Assembly: GCF_003427025.1 (NCBI RefSeq)
Contig: NZ_QVAI01000002.1
Coordinates: 434,001-498,000 of the forward strand
Direction of reading: 5' to 3'
Length of the DNA stretch: 64,000 nt
DNA from: Jiangella endophytica
GTDB taxonomy: Bacteria; Actinomycetota; Actinomycetes; Jiangellales; Jiangellaceae
The notes below the pieces were generated by a model. That model was not told where the DNA came from. It saw nothing but the letters and a program-made list of their open reading frames with translations, and made no database searches. This document shows positions 1 through 64,000 of the stretch, in pieces. Within the stretch, counting starts at the first letter, position 1. Each line of letters opens with the position of its first letter. The position numbers and the translations under genes are program-made.

Positions 1-483
1 CGTGTCGCCGCCGTCCGGACCCGGGCCGTGCAGTTGTTCCGGACGCCGGTGGCCGCGGCCGAGGGGCTGTTGAGCACACGGCAGCTCGAGGTCGCGACGC
101 TGGCGGCCGCGGGCGGCACCAACCGGGAGATCGCGGCGGCGCTGTTCCTCGGCGTGCGGACGGTCGAGGGCTACGTGGCCAGCGCACTGCGCGCCCTCGG
201 TCTGACCCGGCGCGAGGACCTGGCGACGGTGTCGCTGCCGGTCGCGCTCGGGGCCGCGTCGGGGGCGGCCACCGAGCCGGTGTACCTGACGTTGCGCCAG
301 GGCCAGGTGGCCGCGCTGATCGCCGCTGGCGCGAGCAACCTCGACATCGCCGACGCGCTCAACATCACCGAGAAGACGGTCGACAAGCACATCGCGGCGA
401 TCAAGGAACGGACCGGGCTGGGGACGAGGACGGCCATCGCGGCGTCCTTCCACACCGTCCTCGCCCACCCCGTCGCGCCCTGA
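1..483 (+). CDS. LuxR-family transcriptional regulator, C-terminal part (runs off the left edge)
   Basis: The reading frame is open from base 1 to the stop at 481-483, so the gene begins outside the window. The visible 160 residues hold two consecutive LuxR/GerE-type helix-turn-helix units. The first spans LSTRQLEVATLAAAG to TVEGYVASALRALG, and the second spans LTLRQGQVAALIAAG to TVDKHIAAIKERTG. Each has the usual order of a Q/R-x-E/Q-V-A-x-L-I-A-x-G helix, an I-A-x-x-L turn helix and a T-V-x-x-H/Y recognition helix. Most LuxR or LAL regulators end in a single such unit, so a tandem pair is unusual. The N-terminal sensory or ATPase part is not visible, so the signal is unknown. Confidence 0.8.
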   Translation, partial: RVAAVRTRAVQLFRTPVAAAEGLLSTRQLEVATLAAAGGTNREIAAALFLGVRTVEGYVASALRALGLTRREDLATVSLPVALGAASGAATEPVYLTLRQGQVAALIAAGASNLDIADALNITEKTVDKHIAAIKERTGLGTRTAIAASFHTVLAHPVAP

Positions 484-688
484 CGTCGATGGCCGATCAG
501 CACCGCCGGTCGAACCGATACCAGTCCGGGTACCACTGAGCGTTCCGCACCGCCGACCCCCCAGCAGCCGACATGGATGTCGACGTTGCGCTTCCGCCGG
601 CAGTCGGCGAGGCCGGGATCGCGAGGATGCCGGCGTTCCAGCCGCGGGTGCGAGCGGCTTGGGGTGCGATGGTCGCTACCGTACGCGG

Positions 689-1129
689 ATGCGGATCCAG
701 GTCCCGATCGATGACCCGTGTGCGTTCTGCGAGTATCTGGCTGGTCGGAGGCCTTACACCATCATCGACAGAGACGCGCTGACCGCAGTGTTGGTGACGC
801 GCGAACAGCGAGGCCGCGGCCATGTGCTGGTCGTCCCGGTCGACCACTACGAGACCATCATCGATGTTCCGACACCTGTGGCCGAAGCACTCATGCGGAG
901 CGTGCAGAGGTGGGCGGCTGCGATCGCTCGTGCGCACAGCGCCGAGGGCTTGGCAGTTTGGCAGAACAACGGGATCCCGGCACATCAGTCAGTGCCGCAC
1001 GTCCACTTCCACTTGGCGGCGACCCTTCCTGAGGGTGGAACACATTGGGACGGCGTGCCGACGCTGTCGATCCGGGAGACCGACGCCATCGCTGAGACGT
1101 TGCTCGCGAAGCTCGACGCACGCCCCTGA
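689..1129 (+). CDS. HIT family protein (nucleotide hydrolase/transferase)
   Basis: The 146-residue product belongs to the histidine-triad superfamily, which hydrolyses or transfers nucleotidyl groups from nucleotide conjugates in the cytosol. The HIT signature H-V-H-F-H-L lies at residues 104-109, with His104, His106 and His108 forming the triad. A Cys-x2-Cys pair (residues 11 and 14) near the N-terminus fits the zinc site of many bacterial HIT proteins. The ATG at 689 is preferred over an in-frame start at 659 because the domain begins immediately after it. The gene stands alone between the LuxR fragment and the tRNA-linked island, and its precise substrate cannot be read from the sequence. 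Confidence 0.85.
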   Translation: MRIQVPIDDPCAFCEYLAGRRPYTIIDRDALTAVLVTREQRGRGHVLVVPVDHYETIIDVPTPVAEALMRSVQRWAAAIARAHSAEGLAVWQNNGIPAHQSVPHVHFHLAATLPEGGTHWDGVPTLSIRETDAIAETLLAKLDARP

Positions 1130-1540
1130 GCGTTCCGTTCGCGACGCCCGACGTGACTTTGCAGGCATGGTGGAGCTGGCCACGGCTGTGAACGTGCTTG
1201 CCGGCCGACGGGCCCGGGACGGCCGCCAGGTCGCACGCCCGGCTCGGAAGGCCGGGCCATGCTCGTGGAGCCTTCTCCCGAGTGGAAGGCTGGTGCCCGT
1301 GGGCGCCGACTCCGAACTCGCCGCGGCGATCAAGGCTGCGACCTCACCGAATTGGGCCGTCCCTGCGGATGCCGGCCGGCAGTCGGCCGCCCGAGCGGAG
1401 CGCTCCGACATCGCAGGGACATTGCGTGTCAGCTGGAGCCGAACTCCTCGTCACCTGGACCGCGCCGGACGCGCGGCGCGGGTCGCCACCGCAAGGCCTC
1501 GAGGCGCTGGTGCCCAGTTGGCAAGCCGAGGCGCGGAGAC
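1130..1540. other. Intergenic stretch with no recognisable gene
   Basis: About 410 bases between the HIT gene and the attachment-site region. Open frames exist in several phases because the DNA is GC-rich, but none has a recognisable domain, a convincing ribosome-binding site or family-like sequence. It may be old flanking DNA or debris beside the island boundary. Confidence 0.4.
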
Positions 1541-1544
1541 GATG

Positions 1545-1579
1545 GAACCCCAGGCCGGAAGTGCATTGGCCTGGGGTTC
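1545..1579. terminator. 12-bp perfect hairpin beside the left attachment repeat
   Basis: The arms gaaccccaggcc (1545-1556) and ggcctggggttc (1568-1579) are perfect inverted complements around an 11-base loop. A closely related hairpin (4788-4822) occupies the same place downstream of the intact tRNA-Arg gene at the other end of the island. The left one therefore looks like a copy of the tRNA terminator region carried with the attachment site. Confidence 0.6.
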
Positions 1580-1583
1580 AGGA

Positions 1584-1627
1584 TGCGCGCCCGAAGGGAT
1601 TCGAACCCCTCACCTTCTGATCCGTAG
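1584..1627. repeat. Left attachment-site repeat (tRNA-Arg 3' remnant)
   Basis: This 44-bp copy matches 4828-4871 except for one base. It contains the T-arm and acceptor 3' half of tRNA-Arg(ACG) in minus-strand orientation. It then diverges after the anticodon-loop base at 1627 and lacks the D-arm and 5' acceptor strand, so it cannot encode a tRNA. Confidence 0.85.
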
Positions 1628-1685
1628 GCGGATATGTGCCGTCCAGATCGGTCGCTGATGAACGGGGCCGTTCTGCTGACCTGCA

Positions 1686-1754
1686 CTAACAAGTCCGCTG
1701 CTGTTCAGTGCATTCCTTGACGTCCAGCCCTCGCGTTAGCAAGGCCGTTAGCAG
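1686..1754. promoter_or_regulatory. Candidate integrase arm-type sites, left end
   Basis: The 9-mer gttagcaag occurs at 1735-1743, with a partial copy gttagcag at 1747-1754 and a related ctaacaag at 1686-1693. The same 9-mer occurs twice just inside the right end (4748-4756 and 4760-4768). Short repeated sites inside both ends of a tRNA-integrated element fit arm-type binding sites of a tyrosine integrase or sites for its excisionase. The role is inferred from position and repetition only. Confidence 0.45.
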
Positions 1755-1842
1755 TGGGCGACCTGCTTTGAGGACGTGCTGCTCGGTGTGGCCCCTCACA
1801 AACTCTGTTGCACATCGACCGCCGGAGCGCCAACGTGGACGC

Positions 1843-2766
1843 ATGGATAACGGCACCGCAGACGCTTGGCGCACCGATGGGTTTGTGATCCTGCCCGGCT
1901 TTCTGACGGGCAATGACCTGGCGGCCGCACTCGGGGAGGTGGAGACGATGTTTCCCACCCCGGAGGGGTTTCATGACGGCACCGATCCACGTCGTACCCG
2001 CTATGTTGATGACGAGTTCGACGGGATCGACGAGTTCCCGTTCTCCAGTACCGAGCTGAGTCTCCTGGCTGTGCATCCCCGGATCATCCAGCTGGCCGAG
2101 GACTTGCTCAGGCAGACTGACCTGCGGATTTCCTCGGCGGAGGCGTGGGCCAAGTACACGGGCGCCGTATCTTACGAGCAGGCGCTGCACCGCGACTATC
2201 TCAATCAAACGATCCTGGTGCCTTCCACGGAGAACCGGTACCAGCAATTGGAGCTCTTCGTCTTCCTCGTCGACGTCCCTGAAGAGCTCGGTCCGCCGCA
2301 TTTGGTCTCATGGGACCACACCGACCACCTGCCGATGAACCCGAACTTTTACCCTCGGGGCGGTGGTGCCGGCGAGTTCGTCTCGGCCGCCGACAACTCG
2401 CATCTGTACGCCGCAGAACAGTCCGGTGCGGGCCCGGCCGGCACAGTCATCGCATTCAACACCCGGACCTTCCACCGCGGCACCAGGCTCAGGAGGTCTC
2501 GGGGCGCCCGATACTCGATGCAACTCATCTACCGTCCGGCCGAAGTCGACTGGGGCCAACGGATGGCATGGGCGGCGCGAAGCCACATGCCCGAGTGGTA
2601 CGAGTTCGTGCACCGTGCAACGCCACGTCAACTCGAACTATTCGGTTTCCCGCCCCCTGGCCACCAGTTCTGGACCGCGGAGACACTCGATGGCATACAG
2701 CAGCGCTACTCTAAACTGGACTTGCGGCCCTGGCGTGACGCTCGTCGATTCACCCCCGGCGCCTGA
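1843..2766 (+). CDS. Phytanoyl-CoA dioxygenase (PhyH) family protein
   Basis: The 307-residue product looks like an Fe(II)/2-oxoglutarate-dependent hydroxylase of the PhyH family. These enzymes act on varied small molecules, including natural-product intermediates. The N-terminal FVILPGFL segment is typical. The iron-binding triad is visible as His116-Arg117-Asp118 (in ALHRDYL) and His211 (in TFHRGT), with Arg223 about 12 residues later in place to bind 2-oxoglutarate. The ATG at 1843 is chosen because the family N-terminus starts there. The longer in-frame extension back to 1708 would run through the integrase-site region. This is the main cargo gene of the tRNA-Arg island and has no biosynthetic neighbours, so the substrate is unknown. 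Confidence 0.8.
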   Translation: MDNGTADAWRTDGFVILPGFLTGNDLAAALGEVETMFPTPEGFHDGTDPRRTRYVDDEFDGIDEFPFSSTELSLLAVHPRIIQLAEDLLRQTDLRISSAEAWAKYTGAVSYEQALHRDYLNQTILVPSTENRYQQLELFVFLVDVPEELGPPHLVSWDHTDHLPMNPNFYPRGGGAGEFVSAADNSHLYAAEQSGAGPAGTVIAFNTRTFHRGTRLRRSRGARYSMQLIYRPAEVDWGQRMAWAARSHMPEWYEFVHRATPRQLELFGFPPPGHQFWTAETLDGIQQRYSKLDLRPWRDARRFTPGA

Positions 2767-2874
2767 CAGCGAGTACTGCATCGACAATGACGCACGCCCA
2801 GAGATCATGCTGGTTCAGTGCGGGAAGCCACGAGGGCCACCAGCCGTCCACGTCCTCCGCAGGGGTCGCGCGGA

Positions 2875-3336
2875 TCAGACAAGCGGCACTCGTCGCTCGC
2901 TGCGGAAGACGATCCTTCCTGACTGCAACGCAGCGGGGATGTCGTCGCTGAGGTGGTGTGGCAGTAGTGTCACGTTGCCGAGTCCGGATAGGGGTATCCA
3001 GGCAAGCTCCTGGTGCTCCTCACCAGGAGGTGACGCCGGGATGGAACCGTCCTCGGGTCCCCCGTCGACCCAGGCGAAGAAGGCGATGGCGTGTTCCATC
3101 GTGCCCTGGCTTGAACGGAACAGGTCGTCTGTGACAACGGCCATCTCGCCCACCGAGACCTCCCAACCGACCTCCTCGCGGAACTCCCGAACAATCGCTT
3201 CGGGAACGGTCTCGCCCGGCTGGAGTCCTCCACCTATCGGACACCAACGCTCGACACCCACGAGGGACTCCATGAGGACGTGGCCGTCGCGGACGAGGAG
3301 ACCGGCACAACGAACCCGCACGCCTTGGTCCGTCAC
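2875..3336 (-). CDS. Nudix hydrolase
   Basis: A 153-residue protein with a clear Nudix box, GGGLQPGE-x7-REFREEVG, around residues 36-58. It has the catalytic Glu residues of the G-x5-E-x7-R-E-x-x-E-E pattern. Such enzymes hydrolyse nucleoside diphosphates linked to another group, using Mg2+. The N-terminal VRVRCAGLLVRDGHVLM strand precedes the box as usual. It lies inside the tRNA-Arg island, convergent with the PhyH gene and divergent from the integrase remnants, and is probably cargo. The sequence does not settle its substrate. Confidence 0.85.
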   Translation of the reverse strand: MTDQGVRVRCAGLLVRDGHVLMESLVGVERWCPIGGGLQPGETVPEAIVREFREEVGWEVSVGEMAVVTDDLFRSSQGTMEHAIAFFAWVDGGPEDGSIPASPPGEEHQELAWIPLSGLGNVTLLPHHLSDDIPAALQSGRIVFRSERRVPLV

Positions 3337-3430
3337 GGATCTCGCTCCTCACCATCGGGCCGGATCGCCAGCAGCATAGCGGCGCAGGCACGTCGGACGG
3401 CCGGGAGAACTGCGACTCCCCGTCGCCCTG

Positions 3431-3614
3431 TTGACCGTGCTCGCGGTCCTAGTGCTGACGGCCGCGCAGCTCGCCACCACGACGCGGGCGTATGCGTTCC
3501 ACTGCCCGGTCTGCGACAGTCCGCTCCACGGCACCGGACACGCTGTGCCGGTACTGCGCCCGCGCGGTGAAACCGACCCGGCAGCGGACATCCAAGGGCC
3601 GTGGCTCCCGGTGA
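3431..3614 (+). pseudogene. Broken small membrane/zinc-ribbon protein upstream of the integrase
   Basis: Reading from a TTG at 3431 gives a hydrophobic stretch (VLAVLVLTAAQLA) followed by FHCPVCDSPLHG. Moving to the next frame near 3535, as if one extra g had entered an accgacacg context, continues with LCRYCARAVKPTRQRTSKG and a stop at 3612-3614. The two halves together give a CxxC...CxxC zinc ribbon. The final stop overlaps the GTG start of the integrase as GTGA, which is how a real upstream gene in an operon would look. The reconstruction is inferred from frame continuity, and the family is not recognised. Confidence 0.45.
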
Positions 3615-4752
3615 CCCGGCCACGCGGCTCGACCTGGTCCTACGTGATCCGGGTGACCGATCCGCGCACCGGGTTGAGTAAGCCGAAGTGGGTGGGCGGG
3701 TTCGCGACCGAGGCTGAGGCGAAGGCTGCGCGCGACGAAGCCAGGGTGAATGCTCGGCGGGGTCAGTACGTCGAGCGCAACCCGGTCACCGTGGGCGCTT
3801 ACCTGGACATGTGGATCGAGGGCCACGCCGTCGAGATCAAGCCGAAGACGCTCGCCGGTTACCGGGACCTGCTCGACGACGGCGGCAAGAACGGCCGGCC
3901 GTTGTCGGCCTCGGTCCGTCGACCAAGTGCACGCGATCCTGCGCAAGGCGTTGAACGATGCTGTGCGGGTGGATGAGGTGCTGTCGTCGAACCCGGCTGA
4001 GCGGGCGAAGCGTCCTCGGCGTGAGCGGGCCGGCGTGCGTGACGTGTGGAGCGCTGACCAGTTGCGCCGGTTCCTGGAGTTCGCCAAGCGTCACCGGCTG
4101 CAGCCGTTCTTCCATGTGGCGGCGCACACCGGTGCGCGGCCGGGTGAGCTGCTGAACCTGCGTTGGCTCGATGTGGACCTGGAGCGCGCCGAGGTCGTCA
4201 TTCGTGGGTCGGCGGCGGTGATCGAAGGTGAACGGATCGAGGGCACGACCAAGGGCGGCTACGTACGGATCGTGAGCATTGACGTTGGCACGGTGGCGGT
4301 GCTGAAGTCGCTACGGGCCGACAGGCCGAGGAACGCCTCATCGCCGGTCCCGCATGGGTGGATGAGGATCACGTGTTCACTCGTGGTCTCGGTGGACCGG
4401 TGTATCCGGACACAGTGTCCCAGCTCATACCCCGGCTGGTCGAAGCGCACAACCGGAAGGCGAAAAGGCCGGACAAGCTGCCGCGCGCCAGACTGCACGA
4501 CTTGCGGCACGTGCACGCGACGACGCTGCTGCTGGCCGGTGCGCCGGTGCGCCGGTGCACGTGGTCGCGGAACGGCTCGGACACGCCGATCCCGCGATCA
4601 CGCTGCGCGTGTATGCACACGTGATCCGCCAGCGAGCGGCGGACGTGGCGGACATCTTCGCCCGCGAGGTCGGACCCGATGAGGGCTCGGGCAGTTCTGC
4701 GAGTGACCCGGACGGGGACGATCTGCCCGCGGCCGCGCTAACGCCGTGTTAG
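3611..4752 (+). pseudogene. Site-specific tyrosine recombinase (integrase), multiply frameshifted
   Basis: Read across frames, this is a phage/ICE-type tyrosine integrase. The GTG at 3611 starts an N-terminal arm-binding region (WSYVIRVTDPRTG, FATEAEAKAARDEA). The core-binding domain follows (VGAYLDMWIEGHAVEIKPKTLAGYRDLL, then SVDQVHAILRKALNDAV). The catalytic domain has the first Arg in HTGARPGELLNLRW, then HDLRHVHATTLLLAG, ERLGHADPAITLRVYAHV with the late His and Tyr. Three frame breaks are visible: one extra base near 3912, one lost base near 4321, and an 8-bp tandem duplication around 4535-4555. The core-binding region also looks shortened near residue 90. The catalytic residues survive, but no single frame encodes them all, so the gene is almost certainly dead. 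Confidence 0.85.
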
Positions 4753-4768
4753 CAAGGGTGTTAGCAAG
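4737..4768. promoter_or_regulatory. Candidate integrase arm-type sites, right end
   Basis: Two copies of gttagcaag lie at 4748-4756 and 4760-4768, with an inverted gctaac just before them (4737-4742). The first contains the TAG stop codon of the integrase remnant. Matching copies lie inside the left end near 1735, which supports arm-type sites of the element. Confidence 0.45.
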
Positions 4769-4787
4769 CCGTGCTGCTGAGACGACG

Positions 4788-4822
4788 AAACCCCAGGCCG
4801 TTATCGTTCTGGCCTGAGGTTT
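4788..4822 (-). terminator. Hairpin downstream of tRNA-Arg(ACG)
   Basis: Arms aaaccccaggcc (4788-4799) and ggcctgaggttt (4811-4822) pair with one mismatch around an 11-base loop, directly after the tRNA 3' end in its direction of transcription. There is no long T run. A related hairpin with a different loop lies at 1545-1579. Confidence 0.55.
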
Positions 4823-4827
4823 CAGTG

Positions 4828-4871
4828 TGCGCGCCCGAAGGGATTCGAACCCCTAACCTTCTGATCCGTAG
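4828..4871. repeat. Right attachment-site repeat within tRNA-Arg
   Basis: The copy of the 44-bp direct repeat that forms part of the intact tRNA gene. It covers the acceptor 3' strand, T-arm, variable region and anticodon 3' stem. Its partner is at 1584-1627, 3244 bp away. Confidence 0.85.
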
Positions 4872-4902
4872 TCAGATGCTCTATCCGTTGAGCTACGGGC
4901 GC
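4830..4902 (-). tRNA. tRNA-Arg (anticodon ACG)
   Basis: On the minus strand the 73-nt sequence folds into a complete cloverleaf. The acceptor is GCGCCCG/CGGGCGC with discriminator G, followed by a D-arm (GCTC/GAGC), the anticodon stem TCTGA/TCAGA around loop CTACGGA, and a T-arm with loop TTCGAAT. The anticodon ACG reads CGN arginine codons after A34-to-inosine editing. CCA is not encoded. The gene is the integration target of the neighbouring island and remains intact. Confidence 0.93.
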
Positions 4903-5059
4903 TCGACCCGCTGGAAGCGGACCGGTGACCGAGTGTACCGGTCCGAGCGGCGAGGCTGAAATCGGATAACGACGCCTGCCGGTGGACCGCTCGCGACCAG
5001 CACGGACACCCGCTATAGCGTGTGACATGACACAAAGCAGACTAGAAGGGTGATCGCCC

Positions 5060-6265
5060 ATGGGCCAGCAGCCGGCCAGCCTGACCATCACGAACGCGCG
5101 CATCTTCGACGGCTTCTCGGCCGAGCTGACCGAGGGTGATGTCCGCATCGTCGACGGCGTGATCGTGGATCCCGAGACGTGGGACAGCGAGGACCGCGAC
5201 GCGACCACGATCGACGCGCGCGGCGGCACCGTCGTCCCCGGTCTCATCGACGCGCACTGTCACGCCTACGGCATCGGGCTGGACATGGTCGGCATCGAGT
5301 CGAGCCCGCTGAGCTACGTCGCGCTCAAGGCGGCCCAGCGCTTGAACAACGCCCTGCGCCGCGGGTTCACGACGGTCCGCGACGTCGCGGGCGGCGACCC
5401 CGGGCTGGCCCGCGCGCTGGACGAGGGCCTGGCCGCCGCGCCGCGCTACTTCTACACCGGCCCGGCCCTCTCCCAGACCGGCGGCCATGGCGACCCGCGT
5501 CCGGGCGACAGCGACCTGTGCGTCGGCCACAACCACATGACGGAGGTCGTCGACGGGGTGGACGGGGTGCGGCGCGCCGTCCGCGATCGGTTCCGCCGGG
5601 GCGCGCACGCGATCAAGATCATGACGTCGGGTGGGGTGGTGTCGCTGACCGACCCGATCCGCCGGCCCCAGTACAGCGCCGACGAGGTCCGCGCGATCAC
5701 CGACGAGGCGGCCCGCCGCGGCTCGTACGTCGCCGCGCATGCGTACTCGCCCGAGGCGATCGAGCACTCCGTCAGCAACGGGGTCCGCTCGATCGAGCAC
5801 GGCAACCTGCTCGACGAGGCGACCGCCGCGCTGATGGCCGAGCACGACGCGTTCCTCGTGCCGACGCTGGCGGCGTACGACGCGATGGACCGGCGCGGTG
5901 ACGCGCTCGGGTTGAACCCGATCTCCAAGGCCAAGAACCGTGAGGTCCTCGACTCGGGCAAGCACGCGATCGAGCTGGCGAGGGACGCTGGCGTCCGCGT
6001 CGGCTTCGGCACCGACCTCATGGGCGATCTGGAGGACGACCAGCTGGTCGGGCTGCGCTTGCAGGTCGAGGTGCTCGGCGTCCTCGACGCGCTCAGGTCG
6101 GCCACGGCGGTCAACGCCCAGTTGCTGGGGCGCGACGACCTCGGCCGGATCGGCGCCGGCGCGGCCGGCGACCTCGTCCTGTTCGACGGCGACCCGTTCG
6201 CGGACGCCTCGCTGCTCTGGAGCGAGAAGGGGCGCATCGTCATCCGGTCGGGCGCGGTCGTCTGA
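5060..6265 (+). CDS. Metal-dependent amidohydrolase family protein
   Basis: This 401-residue enzyme belongs to the amidohydrolase superfamily of TIM-barrel metal hydrolases, in the branch that includes imidazolonepropionase-like proteins and Xaa-Pro or Xaa-Arg dipeptidases. Metal ligands and catalytic groups are visible: His66-x-His68 in DAHCH, a probable bridging Lys186 in AIKIMTSGG, His227 in AAHAYS, His247 in SIEHGN and Asp319 in FGTDL. The N-terminal ITNARIFDG and C-terminal LVLFDGDPFAD strands form the usual beta-sandwich. An agaaggg ribosome-binding site precedes the ATG at 5060. It begins 157 bp upstream of the tRNA-Arg gene, in the opposite direction. The substrate is not recognised, though a dipeptide or cyclic amide is plausible. 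Confidence 0.85.
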   Translation: MGQQPASLTITNARIFDGFSAELTEGDVRIVDGVIVDPETWDSEDRDATTIDARGGTVVPGLIDAHCHAYGIGLDMVGIESSPLSYVALKAAQRLNNALRRGFTTVRDVAGGDPGLARALDEGLAAAPRYFYTGPALSQTGGHGDPRPGDSDLCVGHNHMTEVVDGVDGVRRAVRDRFRRGAHAIKIMTSGGVVSLTDPIRRPQYSADEVRAITDEAARRGSYVAAHAYSPEAIEHSVSNGVRSIEHGNLLDEATAALMAEHDAFLVPTLAAYDAMDRRGDALGLNPISKAKNREVLDSGKHAIELARDAGVRVGFGTDLMGDLEDDQLVGLRLQVEVLGVLDALRSATAVNAQLLGRDDLGRIGAGAAGDLVLFDGDPFADASLLWSEKGRIVIRSGAVV

Positions 6266-6365
6266 CCCGGGCGGCCACGGCCGGAAGGTCGCCGCGCCAA
6301 CTGGGCGGCCCTCCGGCCGAGTTCGGCCCGACGGCCCCGGCAAGCGGCCAGCACGACGCCTTACT

Positions 6366-6449
6366 GGTACGTACCACCTCGCACAAGTGGTGAGGTGAGG
6401 TACGTACCACTGTCCGTTTTGTCCTGAATTTTGGGACCCTGTGTGGTCC
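6366..6449. promoter_or_regulatory. Paired ggtacgtacc palindromes and a nearby inverted repeat upstream of pckG
   Basis: The 354-bp spacer between the amidohydrolase and pckG contains two identical 10-bp palindromes ggtacgtacc at 6366-6375 and 6399-6408. Their centres are 33 bp apart, about three helical turns. The bases between them (acctc...gaggtg) extend the symmetry, so the block could also fold as one hairpin. A separate inverted repeat ggacc-N6-ggtcc lies at 6434-6449. Such paired sites suggest a dimeric regulator binding cooperatively, but the regulator is unknown. No gene was found in this spacer. Confidence 0.5.
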
Positions 6450-6619
6450 TGATCACCCGAGCGTCGGTTCCAGTCCCTGAGATGCCGGTCCTAGCGTGCT
6501 GAGCATCCCCGCGGAAGCATCGCCCGTCTCCGAATGGCCTGAGACCGGGTCGCTTCCGCATACCCGGAACGCGCTGCAGGGCCGACTGCGCGCACCGACA
6601 CGAAGAGGGTGACCGCTAG

Positions 6620-8455
6620 ATGACGACGTTCGCCGAACCCGGAGCAGCACACGATCTCGACGACGCGCCTACGTCCCACGTCCGTTTGCTCGCCTGGGTC
6701 CGCGAGGTCGCGGAACTGACCCAGCCGGACCGGATCCACTGGTGCGACGGATCGGACGAGGAGTGGACCGCCCTCACCGACCAGCTCGTCGCGGCGGGGA
6801 CGCTCACCCGGCTGAACCCGGAGAAGAAGCCGAACTCGTTCTGGGCACGGACGGACCCGACGGACGTCGCGCGGGTCGAGGAGCGGACCTTCATCTGCTC
6901 GGTGAACGAGGCGGACGCGGGGCCGACGAACAACTGGCGCGACCCGAACGAGATGAAGGCCGAGATGAGCGAGCTCTACCGGGGCTCGATGCGCGGCCGC
7001 ACCATGTACGTCATCCCGTTCTGCATGGGCCCGCTGACCGCGGCCAACCCGATGTTCGGCGTCGAGCTCACCGACTCGCCGTACGTGACGGTGTCGATGC
7101 GGATCATGGCGCGCATGGGCGCCCATGTCCTCGAGGCGATGGGCGACGACGCGGAGTTCGTGCCGTGTCTGCACTCGGTCGGGGCGCCGCTGGAGCCGGG
7201 CCAGCAGGACGTCGCGTGGCCATGCAACGAGACCAAGTTCATCACCCAGTTCCCCGAGGAGCGGATGATCTGGTCGTACGGCTCCGGCTACGGCGGCAAC
7301 TCACTGCTGGGCAAGAAGTGCTACTCGCTGCGCATCGCCAGCGCCATGGCCCGCGACGAGGGCTGGCTGGCCGAGCACATGCTGATCCTCAAGCTCACCG
7401 CGCCGCACGGTGCCGTTCACTACATCGCCGCGGCGTTCCCGTCGGCCTGCGGCAAGACCAACCTGGCGATGCTGGAGCCGACCATCCCGGGCTGGAAGGT
7501 CGAGACGCTCGGCGACGACATCGCCTGGATGCGGTTCGGCGACGACGGCCGTCTCTACGCGCTCAACCCGGAGTACGGCCTGTTCGGCGTCGCGCCCGGC
7601 ACCGGCCTGAAGACGAACCCGAACGCGATGCGCACCATCGACCGCGGCAACAGCGTCTTCACCAACGTCGCGCTCACCGACGACGGCGACATCTGGTGGG
7701 AGGGCATGACGGACGAGCCGCCGGCCCAGCTGACCGACTGGCGCGGCGACTCCTGGACCCCGGACAGCGGGCGGCCCAGCTCGCACCCGAACTCGCGGTT
7801 CTGCACCCCCATCGAGCAGTGCCCGATCATCGCCCCGGAGTACGACGACCCGCGCGGCGTGCCGATCTCGGCGATCCTGTTCGGCGGTCGCCGCGCGACG
7901 ACGATCCCGCTGGTCACCGAAGCGCGCGACTGGACGCACGGTGTCTTCATGGGCGCCACGCTCTCGTCGGAGACGACGGCGGCAGCGGCCGGCCAGGTGG
8001 GCGTCGTCCGGCGCGACCCGATGGCGATGCTGCCGTTCATCGGCTACAACGGCGGCGACTACTTCGCGCACTGGATCGCCATGGGCAAGGACGCCGACGC
8101 GGTCAAGCTGCCGAAGATCTTCTACGTCAACTGGTTCCGCCGCGACGACGACGGCGGTTTCCTCTGGCCGGGCTTCGGCGAGAACGGCCGCGTCCTCAAG
8201 TGGGTCGTCGAGCGGTTGGAGGGCCTGGCCGCCGCGACCGAGACGCCGATCGGCCACGTGCCGGCGCCGGAGTCGCTCGACACCACCGGCCTCGACCTGA
8301 CGGCCGAGCAACTGGCCGCGTGCCTCGAGGTCGACCCGGAGGAATGGCGGGCCGAGGTCCCCGGCATCACCGAGTGGTTCGACAAGTTCGGCGACCACCT
8401 GCCGACCCTGCTCTGGGCCGAGCTGGACGGCCTCAAGGCGCGCCTGGGCATGTGA
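6620..8455 (+). CDS. pckG: Phosphoenolpyruvate carboxykinase (GTP)
   Basis: This enzyme converts oxaloacetate and GTP to phosphoenolpyruvate, CO2 and GDP, the entry step of gluconeogenesis, in the cytosol. The 611-residue length is that of the GTP-dependent family. Key motifs are the PEPCK-type P-loop FPSACGKTN at residues 273-281, with the reactive Cys277 of GTP enzymes, and GDDIAWM at 298-304, which supplies metal-binding Asp residues. [11 protein letters not shown] and the NWRDPNEMK segment are also family-typical. The gene is monocistronic with a long upstream spacer containing paired palindromes (6366-6408), which suggests carbon-source control. A hairpin repeat (8514-8558) follows it and may end transcription. 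Confidence 0.97.
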
Positions 8456-8513
8456 CGAGACGGGCGGGGCGCCCGGCCAACGCGGTCGGGCGGTTCGCTC
8501 GCTCACGGTTGTC

Positions 8514-8558
8514 GGTGCCCGCCCGTAGGGTGGGTCCCCTCCCAGCCGGGCGGGCACC
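8514..8558. repeat. Dispersed hairpin repeat, family B, copy 1
   Basis: Arms ggtgcccgcccg (8514-8525) and cgggcgggcacc (8547-8558) are perfect complements. The intervening tagggtgggtcccctcccag is itself partly self-complementary. Nearly the same sequence appears inverted at 50419-50464. It lies between the convergent pckG and LLM genes, where it could work as a bidirectional terminator. Confidence 0.7.
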
Positions 8559-8577
8559 GCACCTCGGCCAACCGCCG

Positions 8578-9531
8578 TCAGAAACCGGCCGCTGCTCGCG
8601 CCAGTCGCAGCGTCTGCTCGGGCGCGACGGAAGGGTCGTCGCGGACGACGGCGACGTCGAGGCCGGCGGCCGCGAATCGGGTGAAGGCGGCCGCCACCTC
8701 GGCGGGCGTGCCCGCGGCGACGAGCCGGTCCAGCAGCTCGTCCGTCACGAGGTCGACCCGCGGCGCATCGGCGACCAGCCCGGCCCGGAACTGCGCGCAC
8801 AGGTCCGCCGACAACCCGGCGGATCGGGTGATGAGGTGGTCGCCGTGGATGCCGAGGAAGCGCGCGACCATCGGCCGGATCCGATCCCGCGCCGCCGCGC
8901 CGGAGGCGTCGACCGACAGTCCGACGTAGCCGGCCAGCCGCACCGACGGGCCGACGGCGTCGCGGACCAGGCGGACGTAGGCCGGTCCGGCCAGGATCGA
9001 CAGCAGCACGCCGTCGGCGGCGCCCGCCGCAAGCTCCAGCGCTCGCGGCCCCTTGACCCCGAGCACGATCGGCAGGTCCGGCCGTAACGGCCGGAACGAC
9101 AGGGCGGTGTCGACGGTGTATGCAGGCCCGGAGTGCGTGACGTGCTCGCCCGCGAGCAGCCGGCGCACGATGGAGACCGACTCGGCCAGCCGGCTCAGCG
9201 GCCGGTCGAACGCGATGCCCAGCTGCCCGGTCATCCACCGTTCGTTGCTGGCGCCGAGGCCCGCCAGCGCGCGCCCACCGCTCAGCTCGTCCAGCGTCGC
9301 GAACTCCATCGCCAGCAGCACCGGGTGCCGGGTCCAGGGGTTCACCACACCGATCCCGACCTGGACCGACGAGGTTGCCTGGGCGATGGCGCCGGCCAGC
9401 GCGAACGCGCCGCGCTCCACGTAGTCCTCGGTGACCCAGACCTCGTCGAACCCGGCCTGCTCGGCGGCGACGGCGGCAGCGACGGCGGACCGGCTCGGCC
9501 GGTGCCCGGACAGCGAGAACGCCAGCCGCAT
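8578..9531 (-). CDS. LLM-class (luciferase-like) flavin- or F420-dependent oxidoreductase A
   Basis: A 317-residue TIM-barrel oxidoreductase of the luciferase-like monooxygenase superfamily, whose members use FMN or F420. Typical elements are the first strand LAFSLSG, AAEQAGFDEVWVTEDY, the QVGIGVVNPWTRHPVLLAM segment near residue 70 and a C-terminal GTPAEVAAAFTRFAAAGLD. The start ATG overlaps the stop of the PLP-enzyme gene by one base (TGATG), so translation is probably coupled. It is the last gene of a five-gene operon that also encodes an NCS1 permease, a second LLM protein, an M24 hydrolase and a PLP enzyme. It most likely performs an oxidative or redox step on the imported compound. Confidence 0.85.
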   Translation of the reverse strand: MRLAFSLSGHRPSRSAVAAAVAAEQAGFDEVWVTEDYVERGAFALAGAIAQATSSVQVGIGVVNPWTRHPVLLAMEFATLDELSGGRALAGLGASNERWMTGQLGIAFDRPLSRLAESVSIVRRLLAGEHVTHSGPAYTVDTALSFRPLRPDLPIVLGVKGPRALELAAGAADGVLLSILAGPAYVRLVRDAVGPSVRLAGYVGLSVDASGAAARDRIRPMVARFLGIHGDHLITRSAGLSADLCAQFRAGLVADAPRVDLVTDELLDRLVAAGTPAEVAAAFTRFAAAGLDVAVVRDDPSVAPEQTLRLARAAAGF

Positions 9532-10775
9532 CAGGACCCGACCGCGGCCAGCAGTGCGTCCGCCGACGGCTCGATGACCGGCACCTCGGGCAGCGTCGCC
9601 GCCGTCGCGCCCACGTCCTTGAGTCCCGTCGACGTGCCGATGACCACGACCGACGAGTCGGCGGGCAGCAAGCCCCGCGCGGCCAGGGTCGCCAGGGCCG
9701 GCCATGCCGTCGCCGACGCCGCCTCCTGGTACAGGCCGGCGGACGCGGCCAGCTCGCGCTGCGCGGTCAGGACGACCTCGTCCGAAGGGACGGCAACCGC
9801 GGCGCCGTCGGTCGACCGCAGCGCGCTGAGCCCCTGGAACGTCCCGACCGGCGAGGCCGTCGAGAACGCGACGGACGGCTGGTACGGCACCGGACCGGCG
9901 ACCTCGGCCCCGGTGGCCAGTGCCGCCGCGTGCGGGCCGAACGGCTCGGCCGCCACCATGCGCGGCGAACGCTCCAGCACGCCCAGCGCGACGAGGTCGG
10001 CGAAGCCGCGCGCGATGCCCACCAGCCCGTCCGCGTAGGCCGTCGGCACCACGACGACGTCCGGCGGCGACGGCAGCTGGTCGGCCAGCTCGTAGGCGAT
10101 GGTCTTGTAGCCGTCGACGCCGTACGGGTTGGAGCCGACCGGCGGGTCGGCGTGGCCGGACATCGCCAGCCAGCCGAACTTCCGGACCAGCTCGCGCATC
10201 AACGTCCAGCGCTGCCGCGGCTCCGGCAGCGCGACCACCTGCGCGCCGTAGACCTGCATCAGTGTCTTCATCGTCGACGGGACGCTGGCGACCGTCAGCA
10301 CGACGCAGCGCAGCCCGGCCCGCGCCGCGTAGGCGGCGATGGCCGCGCCGTGGTTGCCGGTGCTCGCGACGACGACGGTGTCGATGCCCAGCTCGACCGC
10401 CTTGGTGACGGCGACCGACGCCAGCCGGTCCTTGTACGACCACGTCGGATTGCGGGTCTCGTCCTTGACGACGACCGACGCGACGCCGAGCCGCTTCGCG
10501 ACCGCCGGCAACTCGACGACCGGGGTCGCGCCCTCGGCCAGGCTGACCGCCGGCGTGCCGGCAGCCAGCGGCAGCAGCGCCCGGTACCGGAACAGGCCGG
10601 GCTCCCCGTCGGACACCGGCACGGCCTCCAGGCCGGCGAGGTCGTAGCGCGGCAGCACGTTCGCCGGCACGCCGTCCGCCTCGCACGCCGGGCAGCCGCG
10701 GCCGACCAGCTCCAGCGACGGGTCCGGGTAGCTCGCGGCACAGCGCAGGCAGCCGAGCGTGCGGGTGTACGTCAT
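9531..10775 (-). CDS. Threonine-synthase-like, fold-type II PLP-dependent enzyme
   Basis: This 414-residue protein has the threonine synthase/tryptophan synthase-beta fold. The PLP Schiff-base lysine is Lys115 in TWSYKDRLA, followed by the phosphate-binding region VVASTGNHGAA. An N-terminal zinc-ribbon-like pattern (Cys9-x2-Cys12, Cys28-x2-Cys31) is also seen in archaeal/actinobacterial threonine synthases. A housekeeping threonine synthase would normally sit with hom and thrB. Here the gene lies in a PucR/NCS1/LLM operon, so a catabolic lyase or deaminase acting on a beta-substituted amino acid is more likely. The start overlaps the M24 gene stop by 4 bp (ATGA). Confidence 0.8.
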   Translation of the reverse strand: MTYTRTLGCLRCAASYPDPSLELVGRGCPACEADGVPANVLPRYDLAGLEAVPVSDGEPGLFRYRALLPLAAGTPAVSLAEGATPVVELPAVAKRLGVASVVVKDETRNPTWSYKDRLASVAVTKAVELGIDTVVVASTGNHGAAIAAYAARAGLRCVVLTVASVPSTMKTLMQVYGAQVVALPEPRQRWTLMRELVRKFGWLAMSGHADPPVGSNPYGVDGYKTIAYELADQLPSPPDVVVVPTAYADGLVGIARGFADLVALGVLERSPRMVAAEPFGPHAAALATGAEVAGPVPYQPSVAFSTASPVGTFQGLSALRSTDGAAVAVPSDEVVLTAQRELAASAGLYQEAASATAWPALATLAARGLLPADSSVVVIGTSTGLKDVGATAATLPEVPVIEPSADALLAAVGS

Positions 10776-11971
10776 GTGGTCACCACCCGCAGGTCGCGGC
10801 TGGACCGGGTCAGCAGGTCGACGCCGTCATCGGTGACGACGACCGCGTCCTCGACCATCATCCCGCCCCATCCCAGTTCGTAGTACGGCGTCTCGAAGCA
10901 GAACGTCATGCCCGGCGCGAGCTCCGTGTCGACGCCGGGCGCGACGATCGGCGGCTCGTAGATCGACAGTCCGATGCCGTGCCCGCAGTGCTGCCGACGG
11001 TACCGGGGCACGCCGTTCGCGACCGCGTCGAGCCCGATCCCGAACAGCTCGGCGGCGGGCAGCCCTGGCCGCGCGGCGGCCAGCTGCTCGTCCTCGCCGG
11101 CCTTGACGGCGGCGTAGACGTCGCGCTGCCGGGCGGACGGCTCGCCGAGCACCGCGGTACGGCCGATGTCGGACCAGTACCCGTCGACGACGCAGCCGAC
11201 GTCGAACCGGGCGGTCTCGCCGGGCCGCCAGGCGCGGGCGGACGGGACGGCGTCGGCCAGCGCGGACCGCTCGCCGGTGAGCGCGACGACGAAGCGCGGG
11301 TCGCCCCCGCCGGCCACCATCGTGCCGGCGACGACGGCGGCCAGCTCGGCCTCCGTGGTGCCCGGTCCGGCGGCGGCCAGCGCGGCGTCGATGCCGGCCT
11401 CGGCCAGCTGGGCGGCGTAGGCCAGCAGCTCCACCTCCGCCGGCAGCTTGCGCGACCGGACGGTGAACAGCAGCCCAGCGCCGTCCTCGACCACGTCACC
11501 GCAGGCCGCGAGCACATCGGCGGGCACGTCGCGGGTCTCGACCGCCAGCCGCGCCGAGGACGGGAGCGCCGCGACCACGGCGGCCAGCGCTCCGGCCAGC
11601 CCGTCGTGCCGGTCGGCGACCTCGGTGATCGGGTCCGGCGACCCGGACTCGACGTAGAACCGGCCGAACGGCGAGATGCGCTCCACGGGAACAGCGGTGG
11701 CGCCGGCAGCCGGCACGTCGGCCGCCGGCGCCACCAGCCAGAGGTCGGTGGCGGTCACCAGCGCCGCCATCCGATGGGTGCGGAACACCTGCCCGGGCAT
11801 GCTGCGGTAGCCGGTCGCGTAGAGGACACTCTCCGGCTCGGTCAGCACGACCGCGTCATAGGGCTGTTCCGCGAGCCCGGCGCGCAGCCGGTCGAGGCGG
11901 TCGCGCGCCAGAGCGGCCAGGTCGACCGCGGGCTTGGACGGGACGGTGGACTGCGTGGAACCGGCCGTCAT
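10772..11971 (-). CDS. M24 family metallohydrolase (Xaa-Pro peptidase/creatinase-like)
   Basis: A 399-residue pita-bread-fold protein. The five metal ligands of M24 are all present: Asp257 (RFDVGC), Asp268 (YWSDIGR), His331 (CGHGIG), Glu360 (FCFETPY) and Glu374 (MVEDAVV), so an active dinuclear metal site is expected. The N-terminal creatinase/prolidase domain covers about residues 20-165. M24 relatives cleave Xaa-Pro bonds but also non-peptide C-N bonds (creatinase, ectoine hydrolase). In an operon with a permease, two monooxygenases and a PLP enzyme, hydrolysis of a small amide or ring-opened product is likely. It overlaps both neighbours by 4 bp. Confidence 0.85.
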   Translation of the reverse strand: MTAGSTQSTVPSKPAVDLAALARDRLDRLRAGLAEQPYDAVVLTEPESVLYATGYRSMPGQVFRTHRMAALVTATDLWLVAPAADVPAAGATAVPVERISPFGRFYVESGSPDPITEVADRHDGLAGALAAVVAALPSSARLAVETRDVPADVLAACGDVVEDGAGLLFTVRSRKLPAEVELLAYAAQLAEAGIDAALAAAGPGTTEAELAAVVAGTMVAGGGDPRFVVALTGERSALADAVPSARAWRPGETARFDVGCVVDGYWSDIGRTAVLGEPSARQRDVYAAVKAGEDEQLAAARPGLPAAELFGIGLDAVANGVPRYRRQHCGHGIGLSIYEPPIVAPGVDTELAPGMTFCFETPYYELGWGGMMVEDAVVVTDDGVDLLTRSSRDLRVVTT

Positions 11972-12990
11972 CGGCTGCCCTTCGTCTCTGCGGCGATGAT
12001 CGTCTCGCTGAACTCGGCCATCGCCTCGGTCGTCTCCTCGACGGTGTCGACGGCGAACAGCAGGCCGGCCAGCGTCGTCACCCCGGCGTCGCGGTAGGCG
12101 CGGACCTGCGCGGCGACGTCGTCGGGGGTGCCGATGAGGTTGCGGGCGGCGAGGTCGCCGGTGCCCTGGTCCTTGAGCGTGGTCTTCGACAGCGACGCGA
12201 GGTGCTTGAAGACCTGCGACGACTCGAACCGCCGCCAGGCCTCCTCACGGGTCGGCGCGACGCTCACGGCGACCTGCAGCGCGACCTCGAAGCCGGCCGG
12301 CAGTTCGCGCCCGCGCTCCGCGGCCTCGGCCCCGATGGCCGTCAGCGCGGCGCGCACCTCGTCCGGCGTGAGGCAGGCGGGCAGCCAGCCGTCGCCGTGG
12401 CGGGCGGCTCGCGACCGCGAGCCGGGCGAGTTGCCGCCGGACAGGATCGGCAGCCGCCGCTCCCCGTACGGCTTCGGATAGCTCTCGACGTCGGTGAACT
12501 CCACCCAGGTGCCGTGGAACGACGCCGACCGCTCGGTCAGCAGCGCGCGCAGCGCCGGGATGGCCTCCTCGGCGTGCTCGCCGCGGTGGATCCGGCGGCC
12601 CGGCTCGATGGCCTCCAGCTCTTCGCGGTAGGCGCCGATGCCGACGCCGAGCACCGCCCGGCCACGTGACAGTTGGTCCAGCGTCGCGGCCTGCTTCGCG
12701 GCGACGACGGGGTGGCGGAACGGCAGCACCATGACCGCCGTCGCCAGCCGGATCCGCTCGGTCACGGCGGCGACGTAGCTGAGGTAGCCGAACGGGTCGT
12801 AGTAGCGCGGCGCCTGGTCGAACTCGGCACGTACGTAGCGCTGCGTCGTCAGGTGGTCGTTGCCCCAGATCGACTCGAAGCCCAGCCGCTCCGCCGTCAC
12901 CGCCAGCTCGACCGCCTGATCGATGTCCGCGTACGGGACCGGGTACATGAGCCCTTCGGTCCCGGTCGGGACGCCGAGTCCGAACCTCAC
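11968..12990 (-). CDS. LLM-class (luciferase-like) flavin- or F420-dependent oxidoreductase B
   Basis: The 340-residue product is a second luciferase-like TIM-barrel oxidoreductase, only distantly similar to the LLM protein at 8578-9531. The start FGLGVPTG, AERLGFESIWGNDH, RIRLATAVMVLPFRHPVVAAKQAATLDQLS and RAVLGVGIGAYREELEA are hallmark segments. The C-terminus has NLIGTPDDVAAQVRAYRDAGV. It starts at GTG 12990, which overlaps the permease stop as GTGA. Proteins of this type use F420H2 or reduced FMN to reduce or oxygenate substrates. A pair of different LLM enzymes in one operon suggests two consecutive redox steps. Confidence 0.85.
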   Translation of the reverse strand: MRFGLGVPTGTEGLMYPVPYADIDQAVELAVTAERLGFESIWGNDHLTTQRYVRAEFDQAPRYYDPFGYLSYVAAVTERIRLATAVMVLPFRHPVVAAKQAATLDQLSRGRAVLGVGIGAYREELEAIEPGRRIHRGEHAEEAIPALRALLTERSASFHGTWVEFTDVESYPKPYGERRLPILSGGNSPGSRSRAARHGDGWLPACLTPDEVRAALTAIGAEAAERGRELPAGFEVALQVAVSVAPTREEAWRRFESSQVFKHLASLSKTTLKDQGTGDLAARNLIGTPDDVAAQVRAYRDAGVTTLAGLLFAVDTVEETTEAMAEFSETIIAAETKGSR

Positions 12991-14309
12991 GAGCGCACCC
13001 CCGCGGCCGGGGACGGCGAGCGCCATCGGGTGAGTGCGGTCCCGACGACGGCGTACAGGACGAAGCCCGCGACCAGGCCCTCGATGGCGTCGGCGAGGAG
13101 CAGGTCGCTGTAGCGGGCGATCAACGCGGCAGCCACCCAGCAGCCCAGCGCCTCCCAGCGGACGGCCGGGGCGGTGCGCAGCAGCTCGGTGGCGTCCCAG
13201 CGGCGGACCACCACCCAGAAGTACGCGATCAGCACGCCGGCGAACGGTGGCACCACCACCGAGATCACGCCGAGGAACCGCTGGAACTCCGCGGCCAGCC
13301 CGGCGAACGCGATGAGCAGCGCGATCAGCACGGCGATGACCGTCCACACCGGCTTGGCCACCTTGAGGCCAAGCGTGTTCGACGCGTTCGTGAAGGCCAG
13401 CGACGCCGAGTAGATGTTGTTGTCCGCGGTGTTCCAGAGCGCCAGGAACAGCATGACGGCGGCCGGCGCGAGCAGTCCGAGGCCCTGCATGACGACGACG
13501 AAGTTGCTGTTCCCGACCTTCATCGCCGAGACCGTCGCGATGATCTCGAAGATCGCGGCGCCCACCGCGAAGCCGCAGAAGCTGGAGATGACGACGTCGC
13601 GGGCGCGGACGGCGTACCGCTGCACGTCGCCGACCAGCGCGGCGCCGGTGACCCACGTCGCGATGACGGCGCCGATCGCGACCGAGAAGCCGATCGGGGC
13701 GGCCGGCTGGTAGTTGACGACGTCGGCGAACCCGCCGTCGAGGTCGGCGATGCGGACCAGCGCGAACAGCGCGATCGCCACCTGGACCGGCACGGCGATC
13801 GCCGAGTACCGGTGCAGGCCCTTGAAACCGAAGATCGCCGTGGTCAGGATCGCCGCGCTGAACGCCAGGATGAACGCCCACTTGGGGATCTCCGGGATCA
13901 GCTGGTTCACGGCCAGACCCCAGGTGTCCATCAGCACGCCGATGAAGCCCATCGCGACCACGCCCAGGAACAGCGACACGATCACCGCGCCATGGGTGCC
14001 GAACACCGCACGTGAGGTGAGGTAGCTGGTGAGCCCGGTGCGGAAGCCGACCATGCCGACCAGGCTGGCCACCACCGCGAGCAGCACGTTGCCGAGCAGG
14101 ATCGCCAGCAGGCCCTCGGTCAGGGTGGTGCCGCCGCCGACGACCCCGCCGACGAGGAAGCTGCTGACGCTGATGTTCCAGCCCATCTGAACGACGATCA
14201 GCTGGATCAACGGCTTGCGCCGGTCGGCGGGGACCGGCTCGAGGGCATGGTCCTCCATGTCCGTGGCCACGGTGCTCTGGACGGCTGTGGTGTCAGGCTC
14301 GGTGCTCAC
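12987..14309 (-). CDS. NCS1-family purine/cytosine/allantoin-type permease
   Basis: A 440-residue integral membrane transporter with about 12 hydrophobic helices. NCS1 (nucleobase:cation symporter-1) proteins import nucleobases, hydantoins, allantoin, thiamine or pyridoxine with H+ or Na+. Recognisable segments are QMGWNISVSSFLVGGVVG near residue 35, where the first transmembrane helix carries the substrate site, then GFRTGLTSYLTSRAVFG and WVTGAALVGDVQRYAVRARD. The GTG start at 14309 is chosen because GGGGAGG lies about 7 bases upstream. A longer reading would cross the divergent promoter region. It is the first gene of the PucR-linked operon and so probably defines its substrate class, a nitrogenous heterocycle or related amide. 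Confidence 0.88.
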   Translation of the reverse strand: MSTEPDTTAVQSTVATDMEDHALEPVPADRRKPLIQLIVVQMGWNISVSSFLVGGVVGGGTTLTEGLLAILLGNVLLAVVASLVGMVGFRTGLTSYLTSRAVFGTHGAVIVSLFLGVVAMGFIGVLMDTWGLAVNQLIPEIPKWAFILAFSAAILTTAIFGFKGLHRYSAIAVPVQVAIALFALVRIADLDGGFADVVNYQPAAPIGFSVAIGAVIATWVTGAALVGDVQRYAVRARDVVISSFCGFAVGAAIFEIIATVSAMKVGNSNFVVVMQGLGLLAPAAVMLFLALWNTADNNIYSASLAFTNASNTLGLKVAKPVWTVIAVLIALLIAFAGLAAEFQRFLGVISVVVPPFAGVLIAYFWVVVRRWDATELLRTAPAVRWEALGCWVAAALIARYSDLLLADAIEGLVAGFVLYAVVGTALTRWRSPSPAAGVRS

Positions 14310-14425
14310 GAAATGCCTCCCCGGTCGCCGGTGCCTGTTGGGGTGCCATGTTGTCCACAATCCGCCCGTCGCTCTATGGGGTATCTCCGGAAGTTGACAC
14401 ACTACGATTTGTGGATCTGACACAA
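14310..14425. promoter_or_regulatory. Divergent promoter region with TTGT...ACAA operator-like repeats
   Basis: Between the permease and PucR start sites lie the near-palindrome ttgtccacaa (14351-14360) and the 17-bp inverted repeat ttgtg-N7-cacaa (14409-14425), which spans the PucR start codon. They share the half-site TTGTS. The regulator next door is the likely ligand, either repressing itself or activating the divergent operon, but this is inferred. Confidence 0.45.
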
Positions 14426-15598
14426 CGGGCCGAGCTTCTTCTCAGCCGTGTTTCCGACGTGGCACAGACGCTCGTCGGCGACGTCTGGGAGCGGCTGCCC
14501 GGCTACGACGACGCCCGGATGGATCTCGACGACCTCGTCGGTGTCGTGACGCCGAACCTGCGGGCGCTGCTGGTCGCCGTCGCGGGCAACCGCGGGCTGC
14601 GTCCGGACGAGGTGACGCCGGCGGCGCAGCTCGGCGAGCGGCGGGCCGTGCAGGGCGTGCCGATCGAGGGTGTCGTCGCATCGTGGCACTCGGCCGAGCG
14701 GCGGCTGCTGGACCAGCTGGTCGCCGCGGGACCGCCGATGGCGCCGGAGGAGTACACGCGGCTGGCCCGGCTGCTGGCAGGCGCGGTGGACGTCATGGTG
14801 GCGGTGTCGACGGAGGCGTACCGGCGGACCCGCACCGAGGCGGCCGCGCACCTGGACCAGATCGCCACCGACCTGGTGTCGCGGCTGGCCGGCGGCGAGC
14901 CGCTGGACCCGGCGCACGTCGAGGAGCGGGCCCGGCTGATCGGCGTCGCCGCCCAGGTGCCGCATCGAGCGGTCGCCGTCGGCGGTCCCGGCGACGACCC
15001 GCTGCAGGTGGCCCGGGCGCAGCGGGAGATCGTCGACGCGCTGCGGCCGCGGCTGCGCTCGCGGATCCTGGTCGGTGCGAAGGACGCGACGATCCTGCTC
15101 GTGCTGCCGGATCTGCCGGGTCTCGGCGACATGCTGTCGCGCGCCGCCCGGAGACCAGGAGTGGCGTCGGGAACGGTGATCGGGCTGGGTGAGCCGCGCG
15201 ACCGGCTGGGCGAGTCGGCGGCGTCCTGCCGTGAGGCGGTCGCGGCGCTCGAGGCCGGTCGGCGGGCCGGGCTGGACCGCGTGGTCGTTCCGTTCGACCA
15301 GGTCATCGCCGACGTCATGCTGATCGACAACCCGCTGGACGCTCGCCGGCTGGCGGCCCGGGCGCTGGAGCCGCTGGCCGGGCACGGGCAGCTGGTCGAC
15401 ACCGTCCGGGCGTATCTGGCGACCGGGTTGTCGGTGCGGAGAACGGCGGAGCGGCTGGCGGTGCACGAGAACACCGTCTCCTATCGGCTGCGGCGGGTGG
15501 CGTCGCTGCTGGCGCTGGACGGACCGGAACAGCTGATCAGGTCCGACCTGCTGCTCGCGCTGCGCGCCGTCGACCTCGGGTTGTACGCGGCGCCCTGA
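14411..15598 (+). CDS. PucR/CdaR family transcriptional regulator
   Basis: The 395-residue protein has the PucR-type architecture. A sensory/GGDEF-like middle part includes residues around VVPFDQVIADVML. A C-terminal HTH_30 domain contains LVDTVRAYLATGLSVRRTAERLAVHENTVSYRLRRVASLL, with the recognition helix in the N-T-V-x-Y-R-L segment. Family members control purine, allantoin and sugar-acid catabolism. The GTG at 14411 is preferred to an upstream ATG at 14348 because the family N-terminus (VDLTQRAELLLSRV) starts there. The gene is transcribed divergently from the NCS1/LLM/M24/PLP operon and is its probable regulator. Confidence 0.85.
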   Translation: MDLTQRAELLLSRVSDVAQTLVGDVWERLPGYDDARMDLDDLVGVVTPNLRALLVAVAGNRGLRPDEVTPAAQLGERRAVQGVPIEGVVASWHSAERRLLDQLVAAGPPMAPEEYTRLARLLAGAVDVMVAVSTEAYRRTRTEAAAHLDQIATDLVSRLAGGEPLDPAHVEERARLIGVAAQVPHRAVAVGGPGDDPLQVARAQREIVDALRPRLRSRILVGAKDATILLVLPDLPGLGDMLSRAARRPGVASGTVIGLGEPRDRLGESAASCREAVAALEAGRRAGLDRVVVPFDQVIADVMLIDNPLDARRLAARALEPLAGHGQLVDTVRAYLATGLSVRRTAERLAVHENTVSYRLRRVASLLALDGPEQLIRSDLLLALRAVDLGLYAAP

Positions 15599-15674
15599 GC
15601 GGTCACTTTCGTCCAAGCGGTGGCGACGCGGGTGCTCTAGCGTCGGAGGGGTAGCCCGGACCGAGGGAGCTGAC

Positions 15675-16109
15675 ATGGCCACCGTCACGCCGTATCTCTG
15701 TGCCAAGGACGCCGCCGCCGCGCTCGACTTCTACGTCGCCGCGTTCGGCGCCGTCGAGACCACCCGCTGGACCGACCCGGACACCGGCACGATCGGGCAC
15801 GCCGAGTTCACCGTCCAGGGCGCCCGCGTCATGATCGCCGACGAGTGGCCCGAGGGAGGTGTCTACGGCCCCGACCCCGGGCGCACCGCGGTGTCGCTCG
15901 TCCTCACCGTCGACGACGTGGACGGCGTGTTCGAGCGGGCCGTCGCGGCCGGCGCCAGGGTCGACCGGCCGGTCACCGACTCGCCCCACGGTCGCGGCGG
16001 CTGGCTGTACGACCCGTTCGGGCACCGCTGGCACCTGACCACGCCCGAACCGGACATCACGAAGGACGAGCTGCGCTCCGCCGTCGGCGACGACTACGTG
16101 ATCAGCTAA
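15675..16109 (+). CDS. VOC (glyoxalase/bleomycin-resistance) family protein, PhnB-like
   Basis: A 144-residue protein of the vicinal-oxygen-chelate superfamily. It opens with VTPYLCAKDAAAALDFYVAAFGA and closes with WLYDPFGHRWHLTTPEP, the latter typical of PhnB-like members. The beta-alpha-beta-beta-beta units and conserved D-P-F-G-H turn are clear. These proteins bind metals or small molecules, and this one could be an enzyme or a binding protein. A GGGAG ribosome site precedes the ATG. The stop overlaps the convergent lipoprotein gene by 3 bp. Confidence 0.8.
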   Translation: MATVTPYLCAKDAAAALDFYVAAFGAVETTRWTDPDTGTIGHAEFTVQGARVMIADEWPEGGVYGPDPGRTAVSLVLTVDDVDGVFERAVAAGARVDRPVTDSPHGRGGWLYDPFGHRWHLTTPEPDITKDELRSAVGDDYVIS

Positions 16110-16879
16110 TACCCCGCCGCCTGCAGGGCCGCGTCGATCGCCCGGGCGACGTCGACCAGCTGGGCACCGCCGCTGCCGAGGCTGGCGGAGAGCGCGACCG
16201 ACACGTCGTCGCGGCGCCAGGCGATCTGCAGGTTGGACGACGCGCTCAGCGACGCCCACGCCTCGGTGCCGAGGTCGCCGACGTTCTCGGTGCCGCCGCC
16301 GAGCTGGTCGGCGGCGCTGATCCAGTCGTCGAACGTCGAGACGTTGAGGACCAGCTCGTCACCCGCGGCGCCGGTCCAGAAGCAGCCCGGGCCGAACTCC
16401 TCGGCGTCGGACGTGTCCTCCGGCGCCGGGTTGGCGCCGAGCAGGCCCGCGATCGCCTCGGCGCCCAGCGCGCACGCGTCGATCGGCTGCGCGACGGGCG
16501 GCGGGTCGTCGTCGCCGCCCGGGTCGGGTTGCGGCTGCTGGCCCCCGCCGTCGCCGCTGTCGGCCGGTGGGCCCGCGGCGTCGCCGCCGCCGTCGCCGCC
16601 GTCGGCCGGCGGATCGGCCGGTGCGTCGCCGCCGTCCGCGACGGGCTGTTCCGGCGCGGCCTGCGGCTCCTCCGCGCCGGCGTCGGCCTCGGTCGCGGGC
16701 GGCGTCTCGTCAGTGGGCGCGTCGGCGTTGGTCGGCGCCGCCCCGCGCGTCGACTCCCACGCGGGCGTCGGTGTGGCCTCGGCGCTCGCGTCGGCGTCGT
16801 CGCCGCCGCACCCGGCCAGGACGCCGGTGGACAGGATCAGGGCAGCCGCGACCGCGGACCGCTTGGACGAAGTGTTCAC
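16106..16879 (-). CDS. Secreted lipoprotein with Pro/Asp-rich linker (DUF3558-like C-terminus)
   Basis: Starting at GTG 16879 behind a gagagg ribosome site, the 257-residue product has a lipoprotein signal (KRSAVAAALILSTGVLAGC) with lipobox LAGC at residues 20-23. It should be lipid-anchored on the outer face of the membrane. A long linker rich in Asp, Gly, Pro and Ala follows (roughly residues 25-130). A small C-terminal domain contains IDACALGAEAIAGLLG, two further Cys (ACALG and GCFWTG) and a TFDDW motif, reminiscent of DUF3558 lipoproteins. Function is unknown. Confidence 0.75.
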   Translation of the reverse strand: MNTSSKRSAVAAALILSTGVLAGCGGDDADASAEATPTPAWESTRGAAPTNADAPTDETPPATEADAGAEEPQAAPEQPVADGGDAPADPPADGGDGGGDAAGPPADSGDGGGQQPQPDPGGDDDPPPVAQPIDACALGAEAIAGLLGANPAPEDTSDAEEFGPGCFWTGAAGDELVLNVSTFDDWISAADQLGGGTENVGDLGTEAWASLSASSNLQIAWRRDDVSVALSASLGSGGAQLVDVARAIDAALQAAGY

Positions 16880-16984
16880 CTGCGGATACCTCTCGTGAGC
16901 ACATCGAAGCGATCCCGACATTAGCAACAGAACGGGTGCGAACTCGATGGCCGATTCGGTAACGGTCCAGGAACGACGCGGTCG

Positions 16985-17947
16985 CTAGCGGGCCAGCTCC
17001 AGCAGCGTCTCGATCGCCGCGTGGAGGTCCGCGTCCGGTGCCGGCCGCATCCAGGCGTACGTCGAGCGGGGGAATCGGCCCCGGTAGAGACCGGCGTAGG
17101 CGAGCAGGTTGTCGCGCGCGTTCTGCTCGGGGCCGACGTCCTCGCCGACGAGGAGCCGGGCCTCGTAGGAGAGGGCGATGCGGTCGGCGAGCCACTCCGG
17201 GACCTCCGCCGGGTGCGCCGGATGCGCCTGCGCCGCCCTGAGCAGCCGATCGGCGAACGCACCGTCGTCGTGCCGGCGCGCCCGGGCCTCGAAGAGCGTC
17301 CAGTAGCGGCCGAGCGACCCGGCGCGCTCGCCCCAGCGCTCGGTGGCGACCTCCGCGATCGCGGTCGCGGCCCGGCGGACAGAGATCCACGCCCCGGTAG
17401 CGTCCTCGCCCGCCTGCCGTTCGGCGTCCGCGAGCGACCGTCGCGCGGCGGCCAACCACGCCTCCACCCGGCGCCCGACGACGGCCTGGTCGAAGCGCCA
17501 GCGGGCCGACAGCCCCAGGAGCGCCGACGCGACGCCGTCGTCGTCGCGGGCCGGGCGGCCGCCGTAGACCTTGTCGAGGCCGTGCAGCCAGCGGTGGTCG
17601 TCCATGCGCGAGGGCAGGCCGCCGGGATCGCGCACCTCGCCCGCGTCGAACGTCAGCCGCCCCGCGTCGACCGCCGTGTAGATGCCGCTGGTCCCCCACA
17701 TCTCGCTCAGCTGGTAGGCGCACCGATCGACCTCGTCCGCCACCTCGGCGACCGGCCGGCCGGCGCTGACCACCATGAGGTCGAGGTCGCTGAGCGGCCA
17801 GTGCTCGCCGCGCCCGTAGCTGCCGCCGAGCACGACGCCGACGACTCCGGGCACCTCGCCCAGGGCCGTCGTGGCCTCCTCGGCCCGTGCCGCCAGCCGG
17901 GCGCGCCAGTGCCGCAGCCGCGGGTCGGTGATCGGCGCCTCGTGCAT
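16985..17947 (-). CDS. Nucleotidyltransferase-fold protein
   Basis: A 320-residue protein whose N-terminal domain has the minimal nucleotidyltransferase signature GGSYGRGEHWPLSDLDLMV (residues 42-60): the G-S-x-x-R-G loop followed by D-x-D metal ligands. The rest is largely helical (WRFDQAVVGRRVEAWLAAARRSL, ATAIAEVATERWGERA), resembling the substrate-binding half of aminoglycoside or related nucleotidyltransferases. The target is not recognisable. It stands between the lipoprotein gene and tRNA-Ser on the same strand. Confidence 0.75.
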   Translation of the reverse strand: MHEAPITDPRLRHWRARLAARAEEATTALGEVPGVVGVVLGGSYGRGEHWPLSDLDLMVVSAGRPVAEVADEVDRCAYQLSEMWGTSGIYTAVDAGRLTFDAGEVRDPGGLPSRMDDHRWLHGLDKVYGGRPARDDDGVASALLGLSARWRFDQAVVGRRVEAWLAAARRSLADAERQAGEDATGAWISVRRAATAIAEVATERWGERAGSLGRYWTLFEARARRHDDGAFADRLLRAAQAHPAHPAEVPEWLADRIALSYEARLLVGEDVGPEQNARDNLLAYAGLYRGRFPRSTYAWMRPAPDADLHAAIETLLELAR

Positions 17948-18000
17948 CCGCCGCAGCCTACGCGCCGGAACGACGCCGCAACCGGGACCGGACGCACGTC

Positions 18001-18026
18001 GGGCCGGTCCTGGTGGGGACCGGCCC
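18001..18026. terminator. 10-bp perfect hairpin between tRNA-Ser and the nucleotidyltransferase gene
   Basis: gggccggtcc (18001-18010) and ggaccggccc (18017-18026) pair perfectly around a 6-base loop. It lies 22 bases after the tRNA-Ser 3' end on the minus strand. No T run follows, which is usual for GC-rich actinobacterial hairpin terminators. Confidence 0.55.
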
Positions 18027-18047
18027 GTTGCCTTGGTGCTGGTGGTG

Positions 18048-18138
18048 CGGAGGCGGCGGGATTTGAACCCGCGAGAGGGTTTGAGCCCTCAACCCGCTTA
18101 GCAGGCGGGCGCCATAAACCGGGCTAGGCGACGCCTCC
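18048..18138 (-). tRNA. tRNA-Ser (anticodon GCT)
   Basis: A 91-nt class II tRNA on the minus strand: acceptor GGAGGCG/CGCCTCC with discriminator G, anticodon loop with GCT, a long variable arm (GAGGGCTCAAACCCTC) and T-loop TTCAAAT. It reads AGC/AGU serine codons. CCA is not encoded. Confidence 0.92.
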
Positions 18139-18217
18139 ATGCCCGAGGAAGCACTGGTGCAACACCGGGCGACGCAAGGCTACCGTTCCAGCGCCGGAGA
18201 CGGCAAAGTCAGGTGGT

Positions 18218-18871
18218 GTGAGATCTCGCGGGCGTGTCTGGCGCGATCGTCGCGAGGCTGGTGAGCAGCTGGGCGCGGCGGTTCTGGAACAGCTCGGCGA
18301 CGCCGAGGACGTGCTGGTGCTGGGGCTGCCGCGCGGGGGTGTCGCGGTCGCGGCGCCGGTGGCCGCCATGGTGGGCGGCGAGCTGGACGTGCTCGTGGTG
18401 CGCAAGGCGGGCGTGCCGTGGCAGCCGGAGCTGGCGCTGGGCGCCGTGACGGCGTCGGGGCATCGGGTGGTGAACGGTGAGGTGGCCAGGCGCATCCGGC
18501 TGCGTGCCGACGATGTCGAGGAGATCTTCCGACGTGCCCAGGACTCCGCGAGCGACCGCGAGCGCCTGCTGCGCGGCGACCGCCCGCCCCCGCTGCTGGC
18601 CGGCCGGACCGTCGTCCTGGTGGACGACGGCATCGCCACAGGAGCGACGATGCGGGCGGCGGCCGAGCTGATCACGACGGCGCGACCGCGGCCGGACGGC
18701 GTCCTCGTCGCGGTGCCGGTGGGGCCGAGGGGGACGGTGGACGAGCTGGCGGAGGTCGTCGACGCGGTGGTCGCGTTGCGGATCCCGGCGATCTTCCACG
18801 CGGTCGGCGAGTGGTACGACGACTTCACTCAGGTCGAAGACGCCGACGTCAGGGCGCTGCTGGAACCGTGA
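18218..18871 (+). CDS. Phosphoribosyltransferase family protein
   Basis: A 217-residue cytosolic protein with the type I phosphoribosyltransferase fold. The PRPP-binding loop is VVLVDDGIATGATM (about residues 131-144), where the paired Asp residues and T-G-A-T bind PRPP. LGLPRGGVAVAAPVA near residue 40 and ELDVLVVRKAGVPWQPELALGAV are typical of the uncharacterised PRTase group often annotated as predicted phosphoribosyltransferases. The start is probably GTG 18218, though downstream starts are possible. The neighbours give no substrate clue. Confidence 0.8.
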   Translation: MRSRGRVWRDRREAGEQLGAAVLEQLGDAEDVLVLGLPRGGVAVAAPVAAMVGGELDVLVVRKAGVPWQPELALGAVTASGHRVVNGEVARRIRLRADDVEEIFRRAQDSASDRERLLRGDRPPPLLAGRTVVLVDDGIATGATMRAAAELITTARPRPDGVLVAVPVGPRGTVDELAEVVDAVVALRIPAIFHAVGEWYDDFTQVEDADVRALLEP

Positions 18872-18993
18872 CCGTGGTCACTTAGGCAACTTATCGGGCG
18901 GTTCAGGCGTCTTGTTACACAGGCGGTTGCACCGACGTCCGGCTGGACCGGGCCGAGGTGTGATTATCCTGGCTTCGGCGAATAGAGCGGATC

Positions 18994-20652
18994 ATGCGAG
19001 CTGACGACGTGAGAGCGAGGAGGGGTGACCGGCCGGTGCAGCAGCGCTCCCGACGAGCTCAAGGTGCTCGGCGCGCTCGGTTGCAGTCGCGCCGGAACGA
19101 GCGCAACCAGCGCTACGGCCGCTTCATCGGGCTCACCGCGCTCGGCTCGCTGATCCCTGGCACCGGGCTGCTCGCCGCTGGCAAGCGCCGCCTCGGCACC
19201 ACCGTGCTGGTGATCCTCGCCGCTCTGCTCATCCTCGCGCTCGCCGTGGTGGTGCTCGTCCCGCCGACCGAGCTGGCCTCCTACGGCGGCGACCGCCAGA
19301 TGATGCTGATCGTCGGGACGGCGCTCGCGGCCGGCGCGGCGGCCTGGCTGCTCATCGCCGTCGGCAGCCACCGCTCACTGGAGCCGGACGGCCTGCCCAC
19401 CGGCAAGCGGCTGGCCGGCGCGTTGGTCGTCATCGTCAGCGCGTCCGTGGTGGTCGCCCCGATGGCGGTCGGCTCCAGGTACGCGTTCACTCAGCGCGAC
19501 CTGGTCGGCAGCATCTCGTCCAGTGGCGGCAGCAACACGACGCCTGACGTCGACCTCGCCGATCCGTGGGCGGACAAACCGCGGCTGAACGTGCTCTTCC
19601 TCGGCGGCGACGCCGGCGACGGCCGCACCGGGCTGCGTCCGGACACCCAGATCCTCGCCAGCATCGACACCGACACCGGTGCGACCACGATGATCTCGCT
19701 GCCGCGCAACCTGCAGGGCTTCCCCTTCCCCGAGGGCACCCCGCTCGCCGACGCCTACCCTGACGGGTTCACCGGCAGCGGCGACCCGCTGGAGTGGATG
19801 CTCAACGCGGTCTACGCCAATGTGCCGCGCGACCATCCCGACGTCTTCGCGGGCGTCGGCGACCCGGGTGCCGACGCCACGAAGTGGGCGGTCGAGGGGG
19901 CCCTCGGCATCGACGTCGACTACTTCATCATGGTCGACCTCGCCGGCTTCGAGGCCGTGGTCGACGCGCTCGGCGGCATCACCGTCAATGTGCCGCGCGA
20001 CATCCCGTGGGGCAACAAGAGCCTCCCCGACGGCACCTGCACCCAGGCCAACGGCTACATCGAGCAGGGCGACAACCAGCTCCTCGACGGTTTCCACGCG
20101 CTCTGGTTCGCCCGCTCCCGCTGCGGCAGCGACGACTACGAGCGCATGGAGCGCCAGCGCTGCGTCATGAACGCCATCGTCGACAAGGCCGACCCCACCA
20201 CGCTGCTCAGCCAGTACCAGAGCCTCGCGTCGGCGGCCGGCGACATCATCACGTCCGACGTGCCGGCCGACCTGTTCCCGGCGCTGATCGAGCTGATGGT
20301 GCAGGTCCGCACCCAGCCGCTGGAGAGCCTGACGCTCGACAACGAGTTCTTCGGCAGCATGGGCACGACGTCCGGCGACCCCGACTACGACCAGCTGCAC
20401 GCGCGCATCCAGGAGATCCTCGCCGACACCCCGGCCGCTCCGGACGCCGGCGAGACGGCGCCGCCCGAGGACACCACCGAGGCGACCGGGCAGAACGCCG
20501 ACAACGCCGGCACCGACCGCGCCGGCGCCGCCGTCCAGCAGGCCTCCGGCGACGCCGAGACGCAGAGCGACGAGACGACCGACGAGCCCACCGAGGGCGC
20601 GACGGACGAGCCCGCGGCCGACGAGCCGGTCGACACCGGCGCGGTCTGCTGA
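18994..20652 (+). CDS. LCP family (LytR-CpsA-Psr) cell-wall glycopolymer transferase
   Basis: LCP proteins attach secondary polymers (teichoic acid, arabinogalactan or capsule) to peptidoglycan from lipid-linked precursors outside the membrane. The 552-residue product has a basic cytoplasmic N-terminus. Membrane segments lie around residues 43-60, 68-92, 108-126 and 143-160. The extracellular LCP domain starts at about RLNVLFLGGDAG (residue 195). Its conserved Asp/Arg residues appear in RTGLRPDTQILASIDTDTG, ISLPRNL, FAVVDALGGI-like VVDALGGITVNVP, and the GFHALWFARSR with DYERMERQRCV region. The C-terminal 80 residues are a low-complexity Glu/Asp/Thr/Ala tail. It converges with a lipoprotein gene one base away. 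Confidence 0.9.
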   Translation: MRADDVRARRGDRPVQQRSRRAQGARRARLQSRRNERNQRYGRFIGLTALGSLIPGTGLLAAGKRRLGTTVLVILAALLILALAVVVLVPPTELASYGGDRQMMLIVGTALAAGAAAWLLIAVGSHRSLEPDGLPTGKRLAGALVVIVSASVVVAPMAVGSRYAFTQRDLVGSISSSGGSNTTPDVDLADPWADKPRLNVLFLGGDAGDGRTGLRPDTQILASIDTDTGATTMISLPRNLQGFPFPEGTPLADAYPDGFTGSGDPLEWMLNAVYANVPRDHPDVFAGVGDPGADATKWAVEGALGIDVDYFIMVDLAGFEAVVDALGGITVNVPRDIPWGNKSLPDGTCTQANGYIEQGDNQLLDGFHALWFARSRCGSDDYERMERQRCVMNAIVDKADPTTLLSQYQSLASAAGDIITSDVPADLFPALIELMVQVRTQPLESLTLDNEFFGSMGTTSGDPDYDQLHARIQEILADTPAAPDAGETAPPEDTTEATGQNADNAGTDRAGAAVQQASGDAETQSDETTDEPTEGATDEPAADEPVDTGAVC

Positions 20653-20653
20653 C

Positions 20654-21670
20654 TCACTCGTACAGCACGTAGTCCGGCCTCGGCGCCAGGGCCAGCACCT
20701 GGGCCGGCGTCATGAGCGGTCCCTGCTCGGCGTCCTCCTCGAAGAACAGCTTGAAGCCGGCCGCGACGTGCGGCGGCTTCGTGCGCATGAGGGTGGTCCA
20801 GGTCCGCTCCTTGTCGGCGCGGCTGCCGATGCCGTCGACGCTCTTGATGGCGACGACGCCCGGGTGCGGCCGCAGCGCCGCCTCGTCCTCGACGACGGAC
20901 GCGTGCACCTGGTGGAACACCATGGCCTTCTCCGGCAGGCCGTGTTCGGCGACCAGCGCCGACAGGTAGGCGGCGACGGAGTCCAGCTCGGCGCCGGTCG
21001 TGCTGCCGTAGACGTCACCCGGCACTTCGTCGGGCCCGACCGCCCACTCCGGGTCCAGCGCCAGCCCGACGTCCGGTTCGGTCAGCCACGGCTCCAGCCG
21101 GGTCACCTCGTCGAGGAAGCCGGCCCGCCCGGGCTGGATGTTGAGCAGCAGCAACGCGCCGTGTCGCCGGGCCGCCGCCAGGTACGCCGCGATGACGTCG
21201 TCGGGCTCGTGCGTGCGGTACAGCCCGTCGGCCGCCGGCGACCCGTGCGCGATGACCGTGATCAGCTCGAACACCGGCAGGACGGTGCGGCCGTCGCCGT
21301 CGTACTCGGCGGCGATCGCGTCGATCTGGTCCGCGGCGGCTTCCAGGTCGCCCGCGCCGAGCCGCCCGAACGCCGGCGACCGTCCGCCGGCGAAGCCGAC
21401 CAGCCGGCGGTCCGGCAGGATCGTCGTTCCGCCGCCGGGCAGGGTGGGCGACATCGTGGGGGCCGGGCTCGGCGCGGGCGTGGTGTCGGGGGCCGGCGAC
21501 GGCGTACGGCTCGCGCCGGGCGCGCCGTCGGGTGCGGGTGTCGACGGCTCCGACGCCGCCCAGGGCGCCACCGGCGTGCGACCGTCGCCGGAGACGGCGC
21601 CACCACCACCGGGGGCACATCCGGCCGTCGCCAGGGCGGCGATCGTCAGCAGGAGCAGGGATCTACGCAC
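20654..21670 (-). CDS. Lipoprotein with predicted alpha/beta-barrel-like domain
   Basis: The 338-residue protein begins MRRSLLLLTIAALATAGC, a lipoprotein signal with lipobox ATAGC (Cys18), so it is predicted on the cell surface. A Pro/Ala/Thr linker spans about residues 20-80. The remaining domain (VGFAGGRSPAFGRLG, LLLLNIQPGR, VGLALDPEW, MVFHQVHASVV, VVAIKSVDGIG) alternates strands and helices like a TIM barrel, with conserved Asp/Glu at strand ends. Similar proteins occur widely in actinobacteria without an assigned activity. It ends one base from the convergent LCP gene, so a cell-envelope role fits but is only inferred. Confidence 0.7.
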   Translation of the reverse strand: MRRSLLLLTIAALATAGCAPGGGGAVSGDGRTPVAPWAASEPSTPAPDGAPGASRTPSPAPDTTPAPSPAPTMSPTLPGGGTTILPDRRLVGFAGGRSPAFGRLGAGDLEAAADQIDAIAAEYDGDGRTVLPVFELITVIAHGSPAADGLYRTHEPDDVIAAYLAAARRHGALLLLNIQPGRAGFLDEVTRLEPWLTEPDVGLALDPEWAVGPDEVPGDVYGSTTGAELDSVAAYLSALVAEHGLPEKAMVFHQVHASVVEDEAALRPHPGVVAIKSVDGIGSRADKERTWTTLMRTKPPHVAAGFKLFFEEDAEQGPLMTPAQVLALAPRPDYVLYE

Positions 21671-21708
21671 TCATGCCAGTGTGCCCGGACAGCCGGGCCG
21701 GCATGCGT

Positions 21709-22185
21709 TCAGGCGAGGTCGTCCTGGCCGGAGAGCGGACGGTAGCCGCGGTCCTGGTTGAGCCGGCCGCGCAGTTCGCGCGCCAGCACCCGCGGCTCGA
21801 CGTCGATGGACGCGGTGCGGATGAGGCTCTGCCGGCCGCCGGAGAGGTCGACGGAGACGATGGCGCCGTCGGTCTGCACCTTGCGGACGTCGCGCCATGG
21901 CACCCGCCGCCCGACGCCGAACCCCGTCGCGTTGACGAAGCCGTCGTCGTCGAGCACCAGCCGGGTGCCGCGGCCGAACACCCGCAGCACGCCCACCAGC
22001 AGGATGACCAGGGCCACCACCGCGGCCGCGGCCAGCAGCACCAGCAATACGGCGCGCAGCCACCCGGCGGGGTCGGCCGCCAGCACGATCGTGAGCGCGA
22101 TGGTGACCAGGCCGAGACCGGCGGCGCCCACTCCGACGCCGCGGACCGCGAGCTGGGTCGGTGGGCCGTAGACCGTGCGTGTCAC
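21709..22185 (-). CDS. Small membrane protein with PH-like domain
   Basis: 158 residues. Two adjacent hydrophobic helices (about residues 14-36 and 41-66) are followed by a cytosolic bacterial-PH-like module (TRLVLDDDGFVNATGFGVGRRVPWRDVRKVQTDGAIVSVDL). The pattern of a strand, a W-R-D-V helix start and a basic turn is characteristic of bPH2-type proteins. Function is unknown, with membrane-linked stress or wall roles known only for distant relatives. Confidence 0.65.
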   Translation of the reverse strand: MTRTVYGPPTQLAVRGVGVGAAGLGLVTIALTIVLAADPAGWLRAVLLVLLAAAAVVALVILLVGVLRVFGRGTRLVLDDDGFVNATGFGVGRRVPWRDVRKVQTDGAIVSVDLSGGRQSLIRTASIDVEPRVLARELRGRLNQDRGYRPLSGQDDLA

Positions 22186-22229
22186 GGACCCAGTGTGTCA
22201 CGCGAGCGCAGGTCAGCCCGCGTGGAGGG

Positions 22230-22406
22230 TCAGGTGACGGAGGCCAGCCGGGCCCGGTTCTCGGCGATGATCCGGCACAGCGGGCACAGGTCGAGCCCGT
22301 GTCGCCGAGTCCAGCCGGAGAGGGTCGCGCGAGCGTGGTGTGGTGTCGAACCCAAGGTCCCCAAGTCGCCGCATTGGTCGCAGACGATGGCTACCTGAGC
22401 GCTCAT
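22230..22406 (-). CDS. Small zinc-ribbon-like protein (58 aa)
   Basis: A 177-bp gene starting at ATG 22406 with a good ribosome site (AGGAGA). It has two Cys-x2-Cys pairs, CDQC near residue 9 and CPLC near residue 42, spaced as in a zinc ribbon, with TLSGWTRRHGLDLC between them. The protein is short and soluble and may bind nucleic acid or a partner protein. Its position is between the PH-domain gene and the polyamine-synthase-like gene on the same strand. The family is not recognised. Confidence 0.6.
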   Translation of the reverse strand: MSAQVAIVCDQCGDLGTLGSTPHHARATLSGWTRRHGLDLCPLCRIIAENRARLASVT

Positions 22407-22572
22407 GGTCTCCTACCTGTCTGTCGTGCGCCGCCCCGGCGCGTTCCCACCCATGTCAAGAATGCCTGACCGATAGTGATGCCGCGAGAAAACTCGCCGC
22501 ACAGCACGATCGAAACCATCCGTGACCTGCATCCAGGCTAGCGATCAGGCCGGTGCGATGAGGTCGAAACGA

Positions 22573-24228
22573 TCAATTCGCGCCGACGCCGGCGATGATC
22601 GAGACGAGGCGGTGCGCCGGCAGCTCGATCAACGGGTGGTCGAGCTCGTGGGGCGCGACGCCGGACTCCTCGACGATCCGCCGGGCCTCGTTCTTGGTGA
22701 GCGGCTCGCCGCCCGTGCGCCGGCTGGCCTTGATCAGGGCCTCGCGCCATGCGGTACCCAGGCGCCGGTGGGCGTTGTCGAGCAGGAACCGCCGCGCGAC
22801 GTCCGCGGGTGGCAGCTCCGCGGGGTCGACCGCGACGGCCTCGACGATCGCGTGCCGCGAGTCAGGGGTGCTGCGCCGGAACCGCAGCCGCCATTTGGCC
22901 CCGACCAGCCGCTGCAGCTCCTGCTGGCCCGCCTGCGACGTCACGGCCGGGTGCGTGTTCTGGACGGCGAGCGCGAGCCGCCGCACGTCGAGGGCCAGCA
23001 GCGTCCGGAGCAGCCAGGTGTTCGGGTCGCCGACCAGGTGCACTGCCACGGCTGCCGAGCGGGCGTTGGGGATCGCCGCCGCTGCCCGCCCCGAGAAGAC
23101 GTCGCCGAGCGCGATGCCGCCGGGCGGGCGCTGCACCGCGACGACCGCGCCGACCTCGAGCGACTCGGGCCCGGCGGCGGCGTCCGTCAGCGCCGTCATG
23201 ACGTCCTGTGCGTCGGGCCGGCCACCCTCGAGCGACTGGGGCCCATGCGTGTAAATCGTGACGGCCTCCTGCGCCATACGCGGCAGCGCCTTCCACGTCG
23301 CCGCCGTCGGCTGGAGGACGTAGAGGTCGCTGGCGCTGCCGATGGCCTGTGCGCCGTCGTAGCGGTTGAAGTGCGGCAGAACGGCCTCGGTGGCCAGCGA
23401 CAGGCCGACGAGCTCGCGCTGCACCTTCAGCCCCAACGCCGGCTGGTGGCTGCCGTAGCCGTAGGCCATGACCAGCCGGCCGTTCGTGCGGTCGTGCAGG
23501 CTCTCCAGGCCGCGGGCGAGGAACAGCCGGACGCCCTCGGGCGTGTAGGGCGGGTCGGTGACGACGAGGTCGCCCGCCTCGCGCGCGGCGGACGGCAACC
23601 CGGCGCGGAAGTCGGCGTAGGCGGTGCGGATCGACAGGCCCAGTGCCGCGGCCCGGTCGTCGACGTAGGCCAGCAGGTCCTCGTCGAGGTCGGCGACGAC
23701 GACGTTCACCCGCGGGTTGACCAGGCACACCGCGATCGACGTGAGGTCGTGGTCGCCGACGCAGACCACGGTCGCGCCGTCGAGGTCGAACGTGGCGTCC
23801 AGCCACAGTGCGCGGCGCAGCGCGGTGACCGGGGTCGCGGGCACGTGGTCGAGCGCCTGGACGGCCGCCGGCGCCCCGGCGACCACCTCGGCGATCTGCC
23901 GGGCGACCTCGCCGGTGGGCAGTGCGTCGGCCGGCTCGGGCAGCACGGGCGGTGTCAGGCGGTCCAGCCCGAACCGCTCCCGGTACCGCGACCGAGCGCC
24001 GGCCCGCACCGTGGACCGGTCGCCATGCGTCTCGAGGTCGCCACCCAGCGCGTCGAGCAGTCGTTCCACCAGCCGTCGCGGCACCGCGTGCCGGCGGACG
24101 AGATCGTCGAGCGGGACCGTGCCGGCGACGAGCGCGGCCAGCGTCTCCCGCAGCGGGCGCGCGGCGACGCCGAGTCCCGACACGAGGTCGGCGACACGGT
24201 CGATGGGGTCGGCGTGAAGCGAGTCCAA
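22573..24228 (-). CDS. Bis-aminopropyl spermidine synthase-like protein (BpsA/DUF43 family) with long C-terminal extension
   Basis: The 551-residue protein resembles BpsA, the aminopropyltransferase that makes branched-chain polyamines in thermophiles from decarboxylated S-adenosylmethionine. Family signatures are VVCVGDHDLTSIAVCLVNP (about 153-171), where BpsA has GDDDLTS, then VVVADLDEDLLAYVDD and DLVVTDPPYTPEGVRLFLARG (about 217-237), where BpsA has a TDPPE/T motif. An N-terminal winged-helix-like region precedes the Rossmann-type catalytic core. About 230 residues beyond the core (after QPTAATWKALPRM) have no counterpart in the short archaeal enzymes. The gene ends upstream of tRNA-Ser(TGA). 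A methyltransferase role remains possible. Confidence 0.7.
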   Translation of the reverse strand: MDSLHADPIDRVADLVSGLGVAARPLRETLAALVAGTVPLDDLVRRHAVPRRLVERLLDALGGDLETHGDRSTVRAGARSRYRERFGLDRLTPPVLPEPADALPTGEVARQIAEVVAGAPAAVQALDHVPATPVTALRRALWLDATFDLDGATVVCVGDHDLTSIAVCLVNPRVNVVVADLDEDLLAYVDDRAAALGLSIRTAYADFRAGLPSAAREAGDLVVTDPPYTPEGVRLFLARGLESLHDRTNGRLVMAYGYGSHQPALGLKVQRELVGLSLATEAVLPHFNRYDGAQAIGSASDLYVLQPTAATWKALPRMAQEAVTIYTHGPQSLEGGRPDAQDVMTALTDAAAGPESLEVGAVVAVQRPPGGIALGDVFSGRAAAAIPNARSAAVAVHLVGDPNTWLLRTLLALDVRRLALAVQNTHPAVTSQAGQQELQRLVGAKWRLRFRRSTPDSRHAIVEAVAVDPAELPPADVARRFLLDNAHRRLGTAWREALIKASRRTGGEPLTKNEARRIVEESGVAPHELDHPLIELPAHRLVSIIAGVGAN

Positions 24229-24229
24229 G

Positions 24230-24322
24230 CGGAGGGCATGGGATTCGAACCCATGAGGACGGAGAGGGCCCCGCCCTAGAACTTTTCAAGAGTTCCCCGT
24301 TCGGCCACTCCGGCAGCCCTCC
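24230..24322 (-). tRNA. tRNA-Ser (anticodon TGA)
   Basis: A 93-nt class II tRNA on the minus strand: acceptor GGAGGGC/GCCCTCC with discriminator G, anticodon stem GAACT/AGTTC around loop CTTGAAA (anticodon TGA), a long variable arm and T-loop TTCGAAT. It reads UCN serine codons. CCA is not encoded. Confidence 0.92.
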
Positions 24323-24369
24323 AGGCAGGTGCAAGTGTGCCACGTCCGGCGTGTGGCAGCATCGGCCCG

Positions 24370-25158
24370 GTGAGCGAGGCCGAGACGCCCTTGCCGGGTG
24401 GCCGGGTGGGTGGAGCCGTGCGGGTCGGCGACACCGTCAGGCGGCCGGCGGGGCCGTGGACGCCGGCCGTGCACGCGCTGCTGGACGCGCTGCGCGCCGC
24501 AGGGCTGGACGCCGTCCCCGACGTGCGTGGCGTGGATGAACGCGGCCGCGAGGTGCTCGGGCTGATCCCCGGCCGCGCCATCGGCCGCGACGAGCTGATC
24601 GGCGACCAGCTGCTGGCCGACGGTGTCCGCTGGTTGCGGCGCTTCCACGACGCCGTCGCCGGCTACCGGCCCGACGGCGAGGTGACGTGGCGGCACGGCC
24701 GGCGAGCCCTGGCCGCCGACGAGATCGTCTGTCACAACGACCCCGCCGCCTACAACTGGATCGCCGACGCGGACCGCGTCGTCGGCGTCGTCGACTGGGA
24801 CATGGCCGGCCCGGGCGTCGCACTGGACGACCTGGCGTTCGTCGCGTGGATGTCGGTGCCGCTGCGTCGCGACCTGCCGGTGGACGACGTGGCGCGGCGG
24901 TTGACAGCGATGGCCGACGCGTACGGCGACGTCACGCCGGCGGCGATCCTCGCCCACGTGCAGGTCCGGATGACGATGGCCGCCGACCGCATCGAGGCCG
25001 GTCAGCGCCGCGGCGACCCGGGGTTGCTGAACCTCGCGGCGATCGGTGAGCCGGGCCGGACCCGGGCCGCGCTGGCCGCGCTGGCCGACCGTGAACCGGC
25101 GATCGCCGCCGCCCTCCGCCCCCCTCCGCCTCCCGACGTGACCCCCACCCGACGTTGA
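24370..25158 (+). CDS. Phosphotransferase family protein (APH/choline kinase-like)
   Basis: A 262-residue kinase-like protein. The catalytic loop VCHNDPAAYNW (H-N-D...N) and the metal-binding VVGVVDWDMAGPG match the aminoglycoside phosphotransferase/choline kinase family. It lacks a long N-terminal lobe, with GGRVGGAVRVGDTVRRPAGPW serving as the nucleotide-binding hairpin region. GTG 24370 is preferred to an upstream in-frame ATG inside the tRNA leader. The stop codon TGA (25156-25158) lies inside the left arm of the palindromic repeat element (gtTGAtc), so the last residues (roughly PTRR) are encoded by repeat DNA. Substrate unknown. Confidence 0.8.
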   Translation: MSEAETPLPGGRVGGAVRVGDTVRRPAGPWTPAVHALLDALRAAGLDAVPDVRGVDERGREVLGLIPGRAIGRDELIGDQLLADGVRWLRRFHDAVAGYRPDGEVTWRHGRRALAADEIVCHNDPAAYNWIADADRVVGVVDWDMAGPGVALDDLAFVAWMSVPLRRDLPVDDVARRLTAMADAYGDVTPAAILAHVQVRMTMAADRIEAGQRRGDPGLLNLAAIGEPGRTRAALAALADREPAIAAALRPPPPPDVTPTRR

Positions 25159-25235
25159 TCTTGGAGTTGTTCGGCAACGGCGGGTGAAATGTCCGATGGA
25201 TCCCCGAAGAACTCCAAGATCAACTTCTGGCGGGG
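25143..25235. repeat. Dispersed palindromic element, family A, copy 1
   Basis: Inner arms gttgatcttggagttgttcg (25154-25173) and its complement at 25205-25224 differ by one base. Between them lies a 22-bp core at 25182-25203, identical to 36911-36932 in inverted orientation. The outer flanks are imperfect compared with copy 2. The left arm overlaps the end of the phosphotransferase gene. The layout resembles a MITE or REP-type element. Confidence 0.75.
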
Positions 25236-25255
25236 GTGCGGGGCGCGGGCGGGGG

Positions 25256-25351
25256 TGCTGGGTGCGGGTTGCGGGCGCGGGCGGGGGTGCTGGGTGCGGG
25301 TTGCGGGCGCGGGCGGGGGTGCTGGGTGCGGGTTGCGGGCGCGGGCGGGGG
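25256..25351. repeat. Three tandem copies of a 32-bp G-rich unit
   Basis: A unit beginning tgctgggtgcgggttgcggg repeats with an exact 32-bp period at 25256, 25288 and 25320, with partial copies on both sides (about 25232-25362). The plus strand is strongly G-rich with multiple GGG runs, so it could form G-quadruplexes. It lies between palindromic copy 1 and the end of the sulfurtransferase gene. There is no spacer diversity, so it is not CRISPR. Confidence 0.8.
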
Positions 25352-25367
25352 TGTGCGGGGAGGTGCG

Positions 25368-26198
25368 TCAGGGGCCGGTGGCCGCGGGGCGGTCGGGGTC
25401 GGCTGACCATTGCGACCATGAGCCCGGGTACAACGTCGCGTCGATGCCGGCGACGGCGAGGGCGGCGATCTCGTGCGCCGCGGTGACGCCGGAGCCGCAG
25501 TAGACGCCGACCGGGCGTCCGCCGAGGATGCCGAGGGCGGCGAAGCGGGCGCGTAGCCCGTCGGGGCTCAGGAAGCGGCCCGTGGCGTCGACGTTGTCGG
25601 CCGTGGGGGCGCTCAGGGCGCCGGGGATGTGCCCGGCCCGCGGGTCGACCGGCTCGGTCTCGCCGCGGAACCGCTCGCCGGCGCGGGCGTCGAGCAGCAC
25701 GCCGTCGGTGGTCAGCTCGCCGGCGTCGTCGGCGGACAGTGTCGGCAGCGCGTCGGCCCGCAGTGTCACGTCACCGAGCGGCGGCGTGACCGGACCGGTC
25801 TCGAGCGTTCCGCCGGCCGCCGTCCATGCGCTCAGTCCGCCGTCGAGCAGCCGCACGTGGGACAGTCCGGCCCAGCGCAGCAGCCACCACGCCCGCGCCG
25901 CGGACATGCCGCCGAGGTCGTCGTAGGCGACGACGGTGTCGCCGTCGTGCACGCCCCATCGGCGGGCGGCCGCCTGCAGCACCTCGACGGGCGGCAGCGG
26001 ATGGCGGCCCGCGGCCGGCGACGGCGGGCCGGACAGCTCGGTCTCGAGGTCGACGTAGGCGGCGCCGGGCAGGTGACCGGCGAGGTAGTGGTCGTGGCCG
26101 TGGGGGTCGCCGAGCTTCCAGCGGACGTCGAGCAGGACGGTGCGCTCCCCCGCGGCCAGGCGCCGGCCGAGCGAGTCGGTGTCGATCAGCACGCTCAT
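25368..26198 (-). CDS. Sulfurtransferase with two rhodanese domains
   Basis: The 276-residue protein carries tandem rhodanese modules, typical of thiosulfate or 3-mercaptopyruvate sulfurtransferase. The N-terminal inactive module contains LLDVRWKLGDPHGHDHYLAGHLPGA and the C-terminal active module has Cys234 in VYCGSGVTA. CGSGVT-type loops are usual for mercaptopyruvate-type enzymes, although thiosulfate use is possible. The ATG at 26198 fits the family start. It is divergent from the SRPBCC-ArsR operon, with the ArsR-type operators in the spacer between them. Confidence 0.88.
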   Translation of the reverse strand: MSVLIDTDSLGRRLAAGERTVLLDVRWKLGDPHGHDHYLAGHLPGAAYVDLETELSGPPSPAAGRHPLPPVEVLQAAARRWGVHDGDTVVAYDDLGGMSAARAWWLLRWAGLSHVRLLDGGLSAWTAAGGTLETGPVTPPLGDVTLRADALPTLSADDAGELTTDGVLLDARAGERFRGETEPVDPRAGHIPGALSAPTADNVDATGRFLSPDGLRARFAALGILGGRPVGVYCGSGVTAAHEIAALAVAGIDATLYPGSWSQWSADPDRPAATGP

Positions 26199-26226
26199 GG
26201 CACTCACGCTAGTCCAGCGACGAGCC

Positions 26227-26276
26227 GCAACCCGCGAGTTGCGCAGCAATCCGACTTTGTGCAACCCTGTAGTTGC
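26227..26276. promoter_or_regulatory. Two matching inverted repeats (gcaac-N6-gttgc): probable ArsR operators
   Basis: gcaac-N6-gttgc occurs at 26227-26242 and again at 26261-26276, centres 34 bp apart, just before the SRPBCC gene. The second ends 23 bases before the start codon. Perfect 5-bp arms with the same spacing fit a small winged-helix dimer, and the operon encodes an ArsR-type repressor, so autoregulation is likely. The divergent sulfurtransferase promoter may share the sites. Confidence 0.6.
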
Positions 26277-26299
26277 AGCTAATGACGAGAGGGCCACGC

Positions 26300-26737
26300 A
26301 TGACCACCGACCGCATCGAACACGACATCGTCATCGCCGCCTCGCCGCGGCGCGTCTGGGAGATCGTCACCCAGGCCCAGCACCTGGGCACCTGGTTCGC
26401 CGACGCCGGCGCGGAGATCGATCTGCGGCCCGGCGGCGAACTGACGCTCACGTGGAAGGAGTACGGCGTCTCCCGCGGTGTCGTCGAGACCGTCGAGCCG
26501 CACACGACGTTCGCGTTCCGCTGGGCGCTCGACGACGGCCGACCGGGCGAGGGCAACTCGACGCTGGTCGTGTTCACCCTGACGCCCGACGGCGACGGCA
26601 CCCGGCTGCGGGTGGCCGAGAGCGGGTTCGGCCGGCTCGCGCGCGGCGCGGATCAGCGGGCGAAGCACGTCGAGCAGAACACCGAGGGCTGGCGGCTGGA
26701 GCTGGACGAGCTGCGCGACTACGCCGAGGCGGCATGA
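26300..26737 (+). CDS. SRPBCC (AHSA1/START-like) domain protein
   Basis: A 145-residue protein with the AHSA1-type hydrophobic-ligand fold: IEHDIVIAASPRRVWEIVT at the N-terminus, ADAGAEIDLRPGGELTLTW in the middle and QNTEGWRLELDELRDYAE in the last helix. These stand-alone proteins are commonly paired with ArsR regulators. ATG 26300 is chosen because gagaggg precedes it at the right spacing. Its stop overlaps the ArsR start as ATGA. Confidence 0.85.
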   Translation: MTTDRIEHDIVIAASPRRVWEIVTQAQHLGTWFADAGAEIDLRPGGELTLTWKEYGVSRGVVETVEPHTTFAFRWALDDGRPGEGNSTLVVFTLTPDGDGTRLRVAESGFGRLARGADQRAKHVEQNTEGWRLELDELRDYAEAA

Positions 26738-27063
26738 GCCGGTCGCTGCTCGACGCCGTCCTGGTCGCGCTGGCCGAGCCGACCCGCCGGCAGTTGCTCG
26801 ACCTGCTGGCCGAACGCGGCGAGGCCAGCGCCAGCACGCTGGCCGGCGCGTTGCCGGTGACCAGGCAGGCGGTCGTCAAGCACCTGGCCGTGCTCGACGA
26901 CGCCGGGCTGGTCAGCGGCCGGCGCATGGGCCGCGAGGTGCGCTACCGGACGCGGCCGGAGCGGCTGGCGGAGGCGGCGCGCGACCTGAGTGAGCTGGCG
27001 ACCGTGTGGGAGACGCGGCTGGCGACGATCAAGCGCCTGGCCGAGGAAGGAGAACGACCATGA
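26734..27063 (+). CDS. ArsR-family HTH transcriptional regulator
   Basis: A 109-residue winged-helix protein: ALAEPTRRQLLDLLAERGEASASTLAGALPVTRQAVVKHLAVLDDAGLVSGRRMGREVRY. The recognition helix is TRQAVVKHLAVL. No Cys or His metal site is visible, so it belongs to the non-metal ArsR group that travels with SRPBCC proteins. It overlaps the genes on both sides by 4 bp (ATGA), giving a tightly coupled three-gene operon. The probable operators are at 26227-26276. Confidence 0.9.
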   Translation: MSRSLLDAVLVALAEPTRRQLLDLLAERGEASASTLAGALPVTRQAVVKHLAVLDDAGLVSGRRMGREVRYRTRPERLAEAARDLSELATVWETRLATIKRLAEEGERP

Positions 27064-27449
27064 CATTCGAGGGCAGCGTCAACATCGCCATGAAGATCCC
27101 GAGTGCCCAGTTCGCCGCGACGGTCGCGTTCTACCGCGACGTCCTGGGCCTGCCCACGCAGGACGTCACCGGGACGGAGATCGCCGCCGGGGTGTCGCGC
27201 AGCGTCCGCGTCGAGTTCGGGCCGAACCGGCTGTGGCTGGACGAGGTGCCGAACTACAGCCGCTCCGACGTCTGGCTCGAGCTGGGCACCGACGACCTGC
27301 CCGCGGCGATGGAGCGGCTGGCCGCGGCCGGCGTCGTGGCGCGCGACGAGCTGGAACCGCTGCCCGACGCCATGCGGGCGCACTGGATCGCCAATCCCGC
27401 GGGCGTCGTCCACCTGGTCGCCCAGGCCGCGGCCGAGCCCGGCGTCTGA
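27060..27449 (+). CDS. VOC (glyoxalase-like) family protein
   Basis: A 129-residue vicinal-oxygen-chelate protein: VNIAMKIPSAQFAATVAFYRDVLGLP at the start and HWIANPAGVVHLVAQ at the end are family-typical. It starts at ATG 27060 with GGAGAA upstream and overlaps the ArsR stop. Its place in the SRPBCC-ArsR operon suggests that all three respond to the same small hydrophobic molecule, but the ligand is unknown. Confidence 0.8.
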   Translation: MTFEGSVNIAMKIPSAQFAATVAFYRDVLGLPTQDVTGTEIAAGVSRSVRVEFGPNRLWLDEVPNYSRSDVWLELGTDDLPAAMERLAAAGVVARDELEPLPDAMRAHWIANPAGVVHLVAQAAAEPGV

Positions 27450-27516
27450 GCCGGAAGGGCTTCGATGCCCGATCCCGAGGGCGACGTCGCCTGACCGACG
27501 ACTCCCTGGCGGCCGA

Positions 27517-28074
27517 TCAGGTGTGCCGGGTCCAGGTCTCGTGGGTGGCGATGACCGCCGACGAGTGGGCCCGGCCGTCGGCGCCGCCGACCTCGGGCCG
27601 CCCGAGCACTCTGGCGCCGTCGACCTCCAGCGTGGCGTCGGTGCAGAACGTCAGCAGGTTGGTCAGCGTCCACGGCACGCCGCCCAGCTGCCAGGCCACC
27701 GCCTCGCCGGGGCGCGTCTCGACCGGCCGGCTGATGGTCGTGACCACCCGGGTGCCGTCGGCGCCGATCACCTTCGCCCGGGCGTGGTCGGAGCCGATGT
27801 GCCATTCCACGACGTCGCACTCGACCGGCTCGGCGATCTCCGGCAGCCCGTCCAGCTCGGGGAACCAGCGGCTGAAGGTGTCGGCCAGCCAGCCACCGAG
27901 CGGCGCGTCCGGGGTGAGCAGCCGGACCGCGTCGTCGCCGTCGACCCAGACGAGGACCGCGAGTCCGGAGCCCTGCACGCTCCACTCCGCCTCCCAGAGC
28001 GAGACGAAACCCGCGCGGGAGTCCGCGCGCATGAGTGTGGCGCTCGGGTTGGCTCCGATGAACTCGACCGGCAT
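27517..28074 (-). CDS. Conserved-looking hypothetical protein
   Basis: A 185-residue soluble protein with no recognised domain. It has an N-terminal EFIGANPSATLMRADSRAGFVSLWEAEW, aromatic-rich strands (SRWFPELDGLP, VEWHIGSDHARAKVI) and a C-terminal region with TLEVDGARVLGRPEV. The strand-rich pattern resembles the N-terminal domain found on actinobacterial maltokinase-related proteins, but that is only a resemblance. It begins directly before the acyl-CoA ligase stop (no gap), so the two genes form one transcript. Confidence 0.6.
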   Translation of the reverse strand: MPVEFIGANPSATLMRADSRAGFVSLWEAEWSVQGSGLAVLVWVDGDDAVRLLTPDAPLGGWLADTFSRWFPELDGLPEIAEPVECDVVEWHIGSDHARAKVIGADGTRVVTTISRPVETRPGEAVAWQLGGVPWTLTNLLTFCTDATLEVDGARVLGRPEVGGADGRAHSSAVIATHETWTRHT

Positions 28075-29703
28075 TCAGCCGAGCGTAGTGACGTTGAGGT
28101 CGTCTTGGGCGTAGGCCGCGCGAATGATCTTCTTGTCGAACTTGCCGACGCTCGTCTTGGGGATCTCCGGCACGACCGCCCAGCGCTCCGGCAGCTGCCA
28201 CTTCGCCACCTTCGTCGCCAGGAACTCGCGCAGCTCCGCGGCGTCGGCCTGTTCGCCCTCCTTGATGACGACGGTGGCCAGCGGGCGCTCGCCCCACTTC
28301 TCGTCCGGCACGCCGACGACGGCCGCCTCGGCGACGGCCGGGTGCGCCGCGAGGTGGCCCTCCAACTCGACCGAGCTGATCCACTCGCCGCCTGACTTGA
28401 TGACGTCGCGGGCGCGGTCGGTGAGGCGCAGGTAGCCGTCGGACGTGATGGTGCCGACGTCGCCGGTGCGCAGCCAGCCGTCGTCGAAGTGCTCCTCGTC
28501 GTTCTCCCGGTAGTACGAGGCGGTGATCCACGGGCCGCGGACCTCGAGCTCGCCGACCGACTCGCCGTCCCAGCCGAGCACCTCGCCGTCGGGACCGAGC
28601 AGCCGGGCCTCGACCGGCGCGGCGAACCGGCCCTGCGCGAGCCGGTGGCCGTCGACGTCCTCCTCGGCGTCGTCGAGCGACGGCCGCGAGAACGTCCCGA
28701 GCGGGCTCATCTCCGTCATCCCCCACGCGTGCAGGCCGGTGATGCCGCGCGCGTCCAGGCCGCGCATCAGCGTCTCGGACATCGCCGAGCCGCCGACCAC
28801 CAGCTCGGTCAGCGACGAGATGTCCGCGTCCGGGTGCGCCTCGACGTGCTGCAGCAGCCCGACCCAGACGGTCGGCACGCCGGCGCCCTTGTTCGGACGC
28901 GCCGCGGTGACGAACGCGGCCAGCGGTTCCGGCGTGAGGAAACGGTCGGGCATGGCCAGCGACGTGCCCGCGGCGAACGCGGCGTACGGGAGCCCCCACG
29001 CCAGCACGTGGAACTGCGGGACGACGGTCAGCATGAGGTCGCGGGCGGACAGGTCGAACGCGTCGGGCATCGCCTCGGCCAGCGCGTGCAGATAGATCGA
29101 GCGGTGGCTGTAGACGACGCCCTTGGGGTGGCCGGTCGTGCCGGACGTGTAACACATGGCGGCGGCCGCGCGCTCGTCCACGTCGGGCCAGTCGTACGTC
29201 ACCGGCTGTGCGGCCAGCAGCGACTCGTAGTCGTGGACGCCCACCCCGGTGCCCTCGAGGACGCCGCGGTCGGCCGCGCCGGCGACGATGACGTGCCGCA
29301 CGGACTTCAGCGAGGGCAGCAGTTTCGCGAACCCGGGCAGCAGTGAGTTGTCGACGATGACGACGCGGTCGGCCGCGTGGTTGGCGATGAAGGCGATCTG
29401 CTCCGGGAACAGCCGGATGTTCAGCGGGTGCAGCACCGCTCCCATGGACGGGACCGCGAAGTACGCCTCGACGTGCCGGTGGTTGTTCCACATGAACGTC
29501 GCCACCCGGTCGCCGGGCTGGACGCCGAGCGAGGCCAGCGCCCCGGCCAGCCGGGCCGCCCCGCGGGCGATGTCGGCGAACGTCGTCTCGTGGGTGCCGG
29601 TCCCGGTGGCCGTGACGACCCGGCTGCCGCGGTGGATCGTCGCGCCGTGCTCCAGCAGCCGGCGCACCTGCAACGGAACGTCCATCATCGTGCTGGTGAT
29701 CAC
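28075..29703 (-). CDS. Long-chain acyl-CoA synthetase / AMP-binding ligase
   Basis: The 542-residue enzyme activates a carboxylic acid with ATP and CoA through an acyl-adenylate. ANL-family motifs are present: the P-loop-like A3 motif MCYTSGTTGHPKGVVYSH (about residues 180-197), the A5-type motif HAWGMTEMSP, the A7 segment GWLRTGDVGTI with Asp, the hinge region DRARDVIKSGGEWIS and the catalytic lysine in KTSVGKFDKK near the C-terminus. GTG 29703 follows GGGGAGG at good spacing and is preferred to the longer start at 29751. Its length and motif set fit medium/long-chain fatty acid ligases. Confidence 0.9.
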   Translation of the reverse strand: MITSTMMDVPLQVRRLLEHGATIHRGSRVVTATGTGTHETTFADIARGAARLAGALASLGVQPGDRVATFMWNNHRHVEAYFAVPSMGAVLHPLNIRLFPEQIAFIANHAADRVVIVDNSLLPGFAKLLPSLKSVRHVIVAGAADRGVLEGTGVGVHDYESLLAAQPVTYDWPDVDERAAAAMCYTSGTTGHPKGVVYSHRSIYLHALAEAMPDAFDLSARDLMLTVVPQFHVLAWGLPYAAFAAGTSLAMPDRFLTPEPLAAFVTAARPNKGAGVPTVWVGLLQHVEAHPDADISSLTELVVGGSAMSETLMRGLDARGITGLHAWGMTEMSPLGTFSRPSLDDAEEDVDGHRLAQGRFAAPVEARLLGPDGEVLGWDGESVGELEVRGPWITASYYRENDEEHFDDGWLRTGDVGTITSDGYLRLTDRARDVIKSGGEWISSVELEGHLAAHPAVAEAAVVGVPDEKWGERPLATVVIKEGEQADAAELREFLATKVAKWQLPERWAVVPEIPKTSVGKFDKKIIRAAYAQDDLNVTTLG

Positions 29704-29837
29704 GGAGACCTCCCCGTCGAGGACCCGGCGACGCCGTGTCTGTCGGACCACCCTGCCGCAGGAACCCGGCCGGCGGAAGTATCGATCTCCGCGCGATTAA
29801 CGAACCCGACACACGTCGGTGGTGACGACATCACCTT

Positions 29838-29864
29838 GTAACCGCCTGTGCCACCTGGTGAAAC
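29838..29864 (+). promoter_or_regulatory. Possible GlnR-type sites upstream of amt
   Basis: gtaac (29838-29842) and gaaac (29860-29864) lie 22 bp apart, about 80-100 bases before the ammonium transporter gene. GlnR sites in actinobacteria use gTnAC and GaAAC half-sites with 11-bp phasing. Here the middle half-site (tgcca) is poor, so the match is partial. Confidence 0.3.
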
Positions 29865-29939
29865 GCCCGGGGAACACGCTGTCCGCGTTCGCAGGTCGCA
29901 ACGTCGCGGCTCGGCACGGAAGGGAGGGGACGGCACTCC

Positions 29940-31289
29940 ATGGATACCGGAGACACCGCCTGGATACTCGCATCCACGGCACTCGTCATGCTGATGACAC
30001 CGGGCCTCGCGCTGTTCTACGGCGGTATGGTCCGGGCGAAGAGCGTCATCAACATGATGATGATGAGCTTCGGCGCCCTCGGCGTGATCAGCGTGCTGTG
30101 GGTTCTGTACGGATACTCGATGGCCTTCGGCACCGACCTCGGCGGCGGTCTCCTGGGCGACCCCAGTGAGTTCTTCGGCCTCTCGGGCCTGATGAGCCCC
30201 GAGGCACTGTCCGGCACGATCCCGTCGATGCTGTTCGTCGGGTTCCAGGGCATGTTCGCGGTCATCACCGTCGCGCTGGTGTCGGGCTCGATCGCCGACC
30301 GCGCGAAGTTCTGGACCTGGCTCCTGTTCGCGGCCATCTGGGGCACGGTCGTGTACTTCCCGGTCGCCCACTGGGTGTTCGCGTTCGCCGACGGCGACGG
30401 CGGCTGGATCGCCGACCGCCTGCTGGCGGTCGACTTCGCCGGTGGCACCGCGGTGCACATCAACGCCGGCGCGGCCGGCCTCGCCCTGGCCCTGGTGCTC
30501 GGGCGGCGCCGCGACTTCGCCAAGGGCGCGCACCGCCCGCACAACCTGCCGCTGGTCATGCTCGGCGCCGGCCTGCTGTGGTTCGGCTGGTTCGGCTTCA
30601 ACGCCGGCTCGGCCGTGGGCGCCAACGGCGTGGCGGCGGTGGCGCTGGTCAACACGGTCGCGGCTACGGGCGCGGCGATGCTGGCCTGGATCATCGTCGA
30701 GAAGGTCCGCGACGGGCACGCGACGTCGCTGGGTGCGGCGTCCGGCGTGGTGACCGGCCTCGTGGCCATCACCCCGGCGTGTTCCGCGCTGAACCCGGTC
30801 GGCTCGCTGATCCTCGGTGTCGTGGCCGGAGCGATCTGCTCGCTGGTGGTCGACCTGAAGTTCCGGCTGCGCTACGACGACTCGCTCGACGTCGTCGCGG
30901 TGCACCTGGTCGGTGGCCTGGTGGGCACCATCGCGATCGGCTTCCTGGCCACGGCCGACGCTCCCGCCGGTGTGGACGGCCTGTTCTTCGGCGGCGGTGT
31001 CGACCAGCTCTGGCGGCAGGTCGTCGGCGCCGGTGCGGTGCTGGCCTACTCGTTCGTGGTCACCTACCTGATCGGCCTGGTGCTCCAGCGGACGGTCGGG
31101 TTCCGGGTGGACGACGACCACGAGGTGGTCGGCGTGGACCGGGTCCACCACGGCGAGTCCGGCTACGAGATCGGCTCCGAGGAGGTCTCGGAGGACGTGC
31201 TGGCGCGGGTGGCCGCGCCGGCGGCGGCGCAGGACGCGCCGTCGACCGGCCGGGCGATCCCGGCCGGTGGTGACGTCGCCACCGCGTAG
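29940..31289 (+). CDS. amt: Ammonium transporter (Amt)
   Basis: A 449-residue, eleven-helix membrane channel/transporter for ammonium. Signature segments are TPGLALFYGGMVRAKSVINMMMMSF (helix 1-2), the central DFAGGTAVHINAGAAGLALAL with the first pore His, and DVVAVHLVGGLVGTIAIGFLA with the second pore His. WFGWFGFNAGSA is also characteristic. The C-terminal cytosolic tail (about residues 380-449) is long and acidic. GlnK and GlnD, often encoded next to amt in actinobacteria, are absent here: the next gene is a GH15-like hydrolase. A possible GlnR-type site lies upstream and a strong hairpin follows. Confidence 0.93.
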   Translation: MDTGDTAWILASTALVMLMTPGLALFYGGMVRAKSVINMMMMSFGALGVISVLWVLYGYSMAFGTDLGGGLLGDPSEFFGLSGLMSPEALSGTIPSMLFVGFQGMFAVITVALVSGSIADRAKFWTWLLFAAIWGTVVYFPVAHWVFAFADGDGGWIADRLLAVDFAGGTAVHINAGAAGLALALVLGRRRDFAKGAHRPHNLPLVMLGAGLLWFGWFGFNAGSAVGANGVAAVALVNTVAATGAAMLAWIIVEKVRDGHATSLGAASGVVTGLVAITPACSALNPVGSLILGVVAGAICSLVVDLKFRLRYDDSLDVVAVHLVGGLVGTIAIGFLATADAPAGVDGLFFGGGVDQLWRQVVGAGAVLAYSFVVTYLIGLVLQRTVGFRVDDDHEVVGVDRVHHGESGYEIGSEEVSEDVLARVAAPAAAQDAPSTGRAIPAGGDVATA

Positions 31290-31302
31290 TTCCACCGTTC
31301 GA

Positions 31303-31335
31303 CCACGGCCCGGGGTGTCTCGCCCCGGGCCGTGG
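31303..31335 (+). terminator. 13-bp perfect hairpin after amt
   Basis: ccacggcccgggg (31303-31315) pairs perfectly with ccccgggccgtgg (31323-31335) around a 7-base loop, 14 bases after the amt stop. It is likely to end the amt transcript before the next gene. Confidence 0.75.
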
Positions 31336-31359
31336 CGCGTCCGTGCTTAGGGTGTGCCG

Positions 31360-32643
31360 ATGCAGCCCACCGAGCTCGGCACCCGGGGCACCTCGTGGTC
31401 GCCGGAGACCCGGCTCTACTCCGACGGCGTGGTCATCGGCACCGAGGGCGCGCCGCTGGTCGTCCCGCCGCACAGCGGCCTGCGCCGGCTGCCCGGCACC
31501 GGCTACCTCGACCCGGACTCGGGCGCGCTGCCCGGCGCCGCGGTGCCCACCGCCGACGAGATCGAGGGGGCGCGCGAACTGCTCGCGGCCACCGAGCTGC
31601 CCGGCCGGGGCACGCCGTACCAGGCGATGGCCGAGGAGGCGCTGGTCGACATCGGCGTGCTGACGTTCCCGAACGGCGCCGTGGTGGCGGCCGGCAGCCC
31701 GTACTGGCGCTACGTGTGGCCGCGCGACGCGGGGTACATGGCCGCCGCGCTGACGGTGTGCGGTCTGCCTGAGGCGGCGTACGCGCAGCTCGCGTACGTC
31801 GCCGCCATGCAGGAGAAGGACGGCACCTGGCAGGCGCGCTACCTGCCCGACGGCTCGCGCGGCGTCCCGGACGACCGCGGGCTGCAGCTCGACGGCATCG
31901 GCTGGACGCTGTGGGCCACGTGGCTCTGGGCCGGTGTGTCGGGCGGTGCCGTCGAGACGCTGGCGCCGATGGTCCGGGCCGCCGTCGACGCCGCGCTGGC
32001 CGCGCTGGACCCGTCGACCGGGCTCCCGCGGGCGTCGCAGGACTTCTGGGAGATGGACCTCGACGAGGCGACGCTCGGCTCGGCGGCGCCGCTGCTGCTC
32101 GGCCTGCGGGCCGGCCGCGAGCTGCTGCCGTTGCTCGGCGGGCCGGGCGACGCCGAGCTGGGCCGGCGGGCCGCCGCCGGCGCCGACCGGCTGGCGACGG
32201 CGCTCGCCGACGGGTTCGGGGCGCACGGCTACACCCGGCGGATCAGCGGCGCCGGTGGCCGGGACGCGTCGGTCGCGTTCCTGCTGCCGCCGTTCGCCCC
32301 GGCCGGCGACGGCGTCGAGGCGGCCTGGCGCGCCGCCGTCGAGGCGACCACCGTCGGCAACGGCGGCGTCCGGCCGGGCGAGGAGTGGACCGATCTCGTC
32401 ACCGGGTGGACACCGCAAGTGTCGCTGCACGCGCTGACGGCAGCGTCGATCGGCGACACCGCGCTGGCGCACCGGCTGCTCAGCTGGCTGGACCTGCGCC
32501 GCACCACGCTCGGGGCGTTGCCGGAGAAGGTCACCGACGCCGGCCGCCCGTCCGCCGTGGCGCCGCTCGGACTGACCGGAGCGACGGTGCTGCTGGCGCT
32601 CGCCGCCCTCGACGGACGCCCGCTCCCGCTGCCTGCCCGCTGA
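31360..32643 (+). CDS. Glycoside hydrolase family 15-like protein (glucoamylase/trehalase type)
   Basis: The 427-residue protein resembles the (alpha/alpha)6-barrel catalytic domain of GH15. SPYWRYVWPRDAGYMAAALTVCG (about residues 114-136) matches the YxWxRD substrate-binding motif. DGIGWTLWATWLW and PRASQDFWEMDLDEATLGSAAPLLLGL (about 226-252) correspond to the region of the general-acid Glu (W-E). GALPEKVTDAGRPSAVAPLGLTGATVLLAL is the end of the barrel. It lacks a signal peptide and the N-terminal beta-sandwich, so it is shorter than secreted glucoamylases and probably acts in the cytosol on an oligosaccharide. Confidence 0.75.
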   Translation: MQPTELGTRGTSWSPETRLYSDGVVIGTEGAPLVVPPHSGLRRLPGTGYLDPDSGALPGAAVPTADEIEGARELLAATELPGRGTPYQAMAEEALVDIGVLTFPNGAVVAAGSPYWRYVWPRDAGYMAAALTVCGLPEAAYAQLAYVAAMQEKDGTWQARYLPDGSRGVPDDRGLQLDGIGWTLWATWLWAGVSGGAVETLAPMVRAAVDAALAALDPSTGLPRASQDFWEMDLDEATLGSAAPLLLGLRAGRELLPLLGGPGDAELGRRAAAGADRLATALADGFGAHGYTRRISGAGGRDASVAFLLPPFAPAGDGVEAAWRAAVEATTVGNGGVRPGEEWTDLVTGWTPQVSLHALTAASIGDTALAHRLLSWLDLRRTTLGALPEKVTDAGRPSAVAPLGLTGATVLLALAALDGRPLPLPAR

Positions 32644-32726
32644 CGCCGCCGCGGGAGATCGTCCTGAGGCGGCGACGCGAGGTCCCAGTAGGCAGCGAGG
32701 CCTCCGAGGCAGGGGGATAATGCGCT

Positions 32727-33608
32727 ATGCGCCGCCTGCGGTTCGTCCTGGTCCTCGTGGTGACTGTCGTCCTCGTCGGCATCGCGGCCCTCGTCGTCGC
32801 GCTGACCACCGGCGATGACGACGAGGTCGCGGCCGGCGATGCCGCCGCGGGCCCGGCGCCCGAGCTCACCGCCACCGCCGAGATCCGCCGCTCGTTCAAC
32901 CGCTCCGGCCTGGTCGTCATCGCCGTCACCAACCACGGCACCGAACCGGTCACCGTCACGTCGGCAGAGCTGCTCAGCGACTCGTTCGAGGCGACCGGGC
33001 CGCAGCCGTTCGACTCCACCATCCCGCCCGGCGACATCCCGCGCGACCTCCAGGTCGAGTACGGCCCGGCCCGCTGCCCCGACGGCATCGACTCCGAGGC
33101 CGTCGCGTCGCAGGTGAGCCTGGTGGCGCGGGCCGACGGCGGCGAGGAGCACGAGCTGGTGGTCGACCTCCCGCACCCCAACGGGACGCTGAACCGGTTG
33201 CTGCGCACCGACTGCCGCGACGCGGCGCTGGCCGAGGCCGTCACGCTGACGATGGGCCCGCTGGAGCCGCGGGCCGACGGCACGCTGACCGGCGTCCTCG
33301 CCGTCACGCGCATCGACGGCGGCACGGCGCCGGCCACCATCACCGACACCCGCGGCAGCGTGCTGTTCACCGTCACCCCCGAGGCCGACGCGACGCTGCC
33401 GCCCGGCCAGCTGCGCGTCGTCGCCGACGTGCTGCGCTGCGGCGGCCACGCCATCGGCGACGCGAAGCGACCCTACGGCTTCACGGCGTGGATCGACCTT
33501 GGCGACGGCGTCGAGATCCCCACCGCGATCCCCGTGGACACCAGCCAGCGCGCCGCTCTCGACGCGATGCAGCCGATCCGCTGTGCCGGCCGCGACAACG
33601 ACATCTGA
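32727..33608 (+). CDS. Membrane-anchored hypothetical protein
   Basis: A 293-residue protein with one N-terminal hydrophobic helix (RFVLVLVVTVVLVGIAALVVALTTG, residues 5-29), so it is probably anchored and mostly extracellular. The remainder is beta-rich, with VVIAVTNHGTEPVTVTSAELLS reading like an immunoglobulin-like fold, and four Cys residues (GPARCPDG, RTDCRDA, LRCGGH, IRCAGR) could form two disulfides. No enzyme motif is seen. Confidence 0.7.
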   Translation: MRRLRFVLVLVVTVVLVGIAALVVALTTGDDDEVAAGDAAAGPAPELTATAEIRRSFNRSGLVVIAVTNHGTEPVTVTSAELLSDSFEATGPQPFDSTIPPGDIPRDLQVEYGPARCPDGIDSEAVASQVSLVARADGGEEHELVVDLPHPNGTLNRLLRTDCRDAALAEAVTLTMGPLEPRADGTLTGVLAVTRIDGGTAPATITDTRGSVLFTVTPEADATLPPGQLRVVADVLRCGGHAIGDAKRPYGFTAWIDLGDGVEIPTAIPVDTSQRAALDAMQPIRCAGRDNDI

Positions 33609-33692
33609 CCGGGCTGTCGAGAACGCGGCCACGGCTCCGACCCACTGCTGAGAGCGTCCGAGGGCGGCGCTCACGAGACGGGAGCGAACCCG

Positions 33693-34052
33693 ATGAAGTA
33701 CATGCTGATGATGTTCGGTGACACCGAGTCCATGCTGGCCACCGCCTCGAAGGAGTGGATCGAGGAGATGATCGGCTTCATGGTTCAGCTGGACAAGGAC
33801 CTCGAGGCCTCCGGCGAGCTGGTCTTCCAGCAGGGCCTGGCCGACCCCGGCACGGCGAAGACGGTGCGGCTGCAGGACGGCCTGCCGGTCGCCACCGACG
33901 GGCCGTTCGCCGAGGCGAAGGAGTCGCTGATCGGCTTCTGGGTGGTCGACGTCGAGAGCGAGGAGCGGGTCCTGGAGATCGCCGGGCAGATCGTCGAGTA
34001 CTCCGGCCGGCTCGAGATCCGCCCGGCGATGGACGCCCCGCCGGACCTGTGA
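33693..34052 (+). CDS. YciI/DGPF-domain protein
   Basis: A 119-residue YCII-related protein: MKYMLMMFGDTESM at the start and the diagnostic D-G-P-F-A-E motif (TDGPFAEAKESLIGFWVVDVES, about residues 69-90). Such DGPF proteins are typically encoded beside ECF42-group sigma factors, and here the stop overlaps the sigma gene start as GTGA. A GGGAG ribosome site precedes it. The partner role (sensor or enzyme) is not established in this sequence. Confidence 0.88.
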   Translation: MKYMLMMFGDTESMLATASKEWIEEMIGFMVQLDKDLEASGELVFQQGLADPGTAKTVRLQDGLPVATDGPFAEAKESLIGFWVVDVESEERVLEIAGQIVEYSGRLEIRPAMDAPPDL

Positions 34053-35308
34053 CCACGCCCGCCGTCGAGGACCTGCTGCGCGAGGCCGCGCCGCAGGTCC
34101 TCGGGGTGCTCGTACGCCGGTACGGGCAGTTCGACGCCTGCGAGGACGCCGTGCAGGAGGCGCTGCTGGCCGCGGCGACGCAGTGGCCGGTCGACGGCGT
34201 GCCAGACAGCCCGCGGTCGTGGCTGGTGACGGTCGCATCGCGCCGGTTCGTCGACGAGGTACGCAGCGCCGAGGCCCGCCGGCGTCGGGAGGAGACGGTG
34301 GCCGCGCTGGACCTCGTCGAGCCGGGCGACGTGGAGCAGTCCGACGACACCCTCACGCTGCTGTTCCTGTGCTGCCACCCGGAGCTGCCGCTGCCCGCCC
34401 AGCTCGCGCTGACGTTGCGCGCCGTCGGTGGCCTGACGACGGCGGAGATCGCGGCGGCGTTCCTGGTGCCCGAGGCGACGATGGCCCAGCGGATCAGCCG
34501 GGCCAAACAGAAGCTGCGGGCCGGCGGTGCCCGGTTCGGCGCTCCGCCGCCGGGCGAGCGGGGCGAGCGGCTGCGCGCCGTCCTGCACGTGCTCTATCTG
34601 ATCTTCAACGAGGGCTACACCGCCAGCTCCGGCACGTCGACGCAGCGGACCGACCTCACCGCCGAGGCGATCCGGCTGACCCGGCTGGTGCGGCGGCTGG
34701 CGCCCGGCGACGGCGAGGTGACCGGGCTGCTGGCGCTGATGCTGCTCACCGACGCCCGGCGGGCCGCACGCACGACCGGCGACGGCATCCCCGTCCCGCT
34801 GGCCGAGCAGGACCGCTCGCTGTGGGACGCCGCCCAGATCGCCGAAGGCGTCGAGCTGCTCACCGGGGTGCTCGGCGGCGGCCCCGTCGGCCCGTATCAG
34901 TTGCAGGCCGCCATCGCCGCCGTCCACGACGAGGCGCCCACGCCCGAGGCGACCGACTGGCCGCAGATCGTCGCGCTCTACGAGGTGCTCGAACGGGTCG
35001 CGCCCGGCCCCGTCGTCACCCTGAACCGGGCCGTCGCCGTCGCGATGGTGCACGGCCCGCGGGCCGGGCTCGCGCTGCTCGGCACCCTCGACGCCGACGA
35101 TGGGGAGGGTGGTCCCCGGCCGCGAGGACGCGCGCCCGCGGGGGCCGACATCGCGCAGACCCACCGGCTGGACGCCGTCCGCGGCCACCTGCTCGAATTG
35201 GCGGGTGACCCGGACGGCGCTCGCGCGGCCTACCTGCGGGCGGCCCAGCGCACGGCGAGCCTGCCGGAGCGGCGCTACCTGACGCTTCGCGCCGCCGGCG
35301 TCACTTGA
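34049..35308 (+). CDS. ECF sigma factor, ECF42-like, with C-terminal helical extension
   Basis: The 419-residue protein has an ECF sigma-2 region (YGQFDACEDAVQEALLAAATQWP with PRSWLVTVASRRFVDEVRS) and a sigma-4 HTH (LTTAEIAAAFLVPEATMAQRISRAKQKLR). A long C-terminal extension of about 230 residues follows (LHVLYLIFNEGYTASSG, AVHDEAPTPEATDWPQIVALYEVLERVAPGPVVTLNRAVAVAM). It resembles the TPR-type extension of ECF42 sigma factors, which have no anti-sigma and act with a DGPF protein. GTG 34049 overlaps the DGPF gene. The 3' end overlaps the convergent dihydrofolate-reductase-like gene by 8 bp. Confidence 0.88.
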   Translation: MTTPAVEDLLREAAPQVLGVLVRRYGQFDACEDAVQEALLAAATQWPVDGVPDSPRSWLVTVASRRFVDEVRSAEARRRREETVAALDLVEPGDVEQSDDTLTLLFLCCHPELPLPAQLALTLRAVGGLTTAEIAAAFLVPEATMAQRISRAKQKLRAGGARFGAPPPGERGERLRAVLHVLYLIFNEGYTASSGTSTQRTDLTAEAIRLTRLVRRLAPGDGEVTGLLALMLLTDARRAARTTGDGIPVPLAEQDRSLWDAAQIAEGVELLTGVLGGGPVGPYQLQAAIAAVHDEAPTPEATDWPQIVALYEVLERVAPGPVVTLNRAVAVAMVHGPRAGLALLGTLDADDGEGGPRPRGRAPAGADIAQTHRLDAVRGHLLELAGDPDGARAAYLRAAQRTASLPERRYLTLRAAGVT

Positions 35309-35882
35309 TGACGCGGTAGCGGACGTGGGTGGCGGCGTCGGTCGGCACCACCTCGACGGTCTCCAGCCCGATGTGCTCGGCGCCGGTGCGGGCGAACAGG
35401 GCGACGCCGTCGCCGAACACCACCGGGACGATGTGCAGGGAGATCTCGTCGAGCAGGCCGGCGGCCAGGTACTGCTGGGCGACGTTCGCGCCGCCCATGA
35501 CCGCGACCACGCCGTCGCCGGCCGCGGCCCGCGCCTGCGCGAGTGCGTCCTCGATGCCGGTGGTGACGAAGGTGTAGACGCCGTTCTCGGGCGACTCGGC
35601 GGGGGCCTCGTGGGTCAGCACGATCAGCGGCCGCCGGGCCGGTCCCGTCGGGCCGTCGGCGCCCCACCAGCGCAGCGAGTCGTCGTAGTTCTTGCGCCCG
35701 GTGATCAGCGCGCCGAGCCCGCCCACCGCCTTCTCGGTGAACGCGCGGTTCTGTTCGTCGGCGCCGAACGCCCAGTCGTGCAGGCGCTCGCCGCCCTGGC
35801 CGAGGGGCTCGTCGGGGCTCTGCCCGCCCGCCGTGATGTAGCCGTCGAGGGAGATGCTGATGTCCAGTACGAGTGTGTTCAT
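35301..35882 (-). CDS. Dihydrofolate reductase-family (RibD C-terminal-like) protein
   Basis: A 193-residue Rossmann-like reductase domain: LVLDISISLDGYIT at the N-terminus, GALITGRKNYDDSLRWWG near residue 60, VAVMGGANVAQQYLAAGLLDEISLHIVPVVFGDG in the second half. The family groups RibD-type reductases with DHFR and uses NADPH. Many stand-alone members have unknown substrates. It lies between two sigma-factor genes. Confidence 0.85.
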   Translation of the reverse strand: MNTLVLDISISLDGYITAGGQSPDEPLGQGGERLHDWAFGADEQNRAFTEKAVGGLGALITGRKNYDDSLRWWGADGPTGPARRPLIVLTHEAPAESPENGVYTFVTTGIEDALAQARAAAGDGVVAVMGGANVAQQYLAAGLLDEISLHIVPVVFGDGVALFARTGAEHIGLETVEVVPTDAATHVRYRVIK

Positions 35883-35949
35883 GCCCCGTGTAACGACGGC
35901 TGCGCCGTGGACTCATCGGTCCTGAGCGGACGACTTGCAGAATGGTCCG

Positions 35950-36876
35950 GTGGACGACTTCACGACCGCTATCCACCAGCACCGACGCGAGCTGCACGTG
36001 CACTGCTACCGCATGCTCGGCTCGTTCGACGACGCCGAGGAGGTCGTCCAGGACGCGTTGTTGCGGGCGTGGACGCACCGCGACTCCTACGAGCCCGGCA
36101 CGAACCTGCGCGCGTGGCTCTACCGCATCGCCACCAACGCCTGCCTCGACCAGCTGCGGCAGCGGTCCCGGCGGCCCGAACAGGTGCGCTCGTTCGCCGA
36201 GGTGCCGTGGCTGCAGCCGTACCCGGACCGCCTGCTCGACCAGGCGGCGCCGAGCGCGGACGAGCCGGAAGCCGTCGTCGTCGGGCGGGAGACGATCGAG
36301 CTGGCGTTCGTCGCCGCCATGCAGGCGCTGCCGGCGCAGCAGCGGGCCGTGCTGGTGATGCGCGACGCGATCGGCTGGTCGGCCGCCGAGACCGCGACGA
36401 TCCTCGAGACGTCGGTCCCCGCGGTGAACAGCGCGTTGCAACGGGCCCGGGCGACGCTGCAGCGCGAGCCGCGCACGCCGGAGACCAGCCCGCCGCGGAC
36501 GTCACTCAGCACGGAGGAGCGTGACCTGCTCGATCGCTACATCTGGTTGAGCGAACGACCCGATGCCGATCAGATGGCCGCGCTGGTCCGCGACGACATC
36601 CGGGTCACCATGCCGCCGCAGCCGGTCTGTTACGACGGCTGGGCCACGCTGGCGCCGCTGCACGAACTCGCGGCCGAGCACGGCGAATGGCGGCTGCTGC
36701 CCACCACCGCGAACCGGCTGCCGGCCGCCGCCTGCTACCTGCGCGCCGCCGGCGAGAGCGGGTTCGCCGCGTTCAAGCTGGACGTCCTCCGGATCAAGGA
36801 CGGCCTGATCGCCGAGATCACCACGTTCGGCCCGGACCTCTTCCCCGCCTTCGACCTGCCGCCCCGGCTGACCTGA
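35950..36876 (+). CDS. ECF sigma factor with SnoaL-like C-terminal domain
   Basis: A 308-residue sigma factor. Region 2 contains HCYRMLGSFDDAEEVVQDALLRAWTH and LRAWLYRIATNACLDQLRQRSRR. Region 4 contains LPAQQRAVLVMRDAIGWSAAETATILETSVPAVNSALQRARATLQ. The last about 110 residues form a SnoaL/NTF2-like domain (LDRYIWLSERPDADQMAALVRDDIRVTMPPQPVCYDGW), as in SigJ or SigX5-type ECFs that carry their regulatory domain in cis. No anti-sigma gene is adjacent. GTG 35950 or TTG 35935 could start it. The stop is one base before palindromic repeat copy 2. Confidence 0.88.
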   Translation: MDDFTTAIHQHRRELHVHCYRMLGSFDDAEEVVQDALLRAWTHRDSYEPGTNLRAWLYRIATNACLDQLRQRSRRPEQVRSFAEVPWLQPYPDRLLDQAAPSADEPEAVVVGRETIELAFVAAMQALPAQQRAVLVMRDAIGWSAAETATILETSVPAVNSALQRARATLQREPRTPETSPPRTSLSTEERDLLDRYIWLSERPDADQMAALVRDDIRVTMPPQPVCYDGWATLAPLHELAAEHGEWRLLPTTANRLPAAACYLRAAGESGFAAFKLDVLRIKDGLIAEITTFGPDLFPAFDLPPRLT

Positions 36877-36877
36877 C

Positions 36878-36973
36878 CCCACCCGAGAAGTTGATCTTGG
36901 AGTTGTTCGCGGATCCATCGGACATTTCACCCCACGATTGCCGAACAACTCCAAGATCAACTTCTCGGGTGGG
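36878..36973. repeat. Dispersed palindromic element, family A, copy 2 (96 bp)
   Basis: A perfect 32-bp inverted repeat (36878-36909 and 36942-36973) encloses a 32-bp centre. The inner 20 bases of each arm and a 22-bp stretch of the centre recur at 25143-25235 in inverted orientation. It sits exactly between the ECF stop codon (36874-36876) and the truncated sulfatase reading frame. Confidence 0.88.
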
Positions 36974-37212
36974 TCGGACGTGGCGCCGTTGTGCGTCAGA
37001 CCGTGCCGGAGCGCGGACCGCCCGGTGAGCAGCGTGACCCGCGACGGCACGCACACCGGCGTCGACGCGTACGCGGCGTCGAACCGGGTGCCCTCGCGCG
37101 CCAGCTGGTCCAGGTGCGGCGTGCGCAGGAACGCCGGCGCGCCCGGACCGACCGTGTCGCGGCGCTGCTGGTCGGTGGTGACCAGCAGCGGGTTCGGCCG
37201 CTCCGTGGTCAT
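36974..37212 (-). pseudogene. Truncated sulfatase (N-terminal 79 codons only)
   Basis: From ATG 37212 the frame encodes NPLLVTTDQQRRDTVG, LRTPHLDQLAREGTRFDAAY and STPVCVPSRVTLLTGRSALRHG. These are the start of a type I sulfatase, including the C-x-P-S-R formylglycine site. The frame then runs into palindromic element copy 2 and loses all similarity, whereas sulfatases are usually 450-550 residues. The start overlaps the Gfo/Idh stop as ATGA, so it was the last gene of the sugar operon. It ends at the element border, pointing to a deletion or rearrangement there. Confidence 0.85.
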
Positions 37213-38510
37213 AGGTACTCGACGGTGCCGTTCTGCCGGGACCGCTCGGCCGCGAACGCGACCCAGTGGCTCTCCAGACTCTCCTCGAACGCGCTCGGCG
37301 CGGCCTGGACCGGCAGCCCGGCCCGGCGCCGGCGGGTCCGCTCGGCGAAGTCGGCCATCAGCCCGGCGTCGCCGCCGGAGTGCCCGCCGCGGTCGTCGGA
37401 GACCTGCTCCACGTGCCGCTCGGCCGGCGGCAGTCCGGCGACGCTGGGCGCCGAGGCGCCGAACCGGACCACCTCGATGCGGCCGGCGTCGAGGTCGGCG
37501 TTGATCTCGCCGTGGCTGCCCATCATCGTGATGATCCGGGTGTTCTCCTCGGTGAACGCCGACACCACCAGCGATGCCGTCACGCCGTTGGCGTAGCGCA
37601 GCGAGGTCGTCTGGTGGTCGACGACGTCGTTGTCCATGCGGTAGACGCAGCGGCCGTAGTCGGTCTCGCGCAGCGCCTTCAGCCGGCCCTCCGGCGACGG
37701 GTCGCTGGTGATGACCGAGATCGGCCAGGTCTCGACGCCGGCCAACTGCTCGACGTAGAACCGATGCGCGTTGTAAGGGCAGGTCGCCGCGACCGCGCAC
37801 CCGTCGACGCAGCGGTCGGTCGAGCCGGGCGGCGCGTTCTCGATGCGGAAGTGCCGCCGGTCGCCGAACGACGACACCGCGATGCACGGCGAGCCGACCA
37901 GCCAGCGCAGGATGTCGATGTCGTGGCAGGCCTTGGCCAGCAGCATCGGGCTGGAGTCGGCGGTCCGGTGCCAGTTGCCGCGGACGTAGCTGTGCGCGAA
38001 GTGCCAGTACGCGATGTGCTCGGCGTGCTGGACGCCCTGCAGTTCGCCGATCCGGCCCTCGTCCAGCAGCCGCTTGAGTGCGTTGAAGAACTCCGTGTAG
38101 CGCATGACGTGCGAGACGGTGATCGCGCCGGGCCGGTCCTTCGCGGCGGCGATCAGCCGGTCCAGCTCGCTCGGCGTCGGCGCGATCGGTTTCTCCAGCA
38201 GCACGTCGTAGCCGAGCTCCAGCGCCCGCAGCGTCGGGTCGACGTGCATGCGGTCCGGTGTGGCGACGACGACGGCGTCCCAGGGGCCCGGCCGTGACAG
38301 CGCCGCCTGCCAGTCGGCGTAGCGGTGCTGTGCCGGCACGCCGTGCGCGTCGCCGACGGTGCCCAGCCGTCCCTCGTCGCGGTCGGCGATGCCGGTGACC
38401 ACTGCCGCCTCCGGATGCTCGAGGCACCAGCCGGCGTAGGCCTGGCCGCCACGGCTGCCGGCGCCGATCACCAGCAGACGCACCGGCGCGTCGATGTCCG
38501 TCATGCTCAC
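37209..38510 (-). CDS. Gfo/Idh/MocA family oxidoreductase
   Basis: A 433-residue NAD(P)-dependent dehydrogenase of sugars or inositols. The Rossmann motif is VIGAGSRGG (about 15-23) and the conserved EKPIAPTPSELDRL carries the catalytic-face Lys in E-K-P (about 105-107). A second conserved Lys/His region is MLLAKACHDIDILRWL. A Cys-rich insertion (RCVDGCAVAATCPYNAHRFY, about residue 235) could bind metal or make disulfides. The start is GTG 38510 (overlapping the permease stop) or ATG 38504. As part of the sugar ABC operon it probably oxidises the imported sugar. Confidence 0.88.
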   Translation of the reverse strand: MSMTDIDAPVRLLVIGAGSRGGQAYAGWCLEHPEAAVVTGIADRDEGRLGTVGDAHGVPAQHRYADWQAALSRPGPWDAVVVATPDRMHVDPTLRALELGYDVLLEKPIAPTPSELDRLIAAAKDRPGAITVSHVMRYTEFFNALKRLLDEGRIGELQGVQHAEHIAYWHFAHSYVRGNWHRTADSSPMLLAKACHDIDILRWLVGSPCIAVSSFGDRRHFRIENAPPGSTDRCVDGCAVAATCPYNAHRFYVEQLAGVETWPISVITSDPSPEGRLKALRETDYGRCVYRMDNDVVDHQTTSLRYANGVTASLVVSAFTEENTRIITMMGSHGEINADLDAGRIEVVRFGASAPSVAGLPPAERHVEQVSDDRGGHSGGDAGLMADFAERTRRRRAGLPVQAAPSAFEESLESHWVAFAAERSRQNGTVEYL

Positions 38511-39370
38511 CCTTTCTCGGCCCCGGCGGTGAGGCCCTCGACCAACAGTCGCTCGGCGGCGAAGAACAGCGCGATGACCGGCAGCGTGAGCAGCACGGAC
38601 CCGGCCATCAGGACGGTCGCCGACACGCTGATGTCGTCCAGCTGTGCCAGGCCGAGCGACACCGTCCAGTTGTCCCGGCTCTCCAGCAGGAAGAGCAGCG
38701 CGAACAGGTACTCGTTCCAGGCGATCATGAACACGTAGAGCGAGGTCGCGGCGATCGACGGCATCGCCAGCGGCAGCACGATGCGCACGATCACCTGGGC
38801 CCGGTTGCAGCCGTCGACCATGGCCGCGTCCTCCAGCGCCCGCGGGATGGACCGGAAGTAGTTGCGCAGCATGTACACCGACACCGGCACCGTCGACGCC
38901 AGGTAGATGATGATCAGCGCCGGCAGTTCGCCGCGCAGGCCGAGCCGCGAGAACAGCACGAACAGCGGGATCGCCATGACGATGCCGGGGAACATGTAGC
39001 AGGCGAAGAACGAGATGTTGATGACGTTCTTGCCCGGGAACCGCAGCCGGGTCGCCGCGTAGGCCCCGAGCACCGAGAACACCACCGTCAGGACGACCGA
39101 GCCCACCGCGACGATCAGCGAGTTGCCGAAGAACGACAGCAGCCCGTAGCCGCCGTCCTCGGGAGACGCGACCACCCGCCGATAGGCCTCCAGGTTCAGC
39201 TCGCTCGGCGACGGCACGCCGAGCGGGTCCTGCAGCACCGCCTGCAGCGGCCGCACCGACAGCAGCAGCATGTAGAGCAGCGGCAGCACGCAGGCGATCA
39301 GCACGACCGTCAGCCAGAGCACCCGCGCGACCCCGAGGACGCGGGTCTCGACCACCTCTCGCGACGCCAT
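38507..39370 (-). CDS. Carbohydrate ABC transporter permease (MalG-type)
   Basis: A 287-residue inner-membrane permease with six hydrophobic helices. The cytosolic EAA loop for ATPase docking is visible as IPRALEDAAMVDGCNRAQVIVRIVLPLAMP (about residues 184-213). The MalG-like YMFPGIVMAIPLFVLFSRLGL precedes it. It overlaps the upstream permease gene by one base (TGATG). No ATPase gene is nearby, so a shared MsiK-type ATPase encoded elsewhere probably energises the system, as is common in actinobacteria. Confidence 0.9.
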   Translation of the reverse strand: MASREVVETRVLGVARVLWLTVVLIACVLPLLYMLLLSVRPLQAVLQDPLGVPSPSELNLEAYRRVVASPEDGGYGLLSFFGNSLIVAVGSVVLTVVFSVLGAYAATRLRFPGKNVINISFFACYMFPGIVMAIPLFVLFSRLGLRGELPALIIIYLASTVPVSVYMLRNYFRSIPRALEDAAMVDGCNRAQVIVRIVLPLAMPSIAATSLYVFMIAWNEYLFALLFLLESRDNWTVSLGLAQLDDISVSATVLMAGSVLLTLPVIALFFAAERLLVEGLTAGAEKG

Positions 39371-40401
39371 CAGACCTCCGCCTCCTGCTTGAGCACGCCG
39401 AAGCGGTAGTAGACGGCGAAGGCGATGATCAGCACGACGGACATCAGCAGGCCGAGCGCCGCGGCCCCGCCGACGTCGTTGCGGGAGACGAGGTAGTTGT
39501 AGACCTGCACCGCCACGACCTCGGTGCCGGCCGCTCCGCGGGTCAGCAGGTACACGTCGTTGAAGTTCTGGAACGTCCAGATGAACCGCAGCAGCACCAG
39601 CAGCGCGATGACGCCGGACAGTTGCGGCGCGATGATGTAGCGGAACCGCTGCAGCGGGGTGGCGCCGTCGACCCGCGCCGCCTCCTCCAGATCGCGCGGC
39701 AGGCCCTGCAACCGGGCCAGGATGAACAGGAACGCCAGCGGGAACGTCTTCCACGCCTCGAACACGATGACGGTGAGCAGCGCGATCGGGACGTCCACCC
39801 CGACACCGAACAGTTCGACCCGGTGGAACCGCTCGCTGAGGAACCCGATCGGCTGGTCCCAGCCCAGCACGTCGACGCCGAACACGTTGACCGGGCCGAA
39901 CTGAGGGTTCAGCAGTGTCCGCCAGACCAGTGCCGCCGACACCACCGGGATGACGTACGGCACCAGCACGAACGCCCGGATGATCATGCGGCCGGGGAAC
40001 CGCTGCCGCAGCGCCAGCGCCGTCGCCAGCCCGGCGCCGACCGACAGCACCGTGCCGCCGATGCTGTAGACCAGCGTGGTGCGCACCATCTCCCACAGGT
40101 CCGCACTACCCAGGACGGTCTCGAAGTTGCGCAGCGTCAGCGTGATGTCGAAGACGTTCTGCAGGTCGATCAGCCGCAGCCGCTGGAACGACATCACGAT
40201 CGTCCACAGGAACGGCAGCACGACCACCAGCAGGACGATCAGCACCGTCGGGCTGACCAGCACCAGCCCGGCGCGCGACTCGCGGGCCCGCAGCGAGAGC
40301 CTGCCGCCGCGGCGACCGCGCCGTCCTCCGCTGCCCGGCCCGGCGCTGGTACCGGTGGTGCCGGTACCAGCGGCGGACGGGGCGATCGGTCCGGACGTCA
40401 T
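39370..40401 (-). CDS. Carbohydrate ABC transporter permease (MalF-type)
   Basis: The 343-residue permease has a low-complexity Gly/Ser/Arg N-terminal tail (residues 1-45), six membrane helices and the EAA loop LPRDLEEAARVDGATPLQRFRYIIAPQLSG (about 230-259). VLVSPTVLIVLLVVVLPFLWTIVMSF forms the first helix. It forms a heterodimer with the next gene product. It lies 5 bp after the substrate-binding protein gene. Confidence 0.9.
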   Translation of the reverse strand: MTSGPIAPSAAGTGTTGTSAGPGSGGRRGRRGGRLSLRARESRAGLVLVSPTVLIVLLVVVLPFLWTIVMSFQRLRLIDLQNVFDITLTLRNFETVLGSADLWEMVRTTLVYSIGGTVLSVGAGLATALALRQRFPGRMIIRAFVLVPYVIPVVSAALVWRTLLNPQFGPVNVFGVDVLGWDQPIGFLSERFHRVELFGVGVDVPIALLTVIVFEAWKTFPLAFLFILARLQGLPRDLEEAARVDGATPLQRFRYIIAPQLSGVIALLVLLRFIWTFQNFNDVYLLTRGAAGTEVVAVQVYNYLVSRNDVGGAAALGLLMSVVLIIAFAVYYRFGVLKQEAEV

Positions 40402-40406
40402 GGGCC

Positions 40407-41813
40407 TCAGCCCAGTTCGGACTGGAGCTGGGTGGCGCTCTCGTCCATCTGCGCGGCCGCCTCGGCCGGTGTCAGGGTGCCGTCCAGTGCGTCGCGCAGG
40501 ATGTTGGTCAGCTCGAGGTCGCCGTACATCGCGGTGACCAGCGCGCCCTGGCCCTGCGGGAAGCCCCAGCGCTCGAACCCGGTGGCGCCCTCGGTGATGG
40601 TCTGGACGGCGTCGTCGCCGTACAGCTCGCCGACGCTGAGCTGCGCCTGCCCGGAACCGACCGCCAGGCCGGACCAGCCGTCGACGTAGGACGTGTCGCC
40701 GGCCTCGGGACCGGTGCGCATCGGGAACCGCCCCTCGGGCGAGATGGAGAGGAACCCCATGTAGCCGTCGCCCAGCAGGTAGCGCACCAGCTCCTTGGCC
40801 GGTTCGGTGTCGGCGGACGACGTGATGCCCAGGTTGATGGTCAGGCCGAACTGGGTCGGCTGGTCGCCCGACGGGCCCTCGAACAGCGGCAGGATCGTGG
40901 TGCGGTCGACCAGCCACTGCTGGTCGGCGCCGCACTCGGCGCAGGTCAGCGGGGTGTCCGCGAACAGTCCGGCCAGCTCGTCCAGCAGGTGCGGCGACCA
41001 CGATGTCATGGCCGTCTGCCCGGCGAGGTAGTTGGCCCGGGTGCTGTCGACGTCGCCGGCGCCGGCGGGCGCGAACTGCGCGAGGTCGACGTAGAACTGG
41101 ATCGCCTCCTCGCACTCGGGGGTGTCCAGCGTCACCTCGCCCTCGTCGTCGACCAGCTGGCAGTCGTTGGCCAGCGCCACGTGCTCGAAGACCTGCATCG
41201 TGAAGCCGTCGCCGCCGGTGCTGCCCAGCGCGAAGCCGGAGATGCCGTCCTGCCCGTTGAGCGCCTCGGCCGCGGCGAGGACGCTGTCGTAGCTGGACGG
41301 CTCCTCCAGGCCGGCGGCGTCGAACAGATCCGTCCGGTAGAAGATCATCTGGCCCCAGCCGTCGGACGGGACGGTGGCGTACTCGCCCTCCGCGTCCTCG
41401 ACCCGGATGAGGTTCAGTGCGCTCTCGTTGAACGTGTCGGTGCCGAGCTCGTCGACCAGTTCGCTGGCCACGGCGGAGTCGAGGATGCCCTCGTCGACCC
41501 AGCCGGCGGCCAGCTCGACGCCGTGCACGACGATGTCGGGGAGGTCGCCGGCGGCGGCCGCGGACACCATCGCCTGGGGGAGGTCGGGCGCGCTGACGCC
41601 GACCAGCTCGACGTCGATGCCGGACTGCTCGGTGAAGTCGGCCAGCACCTGCTGCATGGTCGCCATGCGATCGGCGGTGTCGTAGACCGTCCACAGGGTG
41701 ATGCTGCCCCCGCCGCCCTCGCCGGAGCCCGCGCTGTCGCCGTCGTCGTCGCCGGAGCAGCCGGCCGCGACCAGACCGATCACCGCGAGTGCAGTCAGAG
41801 GTCGTCGCCACAT
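40407..41813 (-). CDS. Extracellular sugar-binding lipoprotein of ABC transporter
   Basis: A 468-residue solute-binding protein with signal WRRPLTALAVIGLVAAGCSG (lipobox VAAGC, Cys18) followed by an acidic Gly/Ser linker. The mature domain starts SITLWTVYDTADRMATMQQVLADFTEQSGIDVELV, the standard family-1 binding-protein beginning. Two Cys pairs (NDCQLV with PECEEAI, and CAEC) may form disulfides. ATG 41813 follows GGAGGG. It captures the sugar for the two permeases downstream. The sugar is unknown, but the truncated sulfatase in the operon suggests a sulfated or modified glycan. Confidence 0.9.
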   Translation of the reverse strand: MWRRPLTALAVIGLVAAGCSGDDDGDSAGSGEGGGGSITLWTVYDTADRMATMQQVLADFTEQSGIDVELVGVSAPDLPQAMVSAAAAGDLPDIVVHGVELAAGWVDEGILDSAVASELVDELGTDTFNESALNLIRVEDAEGEYATVPSDGWGQMIFYRTDLFDAAGLEEPSSYDSVLAAAEALNGQDGISGFALGSTGGDGFTMQVFEHVALANDCQLVDDEGEVTLDTPECEEAIQFYVDLAQFAPAGAGDVDSTRANYLAGQTAMTSWSPHLLDELAGLFADTPLTCAECGADQQWLVDRTTILPLFEGPSGDQPTQFGLTINLGITSSADTEPAKELVRYLLGDGYMGFLSISPEGRFPMRTGPEAGDTSYVDGWSGLAVGSGQAQLSVGELYGDDAVQTITEGATGFERWGFPQGQGALVTAMYGDLELTNILRDALDGTLTPAEAAAQMDESATQLQSELG

Positions 41814-41934
41814 GATGCCGTCCCTCCTCGGGTGGAGCCTGCAGATGTGGGGCACCATGCTTGGGAAATGTGATTCAAGGTGTCAACGAATGGAGCAGGT
41901 ATGCAAGGAATCGTGAACGGAGGGCGCTGATCTG

Positions 41935-42942
41935 ATGAAATCCATGAAGATCGACGAACTCGACCGGCTCGTCGTCGCCGCCCTGCTGGCGAACCCGCGG
42001 GCGACCCACGCGGCCATCGGGCAGGCGGTGCGCAGCTCCGAGGCGACGGTGTCGCGGCGGCTCGCCCGGCTGCGGCGGACCGGCGCCGTCCGCGTCGTCG
42101 GCGCGCTCGACTCGCAGATCAGCCACCGGGCACGGTCGGTGTTCGTCCGGCTGCGGTGCGCGCCCGGCGCGGCGAACGAGCTGGCGCTGCCGCTGGCGCT
42201 CTGGGACGAGACCGGCTCGGTCAAGGTGCTGACCGGCAGCGTCGACTGTGTCGCCGAGGTCGCGTACACCTCGAACGAGCACCTCTACGCCCTGATGATG
42301 CACCGGCTGCCGCAGTTCGACGGCGTCATGGCGACGTTCAGCAACCAGGTGATCCGCCGGTTCTCCACGCCGCACGGCTGGAACCCCGGCCTGCTGCCCG
42401 ACGCCGCCGTCGCCGAGTTGCGCTCCGAGCGGCGGGACCGGTGGAGCGAGCACCCGGAGCCCGACGAGGCCGCCCCGATGTCGGAGCTGGACGAGCAACT
42501 CGTCGGCGCGCTCATCGACGACGGGCGGATGAGCTGGCAGGACCTCGCCGCGCGGTGCCACGTCACGCCCAGTACGGCGCGCCGGCGCACCGAGTCGCTG
42601 ATGGCCCAGGGCGTGCTGCGCATGCGCACCGTCGTCGAGCCGGAGGTACTGGGGCTGGCCGTGAACGCGTTCGTCTGGCTCACCATCAACCCGACGAAGA
42701 TCGGCCTGGCCGGGGAGATCCTGGCCCGGCACCGCAACGTCGTCATGATCGCCGCGACGACCGGTGACCGGAACCTGTGCGGCGAGATCGCCGTCGCCAG
42801 CGACAGCGCGCTCTACGAGTTCCTCTCCGAAACCGTCGGCCACCTGCCCGGACTCATCCACGCCGACGTCGCGGTGGCACTGCGCACCGTCAAGCGGGCC
42901 GGCATGATCGCTCCGGAGCTGCGGTCACGGTCCGGGCCGTGA
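41935..42942 (+). CDS. Lrp/AsnC-family regulator, double-length
   Basis: The 335-residue protein contains two Lrp/AsnC units in tandem. HTH 1 is about residues 4-50 (LDRLVVAALLANPRATHAAIGQAVRSSEATVSRRLARLRRTG). A RAM-like ligand domain runs to about 150. HTH 2 is about 183-230 (LDEQLVGALIDDGRMSWQDLAARCHVTPSTARRRTESLMAQG) and a second RAM domain follows. Ordinary Lrp proteins have one unit (about 150 residues). It is divergent from the sugar ABC operon (122-bp spacer) and is the obvious candidate regulator. Confidence 0.85.
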   Translation: MKSMKIDELDRLVVAALLANPRATHAAIGQAVRSSEATVSRRLARLRRTGAVRVVGALDSQISHRARSVFVRLRCAPGAANELALPLALWDETGSVKVLTGSVDCVAEVAYTSNEHLYALMMHRLPQFDGVMATFSNQVIRRFSTPHGWNPGLLPDAAVAELRSERRDRWSEHPEPDEAAPMSELDEQLVGALIDDGRMSWQDLAARCHVTPSTARRRTESLMAQGVLRMRTVVEPEVLGLAVNAFVWLTINPTKIGLAGEILARHRNVVMIAATTGDRNLCGEIAVASDSALYEFLSETVGHLPGLIHADVAVALRTVKRAGMIAPELRSRSGP

Positions 42943-42954
42943 ACAGGACCGGAA

Positions 42955-43000
42955 CTCCGAGCGATCATGCGTATCTCGTGCGTCATGACGGCGCTCGGAG
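42955..43000. terminator. Hairpin between the Lrp-type gene and grpB-like gene
   Basis: ctccgagcg (42955-42963) and cgctcggag (42992-43000) are perfect 9-bp arms, and the interior has further weak symmetry. It may end the regulator transcript. No T run. Confidence 0.35.
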
Positions 43001-43015
43001 GACTATGGTCGAACC

Positions 43016-43570
43016 ATGTACGAGAGTGAGGCAGCGCACGATGCTGTGCGCCGCGACCCGATAGAGATCCTTCCTTACGACACCGCGTGGCCCGAGTCGT
43101 TCGAGCAGCAGCGCCTGCGCGTCGAACCGGCCCTGCGTCCGTGGCTGATCGGCTCGGTCGAGCACGTCGGCAGCACGGCGGTGCAGGGTCTGCCCGCCAA
43201 GCCCATCATCGACATGATGGCCATGGTGGCCTCCTACGAGGAGGCCGAGGGCACCATCGCCGCCATGCGCGAGATCGGCTGGACCCAGGTGTGGGAGACC
43301 GGCGACGAAGAGCTGCGACGATGGTCGTTCTGCTACCCGGACCCCGCCTGGCGCACCCACCACCTGCACGTCGTCGAGTACGTGTCGCAGCTGGGCCGCG
43401 ACTGCCTGGCCTTCCGCGACCACCTGCGCCACCACCCCGACGACGCCCAGCGCTACGCCGAGATCAAGCAGAGCCTGGCCGCCGTGCACCACGACGACCG
43501 TCCCGCTTACCGCGCGGGCAAGGCACCGTTCATCGAGGACATCATGCGGCGGGCCTCCGTCCAGCACTGA
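43016..43570 (+). CDS. GrpB family (UPF0157) nucleotidyltransferase-like protein
   Basis: 184 residues. The family signature VEHVGSTAVQGLPAKPIIDMMAMV (about residues 49-72) has the G-S-T and D-x-x-V elements of a nucleotidyltransferase fold. THHLHVVEYVSQLGRDCLAFRDHLRHHPDDAQRYAEIK in the second half is equally diagnostic. Activity is unproven for most members. The 3' end overlaps the convergent DUF389 gene by 29 bp. Confidence 0.9.
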   Translation: MYESEAAHDAVRRDPIEILPYDTAWPESFEQQRLRVEPALRPWLIGSVEHVGSTAVQGLPAKPIIDMMAMVASYEEAEGTIAAMREIGWTQVWETGDEELRRWSFCYPDPAWRTHHLHVVEYVSQLGRDCLAFRDHLRHHPDDAQRYAEIKQSLAAVHHDDRPAYRAGKAPFIEDIMRRASVQH

Positions 43571-44492
43571 GCCGTGGCAACCGGCCGGTCGTGGCCTTCA
43601 GCACGAGCAGGGTCAAGATCCCGGCCAGCACGATCGCGGTCATGTTGATGGCCAGCTGAGCGGCCGCGCCACCCAGCTCGGCGGCGTCGCCGAGAGCCAG
43701 GGCCAGCCCCAGGTTCCCGGCGGCGGGCACCGTCGTCACCGAGATGAACACGCCCACCAGGGCACCCGACTTCGCGGACGTGAGCGACAGGATGCCGGCG
43801 ATCCCGGCGATGAACGCCACGACGAACGACCACCGGTCCGGCCGCCAGATGAACCCCGTGAGCGGCCGATCCGACGTCAGCACCGCCGCATCGATCCACC
43901 CTGCCCAGGCGGCCAGCAGGCCGAGCACCGTCGTGACGGCGATCGCGATGGTGAACCCGGCCACCAGCGTCACCAGCGACTGGCGCACGATGCTGAACCT
44001 GCGGTGCACCAGTCCGACGGCGAGGCCGGCCAGCGGGCCGAACTCCGGCCCGACGACCATCGCGCCGACCACCAGGATGGCGGAGTCGAGCACGATCGCG
44101 ATCGCGGCCAGCACGGCGGCCAGGGACAGGAACCAGACGAACGTCTTCGACAGCACCGAGTCCTCGTCGGCGCGGCGCACGACCTGCTCCCAGATGACGG
44201 CGTCGGCGCCCTCGCCGGGCGCCTCGTCCTCGGCGCGTTCGGCGGCAGCGGAGATCGACGTCTCGACGGGCTCGAGCGCGATGGTGCCGGTCCGATCGAG
44301 GCCGAGGTCGCGCAGCGCACGGATCATGCCCTCGGCCGACTCGCGGGCCAGCTCGGCCAGCACGACGTCGCCCTCCGGGCGCACGGAGGCGCCGCGCAGC
44401 ACGGCGATGCTGGCGACGCCCGGGGACCCGTCCAGCAAGCTGACGATGCGGTCGGTCGTCTCCGCCGGCGTCGTGACGCGCAGGTGCAGCAC
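43542..44492 (-). CDS. DUF389 domain membrane protein
   Basis: The 316-residue protein has an N-terminal soluble ACT-like domain (LHLRVTTPAETTDRIVSLLDGSPGVASIAVLRGA) of about 80 residues, then eight or so membrane helices. The DUF389 signature SAILVVGAMVVGPEFGPLAGLAVGLVHRR lies about residues 140-168, and a second conserved stretch is SAKSGALVGVFISVTTVPAAGNLGLALA. The transported solute, if any, is unknown. Confidence 0.88.
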   Translation of the reverse strand: MLHLRVTTPAETTDRIVSLLDGSPGVASIAVLRGASVRPEGDVVLAELARESAEGMIRALRDLGLDRTGTIALEPVETSISAAAERAEDEAPGEGADAVIWEQVVRRADEDSVLSKTFVWFLSLAAVLAAIAIVLDSAILVVGAMVVGPEFGPLAGLAVGLVHRRFSIVRQSLVTLVAGFTIAIAVTTVLGLLAAWAGWIDAAVLTSDRPLTGFIWRPDRWSFVVAFIAGIAGILSLTSAKSGALVGVFISVTTVPAAGNLGLALALGDAAELGGAAAQLAINMTAIVLAGILTLLVLKATTGRLPRLSAGRRPAA

Positions 44493-44522
44493 GGCGCCAT
44501 CGTAGAGGCGCCGTGGGCCGGG

Positions 44523-44675
44523 TCAGCGCAGGTCGCCGGCCAACAGGGTGGTGTCGCAGGGCCAGGCCGAGCCGCAGACGGCGCACAGCCCGGCGTCGTC
44601 GGCGTGGTCGTTGAGCACGGTGTTGCCGTCGGTGAGCCGGAGCAGGGTCGCGGGCTCCCGTTCCTTGACGTCCAT
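44523..44675 (-). CDS. Small Cys-containing hypothetical protein (50 aa)
   Basis: A 153-bp frame from ATG 44675. The C-terminal half contains LCAVCGSAWPCD, a C-x-x-C...C pattern resembling a small metal-binding knuckle. The N-terminal half is hydrophilic (MDVKEREPATLLRLTDGNTVLND). The ribosome site is weak. It lies between the DUF389 gene and a divergent dehydrogenase. Confidence 0.45.
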   Translation of the reverse strand: MDVKEREPATLLRLTDGNTVLNDHADDAGLCAVCGSAWPCDTTLLAGDLR

Positions 44676-44758
44676 GTCCCCATGGAAGTCCGGCGGTGTT
44701 GAGTCCGGGGTGCGGACGCGTGACGGCGGTGTGAACAGTGGCTTGTACGCTGGCGGCC

Positions 44759-45700
44759 GTGACTGACGGCGTGATCCTGCAGGTCGGTGGCCTCCACCCG
44801 ACGGCCGAGCGTGAGCTGGCGACGACGTACGGGGCGGTGCGGCTGCCATCGGGCCCGGAGCGCGCGGCGTTCCTCGACGAGCGCGGCGCCGACGTCACCG
44901 TCGCGGTCACCGGTGCGGGCATGGACGCCGAGCTGATCGGCGCGCTGCCTCGGCTGGCCGCCGTCATCAACCTCGGGGTGGGCTACGACTCCGTCGACGT
45001 CGCGGCGCTGAAGCCGCGCGGCATCGCGCTCAGCAACACCCCCGACGTGCTCACCGACTGCGTCGCCGACCTCGCCGTCGGCGGGCTGATCGACGTGTTC
45101 CGCGGCCTGTCCGCCAGCGACCGGTTCGTCCGCCGCGGCGAGTGGGCGGCCGGGCGCAAGTTCCCGCTGCAGCGCCGGGTCAGCGGCGCCCGCGTCGGCA
45201 TTCTGGGGCTGGGCCGCATCGGCCGGGCCATCGCGCACCGGCTCGAGGCGTTCGGCTGCACCGTCGCCTACCACAACCGCCGCCGCGTCGACGACGTCCC
45301 GTACGCCTACGCGGCCACACCGGTCGAGCTGGCCCACGACGCCGACGCCGTCATCGTCGTCACCCCCGGCGGCACCGGCACCCAGGCACTGGTGTCCGCC
45401 GAGGTCATCGCGGCGCTCGGCCCGGACGGCTACCTGGTCAACGTGGCGCGCGGCAGCGTGGTCGACCAGGACGCGCTGGTGACCGCGCTGACGACCGGCG
45501 CGCTGGGCGGCGCCGCGCTCGACGTGTTCACCGACGAGCCGCGAGTGCCCGAGGAGCTGTTCGCGCTGGACAACGTCGTGCTGCTGCCGCACATCGGCAG
45601 CGCGACCGTCGAGACGAGAGAGGCGATGGCCCAGCTGGTGCTCAGCAACCTGGAACGGTTCCTGGCCGACGGGACGCTGGTCACGCCGGTGCCGCTGTGA
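44759..45700 (+). CDS. D-isomer-specific 2-hydroxyacid dehydrogenase
   Basis: A 313-residue NAD(P)H-dependent dehydrogenase that interconverts 2-keto and D-2-hydroxy acids. The nucleotide motif GLGRIG is at residues 150-155, and the catalytic triad is Arg231 (NVARGSVVD), Glu260 (DVFTDEP) and His278 (LLPHIGS). The short form and substrate loop (NLGVGYDSVDV) resemble glyoxylate/hydroxypyruvate reductases. GTG 44759 is the probable start. It is followed by a nitrilase-type amidase gene 42 bp later. Confidence 0.9.
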   Translation: MTDGVILQVGGLHPTAERELATTYGAVRLPSGPERAAFLDERGADVTVAVTGAGMDAELIGALPRLAAVINLGVGYDSVDVAALKPRGIALSNTPDVLTDCVADLAVGGLIDVFRGLSASDRFVRRGEWAAGRKFPLQRRVSGARVGILGLGRIGRAIAHRLEAFGCTVAYHNRRRVDDVPYAYAATPVELAHDADAVIVVTPGGTGTQALVSAEVIAALGPDGYLVNVARGSVVDQDALVTALTTGALGGAALDVFTDEPRVPEELFALDNVVLLPHIGSATVETREAMAQLVLSNLERFLADGTLVTPVPL

Positions 45701-45742
45701 ATCATCGCTGATCGTGGCGAGATGGCGCGCTTTAATGACCGT

Positions 45743-46525
45743 ATGCGGGTAGCACTGGTCCAGCTGGCGGCGGCGACGGACACCGACGCGAACACCTCGG
45801 CGATCCGGCGGCTGACGAAGGGCGTCGAGGCCGACCTCGTCGTGCTGCCGGAGGCGGTCATGCACGACTTCGGCGACCCGTCACTGCCGCTCGGCCCGGT
45901 GGCCCAGCCCTTGGACGGCCCGTTCGTCGCGACGCTGGCCGAGCTGGCGCGGTCGGCCGGTGCGGTCGTCGTCGCCGGCATGTTCGAGCGGTCCGACGAT
46001 CCCGACCGGCCGTACAACACGCTGGTCGCGGTCGGGCACGACGGCGCGGTGCTGGCGACGTATCGCAAGGCGCACCTCTACGACTCCTTCGGCTACCGCG
46101 AGTCCGACCGGCTGCGCACCGGCGACCCCGTGCCCGCGGTATTCGCCGTCGACGGGGTCCGGCTCGGCCTGCTGACCTGCTACGACCTGCGCTTCCCGGA
46201 ACAGGGCCGGGCACTGGTCGACGCCGGCGCCGACACGTTCGTCATCCCGGCGGCCTGGGTGCGCGGGCCGTTGAAGGAGGACCACTGGCAGACGCTGCTG
46301 CGTGCGCGGGCCATCGAGAACACCGTCTACGTGGCCGCGGCGGCGCAGACCGGGCGGGCGTACTGCGGGCTGAGCCAGCTGGTCGACCCGCTCGGGGTCG
46401 TGGTCGCCGCGCTGGGCGACGACGAGGGCCGGCTGGTCGCCGAGCTCGACCCGGAGCGCATCGCGGCGGCCCGCGAGCGCAACCCGGCGCTGCGACACCG
46501 GCGGGCCTGGCCCACGCCGCCATGA
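45743..46525 (+). CDS. Carbon-nitrogen hydrolase (nitrilase superfamily)
   Basis: A 260-residue amidase-like enzyme. The Glu-Lys-Cys catalytic triad is complete: Glu37 (LPEAVM), Lys109 (YRKAHLYDSFGYRES) and Cys146 (LLTCYDLRFPE). The KxHLYDxFG segment and RARAIENTVYVAAAAQ near residue 190 fit the omega-amidase/Nit1-Nit2-like branch, which deaminates 2-oxo acid amides or deaminated glutathione. The ATG at 45743 matches the family start (MRVALVQLA). Confidence 0.9.
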   Translation: MRVALVQLAAATDTDANTSAIRRLTKGVEADLVVLPEAVMHDFGDPSLPLGPVAQPLDGPFVATLAELARSAGAVVVAGMFERSDDPDRPYNTLVAVGHDGAVLATYRKAHLYDSFGYRESDRLRTGDPVPAVFAVDGVRLGLLTCYDLRFPEQGRALVDAGADTFVIPAAWVRGPLKEDHWQTLLRARAIENTVYVAAAAQTGRAYCGLSQLVDPLGVVVAALGDDEGRLVAELDPERIAAARERNPALRHRRAWPTPP

Positions 46526-46620
46526 CGATGCGACGGTGATGGTGCCGACCGGCGACGTGGACCCACCCCGCCCGGACCGGGTGGGACCGACCCTAGCGGC
46601 CGGCACCGACAGCCGGGCGG

Positions 46621-46674
46621 GCGACGACAGCGGGGCGGGCGACGACAGCGGGGCGGGCGACGACCGTCGGGCGG
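46621..46674. repeat. 18-bp tandem repeat ahead of the MobA-like coding region
   Basis: The unit gcgacgacagcggggcgg repeats at 46621-46638 and 46639-46656, followed by a degenerate third copy. Its frame is open and would encode SGAGDD repeats if an upstream start were used. Confidence 0.7.
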
Positions 46675-46679
46675 ACGGC

Positions 46680-47243
46680 ATGCGGTGGGCAGCGGTCGTC
46701 CTCGCCGGCGGGTCCGGGCGGCGGCTCGGCGGGACGGACAAGCCCGCGCTCGTTGTCGGCGGGCAGACGCTGCTGGACCGGTCCGTCGCGGCGGCGGCCG
46801 GTGCGGGCGCCGCGCAGATCGTGGTCGCGGGCCCGCGGCGCGACACGCACACGCCGGTCACGTGGACACGTGAGGACCCGCCCGGCGGCGGCCCGTTGGC
46901 CGGGCTCGCCGCCGGCCTGACGGCGCTGGACGTGGCGGCGGACGCCGTCGTCGTGCTCGCCGCGGACCTCCCGAGGGTGTCGTCGGCGCTGGTCGGACGG
47001 TTGCTGGCCGGGCTCCGGCCGGAAGTCGACGCGGTCGCCGTCGTCGATGCCGCCGGCTGGGTACAGCCGCTGGTGGCGGCGTATCGGACCGAGCCGCTGC
47101 GGGCCGCGCTGGACGCCGTCGGCGACCCGCGGGCGAAGCCGGTCCGCGCGCTGCTCGAGCGCCTGCGCGTGGCGACGCTCCGGGACGAGGAGGGCTCCGC
47201 GGACATCGACACGCCGGGCGACCTGGCCCGATGGCGGCCATGA
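46680..47243 (+). CDS. MobA-like molybdenum cofactor guanylyltransferase / NTP transferase
   Basis: The product begins MRWAAVVLAGGSGRRLGGTDKPAL, the nucleotide-binding signature of MobA-like NTP transferases (L-A-G-G-x-S/G-x-R-x-G-x-x-K). It continues with VVLAADLPRVSSALVGRL, whose Asp binds the metal. The 187-residue length from ATG 46680 suits the family. An open frame extends upstream to 46536 through an 18-bp tandem repeat, but that part looks non-functional. MobA attaches GMP to molybdopterin. The small gene just downstream often accompanies MobA in actinobacteria. Confidence 0.8.
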   Translation: MRWAAVVLAGGSGRRLGGTDKPALVVGGQTLLDRSVAAAAGAGAAQIVVAGPRRDTHTPVTWTREDPPGGGPLAGLAAGLTALDVAADAVVVLAADLPRVSSALVGRLLAGLRPEVDAVAVVDAAGWVQPLVAAYRTEPLRAALDAVGDPRAKPVRALLERLRVATLRDEEGSADIDTPGDLARWRP

Positions 47244-47280
47244 TCAGTGGAGGATGTGCCGGACGGCGGGAGGAAGGTAC

Positions 47281-47550
47281 GTGACCATGGACAGCTGGGT
47301 GACCGCGTTGTGCGAACGACTGGGGGTGCCGGTCGACGACGTCGACGTCGGCGGGATCCTCGACCTCGCCCGCGACGCCGCGCACACGGTGGAGCGGCCG
47401 GCCGCCCCGGTGACCGCGTTCATCGCGGGCTATGCCGCGGCGACCAAGGGCGGCGGCGCGGCCGCCGTCAACGCCGCCCTCGACACCGCAGGCGAACTGG
47501 CCCGCGACTGGAACGACGGCCCCGACGCCACCACACCGACGCTGCAGTGA
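47281..47550 (+). CDS. Small DUF6457-like protein next to mobA
   Basis: An 89-residue helical protein: MDSWVTALCERLGVPVDDVDVGGILDLARDAAHTVERPAAPVTAFIAGYAAA. This matches the short domain that follows or accompanies MobA in actinobacteria. The GTG at 47281 is chosen because GGAGG lies 7 bases upstream, whereas an ATG two codons later would be too far. It lies 37 bp after the MobA-like gene, likely in the same transcript. Confidence 0.75.
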   Translation: MTMDSWVTALCERLGVPVDDVDVGGILDLARDAAHTVERPAAPVTAFIAGYAAATKGGGAAAVNAALDTAGELARDWNDGPDATTPTLQ

Positions 47551-47574
47551 GCCGCGTCCGCTAGCGTCACGGCT

Positions 47575-48675
47575 GTGCAGACCAAGAGCTCCGTCCACCT
47601 GCCGGCGCCCGCCGAGGTGGTCGACCCGCTGCGCCTGCTGACCAAGCGGGTCATCATCGCGGTGGGCGTGCTGGTGCTGACGGCATTGCTCGTCTACCTC
47701 GACCGCGACGGCTACAACGACAACTCCGACGGCTCGGTCGACCTGCTGGACGCGTTCTACTACACGACCGTCTCGCTCTCGACCACCGGCTACGGCGACA
47801 TCACGCCGACGTCGGACAGCGCGCGGCTGGTCAACATCGTGCTGATCACCCCGCTGCGGGTGCTGTTCCTGATCGTCCTCATCGGCACGACGTTGGAGAC
47901 CCTGACCACCCGGAGCCGGGAGCAGGTGCGGCTCAACCGCTGGAGGAAGAAGTTGCGCGACCACACCGTCGTCATCGGCTACGGCGTCAAGGGCCGCAGC
48001 GCGGTGAGCACGATGCTCGCGAACGGCATGGCGACCGAGACGCTGGTCGTGGTCGACCCCGACCCGGCCGCGATCGCCGAGGCGAACGAGCAGGGCCTGG
48101 TCGCCGTCATGGGCGACGCCACCCGTACCGAGGTGCTGCGCCGCGCCGGCGTCCCGGCCGCCAGCCGCATCGTCATCACCACGGCTCGCGACGACGCCAG
48201 CGTGCTGGCCACCCTCACGTGCCGGCAGCTCAACCAGACCGCGAACATCGTCGTGTCGGTCCGCGAGGCCGACAACCTCGCGCTGGTCCGGCAGGGCGGT
48301 GCCAACGAGGTCGTGACGTCCTCGGACGCCGTCGGCCGGATACTGGGCCTGGCCACGGTCAGCCCGGCGCTCGGTCACGTGCTCGAGGACCTCACCACGT
48401 CCGGCGTCGGCCTGGAGGTCGCGGAGCGGCTGGTCTCGCCGCGCGAGGAGGGCAAGCAGCCCCGGCAGATCACCGACCTCGTCGTGGCCGTGGTCCGCGA
48501 CGGCGACGAGCTGCCGTTCCACTCGCCTGCCATCGGGCACCTCGTCCGCGGCGACCGCCTCATCGTCATCAGGCCCTCCGAGGAGTACCCGTGGGCCCGG
48601 CGCGAGGACGCCCACGAGGCGCCGGCGGAGGAGGAGCCCGAGGACCCGGCGGACCGCCCGCCGGGCGGTATCTGA
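47575..48675 (+). CDS. Potassium channel with RCK (TrkA-N/TrkA-C) domain
   Basis: A 366-residue two-helix K+ channel. The pore loop has the selectivity filter T-G-Y-G-D (residues 71-75) between helices at about 24-42 and 86-108. The cytosolic RCK Rossmann domain starts HTVVIGYGVKGRSAVSTML (about 124-142), with acidic VVVDPDPAA and GDATRTEVL. A TrkA-C-like domain and an acidic Pro/Glu tail follow. It opens to K+ under control of nucleotides or divalent ions, as in MthK-type channels. GTG is the start. Confidence 0.9.
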   Translation: MQTKSSVHLPAPAEVVDPLRLLTKRVIIAVGVLVLTALLVYLDRDGYNDNSDGSVDLLDAFYYTTVSLSTTGYGDITPTSDSARLVNIVLITPLRVLFLIVLIGTTLETLTTRSREQVRLNRWRKKLRDHTVVIGYGVKGRSAVSTMLANGMATETLVVVDPDPAAIAEANEQGLVAVMGDATRTEVLRRAGVPAASRIVITTARDDASVLATLTCRQLNQTANIVVSVREADNLALVRQGGANEVVTSSDAVGRILGLATVSPALGHVLEDLTTSGVGLEVAERLVSPREEGKQPRQITDLVVAVVRDGDELPFHSPAIGHLVRGDRLIVIRPSEEYPWARREDAHEAPAEEEPEDPADRPPGGI

Positions 48676-48688
48676 GCGGAGGGGTCAC

Positions 48689-49666
48689 GTGCACGCGGTC
48701 GTCATCACCGAGCCCGGCGGGCCGGATGTCCTGCGCTGGTCGGAGGTGCCCGATCCCGTCTGCGGGCCGGGCGAGGTGGTCGTCGACGTCGTCGCGGCCG
48801 GCGTCAACCGGGCCGACCTGCTGCAGCGGATGGGCAAGTACCAGGTCCCCGACGGCGCGCCGGCCTGGCCCGGCCTGGAGTGCAGCGGCACGATCAGCGC
48901 GGTCGGCGAGGGCGTCACCGGCTGGAAGGCCGGCGACCAGGTGTGCGCGCTGCTGTCCGGCGGCGGGTACGCGGAACGGGTCGCGGTTCCGGCCGGCCAG
49001 TTGCTGCAGGTCCCGACCGGTGTCGACCTCGTGACGGCGGCCGCGCTGCCCGAGGTCATGTGCACGGTGTGGTCGAACGTCGTCATGACCGCCGGGCTGC
49101 GCGCGGGCGAGGTGCTGCTGGTGCACGGCGGCGCCAGCGGCATCGGGACGGCGGCCATCCAGATCGGCCGCGCGCTGGGCGCCCGGGTGGCGGTGACGGC
49201 GGGTGCGGCGGCCAAGCTGGAGCGGTGCGCCGAGCTGGGCGCGGACATCCTGGTGAACTACCGCTCCGAGGACTTCGTCGAGGTCGTGAGGTCCGCGACC
49301 GGCGGGCACGGCGCCGACGTCGTCCTCGACATCATGGGAGGCTCCTACCTGGCCCGGAACCTCGACGTGCTGGCGATGGACGGACGCATCACGATCATCG
49401 GGACCATGGGCGGGCGGCGTGCGGAACTCGACCTCGCCGCCGTCATGGGCAAGCGGGCCCGCGTCACCGGCTCGCTGCTGCGGCGTCGCACCCTCGCGGG
49501 CAAGGCCGCCGTCGTCGCCGAGGTGTGCGAGCATGTGTGGCCGCTGATCGAGTCCGGCACCGTCCGGCCCGTCGTCGACCGCGTGCTCCCGATGACCGAG
49601 GCGGCCGAGGCGCACCGTGTCGTCGCCGACGGCGAGCATGTCGGCAAGGTGCTGATCACGACCTGA
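48689..49666 (+). CDS. NADPH:quinone oxidoreductase (zeta-crystallin type, MDR superfamily)
   Basis: A 325-residue medium-chain reductase lacking the zinc-ligand pattern of alcohol dehydrogenases. It starts MHAVVITEPGGPDVLRWSEVPDP, has VVAAGVNRADLLQRMGKYQVP and the NADPH-binding LLVHGGASGIGTAAIQIGRALGARVAVTAG (about residues 140-169). It ends VLPMTEAAEAHRVVADGEHVGKVLI. These features identify the PIG3-like quinone reductases. GGAGGGG precedes the GTG start. Confidence 0.9.
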   Translation: MHAVVITEPGGPDVLRWSEVPDPVCGPGEVVVDVVAAGVNRADLLQRMGKYQVPDGAPAWPGLECSGTISAVGEGVTGWKAGDQVCALLSGGGYAERVAVPAGQLLQVPTGVDLVTAAALPEVMCTVWSNVVMTAGLRAGEVLLVHGGASGIGTAAIQIGRALGARVAVTAGAAAKLERCAELGADILVNYRSEDFVEVVRSATGGHGADVVLDIMGGSYLARNLDVLAMDGRITIIGTMGGRRAELDLAAVMGKRARVTGSLLRRRTLAGKAAVVAEVCEHVWPLIESGTVRPVVDRVLPMTEAAEAHRVVADGEHVGKVLITT

Positions 49667-49757
49667 GACCCCGGTCACCAGCAGCGATGACGCAGCGATG
49701 ATGACTCGATGAGACATCATCGGTCACGGCGCCTGAAGGGGGCGTACCCTGGCGAAC

Positions 49758-50309
49758 GTGGTCATGTCACTGGAATCCGAGATCGACCGGCCGGTCACGC
49801 ACCGCCGCACCGCCCGGGTGCTGCTGCTCGAACCGGGTGGCCGCATCCTGTTGTTCGAGGACAGCGACCCGTCCGCGCCCGGCGCGCCCACGTTCTGGAT
49901 CACCCCCGGTGGCGGCGTCGACCCCGGCGAGACCCTGCTCGACGCCGTCGTTCGCGAGGTCGAAGAGGAGACCGGCCTGCGCCTGACGCCGTCGGCCATC
50001 CGCGGCCCCATCGCCGAGCGCACCGTCGTCCATGCCTACTCCGACAAGATCGCCGTCCAGTCCGAGACGTTCTTCGTCGCCGACGCGCCGCACCAGGAGA
50101 TCGTCCCGGCCGGGCTCACCGAGGAAGAGCAGCTCACCGTCATCGGGCACCGCTGGTGGAGCCTCGACGAACTCAGCCGCACCGAGCGGCCCATCTGGCC
50201 GGTCGGCCTGCCCGGACTGGTGGCCGCCGTGCCCGCGCCGGCCCGCTGGCCGGTCGCGCTGAGCGCCGCCGAGGAGTCGACGGTGCCGACCAACCACTTC
50301 GCCCGCTGA
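49758..50309 (+). CDS. Nudix hydrolase
   Basis: A 183-residue protein with the Nudix box GGGVDPGETLLDAVVREVEEETGL (about residues 52-75) containing all catalytic Glu/Arg positions. The N-terminal THRRTARVLLLEPGGRILLFED strand and a later HRWWSLDEL are typical. The start may be GTG 49758 or ATG 49764. It is probably a housecleaning pyrophosphohydrolase of unknown specificity. Confidence 0.88.
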   Translation: MVMSLESEIDRPVTHRRTARVLLLEPGGRILLFEDSDPSAPGAPTFWITPGGGVDPGETLLDAVVREVEEETGLRLTPSAIRGPIAERTVVHAYSDKIAVQSETFFVADAPHQEIVPAGLTEEEQLTVIGHRWWSLDELSRTERPIWPVGLPGLVAAVPAPARWPVALSAAEESTVPTNHFAR

Positions 50310-50861
50310 GCGTCGCTCACCGGGTGTCGGCGGCCGGCCACGATTCGAGGGCGTGGGCCTGGGTCACGGCTGTCGGCTGACGTCCGAGCCGCTGATCGCT
50401 CGCCGTTCGCCGGGGTGCGGTCCCCGCCCGGCTGGGAGGGAGTCCCACCCTACGGGCGGGCACCGACACTGGCCGCTCGTCGTGCAACAGCCGACGCGAA
50501 CGTTCAGGCGGATGCTGACCGCTGCACCAGGCATGCATGCCTCGTGGAGCGTGAGCACGCCTGGTGAGGTCCACGATCGTTGATGATCACCGGACGGCAA
50601 GACCGCCAGGTACGTCCTCACCCGCCGTGCGGACACCTCGCTGGGTTCCCGGCCGCACATCGCGCGTGTGACGTCCGCGTCGCGGTCCTCGCGCGGGTGA
50701 GGTGCCGTCCAGGGGCGTTGCGACGAAAGCCGCCGCGGGCGGCCCACGCCCCGGCCCCACCGTCGTGACCGCCATCGGCACGTCCTGGGAGTCGACACCG
50801 ACCTGCTCGACGCCGGCCGACCGCAGGCCGTCCACCGCCCCGCCCGATGACCAGCGTCGGC
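50310..50861. other. Long intergenic region without a convincing gene
   Basis: About 550 bases between the Nudix gene and the padR promoter. It holds hairpin repeat family B copy 2 (50419-50464). Open frames in both directions lack ribosome sites and recognisable motifs. A minus-strand stretch near 50700-50860 faintly resembles a ligand-binding-domain fragment (VEQVGVDSQDVPMAV), possibly gene debris. Confidence 0.4.
50419..50464. repeat. Dispersed hairpin repeat, family B, copy 2
   Basis: Arms ggtccccgcccg (50419-50430) and cgggcgggcacc (50453-50464) pair with one mismatch. The whole block is the reverse complement of 8514-8558 with a one-base insertion and few substitutions. Confidence 0.7.
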
Positions 50862-50897
50862 TTGACGGGCCATACCGGGTATGCATACTTGGTAGCC
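50862..50897 (+). promoter_or_regulatory. padR promoter with overlapping operator; probable leaderless transcript
   Basis: A -35-like ttgacg (50862-50867) is followed 16-17 bases later by a -10-like catact/atactt (50884-50890), only about 8 bases before the padR ATG at 50898. The near-perfect inverted repeat taccgggtatg/catacttggta (50873-50894, 9 of 11 positions) covers the -10. No ribosome-binding site precedes the ATG. Together these fit PadR autorepression and leaderless translation. Confidence 0.55.
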
Positions 50898-51530
50898 ATG
50901 TCGATTCGTCATGGTCTGCTGGCGTTGCTGGAGCGGTCGCCGATGTACGGCTACCAGCTGCGGCACGAGTTCGAGCGGTCCACCGGGGCGACCTGGCCGC
51001 TCAACGTCGGTCAGGTGTACACCACGCTGGCGCGGCTCGAACGCGACGGCCTGGTCGAGCAGACCGGCGAGTCCGACGAGGAGGGCAAGGTCGTCTACCG
51101 CCTCACCGACGCCGGGCACGCGGAGCTGACCGGCTGGTTCGCCACGCCGCTCGGTGGCAACGACCGGCCGCGCGACGAGCTGGCCATCAAGGTGGCGCTC
51201 GCCCTCACCACACCGGACGTCGACGTCCGGGCGGTGCTGCAGACGCAGCGCACGGCCACGCTGCGGCACCTGCAGGAACTGACCCGGCTCAAGGCGGTCG
51301 CCGACGGGTCCGAAGACACCGCGTGGCTGCTGGTGCTCGACTCCATGATCTTCCGGGCCGAGGCGGAGGTGCGCTGGCTCGACCACTCCGAGACCAGGCT
51401 GGCGCGCCTGGCCACGGCACCGCGACCGACCTCCGCGGGCCCGGCCCCCGGTTCGGCCGCGGGCCCGGCCGCTCCGCCCGCCGTCGCGACGGACCCGGCC
51501 TCCGACTCCGATCAGGCCGTCCGGCGATGA
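50898..51530 (+). CDS. PadR-family transcriptional regulator
   Basis: A 210-residue PadR-s2-like repressor: SIRHGLLALLERSPMYGYQLRHEFERSTGATWPLNVGQVYTTLARLERDGLVEQTG is the winged-helix domain. A C-terminal helical dimerisation domain follows (about 90-175), then a low-complexity Pro/Ala/Gly tail. It is the first gene of an operon with an ABC exporter, as in many PadR-controlled drug- or peptide-export systems. The stop overlaps the ATPase start as ATGA. An operator-like repeat covers its promoter. Confidence 0.9.
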   Translation: MSIRHGLLALLERSPMYGYQLRHEFERSTGATWPLNVGQVYTTLARLERDGLVEQTGESDEEGKVVYRLTDAGHAELTGWFATPLGGNDRPRDELAIKVALALTTPDVDVRAVLQTQRTATLRHLQELTRLKAVADGSEDTAWLLVLDSMIFRAEAEVRWLDHSETRLARLATAPRPTSAGPAPGSAAGPAAPPAVATDPASDSDQAVRR

Positions 51531-52258
51531 CCACCGACGCCGTGCTCGAGCTGCGCGGGGTCGGCCGCGTGCACGGCGACGGTGCCACGGCGGTGCACGC
51601 GCTGCGCGCCATCAGCCTGACGCTGCGGACCGGTGAGCTGATCGCCGTCATGGGACCGTCGGGCTCCGGCAAGAGCACGCTGCTGCATCTGGCCGGCGGA
51701 CTGGACACTCCCAGCGAGGGCGCCGTCCTCGTCGAGGGCACCGACCTCGCGACGCTGAGCCGCGGCCAGCTGGCCGCCGTCCGGCGCCGCAGCCTCGGCT
51801 ACGTCTTCCAGGACCTCAACCTCATCCCCGCGCTCACCGCCGCCGAGAACGTCGCGCTCCCCCGCGAGCTGGACGGCGTCCGGGCCCGGGCCGCCCGGCG
51901 TGAGGCGCTGGACGCGCTGGCCGAGGTCGGCGTGGGCGACCTCGCCGACCGGTTCCCCGACGAGATGTCCGGCGGGCAGCAGCAGCGGGTCGCCATCGCG
52001 CGGGCGCTGATCGGGCCGCGGCGACTGGTGCTGGCCGATGAGCCGACCGGCGCGCTGGACTCCCAGACCGGCGAGGACGTGCTGCGGGTGCTGCGGGCGC
52101 GCTGCGACGCCGGCGCCTCCGGGCTGCTGGTGACGCACGAGGCCCGGCACGCCGCGTGGGCCGACCGGGTCGTGTTCCTGCGCGACGGCGCGCTGGTCGA
52201 CGACACCGGCGTGGCGCCGCCGCCCGAGGTGCTGCTCACCGCGGACGGGTTCGGGTGA
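51527..52258 (+). CDS. ABC transporter ATP-binding protein (MacB/LolD type)
   Basis: A 243-residue ATPase: Walker A GPSGSGKST (about residues 43-51), Q-loop YVFQDLNLIPALTAAENV, signature MSGGQQQRVAIARAL, Walker B LVLADEPTGALD and the H-loop in LLVTHEARHAAWADRV. The PTGALD Walker B context is the hallmark of the MacB/LolD/FtsE branch that works with FtsX-like permeases, exactly what the next gene encodes. It overlaps padR and the permease gene by 4 bp each. Confidence 0.93.
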   Translation: MTTDAVLELRGVGRVHGDGATAVHALRAISLTLRTGELIAVMGPSGSGKSTLLHLAGGLDTPSEGAVLVEGTDLATLSRGQLAAVRRRSLGYVFQDLNLIPALTAAENVALPRELDGVRARAARREALDALAEVGVGDLADRFPDEMSGGQQQRVAIARALIGPRRLVLADEPTGALDSQTGEDVLRVLRARCDAGASGLLVTHEARHAAWADRVVFLRDGALVDDTGVAPPPEVLLTADGFG

Positions 52259-54996
52259 CAAGGCCCGGGCGCGGGTGGCGGCCCGCGCTGCGGATCGCCC
52301 GGCGGCAGGTGCGCCGCAACCTCGGCCGGTCGCTGCTGATCGCGGTGCTGGTCGGCATCCCGGTGGCCGGCGCGACCATCGCCGACGTCCTGTACCGCAG
52401 CACCGAGTCCCCTGAGCGCACCGCGTACGAGCGCATGGGCGACGCCGACGCGATCATCGAGGTGACGCCGTACGACGATCTGCCGATGCCGGACAGCGGG
52501 CTGCTGCCGCTCGTCGAGCTGATGTACATCGGGATGTCGGAGCGCGCCGCGGAGCGCGACCCCGCCGCGGTCGATCTGGCCACGCTGCTCCCGCCGGGAA
52601 CGGTGCTGGAGCCCGAGCGTCACCTCCACGCCGTCCGGCTACGCCTCGGCGACGCCGTGCTGCGCTTCGTCACGCTCGACGTCGGGTCGCAGGGCGGCCC
52701 GCTCACCGACCACGAGTTCCGGCTCGGCGACGGCCGCTGGCCGGAGGCGCGCGACGAGGTCGTCGTGTCGCAGGAGCTCGCACGCCGGCTGGAGCTGCTC
52801 GACGACGGCGAGCTGCGGCCCGGCGCGACCGCGACGTTCGACGGCGGGCCGCGGGTGCGTGTCACGGGCCTGGTCGTCGACCCGTTCTCGCTCGACGCGG
52901 AGCTGCTGAGCGCCGCGCCGGACTCCGTCGCCGCCGAGTTCGCCGCCACGCAGGAGACCGGGTGGGGCGAGCTGTCCATCACGGGCGGGACCAGTTACCT
53001 GGTCGACCTGCCCGACGGCGTCGACGCCACGGAGCTCGGGCTGCGCCTGGCGGCCGAAGGGGTCGGCCTGCTGCCGCGCTCCGCCGCGGCGGACCCGGAG
53101 CAGTTCTTCGACACCGCTGGAGGCCCGACCGTCGAGCAGGTGCAACAGGCCGCCCTGGTCGCCCTCATCGTCGGCCTGGGACTGCTGGAGGTCGTGCTGC
53201 TGGCCGGCGCCGCGTTCGCCGTCGGCGCCCGGCGGCAGGTCCGTGAGATCGGTCTGCTGGTGGCCGGCGGAGCGAGTGCCGCACAGGTGCGCCGGACCGT
53301 GCTGGCGCAGGGCCTCGTGCTGGGTGTCATCGGCGCGGTGCTCGGCCTCGCGACCGGAGCGATGCTGGTGCCGGCGGCAGCGCCGGTCTGGGAGTCCTAC
53401 CTCGGCCAGCTGATCGACGACTGGTCGTTCGGCTGGGCCGAGCTGGCCGTCGCCGCCGGGGTCGGCGTGCTGTCCGGGCTGGCCGCCGCCGTGGTGCCGG
53501 CCGTCGGCGCGGCCCGCATGCGGCCGGTCGACGCGCTGGCGCAGCGGTTCCGGGCCACCCGGCTGGCGGCGCGGCTGCCGGTGGTCGGGCTCGTGCTGTT
53601 CGTCGTCGGCGCCGGTGGCGCGCTGATCGCCGGCCGAGCGCTGGCCGGGAACCTGGAGGAGTACGGCCGCCGGCTGGAGCAGCTGGTCGGCACCGGCGTC
53701 TACGTCACCCAGCCCTCGACCGCGCCCTACATCGCCGTCCAGCTGGCGGGAGCGCTGGTCGCGACGGCCGGGATCGTCGTACTGCTGCCCGGGCTGATCT
53801 CCGCTCTGGCCCGCGGCGCGCACCGGCTCGGTCTCTCGGCGCGGCTGGCCCTGCGCGACGCCGCCCGGCACCGTCACCGCACCGCGCCGACGGTCGCGGC
53901 CATCGCGATCGTCGTGGCGGGCTCGACGGCGGTCGCGTTCGGCGCCGGAGGCTCCGCGCGGGCCGACGAGCTGCGCTACACGCCGTCGCTGCCCGACAAC
54001 GTCGCCCGGATCGAGGTCGACCGCCACGAGCAGACCTTGGACGAGGCCACGGCCCAGCTCGCCGCCGCCGAGGAGGCACTCGCCGAGCGCCTGCCCGGGG
54101 CCGAGGTGCACCGGCTGACGGAGGCGACGGTGCGGTACTCGTCCGACAGCAGGATCTCCTTCGACACCGCGTGGCTGCATGGCGCGCCCGGCTGTGCCGA
54201 CTGCGGGTGGACCAGCGGGTCGGTGAGCGTCGCCGTGGCCGACCCGGCGGTCATGGCCATCGCGGCGGACGGTCCGCCGGACCAGGCCGCGCTGGACGCC
54301 GTCGCCGACGGGGCGATGGTGGTCTACGACCACTCCTACGTCAGGGACGACCGCTCCATCGGCATCGAGACCTGGCCGACGGACGGTGAGCCGGTGCTCG
54401 TCCGATTCCCCCGGCATCTGGCCGAGCGCGACATCGCCTATTCGCTGGTGCCCGGCGCGTTCGCCTCGGCAGAGGCCCTGGCGGCGGCCGGCTTCCAGCT
54501 GCTGTCGTCGGCCAGTCTCGTGACGTTCGGCGACGCGACCCCGGAGCAGCTCGACGCCGCCTTGCAGGCCGCCGAGTCCGCCGGCGCCTGGGTCAGCATC
54601 GAGCAGGACCTCGAGTCCGAGCCCGACCCGGCGGTGCTGGCGCTCGCCGCGGGCGCGGCGTTCGTGACGCTGGTCGGCGTGGCGATCGCCGTCTCGCTGG
54701 CGGCTGCCGAGGGCCGGTCCGACCTCGCCACCCTGGCCGCCGTCGGCGCGGCACCCCGGCGGCGGCGCGGGCTGGCCGGGGCGCAGGCGCTGGTCGTGGC
54801 CGGGCTGGGGGTAATGATCGGGTCCGGGCTGGGTATCTACTTCGCGTATCTCGTGTGGCCGGCGCTGGGTGCGCCGGAGTTCATCTGGGCATGGGACAGC
54901 CTCGTCGTCACCGGCGTCGCCGTCCCCGTCCTCGCCGTTCTCGTCGCGGTGATCTTCACCCCGAGCCGGCTGCCGATGATCAGGAGGGTCGAGTGA
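52255..54996 (+). CDS. FtsX-like ABC transporter permease (large, two FtsX modules)
   Basis: The 913-residue membrane protein starts at GTG 52255 (GTGA overlap). It has one N-terminal helix (LGRSLLIAVLVGIPVAGATIADVL), a large extracellular domain (about 45-295) and an FtsX core (VALIVGLGLLEVVLLAGAAFAVGARRQVREIGLLVAGGASAAQVRRTVLAQGL). More helices and a second extracellular domain (about 580-785) follow, with a second FtsX core near the C-terminus (ATLAAVGAAPRRRRGLAGAQALVVAGLGVMIG). A C-A-D-C motif occurs in the second ectodomain (GAPGCADCGW). It probably exports or senses a lipid, peptide or drug together with the ATPase. Confidence 0.9.
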   Translation: MTRPGRGWRPALRIARRQVRRNLGRSLLIAVLVGIPVAGATIADVLYRSTESPERTAYERMGDADAIIEVTPYDDLPMPDSGLLPLVELMYIGMSERAAERDPAAVDLATLLPPGTVLEPERHLHAVRLRLGDAVLRFVTLDVGSQGGPLTDHEFRLGDGRWPEARDEVVVSQELARRLELLDDGELRPGATATFDGGPRVRVTGLVVDPFSLDAELLSAAPDSVAAEFAATQETGWGELSITGGTSYLVDLPDGVDATELGLRLAAEGVGLLPRSAAADPEQFFDTAGGPTVEQVQQAALVALIVGLGLLEVVLLAGAAFAVGARRQVREIGLLVAGGASAAQVRRTVLAQGLVLGVIGAVLGLATGAMLVPAAAPVWESYLGQLIDDWSFGWAELAVAAGVGVLSGLAAAVVPAVGAARMRPVDALAQRFRATRLAARLPVVGLVLFVVGAGGALIAGRALAGNLEEYGRRLEQLVGTGVYVTQPSTAPYIAVQLAGALVATAGIVVLLPGLISALARGAHRLGLSARLALRDAARHRHRTAPTVAAIAIVVAGSTAVAFGAGGSARADELRYTPSLPDNVARIEVDRHEQTLDEATAQLAAAEEALAERLPGAEVHRLTEATVRYSSDSRISFDTAWLHGAPGCADCGWTSGSVSVAVADPAVMAIAADGPPDQAALDAVADGAMVVYDHSYVRDDRSIGIETWPTDGEPVLVRFPRHLAERDIAYSLVPGAFASAEALAAAGFQLLSSASLVTFGDATPEQLDAALQAAESAGAWVSIEQDLESEPDPAVLALAAGAAFVTLVGVAIAVSLAAAEGRSDLATLAAVGAAPRRRRGLAGAQALVVAGLGVMIGSGLGIYFAYLVWPALGAPEFIWAWDSLVVTGVAVPVLAVLVAVIFTPSRLPMIRRVE

Positions 54997-55154
54997 ACAG
55001 CACGACAGTGCGCCGGGCGAGGCAGGCCGCGCGGCGCCGGACGCTGGAGCTGCTCGCCCTGCGCAGGGCCGAAGCGGCCGGCCGGCAGGCCCGCGAGCGC
55101 GTCCCCGGATACCAAGTTCGACCCGGCCGGGCGGAGGCGGGCCCGGAGGGGTAA
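54993..55154 (+). CDS. Small basic protein translationally coupled to the ABC permease
   Basis: A 53-residue frame starting at GTG 54993, overlapping the permease stop as GTGA, with a strong AGGAGGG ribosome site about 5 bases upstream. The product is very basic and helical (NSTTVRRARQAARRRTLELLALRRAEAAGRQARER). No domain is recognised. The coupling and ribosome site argue that it is translated. Confidence 0.55.
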   Translation: MNSTTVRRARQAARRRTLELLALRRAEAAGRQARERVPGYQVRPGRAEAGPEG

Positions 55155-55164
55155 AGATGGTGCC

Positions 55165-55749
55165 ATGACGGAGCCGAACCAGAACGCCGAGACCCACGAC
55201 ACCTCCGGGGACGACGAGCAGCGCGTCGTTGTCGTCGGCCCCGGCGGCATGGCCGTCGAGTCCGCGCCCGGCGGACACGACGAGCAGCGCTCGCTCACCG
55301 ACCTCATCGAGCAGCCGGCCAAGGTCATGCGCATCGGCAGCATGATCAAGCAGCTGCTCGACGAGGTGAAGGCCGCCCCGCTCGACGAGGCGAGCCGACG
55401 CCGGCTGGGTGAGATCCACCGGGCCTCCCTCGACGAGCTCGAGGACGGCCTGGCGCCGGAACTGGTCGACGAGCTCGAGCGGCTCGCGCTGCCGTTCGAC
55501 GACGACACCGTGCCCACCGACGCCGAGTTGCGTGTCGCGCAGGCGCAGCTGGTCGGCTGGCTGGAGGGCCTGTTCCACGGCATCCAGACCACGCTGTTCG
55601 CGCAGCAGATGGCCGCGCGAGCGCAGTTGGAGCAGATGCGGCGGGCGCTGCCGCCGGGCGTGCAGCTGGCACCCGGCCAGGCGATGCCGGGTCAGCCGCC
55701 GGCCGGCCCCGACGACGGCGACCAGCGCGGCAGCGGGATGTATCTGTGA
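55165..55749 (+). CDS. bpa: Bacterial proteasome activator (Bpa/PafE)
   Basis: Bpa is an ATP-independent ring-shaped activator that opens the 20S proteasome gate in actinobacteria and aids degradation of unfolded proteins such as HspR. The 194-residue product has a disordered acidic N-terminus. A conserved four-helix core follows (SLTDLIEQPAKVMRIGSMIKQLLDEVKAAPLDEASRRRLGEIH, then LRVAQAQLVGWLEGLFHGIQTTLFAQQMAARAQLEQMR). A flexible Pro/Gly-rich tail ends in GMYL. The C-terminal G-Q-Y-L-type motif docks into the proteasome; here the Gln is replaced by Met. A hypothetical gene overlaps its stop. Confidence 0.92.
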   Translation: MTEPNQNAETHDTSGDDEQRVVVVGPGGMAVESAPGGHDEQRSLTDLIEQPAKVMRIGSMIKQLLDEVKAAPLDEASRRRLGEIHRASLDELEDGLAPELVDELERLALPFDDDTVPTDAELRVAQAQLVGWLEGLFHGIQTTLFAQQMAARAQLEQMRRALPPGVQLAPGQAMPGQPPAGPDDGDQRGSGMYL

Positions 55750-56198
55750 CCATGCCGGCCGGCGATCCGCTACTGGAGCGGATCGCCGCCGCGGTCGCCG
55801 TGGGCCACACGGAGTCGCGGCCGGCGGCCCGCACCGCCCTGACCGAGCTGTGGCCCGCGCTGGAGTCGCTGGGTGGCGGGCCGTTTCACAGCTGCGTGCT
55901 GGCACACCACCTCGCCGACCTGCAGGACGACGTCGCCGACGAGCTGGAATGGGACCTGCGTGCACTGGCCGCGTCGAGCGAATTCGACGCCCGCGGCTTC
56001 ACCGCGTCGCTGCAGCTGAACGTCGCCGACGCGTACCGCCGGCTCGATGACGTCGAGACCGCGCGCACGCACGCGGTGCTGGCGCGGGCCGCGTGCTCGG
56101 ACCTGGAGGACGACGACTACGGCCGGATGATCCGTGCCGGCGTGGCCCGCCTGGCCGAGCGGCTCGACGGTGTCGAACCCGCCCGGCCACGCGGGTGA
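55746..56198 (+). CDS. Hypothetical helical protein coupled to bpa
   Basis: A 150-residue helical protein with a TPR-like pattern (CVLAHHLADLQDDVADELEWDLRALAASSEF, ASLQLNVADAYRRLDDVETARTHAVLARAACSDL). GTG 55746 overlaps the bpa stop (GTGA), suggesting co-translation. Similar small helical proteins with CVLAHHLADxQDD stretches occur in actinobacteria without assigned function. A link to proteostasis is suggested only by position. Confidence 0.65.
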   Translation: MTMPAGDPLLERIAAAVAVGHTESRPAARTALTELWPALESLGGGPFHSCVLAHHLADLQDDVADELEWDLRALAASSEFDARGFTASLQLNVADAYRRLDDVETARTHAVLARAACSDLEDDDYGRMIRAGVARLAERLDGVEPARPRG

Positions 56199-56208
56199 GT
56201 GGAGCCCG

Positions 56209-56664
56209 TCAGGCGGCGGTGCGGGCGTGGCTCTCGATGACGCTGGCGAGGCGCGGCAGCGCCTCTTCGACGTGCTTCTGGGCCTGCGGGCGCAGCTTGC
56301 CGTAGACCTTCTTGACGCTGTCGCGCTGCGAGGCCGCGGCGCGCGCGTCGGACACGCCCAGGAGTGCGTCGGCGACCTCCGTGCGGCGGCCCTCGAAGTA
56401 GTCGGCGAGCGAGCCGCCGCCAGTGGCCTGGAAGTCGGCGTAGAAGGGCTCGGCCTGCTCCACGAACGAGTCGAGCATGTTGTCGATGGTCTCCGGGACG
56501 AACCCGGCGTTGATCTTCTTCAGGACCGCGTAGCCGCCCTTGACGGCCATCCCCGAGACGCCGCTCTTGTCGGATACCTCGGCGTCGACGAGCTGGTGGA
56601 GGTCCTTGACGACGGCGGGCCGGCGGGCCGGGTCGAGAAGGATCTCGCGGAGTGTGTCAGCCAT
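56209..56664 (-). CDS. Conserved-looking hypothetical helical protein
   Basis: A 151-residue all-alpha protein: LREILLDPARRPAVVKDLHQLVDAEVSDKSGVSGMAVKGGYAVLKKI then FVPETIDNMLDSFVEQAEPFYADFQ. It has no signal peptide or Cys. The repeated helices and the GVSGMAVKGGYAVLKKI motif look conserved and family-like (DUF6918-type is possible), but the function is unknown. It converges with the bpa operon with a 10-bp gap. Confidence 0.65.
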   Translation of the reverse strand: MADTLREILLDPARRPAVVKDLHQLVDAEVSDKSGVSGMAVKGGYAVLKKINAGFVPETIDNMLDSFVEQAEPFYADFQATGGGSLADYFEGRRTEVADALLGVSDARAAASQRDSVKKVYGKLRPQAQKHVEEALPRLASVIESHARTAA

Positions 56665-56845
56665 GTGGGAAGTGCCCCTCAGTATCGAAATTGATCATGT
56701 GTGACGGTCGTGCTCCGCCACTGTAGAACACGAAGATCCGTGCGGCGAAGAGTGGCTTTCGTCCGAATTGTTGCGTGAGCGACCTGGTGAGATCAGAGTG
56801 GCCGGAGTGGCAACGCTCGCGGCCGGTCGGCCGGTTCCGGTGCGG

Positions 56846-57655
56846 TCAGTCGGCGAAGTAGCCGTCGAGGAGGGTGGCCAGGCCGTTGGACCCGACGTCG
56901 TCGCAGACGGTGTCGGCCACCGCCTTGACGTCGTCCGGCGCCTGGCCCATCGCCACGCCGACGGCCGCCCACCGCAGCATCTCGAGGTCGTTGTGGCCGT
57001 CGCCGGCGGCGAGGGCGTCGGCCGCCGTGAGGCCGAACCGGGCGGCCACTTTGCTCAGCCCGGACGCCTTCGAGACGCCGACCGGCATGATGTCCAGCCA
57101 CGCGGTGTAACCGATGGCGTAGTCGACGCTGGTCAGGCCGGATTCGCGGGCGATGTCGCGCAGCTGCTCGCGGTCGCCGTTGGGCCAGCGCACCACCAGC
57201 CGCGTCACCGGCTGGGCGACCAGTTCGTCGTGCTCGACCACGGTGACGTGGCCGTCGAGGTCGCCGGTCGGGAACTCGCCGGTGACGCGGTAGCCACGGC
57301 CCAGCTCCTCGACGGCCAGGACGGCGTCGGGGATGCGGCTGGTGAAGTAGCGGACGGTGTCGGTGATGTCGAACGTCTCGATCTCGATCGGCGTCCGTGT
57401 CGCGACGTCGATCACCACCGCCCCGTTCGAGCAGACCGCGTACCCGTCCTTCAGTCCCAGTTGGTCCAGCAGCGGCAGCGTCGAGTGCATCGACCGCCCG
57501 GTGGCGACGACGATGTGCGCGCCGGCGTCGTGCGCCCGCCGCACCGCGTCGACGACCGGGGGCCGCGGCGGCTCGTGGAACTCGGCGTACGTGACCAGGG
57601 TGCCGTCGACGTCGAGCGCGATCAGCGCCGGGCGCCACCCGCCGGTCAGCGTCAC
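56846..57655 (-). CDS. HAD-superfamily phosphatase (Cof-type)
   Basis: A 269-residue HAD hydrolase of subclass IIB. Motif I is [11 protein letters not shown] (nucleophile Asp), motif [10 protein letters not shown], motif III the Lys in [16 protein letters not shown] and motif [17 protein letters not shown] Cof-type cap domain lies between motifs II and III (about residues 80-190). It dephosphorylates small sugar or nucleotide phosphates. GTG 57655 overlaps the serS stop as GTGA. The serS-HAD pair is a recurrent actinobacterial arrangement. Confidence 0.9.
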
Positions 57656-58914
57656 GTCGCGACCGGTGTCAGGAGCTCGCGTCCGCCCAGGAACGGCCGC
57701 AGCGCCTTCGGCACGTGGACCGAGCCGTCGGGCTGCTGGTGGTTCTCGAGCAGCGCCACGATCCACCGGGTGGTGGCCAGCGTGCCGTTGAGCGTCGCGA
57801 CCGGGCGGGTGCCGCCATCGGTGCGCTCGCGGACGCCCAGCCGCCGGGCCTGGAACGTGGTGCAGTTGGACGTGGAGGTCAGCTCCAGCCAGCGCTCCTG
57901 CGACGGCAGCCACGCCTCGCAGTCGAACTTGCGGGCCGCGCTGGACCCGAGGTCGCCCGCCGCGACGTCGATGACGCGGTACGGCAGCTCCATGTCGCCC
58001 AGCATCTGCTCCTCCCACCCGAGCAGGCGCGCGTGCTCGTCGGCGGCGTCCTCCTCGTGGCAGTAGGAGAACATCTCGACCTTGTGGAACTGGTGAACGC
58101 GGATGATCCCGCGGGTGTCCTTTCCGTAAGATCCCGCCTCGCGGCGGTAGCAGGCCGACCAGCCGGCGTAGCGCAGCGGCCCGTCGGAGAGGTCGACGAT
58201 CTCGTCGGCGTGGTAGCCGGCCAGCGCGACCTCGCTGGTGCCGACGAGATAGAGGTCGTCGGCGTCGACGCGGTAGACCTCGTCGGCATGAGCGCCGAGG
58301 AACCCGGTGCCGCCCATGATCTCGGGCCGCACCAGCGTCGGCGTGATGACCGGCGTGAATCCGGCGGCGACGGCGGTGGCCATGCCGTGGTTGAGGATGG
58401 CCAGCTCGAGCTGCGCGCCCACACCGGTGAGGAAGTAGAACCGGGCGCCCGACACCTTCGCGCCGCGCTCGGTGTCGATGGCGCGCAGCCCCTCGCCCAG
58501 CTCGAGGTGGTCGCGGACGTGGTCGAGCGACGGCTTCTCGCCGACCTCGCGGATGACGGTGTAGTCGTCCTCGCCGCCCGCGGGCACGCCGTCGATGACG
58601 ATGTTCGACGGCACCCGGGCCAGCTCGTCGAGCCGTGCCTGCGCTTCGCCGGCGGCGGCCTCGGCGGTCTTCACCGCGGCGGAGAGGTCGCGGGTGGTGG
58701 CCAGCAACTCCTGCTTCTCCTCGGGCGAGGCCTTCGGGATCAGCTTGCCCAGACGCTTCTGCTCCGCGCGCAGCCGCTCGAACTCGGCCAGGGAGGACCG
58801 GCGCGACTCGTCGGCGGCGAGCAGGTCGTCGACGACGGCTTCGCTCTCGCCGCGCGCTCGCTGCGACGCGCGGACACGGTCGGGGTCTTCGCGGATCAGG
58901 CGCAGATCTAGCAC
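57652..58914 (-). CDS. serS: Serine--tRNA ligase
   Basis: SerRS charges tRNA-Ser with serine. The 420-residue protein has the N-terminal coiled-coil arm (about 30-110; [32 protein letters not shown] onward) that grips the long variable arm of tRNA-Ser. The class II catalytic core has motif 2 ([31 protein letters not shown]) and motif 3 ([18 protein letters not shown]). [14 protein letters not shown] is also diagnostic. Two adjacent GTG codons could start it. The second (58914) gives the usual MLDLRLIRE-like beginning. Confidence 0.96.
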
Positions 58915-59023
58915 CACCCGAGGGTATCGGGCGAGCAGGGCGCGGCGCGCGCGGGTTTCCGTCCGTTCGGAGACCGGAGAGTCTCCGGGCAGGGCCGCCG
59001 GACCGGGGCGCGCAGCCGACGGA

Positions 59024-59959
59024 TCAGCCGCGCAGCCGGGCCAGCCAGGTGGCGGCGTCGTCGAAGTCGCCGTTGGAGGTGCCGGGCAGCACCGGGGGCC
59101 GGACGCCGTCGGCGCGGGGGTAGGAGCCGAGGAAGCGGACGTTGGCGCACACCCGCCGCAGGCCCATCATCGCCTCGCCCACCCGGGCGTCGGCGACGTG
59201 GCCCTCGACGTCGATGGCGAAGCAGTAGCGCCCCATGCCGTTGCCGGTGGGCCGCGACTCGATGCGGGTGAGGTTGACCCCGCGGGCGGAGAACTGCTCG
59301 AGGATCTCGAGCAGCGCGCCGGGGTGGTCGTCGCGGATGAAGGCGACGAGGGTGGTCTTGTCGGAGCCGGTGGGCCGGCCCGGCTTCCCCGGCCGGGTGA
59401 CGAGCACGAACCGGGTGACGGCGTCGGAGTCTTCACCGATGTCGGCGGCGAGGGCGGCGAGGCCGTAGCGCTCGCCGGCCAGCGGCGCGGCGATGGCGGC
59501 GTCGTAGACGGTGCCATCGGGGCCCGGCGTGCGGTTGGCGACGGAGGCCGCCGCGGCCGCCGTGGACGGCCCCAGCGAGATGACGGCGTTGGGCAGCTTC
59601 GCTGTGACCCACGCGCGGCACTGGGCCTCGGCCACCGGGTGCGTGACGATGTGCCGGACGTCGGCGAGGTCCGTACCGGGCCGGGCGAGCAGGGTGAACG
59701 TGACCGGCAGCAGCACCTCGGCGGTGATGTCGAGCGGCTCGCCGCGGATCAGTTCGTCGAGCGTGGCGTTGACCGACCCCTCGACTGAGTTCTCGACTGG
59801 GACGACGGCGCCGGTCACCTCGCCGGTACGCACGGCGTGGATGGCGGCGTGCACCGTCGCCGACGGCTCCAGCGTCGCGCCGGCCAGGGCGGGAAAGCGG
59901 AGAGCGGCCGCCTCGGTGAAGGTCGCCTCCGGGCCCAGGTAGGCGTAACGATCGGTCAT
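59024..59959 (-). CDS. pheA: Prephenate dehydratase
   Basis: The enzyme converts prephenate to phenylpyruvate in phenylalanine synthesis. The 311-residue monofunctional form has a PDT domain ([36 protein letters not shown], and the catalytic T-R-F in DAVTRFVLV, about residue 184). A C-terminal ACT domain ([53 protein letters not shown]) gives phenylalanine feedback, with the ESRP motif intact. It is transcribed toward serS but separated from it by about 110 bp. Confidence 0.95.
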
Positions 59960-60041
59960 GTTCAGCAGCCTAGTGTGTCAGCCTGGCCACAATTAGCACT
60001 GTCGTTGCCTTCGGATCGGGCTGGTGCGGATACGGTCGACC

Positions 60042-62357
60042 ATGATGGACGTGGAGCGCGCAGGCAGCACCGGCACGCACCCCGGCGCCTTACGGCTCCG
60101 GGTGCGGGCGGGGCGGGCTCGCCTCGGCGCGCTCGCGGTCGCGTTCCTCGCCCTTCTCGTGCCGCTCCTGACGGCGTCGCCGGCGGCCGCCGAGACGCCG
60201 CCGCCCGCCACCACGTCCGACGAGCAGCAGCGGGTCGTCTTCCTCGGCATCCCCGGCCTGTCGTGGCCCGACATCACCGCCGAGGGCACACCCACGCTCT
60301 ACGACCTCGCCGGCTCCGAGGCGGCCGGCTCACTGACCGTCCGCACCGCCCGCACCCGCACCTGTGTGGTCGACGGCTGGCTGTCGGTGAGCTCCGGGCG
60401 CCGTGCCACCGACCTCCTCGACACCGACGCCGACGGCGAGAACGACCGCTTCTGCCGCCAGCCGCCGGAGCCCACGGCCGCGCCCGACGGCCCTGGCGTC
60501 GTCGTTCCCGGCTGGGAGCTGCTGCAGCAGCAACAGGACGACAACTCCTACAACGCCGAGATCGGCCTGCTCGGCGACCGGCTGGCCGAGACTGGCGTGT
60601 GCGCCACGGCGGTCGGGCCGGGCGCGGCGCTGGCGCTGGCCGACTCCACCGGCCGCGTCCCGGCCTACCACCAGGTCTCCGGCGACGTCGGCGCCGGGGT
60701 GCTGAACCAGTGCCCCGTCACCGTGGTCGACCTCGGTGGGCTGCCGAACCCCGCGCCCAACGGCAGCGACGAGCTCACGGTCCAGGCCGCCCTCGACGCC
60801 CGGCAGCAGGCCGCCGCGAATATCGACCAGCAGGTCCGGCGCATCATCGACCAGCTGCCGCCCGACACCGCTCTGATGATCGCCGGGCTGTCCGACAGCG
60901 TCGGCACCCCGGCCCCGCTGCCCGATGAGCCGACGCCGGTCCCGCCGGCCGGGCTGCGGGCGGCGCTGGCCCTGGGCCCGGTCGCCGACGGCGGCACCTT
61001 CGGGCCCAACTGGCTCACCTCGTCGTCGACGCTGTGGCCGGGGCTGGTGCAGCTGACCGACATCGCGCCGACCCTGCTCACCTACGCCGGCGCCGAAGAC
61101 CCCGCACAGGACGTCGTCGGGCGGCCGTGGCGCCCGGCCGGCCCCCACCCGGGCAGCTCCGCGGCCACGGTCTCCGAGTTGATCGGGGTCGACCGCGCGT
61201 CGGCCATCTACCGCGACCAGTCCGGGCCGTTCTTCCAGATCCTCGGCGGGCTGCTGGTGGTCGTGTGCGCGGCGGCGCTGCTGGCGCTTCGGCGCGGCGT
61301 CTCGTTCCGGCCGGCCGTCCTGCGCGTCGTGCAGGTGGTGTCCGTCCTGGTGGCGGCCGCGCCGGTGGCGTCGTACCTCGCCAACATCATTCGGTGGTGG
61401 CGCTACGACCAGCCCAACACCGTCCTGTGGACGTCGATCGTGGTGGGCACGGTCGCGCTGACGATCGTCGCGCTGGCCGGGCCGTGGCGCCGCCGTGTCT
61501 ACGGGCCGCCCGGCGTGGTGGCCGGCGTGACGGCCACGGTGCTGGCGGTCGACGTCGCCAGCGGGTCGAGCCTGCAGCAGTCCAGTCTGCTGGGGCTGTC
61601 GCCACTGGTGGCGGGCCGGTTCTACGGCTTCGGCAACATCCCGTTCGCGATCTTCGTCGTGGCCAGCCTGGTCGCCGCGGCGGCGCTGGGCCAGTGGCTG
61701 ATCGACACCGGCCGGTCCCGGCGGTTCGCCGCGGGCGCGGTCGCCGTCGTCGGCATGGTCGCCGTGGTCATCGACGGCGCGCCGCAGGCCGGCGCCGACG
61801 TCGGCGGCATCCTGGCCGCCATCCCCGGCTTCGCCGTGCTCGTGCTCGGCACGCTCGGCGCCCGCATCACGCTCACTCGGCTGCTGCTCGCCGGCGCCGG
61901 CGCGACCGCGCTGTTCGGGCTGTTCGCCTTCCTCGACTGGCTGCGGCCGGCCGGTTCGCGCACCCACTTCGGCAGCTTCTTCGCCGACGTGCTCTCCGGC
62001 GACGCGCTGACGGTGATCTTCCGGAAGGCCGAGGCGTCTCTCGGCACGCTGGAACGCTGGCCCATCTACGGCTGGCTGGTGCCGTTGGCGTACCTGCTGA
62101 TCCTGTGGCTGGTCCGGCCCGACGGCGAGAACGCGGTGAGCCGCACGGTGCAGCACTGGTCGCTGTTCCGGTACCTCGTGTGGTCGGCGCTGCTCACCGG
62201 CGCCGCCGGATTCGCCGCCAACGACTCCGGCATCATCGTGCCGGCGCTGCTGCTGACGGTCGGTGTGCCGCTGGGCATGGCGGCGGTCGCGGCGGCTCAG
62301 GGGCAGGCTCCGGCCCCTTCGCGCGCCGAACGCGAGCTGCTGACGCCGTCGTCGTAG
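60042..62357 (+). CDS. Large membrane protein with extracellular alkaline-phosphatase-like domain
   Basis: The 771-residue product has an N-terminal signal-like helix (LGALAVAFLALLVPLLTASPAAAE). An extracellular domain of about 330 residues follows (VVFLGIPGLSWPDITAEGTPTLYDLA, CVVDGWLSVSSGRR, QLTDIAPTLLTYAGAEDPAQDVVGRPW), which reads like the alkaline phosphatase superfamily. About ten membrane helices complete the protein (FFQILGGLLVVVCAAALLAL to LLTVGVPLGMAAVAAA). The fold elements, including the L-T-D-I-x-P-T helix, are visible, but I cannot identify a complete metal site. It is divergent from pheA. A cell-wall or lipid-linked role is possible. Confidence 0.75.
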   Translation: MMDVERAGSTGTHPGALRLRVRAGRARLGALAVAFLALLVPLLTASPAAAETPPPATTSDEQQRVVFLGIPGLSWPDITAEGTPTLYDLAGSEAAGSLTVRTARTRTCVVDGWLSVSSGRRATDLLDTDADGENDRFCRQPPEPTAAPDGPGVVVPGWELLQQQQDDNSYNAEIGLLGDRLAETGVCATAVGPGAALALADSTGRVPAYHQVSGDVGAGVLNQCPVTVVDLGGLPNPAPNGSDELTVQAALDARQQAAANIDQQVRRIIDQLPPDTALMIAGLSDSVGTPAPLPDEPTPVPPAGLRAALALGPVADGGTFGPNWLTSSSTLWPGLVQLTDIAPTLLTYAGAEDPAQDVVGRPWRPAGPHPGSSAATVSELIGVDRASAIYRDQSGPFFQILGGLLVVVCAAALLALRRGVSFRPAVLRVVQVVSVLVAAAPVASYLANIIRWWRYDQPNTVLWTSIVVGTVALTIVALAGPWRRRVYGPPGVVAGVTATVLAVDVASGSSLQQSSLLGLSPLVAGRFYGFGNIPFAIFVVASLVAAAALGQWLIDTGRSRRFAAGAVAVVGMVAVVIDGAPQAGADVGGILAAIPGFAVLVLGTLGARITLTRLLLAGAGATALFGLFAFLDWLRPAGSRTHFGSFFADVLSGDALTVIFRKAEASLGTLERWPIYGWLVPLAYLLILWLVRPDGENAVSRTVQHWSLFRYLVWSALLTGAAGFAANDSGIIVPALLLTVGVPLGMAAVAAAQGQAPAPSRAERELLTPSS

Positions 62358-62360
62358 ACG

Positions 62361-63185
62361 TCAGCCGAGCGCCGCGACGCGCTCCAGCAGCCGAGCCTCC
62401 TCGTCCGCGGTGAGCGGCACCTCGAGCACCCGCAGCCACTCGGCCAGCTCGCCGTCGCGCAGCGCCCGGTGCTCGGTCGGCTCGCCCGGACTGCGGACCG
62501 TCACCGTCTGGTGCGTGACCATGACGTGCCGGCCGGGCAGGTGCTTGCCGACCATGAGGCCGGACCGGAAGTGGATGCCCGGGAACGTGCTGGTGTAGTG
62601 GTGCGACATGACGATGTCGATGGGCTTGACCTCGAACTCGTCGGTCGTGTGGGCCAGCTCCCAGCCCGCCTCGCGGTAGCGCTGCAGGCCCCAGAGGCCG
62701 TCGCCGGCGCTGACGACGCGATAGGGCCAGCCGTCCTGGTCGGACTCGGCGCCGTCGGTCAGCGGGGCCGGCCGCAGCAGGCCCATGCCGAATCCGGGGT
62801 CGCAGAGCAGCCGCCGGCCGTCCAGCCGCACCTCGACGACCATGTGGCTGCGGCCCTGCTGGGTGCCGGCGGCGGGGTCGCCGACGCGGCCGAGGTGCCT
62901 GACGACGTCGTAGCCGAGCCGCTGCAGCGCCGCGGCGACGATCGTGGCGTGCTCGAAGCAGTAGCCGCCCCGGCCGCGGCCGGCGAACTTCGCCTGCACG
63001 GCGTCGAGGCCGACGCCCGGATGCTGCTCGAGCAGCACGTCGATGTTGTCGAACGTGAACGTGCGGACGTGCGCCTCGTGCAGTTCGTCGAGCGCGTGAC
63101 GGCTGGGCTCGCGTGCCGGGATGCCGAGCCGCGCCAGGTAGCCGGTGAGGTCGAGCCGCTCGGTCTCCCAGGGGTCAGCCGCCAT
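62361..63185 (-). CDS. nat: Arylamine N-acetyltransferase (NAT)
   Basis: The 274-residue enzyme transfers acetyl from acetyl-CoA to arylamines and hydrazines. The catalytic triad is Cys76 (RGRGGYCFEH), His114 (GRSHMVVEV) and Asp129 (LLCDPGFG), all in family context. The N-terminal LTGYLARLGIP helix and the C-terminal third domain (LMVGKHLPGRHVMVTHQTVTV) complete the family length of about 275. It converges with the membrane-protein gene with a 3-bp gap. Confidence 0.93.
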   Translation of the reverse strand: MAADPWETERLDLTGYLARLGIPAREPSRHALDELHEAHVRTFTFDNIDVLLEQHPGVGLDAVQAKFAGRGRGGYCFEHATIVAAALQRLGYDVVRHLGRVGDPAAGTQQGRSHMVVEVRLDGRRLLCDPGFGMGLLRPAPLTDGAESDQDGWPYRVVSAGDGLWGLQRYREAGWELAHTTDEFEVKPIDIVMSHHYTSTFPGIHFRSGLMVGKHLPGRHVMVTHQTVTVRSPGEPTEHRALRDGELAEWLRVLEVPLTADEEARLLERVAALG

Positions 63186-63205
63186 TCCCCCACGGTAGTG
63201 CGTGG

Positions 63206-63961
63206 TCAGACGCGGCGGAACCGGGCCGGCGCCGACGGCCGGATGCCACGCGTGACCAGCGCCCGCATGACGTGTGCGTACTGCTTGCCTCGGTGCAACT
63301 GGGCCTTGAGGTCGGTGCCGGTGACCCGGTGGTGGAACTCGACGTCGACCTCGACGACACGGAAGCCGGCCCGCAGCAGGTCGATGGTGAGCCCGGTCTC
63401 GACGCCGAACCCCTCGGCCAGCGGCAGCGCGGCCTCGAACGCGGCCCTGGTGAGGCAGCGCTGCCCGGACAGCGGCTGCGTCGCGGTCCAGCCGGTGGCC
63501 CGTTCGATGCCGTTGCGGGCGAGGTCGACCACCAGCCCGCGGCCGCCGCCCTCGGTGCGCTGAGCGGGGAGCACACCGATGGTCATGTCGGCCTCGCCGG
63601 CCAGCACCGGGTCGACCAGCGGCCGGGCGTGGCCCGCCGTCGACTCCAGGTCGGCGTCGAGGAAGAGCAACGCGCGCGGCACGGTGCGCGACGCCTCGCG
63701 CGCCTCGATGGCGGCCAGCGCCGTGGCGCCGGTCTCCATGGCGGCGGCCTTGCCCCGGTTGCGGGCGTGCCCGACGACGACGGCGCCTGCCTCGGTGGCC
63801 GTCGTGGCGGTGCGGTCGGTGGAGCCGTCGTCGACCACGACGACGAGGTCGACCCCCGGGATGCTCTTCGTGGCCTCGACGGTGGCCGCGATGCGGTCCT
63901 GCTCGTCCTTGGCCGGGATGATCGCGGCGACGCCGTCGGCTCGGGGGTCCTCGGTGGTCAT
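63206..63961 (-). CDS. Family 2 glycosyltransferase
   Basis: A 251-residue cytosolic GT-A glycosyltransferase. The nucleotide-sugar fold is shown by VAAIIPAKDEQDRIAATVEATKSIPGVDLVVVVDDGSTDRTA and the metal-binding ALLFLDADLES (D-x-D, about residue 100). GQRCLTRAAFEAALPLAEGFGVETGLTIDLLRAGFRVVEVDVEFHHRVTG is typical of glucosyl-3-phosphoglycerate-synthase-like and dolichol-type GT2 enzymes. No C-terminal membrane helices are present. ATG 63961 is preferred to 63970. Confidence 0.88.
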   Translation of the reverse strand: MTTEDPRADGVAAIIPAKDEQDRIAATVEATKSIPGVDLVVVVDDGSTDRTATTATEAGAVVVGHARNRGKAAAMETGATALAAIEAREASRTVPRALLFLDADLESTAGHARPLVDPVLAGEADMTIGVLPAQRTEGGGRGLVVDLARNGIERATGWTATQPLSGQRCLTRAAFEAALPLAEGFGVETGLTIDLLRAGFRVVEVDVEFHHRVTGTDLKAQLHRGKQYAHVMRALVTRGIRPSAPARFRRV

Positions 63962-64000
63962 GTGCGCCAAGAATAGAGGGTGGCAGCCGGTCGCGAGGTC

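Follow-up and report, generated by a model that had tools for sequence, protein, structure and literature searches.

The five minus-strand genes at positions 8578–14309 of the 64,000-nt stretch of Jiangella endophytica DNA analysed here (the window), together with a divergent PucR gene, are best read as a catabolic pathway that relies on F420 and requires no oxygen. Its substrate would be a small nitrogen compound, most likely a planar N-heterocycle that is not cytosine, whose import would be followed by hydride transfer, hydrolysis and a PLP-dependent step. We assign to this reading a probability of roughly 0.55. What was established by computation, and is presented below, comprises the genes with their catalytic residues, the long-range linkage among them and their link to F420 genes.

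Overlaps of one to four bases between the five genes had been claimed in the initial annotation of this DNA, and the coordinates agree (Table 1). Successive genes from NCS1 to LLM2 overlap by 4, 4, 4 and 1 bases (GTGA, ATGA, ATGA and TGATG, respectively), and all five frames possess a start and a stop codon and no internal stops. The gene families assigned there (NCS1, LLM, M24, PLP, LLM and PucR) were likewise recovered by Pfam matches.

Table 1. Operon genes, regulator and promoter region, in window coordinates.
Feature	Position	Strand	Description
NCS1 permease	12987–14309	-	GTG start, 440 aa; PF02133
LLM1	11968–12990	-	GTG start, 340 aa; PF00296; TIGR03619 family
M24 metallohydrolase, creatinase/prolidase fold	10772–11971	-	399 aa; PF00557 and PF01321
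PLP enzyme, fold-type II, threonine-synthase-like	9531–10775	-	414 aa; PF00291
LLM2, Mer-like	8578–9531	-	317 aa; PF00296
PucR-family regulator	14411–15598 (frame opens 14348)	+	PF13556 (HTH_30) and PF17853 (GGDEF_2)
Divergent promoter region, NCS1/PucR	14310–14428	none	alignment of 19 intergenic regions

Across 84,980 species genomes, relatives of the PLP enzyme were retrieved at 80 loci, onto which all operon proteins were mapped. The close relatives are Jiangella. The search for this gene order in other actinobacterial genomes, proposed with the initial annotation, returned the arrangement PucR(-) NCS1 LLM1 M24 PLP LLM2 at 18 of the 80 loci, distributed over three orders, namely Jiangellales (Jiangella and Phytoactinopolyspora) and genera of Streptosporangiales and Micromonosporales. 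Such retention of the six-gene order is far above chance and bears out the claim that the genes act jointly; the grouping of import, hydrolysis and the PLP step in one co-expressed unit is supported. Twelve further loci, mostly from Nocardioides, Cellulomonas and microbacteria, carry LLM1-M24-PLP-LLM2 followed by a reversed PucR, several of them preceded by an oligopeptide-type ABC importer. Permuted orders were found in other phyla, with LLM2-LLM1-M24-PLP at six loci (Acidimicrobiia, an Acidobacteria-labelled MAG, a gammaproteobacterial MAG and a Dehalococcoidia MAG) and PLP-LLM2-LLM1-M24 at another six, the latter order being accompanied in Rokubacteria by a branched-chain-type ABC importer. 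Taken together, the enzyme core recurs in permuted orders and with other transporters in Acidimicrobiia, Rokubacteria, Chloroflexota and Clostridia. The persistence of the four enzymes together despite the shuffled order indicates a functional linkage beyond mere shared descent and, judged from sequence, the gene set is a real, mobile functional unit.

Evidence for the rare cofactor F420 comes from gut Clostridia. At locus L079, belonging to the isolate Marseille-P2935, and at L083, a single run comprises a regulator, RidA, NCS1, LLM1, M24, PLP, LLM2, the NADPH-dependent F420 reductase NpdG, a vitamin-type ECF S component and the F420 glutamyl ligase CofE. NpdG and CofE of L079 scored 208 bits (cut-off 150) and 258 bits (cut-off 181), respectively. 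L059, which begins mid-run, shows the second half of a run of this type, at L081 CofE lies between M24 and LLM1, and at one Nocardioides locus NpdG and CofC are found downstream. CofE was present in all LLM1 carrier genomes tested but three small MAGs, two of which gave CofH matches, and was absent at four of the five PLP loci without LLM genes outside the class Actinomycetes (Fisher p = 0.01 for CofE against LLM presence, a value that is only indicative as the sequences are related). Given the homologous run with NpdG, CofE and the ECF S component, the luciferase-like enzymes LLM1 and LLM2 are most likely F420-dependent hydride-transfer enzymes. Among 295 genomes from the order that includes Marseille-P2935, no second clostridial LLM1 was found, indicating that it is rare in this order.

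LLM1 exceeded the cut-off of the F420-annotated model TIGR03619 (213.7 bits, cut-off 166.9), and its homologues share 46–77% identity across phyla. Its predicted structure (pLDDT 91.7) had as top structural matches the F420-dependent Mer entries 8qpl, 8qq8 and 8qpm (Z 34.4–34.8, rmsd 2.0–2.2 Å over 297–301 residues), against Z 33.2 for the FMN enzyme SfnG, the margin of F420 over FMN being small (about 1.5 Z). The closest solved relative of LLM2 is also F420-dependent Mer (E 1.9e-39), and the Mer model was the best of its F420-family matches, all of them below cut-off (174 bits, cut-off 276; 247 bits for the clostridial homologue). The F420-dependent LLM enzymes Mer, Adf and FGD1 thus share the fold of LLM2 and LLM1 and are closest to them in sequence, although LLM1 and LLM2 both miss the Mer and FGD cut-offs and form conserved families of their own, linked to the M24 and PLP genes.

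It could be argued that the LLM proteins are FMN-dependent monooxygenases serving an aerobic, oxidative pathway of the kind known from rut or alkanesulfonate catabolism. Their fold is indeed common to SfnG, SsuD and RutA, Fo synthase is absent from the window genome and from other Jiangella, and some Mycobacterium loci add Rieske dioxygenase-type genes, suggesting that some versions include an aerobic step. We nevertheless regard this explanation as improbable, since anaerobic clostridial lineages have the homologous genes in one run with NpdG and CofE, the operon contains no flavin reductase partner, the closest families (TIGR03619 and Mer) are F420-annotated, and CofE tracks LLM presence. 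LLM1 also fell below the curated FMN monooxygenase models (RutA 46.8/498, SsuD 77/518 and SfnG 101/383 bits). The rut pathway (RutA, RutB and RutC) resembles the operon in its early LLM enzyme, and the clostridial loci in its Rid-family protein, but it is oxygen- and FMN-dependent and its partners (RutA plus RutB) are missing from the operon. The initial annotation had foreseen "redox or oxygenation" by the two LLM enzymes; the redox part is kept here and oxygenation is disfavoured, since NCS1-LLM1-M24-PLP-LLM2 adjoins F420 genes in anaerobic lineages. The homologous genes in these lineages, whose anaerobe status is taken from taxonomy, argue against an obligatory oxygen step, and the presence of the same set in aerobes as well is what points to oxygen-independence.

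The nearest solved relative of the NCS1 permease is CodB (7qoa), whose model was matched at 213 bits (cut-off 326). Residue roles in CodB were taken from PMC9379551, according to which the Gln105 and Trp108 side chains are needed for cytosine transport. In the alignment to 7qoa the aromatic sandwich is kept (Trp108 as F122 and Phe204 as W219), as are the equivalents of Arg216 and Tyr285; the cytosine-reading residues Gln105 and Asn280 are replaced by A119 and A295. With the sandwich kept and both of these positions occupied by Ala, a planar heterocycle is plausible as substrate and cytosine is not. Together with the molybdenum hydroxylase and hydantoinase-A genes that adjoin the enzyme core at marine loci, and with the clostridial RidA, this makes a small planar N-heterocycle our best guess. 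The nitrogenous ring put forward in the initial annotation therefore remains plausible by its CodB-type sandwich, but many homologous loci use ABC importers instead. NCS1 lies inside the unit in Jiangella, Streptosporangiales, Micromonosporales and Clostridia, and at most loci without it the importer is an ABC system of the oligopeptide, branched-chain or NMT1 type; the class of substrate may therefore vary.

All five predicted M24 metal ligands are present (D257, D268, H331, E360 and E374; DDHEE), and across 66 sequences none of them falls below 95% conservation. In homology searches the protein is closest to Xaa-Pro dipeptidases, and it reached none of the specific NCBIfam cut-offs (prolidase, DoeA and DddP). 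The PLP enzyme belongs to fold-type II by its PF00291 match, its fold and the Schiff-base lysine K115, which had been named previously and is conserved over 83 sequences; the family motif is NPTWSYKDR. Its model (pLDDT 94.4) matched threonine synthases at Z 39–42.5, with an rmsd of 2.2 Å over 368 residues at the top Z. Threonine synthase is thus the closest enzyme in fold and sequence, with a common catalytic Lys, yet the protein is below the ThrC models (TIGR00260, 119 vs 167 bits; PRK08197, 218 vs 303 bits), its neighbours are catabolic genes, and the Arg of the NPxR motif is replaced by Gly219 (NPYGVDG), a near-invariant residue (Gly at least 90% conserved). This Arg is presumably the phosphate contact in threonine synthase, and its absence makes an unphosphorylated amino acid the likely substrate.

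The proximity of M24 to Xaa-Pro dipeptidases, and the oligopeptide/nickel-type ABC importers at many actinobacterial, acidimicrobial and clostridial loci, would also fit a peptide-like or amino-acid-derived substrate, in which case M24 would be a dipeptidase, the PLP enzyme a lyase and the LLM pair dehydrogenases. This appears unlikely, however, as NCS1 permeases are not known as peptide carriers, NCS1 is part of the unit in the four groups listed above, and prolidase models remained far below cut-off. A known parallel is offered by ectoine/hydroxyectoine degradation (DoeA/EutD plus EutB), where an M24 enzyme, there opening a cyclic amidine, likewise has a fold-type II PLP enzyme as its partner, but that route has no F420 enzymes and a different importer, and its families were matched weakly, far below cut-off (DoeA models 77/575 and 60/613 bits, EutB 57/413 bits). 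Ectoine hydrolase serves here as a mechanistic model for M24, with no claim on family membership.

In the F420-dependent scheme we propose, PucR would turn the gene set on and NCS1 would import the nitrogen compound, after which LLM1 and LLM2 would pass hydride between F420 and intermediates of the ring, reduction being the likelier direction. M24, working like ectoine hydrolase, would then cleave a C-N bond in the modified ring by hydrolysis. From the amino acid so formed the PLP enzyme would, by elimination or deamination, generate an enamine/imine, which would decay to an oxo acid and ammonia, with the help of RidA in some carriers. Such a scheme accommodates every part of the gene set; the substrate class, the order of the steps, the redox direction and each product are inferred. 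Counted against the scheme were the varied importers, the narrow Z margin, the Jiangella genomes without Fo synthase, the ability of CofE to act on folate in some bacteria and the Rieske-type genes of mycobacterial variants. If right, it would define an F420-dependent catabolic route common to soil actinobacteria, marine bacteria and gut anaerobes, and would assign a role to LLM, M24 and PLP families that are orphans at present.

An anabolic or detoxifying role (metabolite modification or xenobiotic inactivation) rather than growth on a nutrient would be in line with the known F420 reductases of xenobiotic reduction and antibiotic biosynthesis (PMC8498797), but is very unlikely given that most complete loci have dedicated importers, that PucR controls the genes, that RidA occurs in some carriers and that the set is compact and free of tailoring or synthetase genes. 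Scores, gene content and permease residues led to the rejection of the cytosine, rut, ectoine and canonical purine/hydantoin pathways; the operon matches none of the standard purine, rut or hydantoin sets, as had been noted. The anaerobic ygeXY-type route offers an analogy for uric acid/purine breakdown, by which uric acid or purines would be possible substrates, but a single hydrolase seems too few. The thiamine pyrimidine (HMP) was rejected by reasoning that its ring opening gives no alpha-amino acid for the PLP enzyme. Transporters fit HMP loosely, by the CytX-like score of NCS1 and an NMT1-like protein downstream at locus L034. Anaerobic riboflavin degradation by gut Lachnospiraceae (PMC12934955) was discarded as well, the genes induced there being different. 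As for the claim that no described pathway has this gene set, none was found in the open-access literature searched, priority being uncertain as subscription papers were outside its scope. The pathway is most likely an undescribed F420-dependent breakdown of a nitrogen compound.

The supply of F420 in carriers deserves separate consideration. CofD and CofE were above cut-off in the window genome (99.99% complete) and in the other Jiangella tested. Of the two halves of Fo synthase, CofG was absent in 12/12 and CofH in 7/7 Jiangella genomes tested, several of them single-contig; both were present in a genome of the sister genus (G012). Across 296 near-complete genomes of the class, 247 had CofD and 205 had CofG, so that at least 42 lack the CofG half. 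The clostridial carriers G099–G101, and G102 with a partly different locus, had CofE, with CofD, CofG and CofH absent; G099 is an isolate genome, and absences from MAGs are weak, those from Jiangella and Marseille-P2935 being stronger. Judging by gene content, de novo synthesis of F420 appears to be out of reach for several carriers, among them Jiangella. The lack of Fo synthase means that F420 use in Jiangella needs salvage and, with CofE alone in the Clostridia, predicts deazaflavin salvage.

A wider reading, to which we give slightly less than an even chance, is that carriers of this F420-dependent catabolic operon often rely on F420 not of their own making: Jiangella would salvage the deazaflavin Fo, and the Clostridia would take up a later precursor, F420-0 or F420, via the ECF S component encoded next to CofE and retain it by glutamylation, the way folate is trapped. 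Salvage of the cofactor would then come packaged with the pathway in need of it. Salvage is the simplest reading of the missing biosynthesis genes; rival explanations are an unrecognised Fo synthase and a clostridial CofE acting on folate, as CofE can in some bacteria such as chlamydiae (PMC1971073). The clostridial ECF S component did match FolT (61.3 bits, cut-off 60), and the riboflavin type too. The presence of NpdG and the low folate-ligase score of L079 CofE (66 bits, against 258 bits for the CofE model) favour, however, an F420 role. In a 2021 F420 review, Fo and F420 genes are described as co-occurring in most organisms, and the words salvage and uptake are absent from that text. The open-access literature searched yielded no F420 salvage system, an earlier mention of Fo scavenging being possible. 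If salvage is true, F420 would be a traded cofactor, at least 42/247 of the CofD-bearing actinomycete genomes sampled lacking the CofG half, and F420/Fo cross-feeding would be directly testable in culturable strains.

Most alignments of PucR homologues begin near residue 21 of the annotated frame, thus making the GTG at 14411 a likelier start than 14348. At this start an inverted repeat, TTGTG-N7-CACAA, is conserved over the aligned intergenic regions; it overlaps PucR codons, with coding constraint possible. The substrate is not fixed by PucR alone. In the window the operon is flanked by an amidohydrolase gene (5060–6265) and by PEPCK, which were rejected as operon members since their adjacency is kept only in Jiangella.

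The genes for the F420 glutamyl ligase (CofE) and for CofD were found both in the genome carrying the window and in Jiangellaceae. CofG and CofH, the two halves of Fo synthase, were missing, respectively, from all 12 Jiangella and 6 of 7 other Jiangellaceae sampled, and from every Jiangellaceae genome tested except that of a sister genus (G012). Jiangellaceae having CofD and CofE without CofG/CofH are predicted either to be auxotrophic for Fo or to use an Fo synthase of unknown type. In those Clostridia whose genomes have none of CofD, CofG and CofH, a triad coding for the NADPH:F420 reductase NpdG, an ECF S component and CofE represents a candidate module for F420 precursor salvage.

Location of features near the operon
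Feature	Location	Strand	Position
NpdG, ECF S component, CofE	L079:12299-14280		adjoins operon
NpdG, ECF S component, CofE	L083:12309-14288		adjoins operon
NpdG, ECF S component, CofE	L059:2703-4701		adjoins operon
TTGTG-N7-CACAA inverted repeat	window 14405-14428		at PucR start
Amidohydrolase	window 5060-6265	+	adjoins tRNA-Arg and PEPCK

Of the 19 divergent intergenic regions compared, most retain the inverted repeat. It is a possible operator, with the caveat that it shares bases with codons. The amidohydrolase adjoins the operon in Jiangella only and bears a weak likeness to Xaa-Pro dipeptidase (229 bits vs a cut-off of 500).

In Mycobacterium (L042, L069), operon versions are preceded by Rieske dioxygenase subunits and an alpha/beta hydrolase, and followed by a 327-aa protein without Pfam match. 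In six marine loci (L031, L035, L039, L040, L046, L056) the core lies alongside genes for a xanthine-dehydrogenase-type hydroxylase, hydantoinase A, and S-Me-THD-like (DUF917), SDR and SnoaL-like proteins, some of the core-associated genes being present twice. The L031 contig, labelled as a Poseidoniales archaeon, is probably mis-binned; its genes differ little from the ones on L046 and L056, two contigs of Acidimicrobiales.
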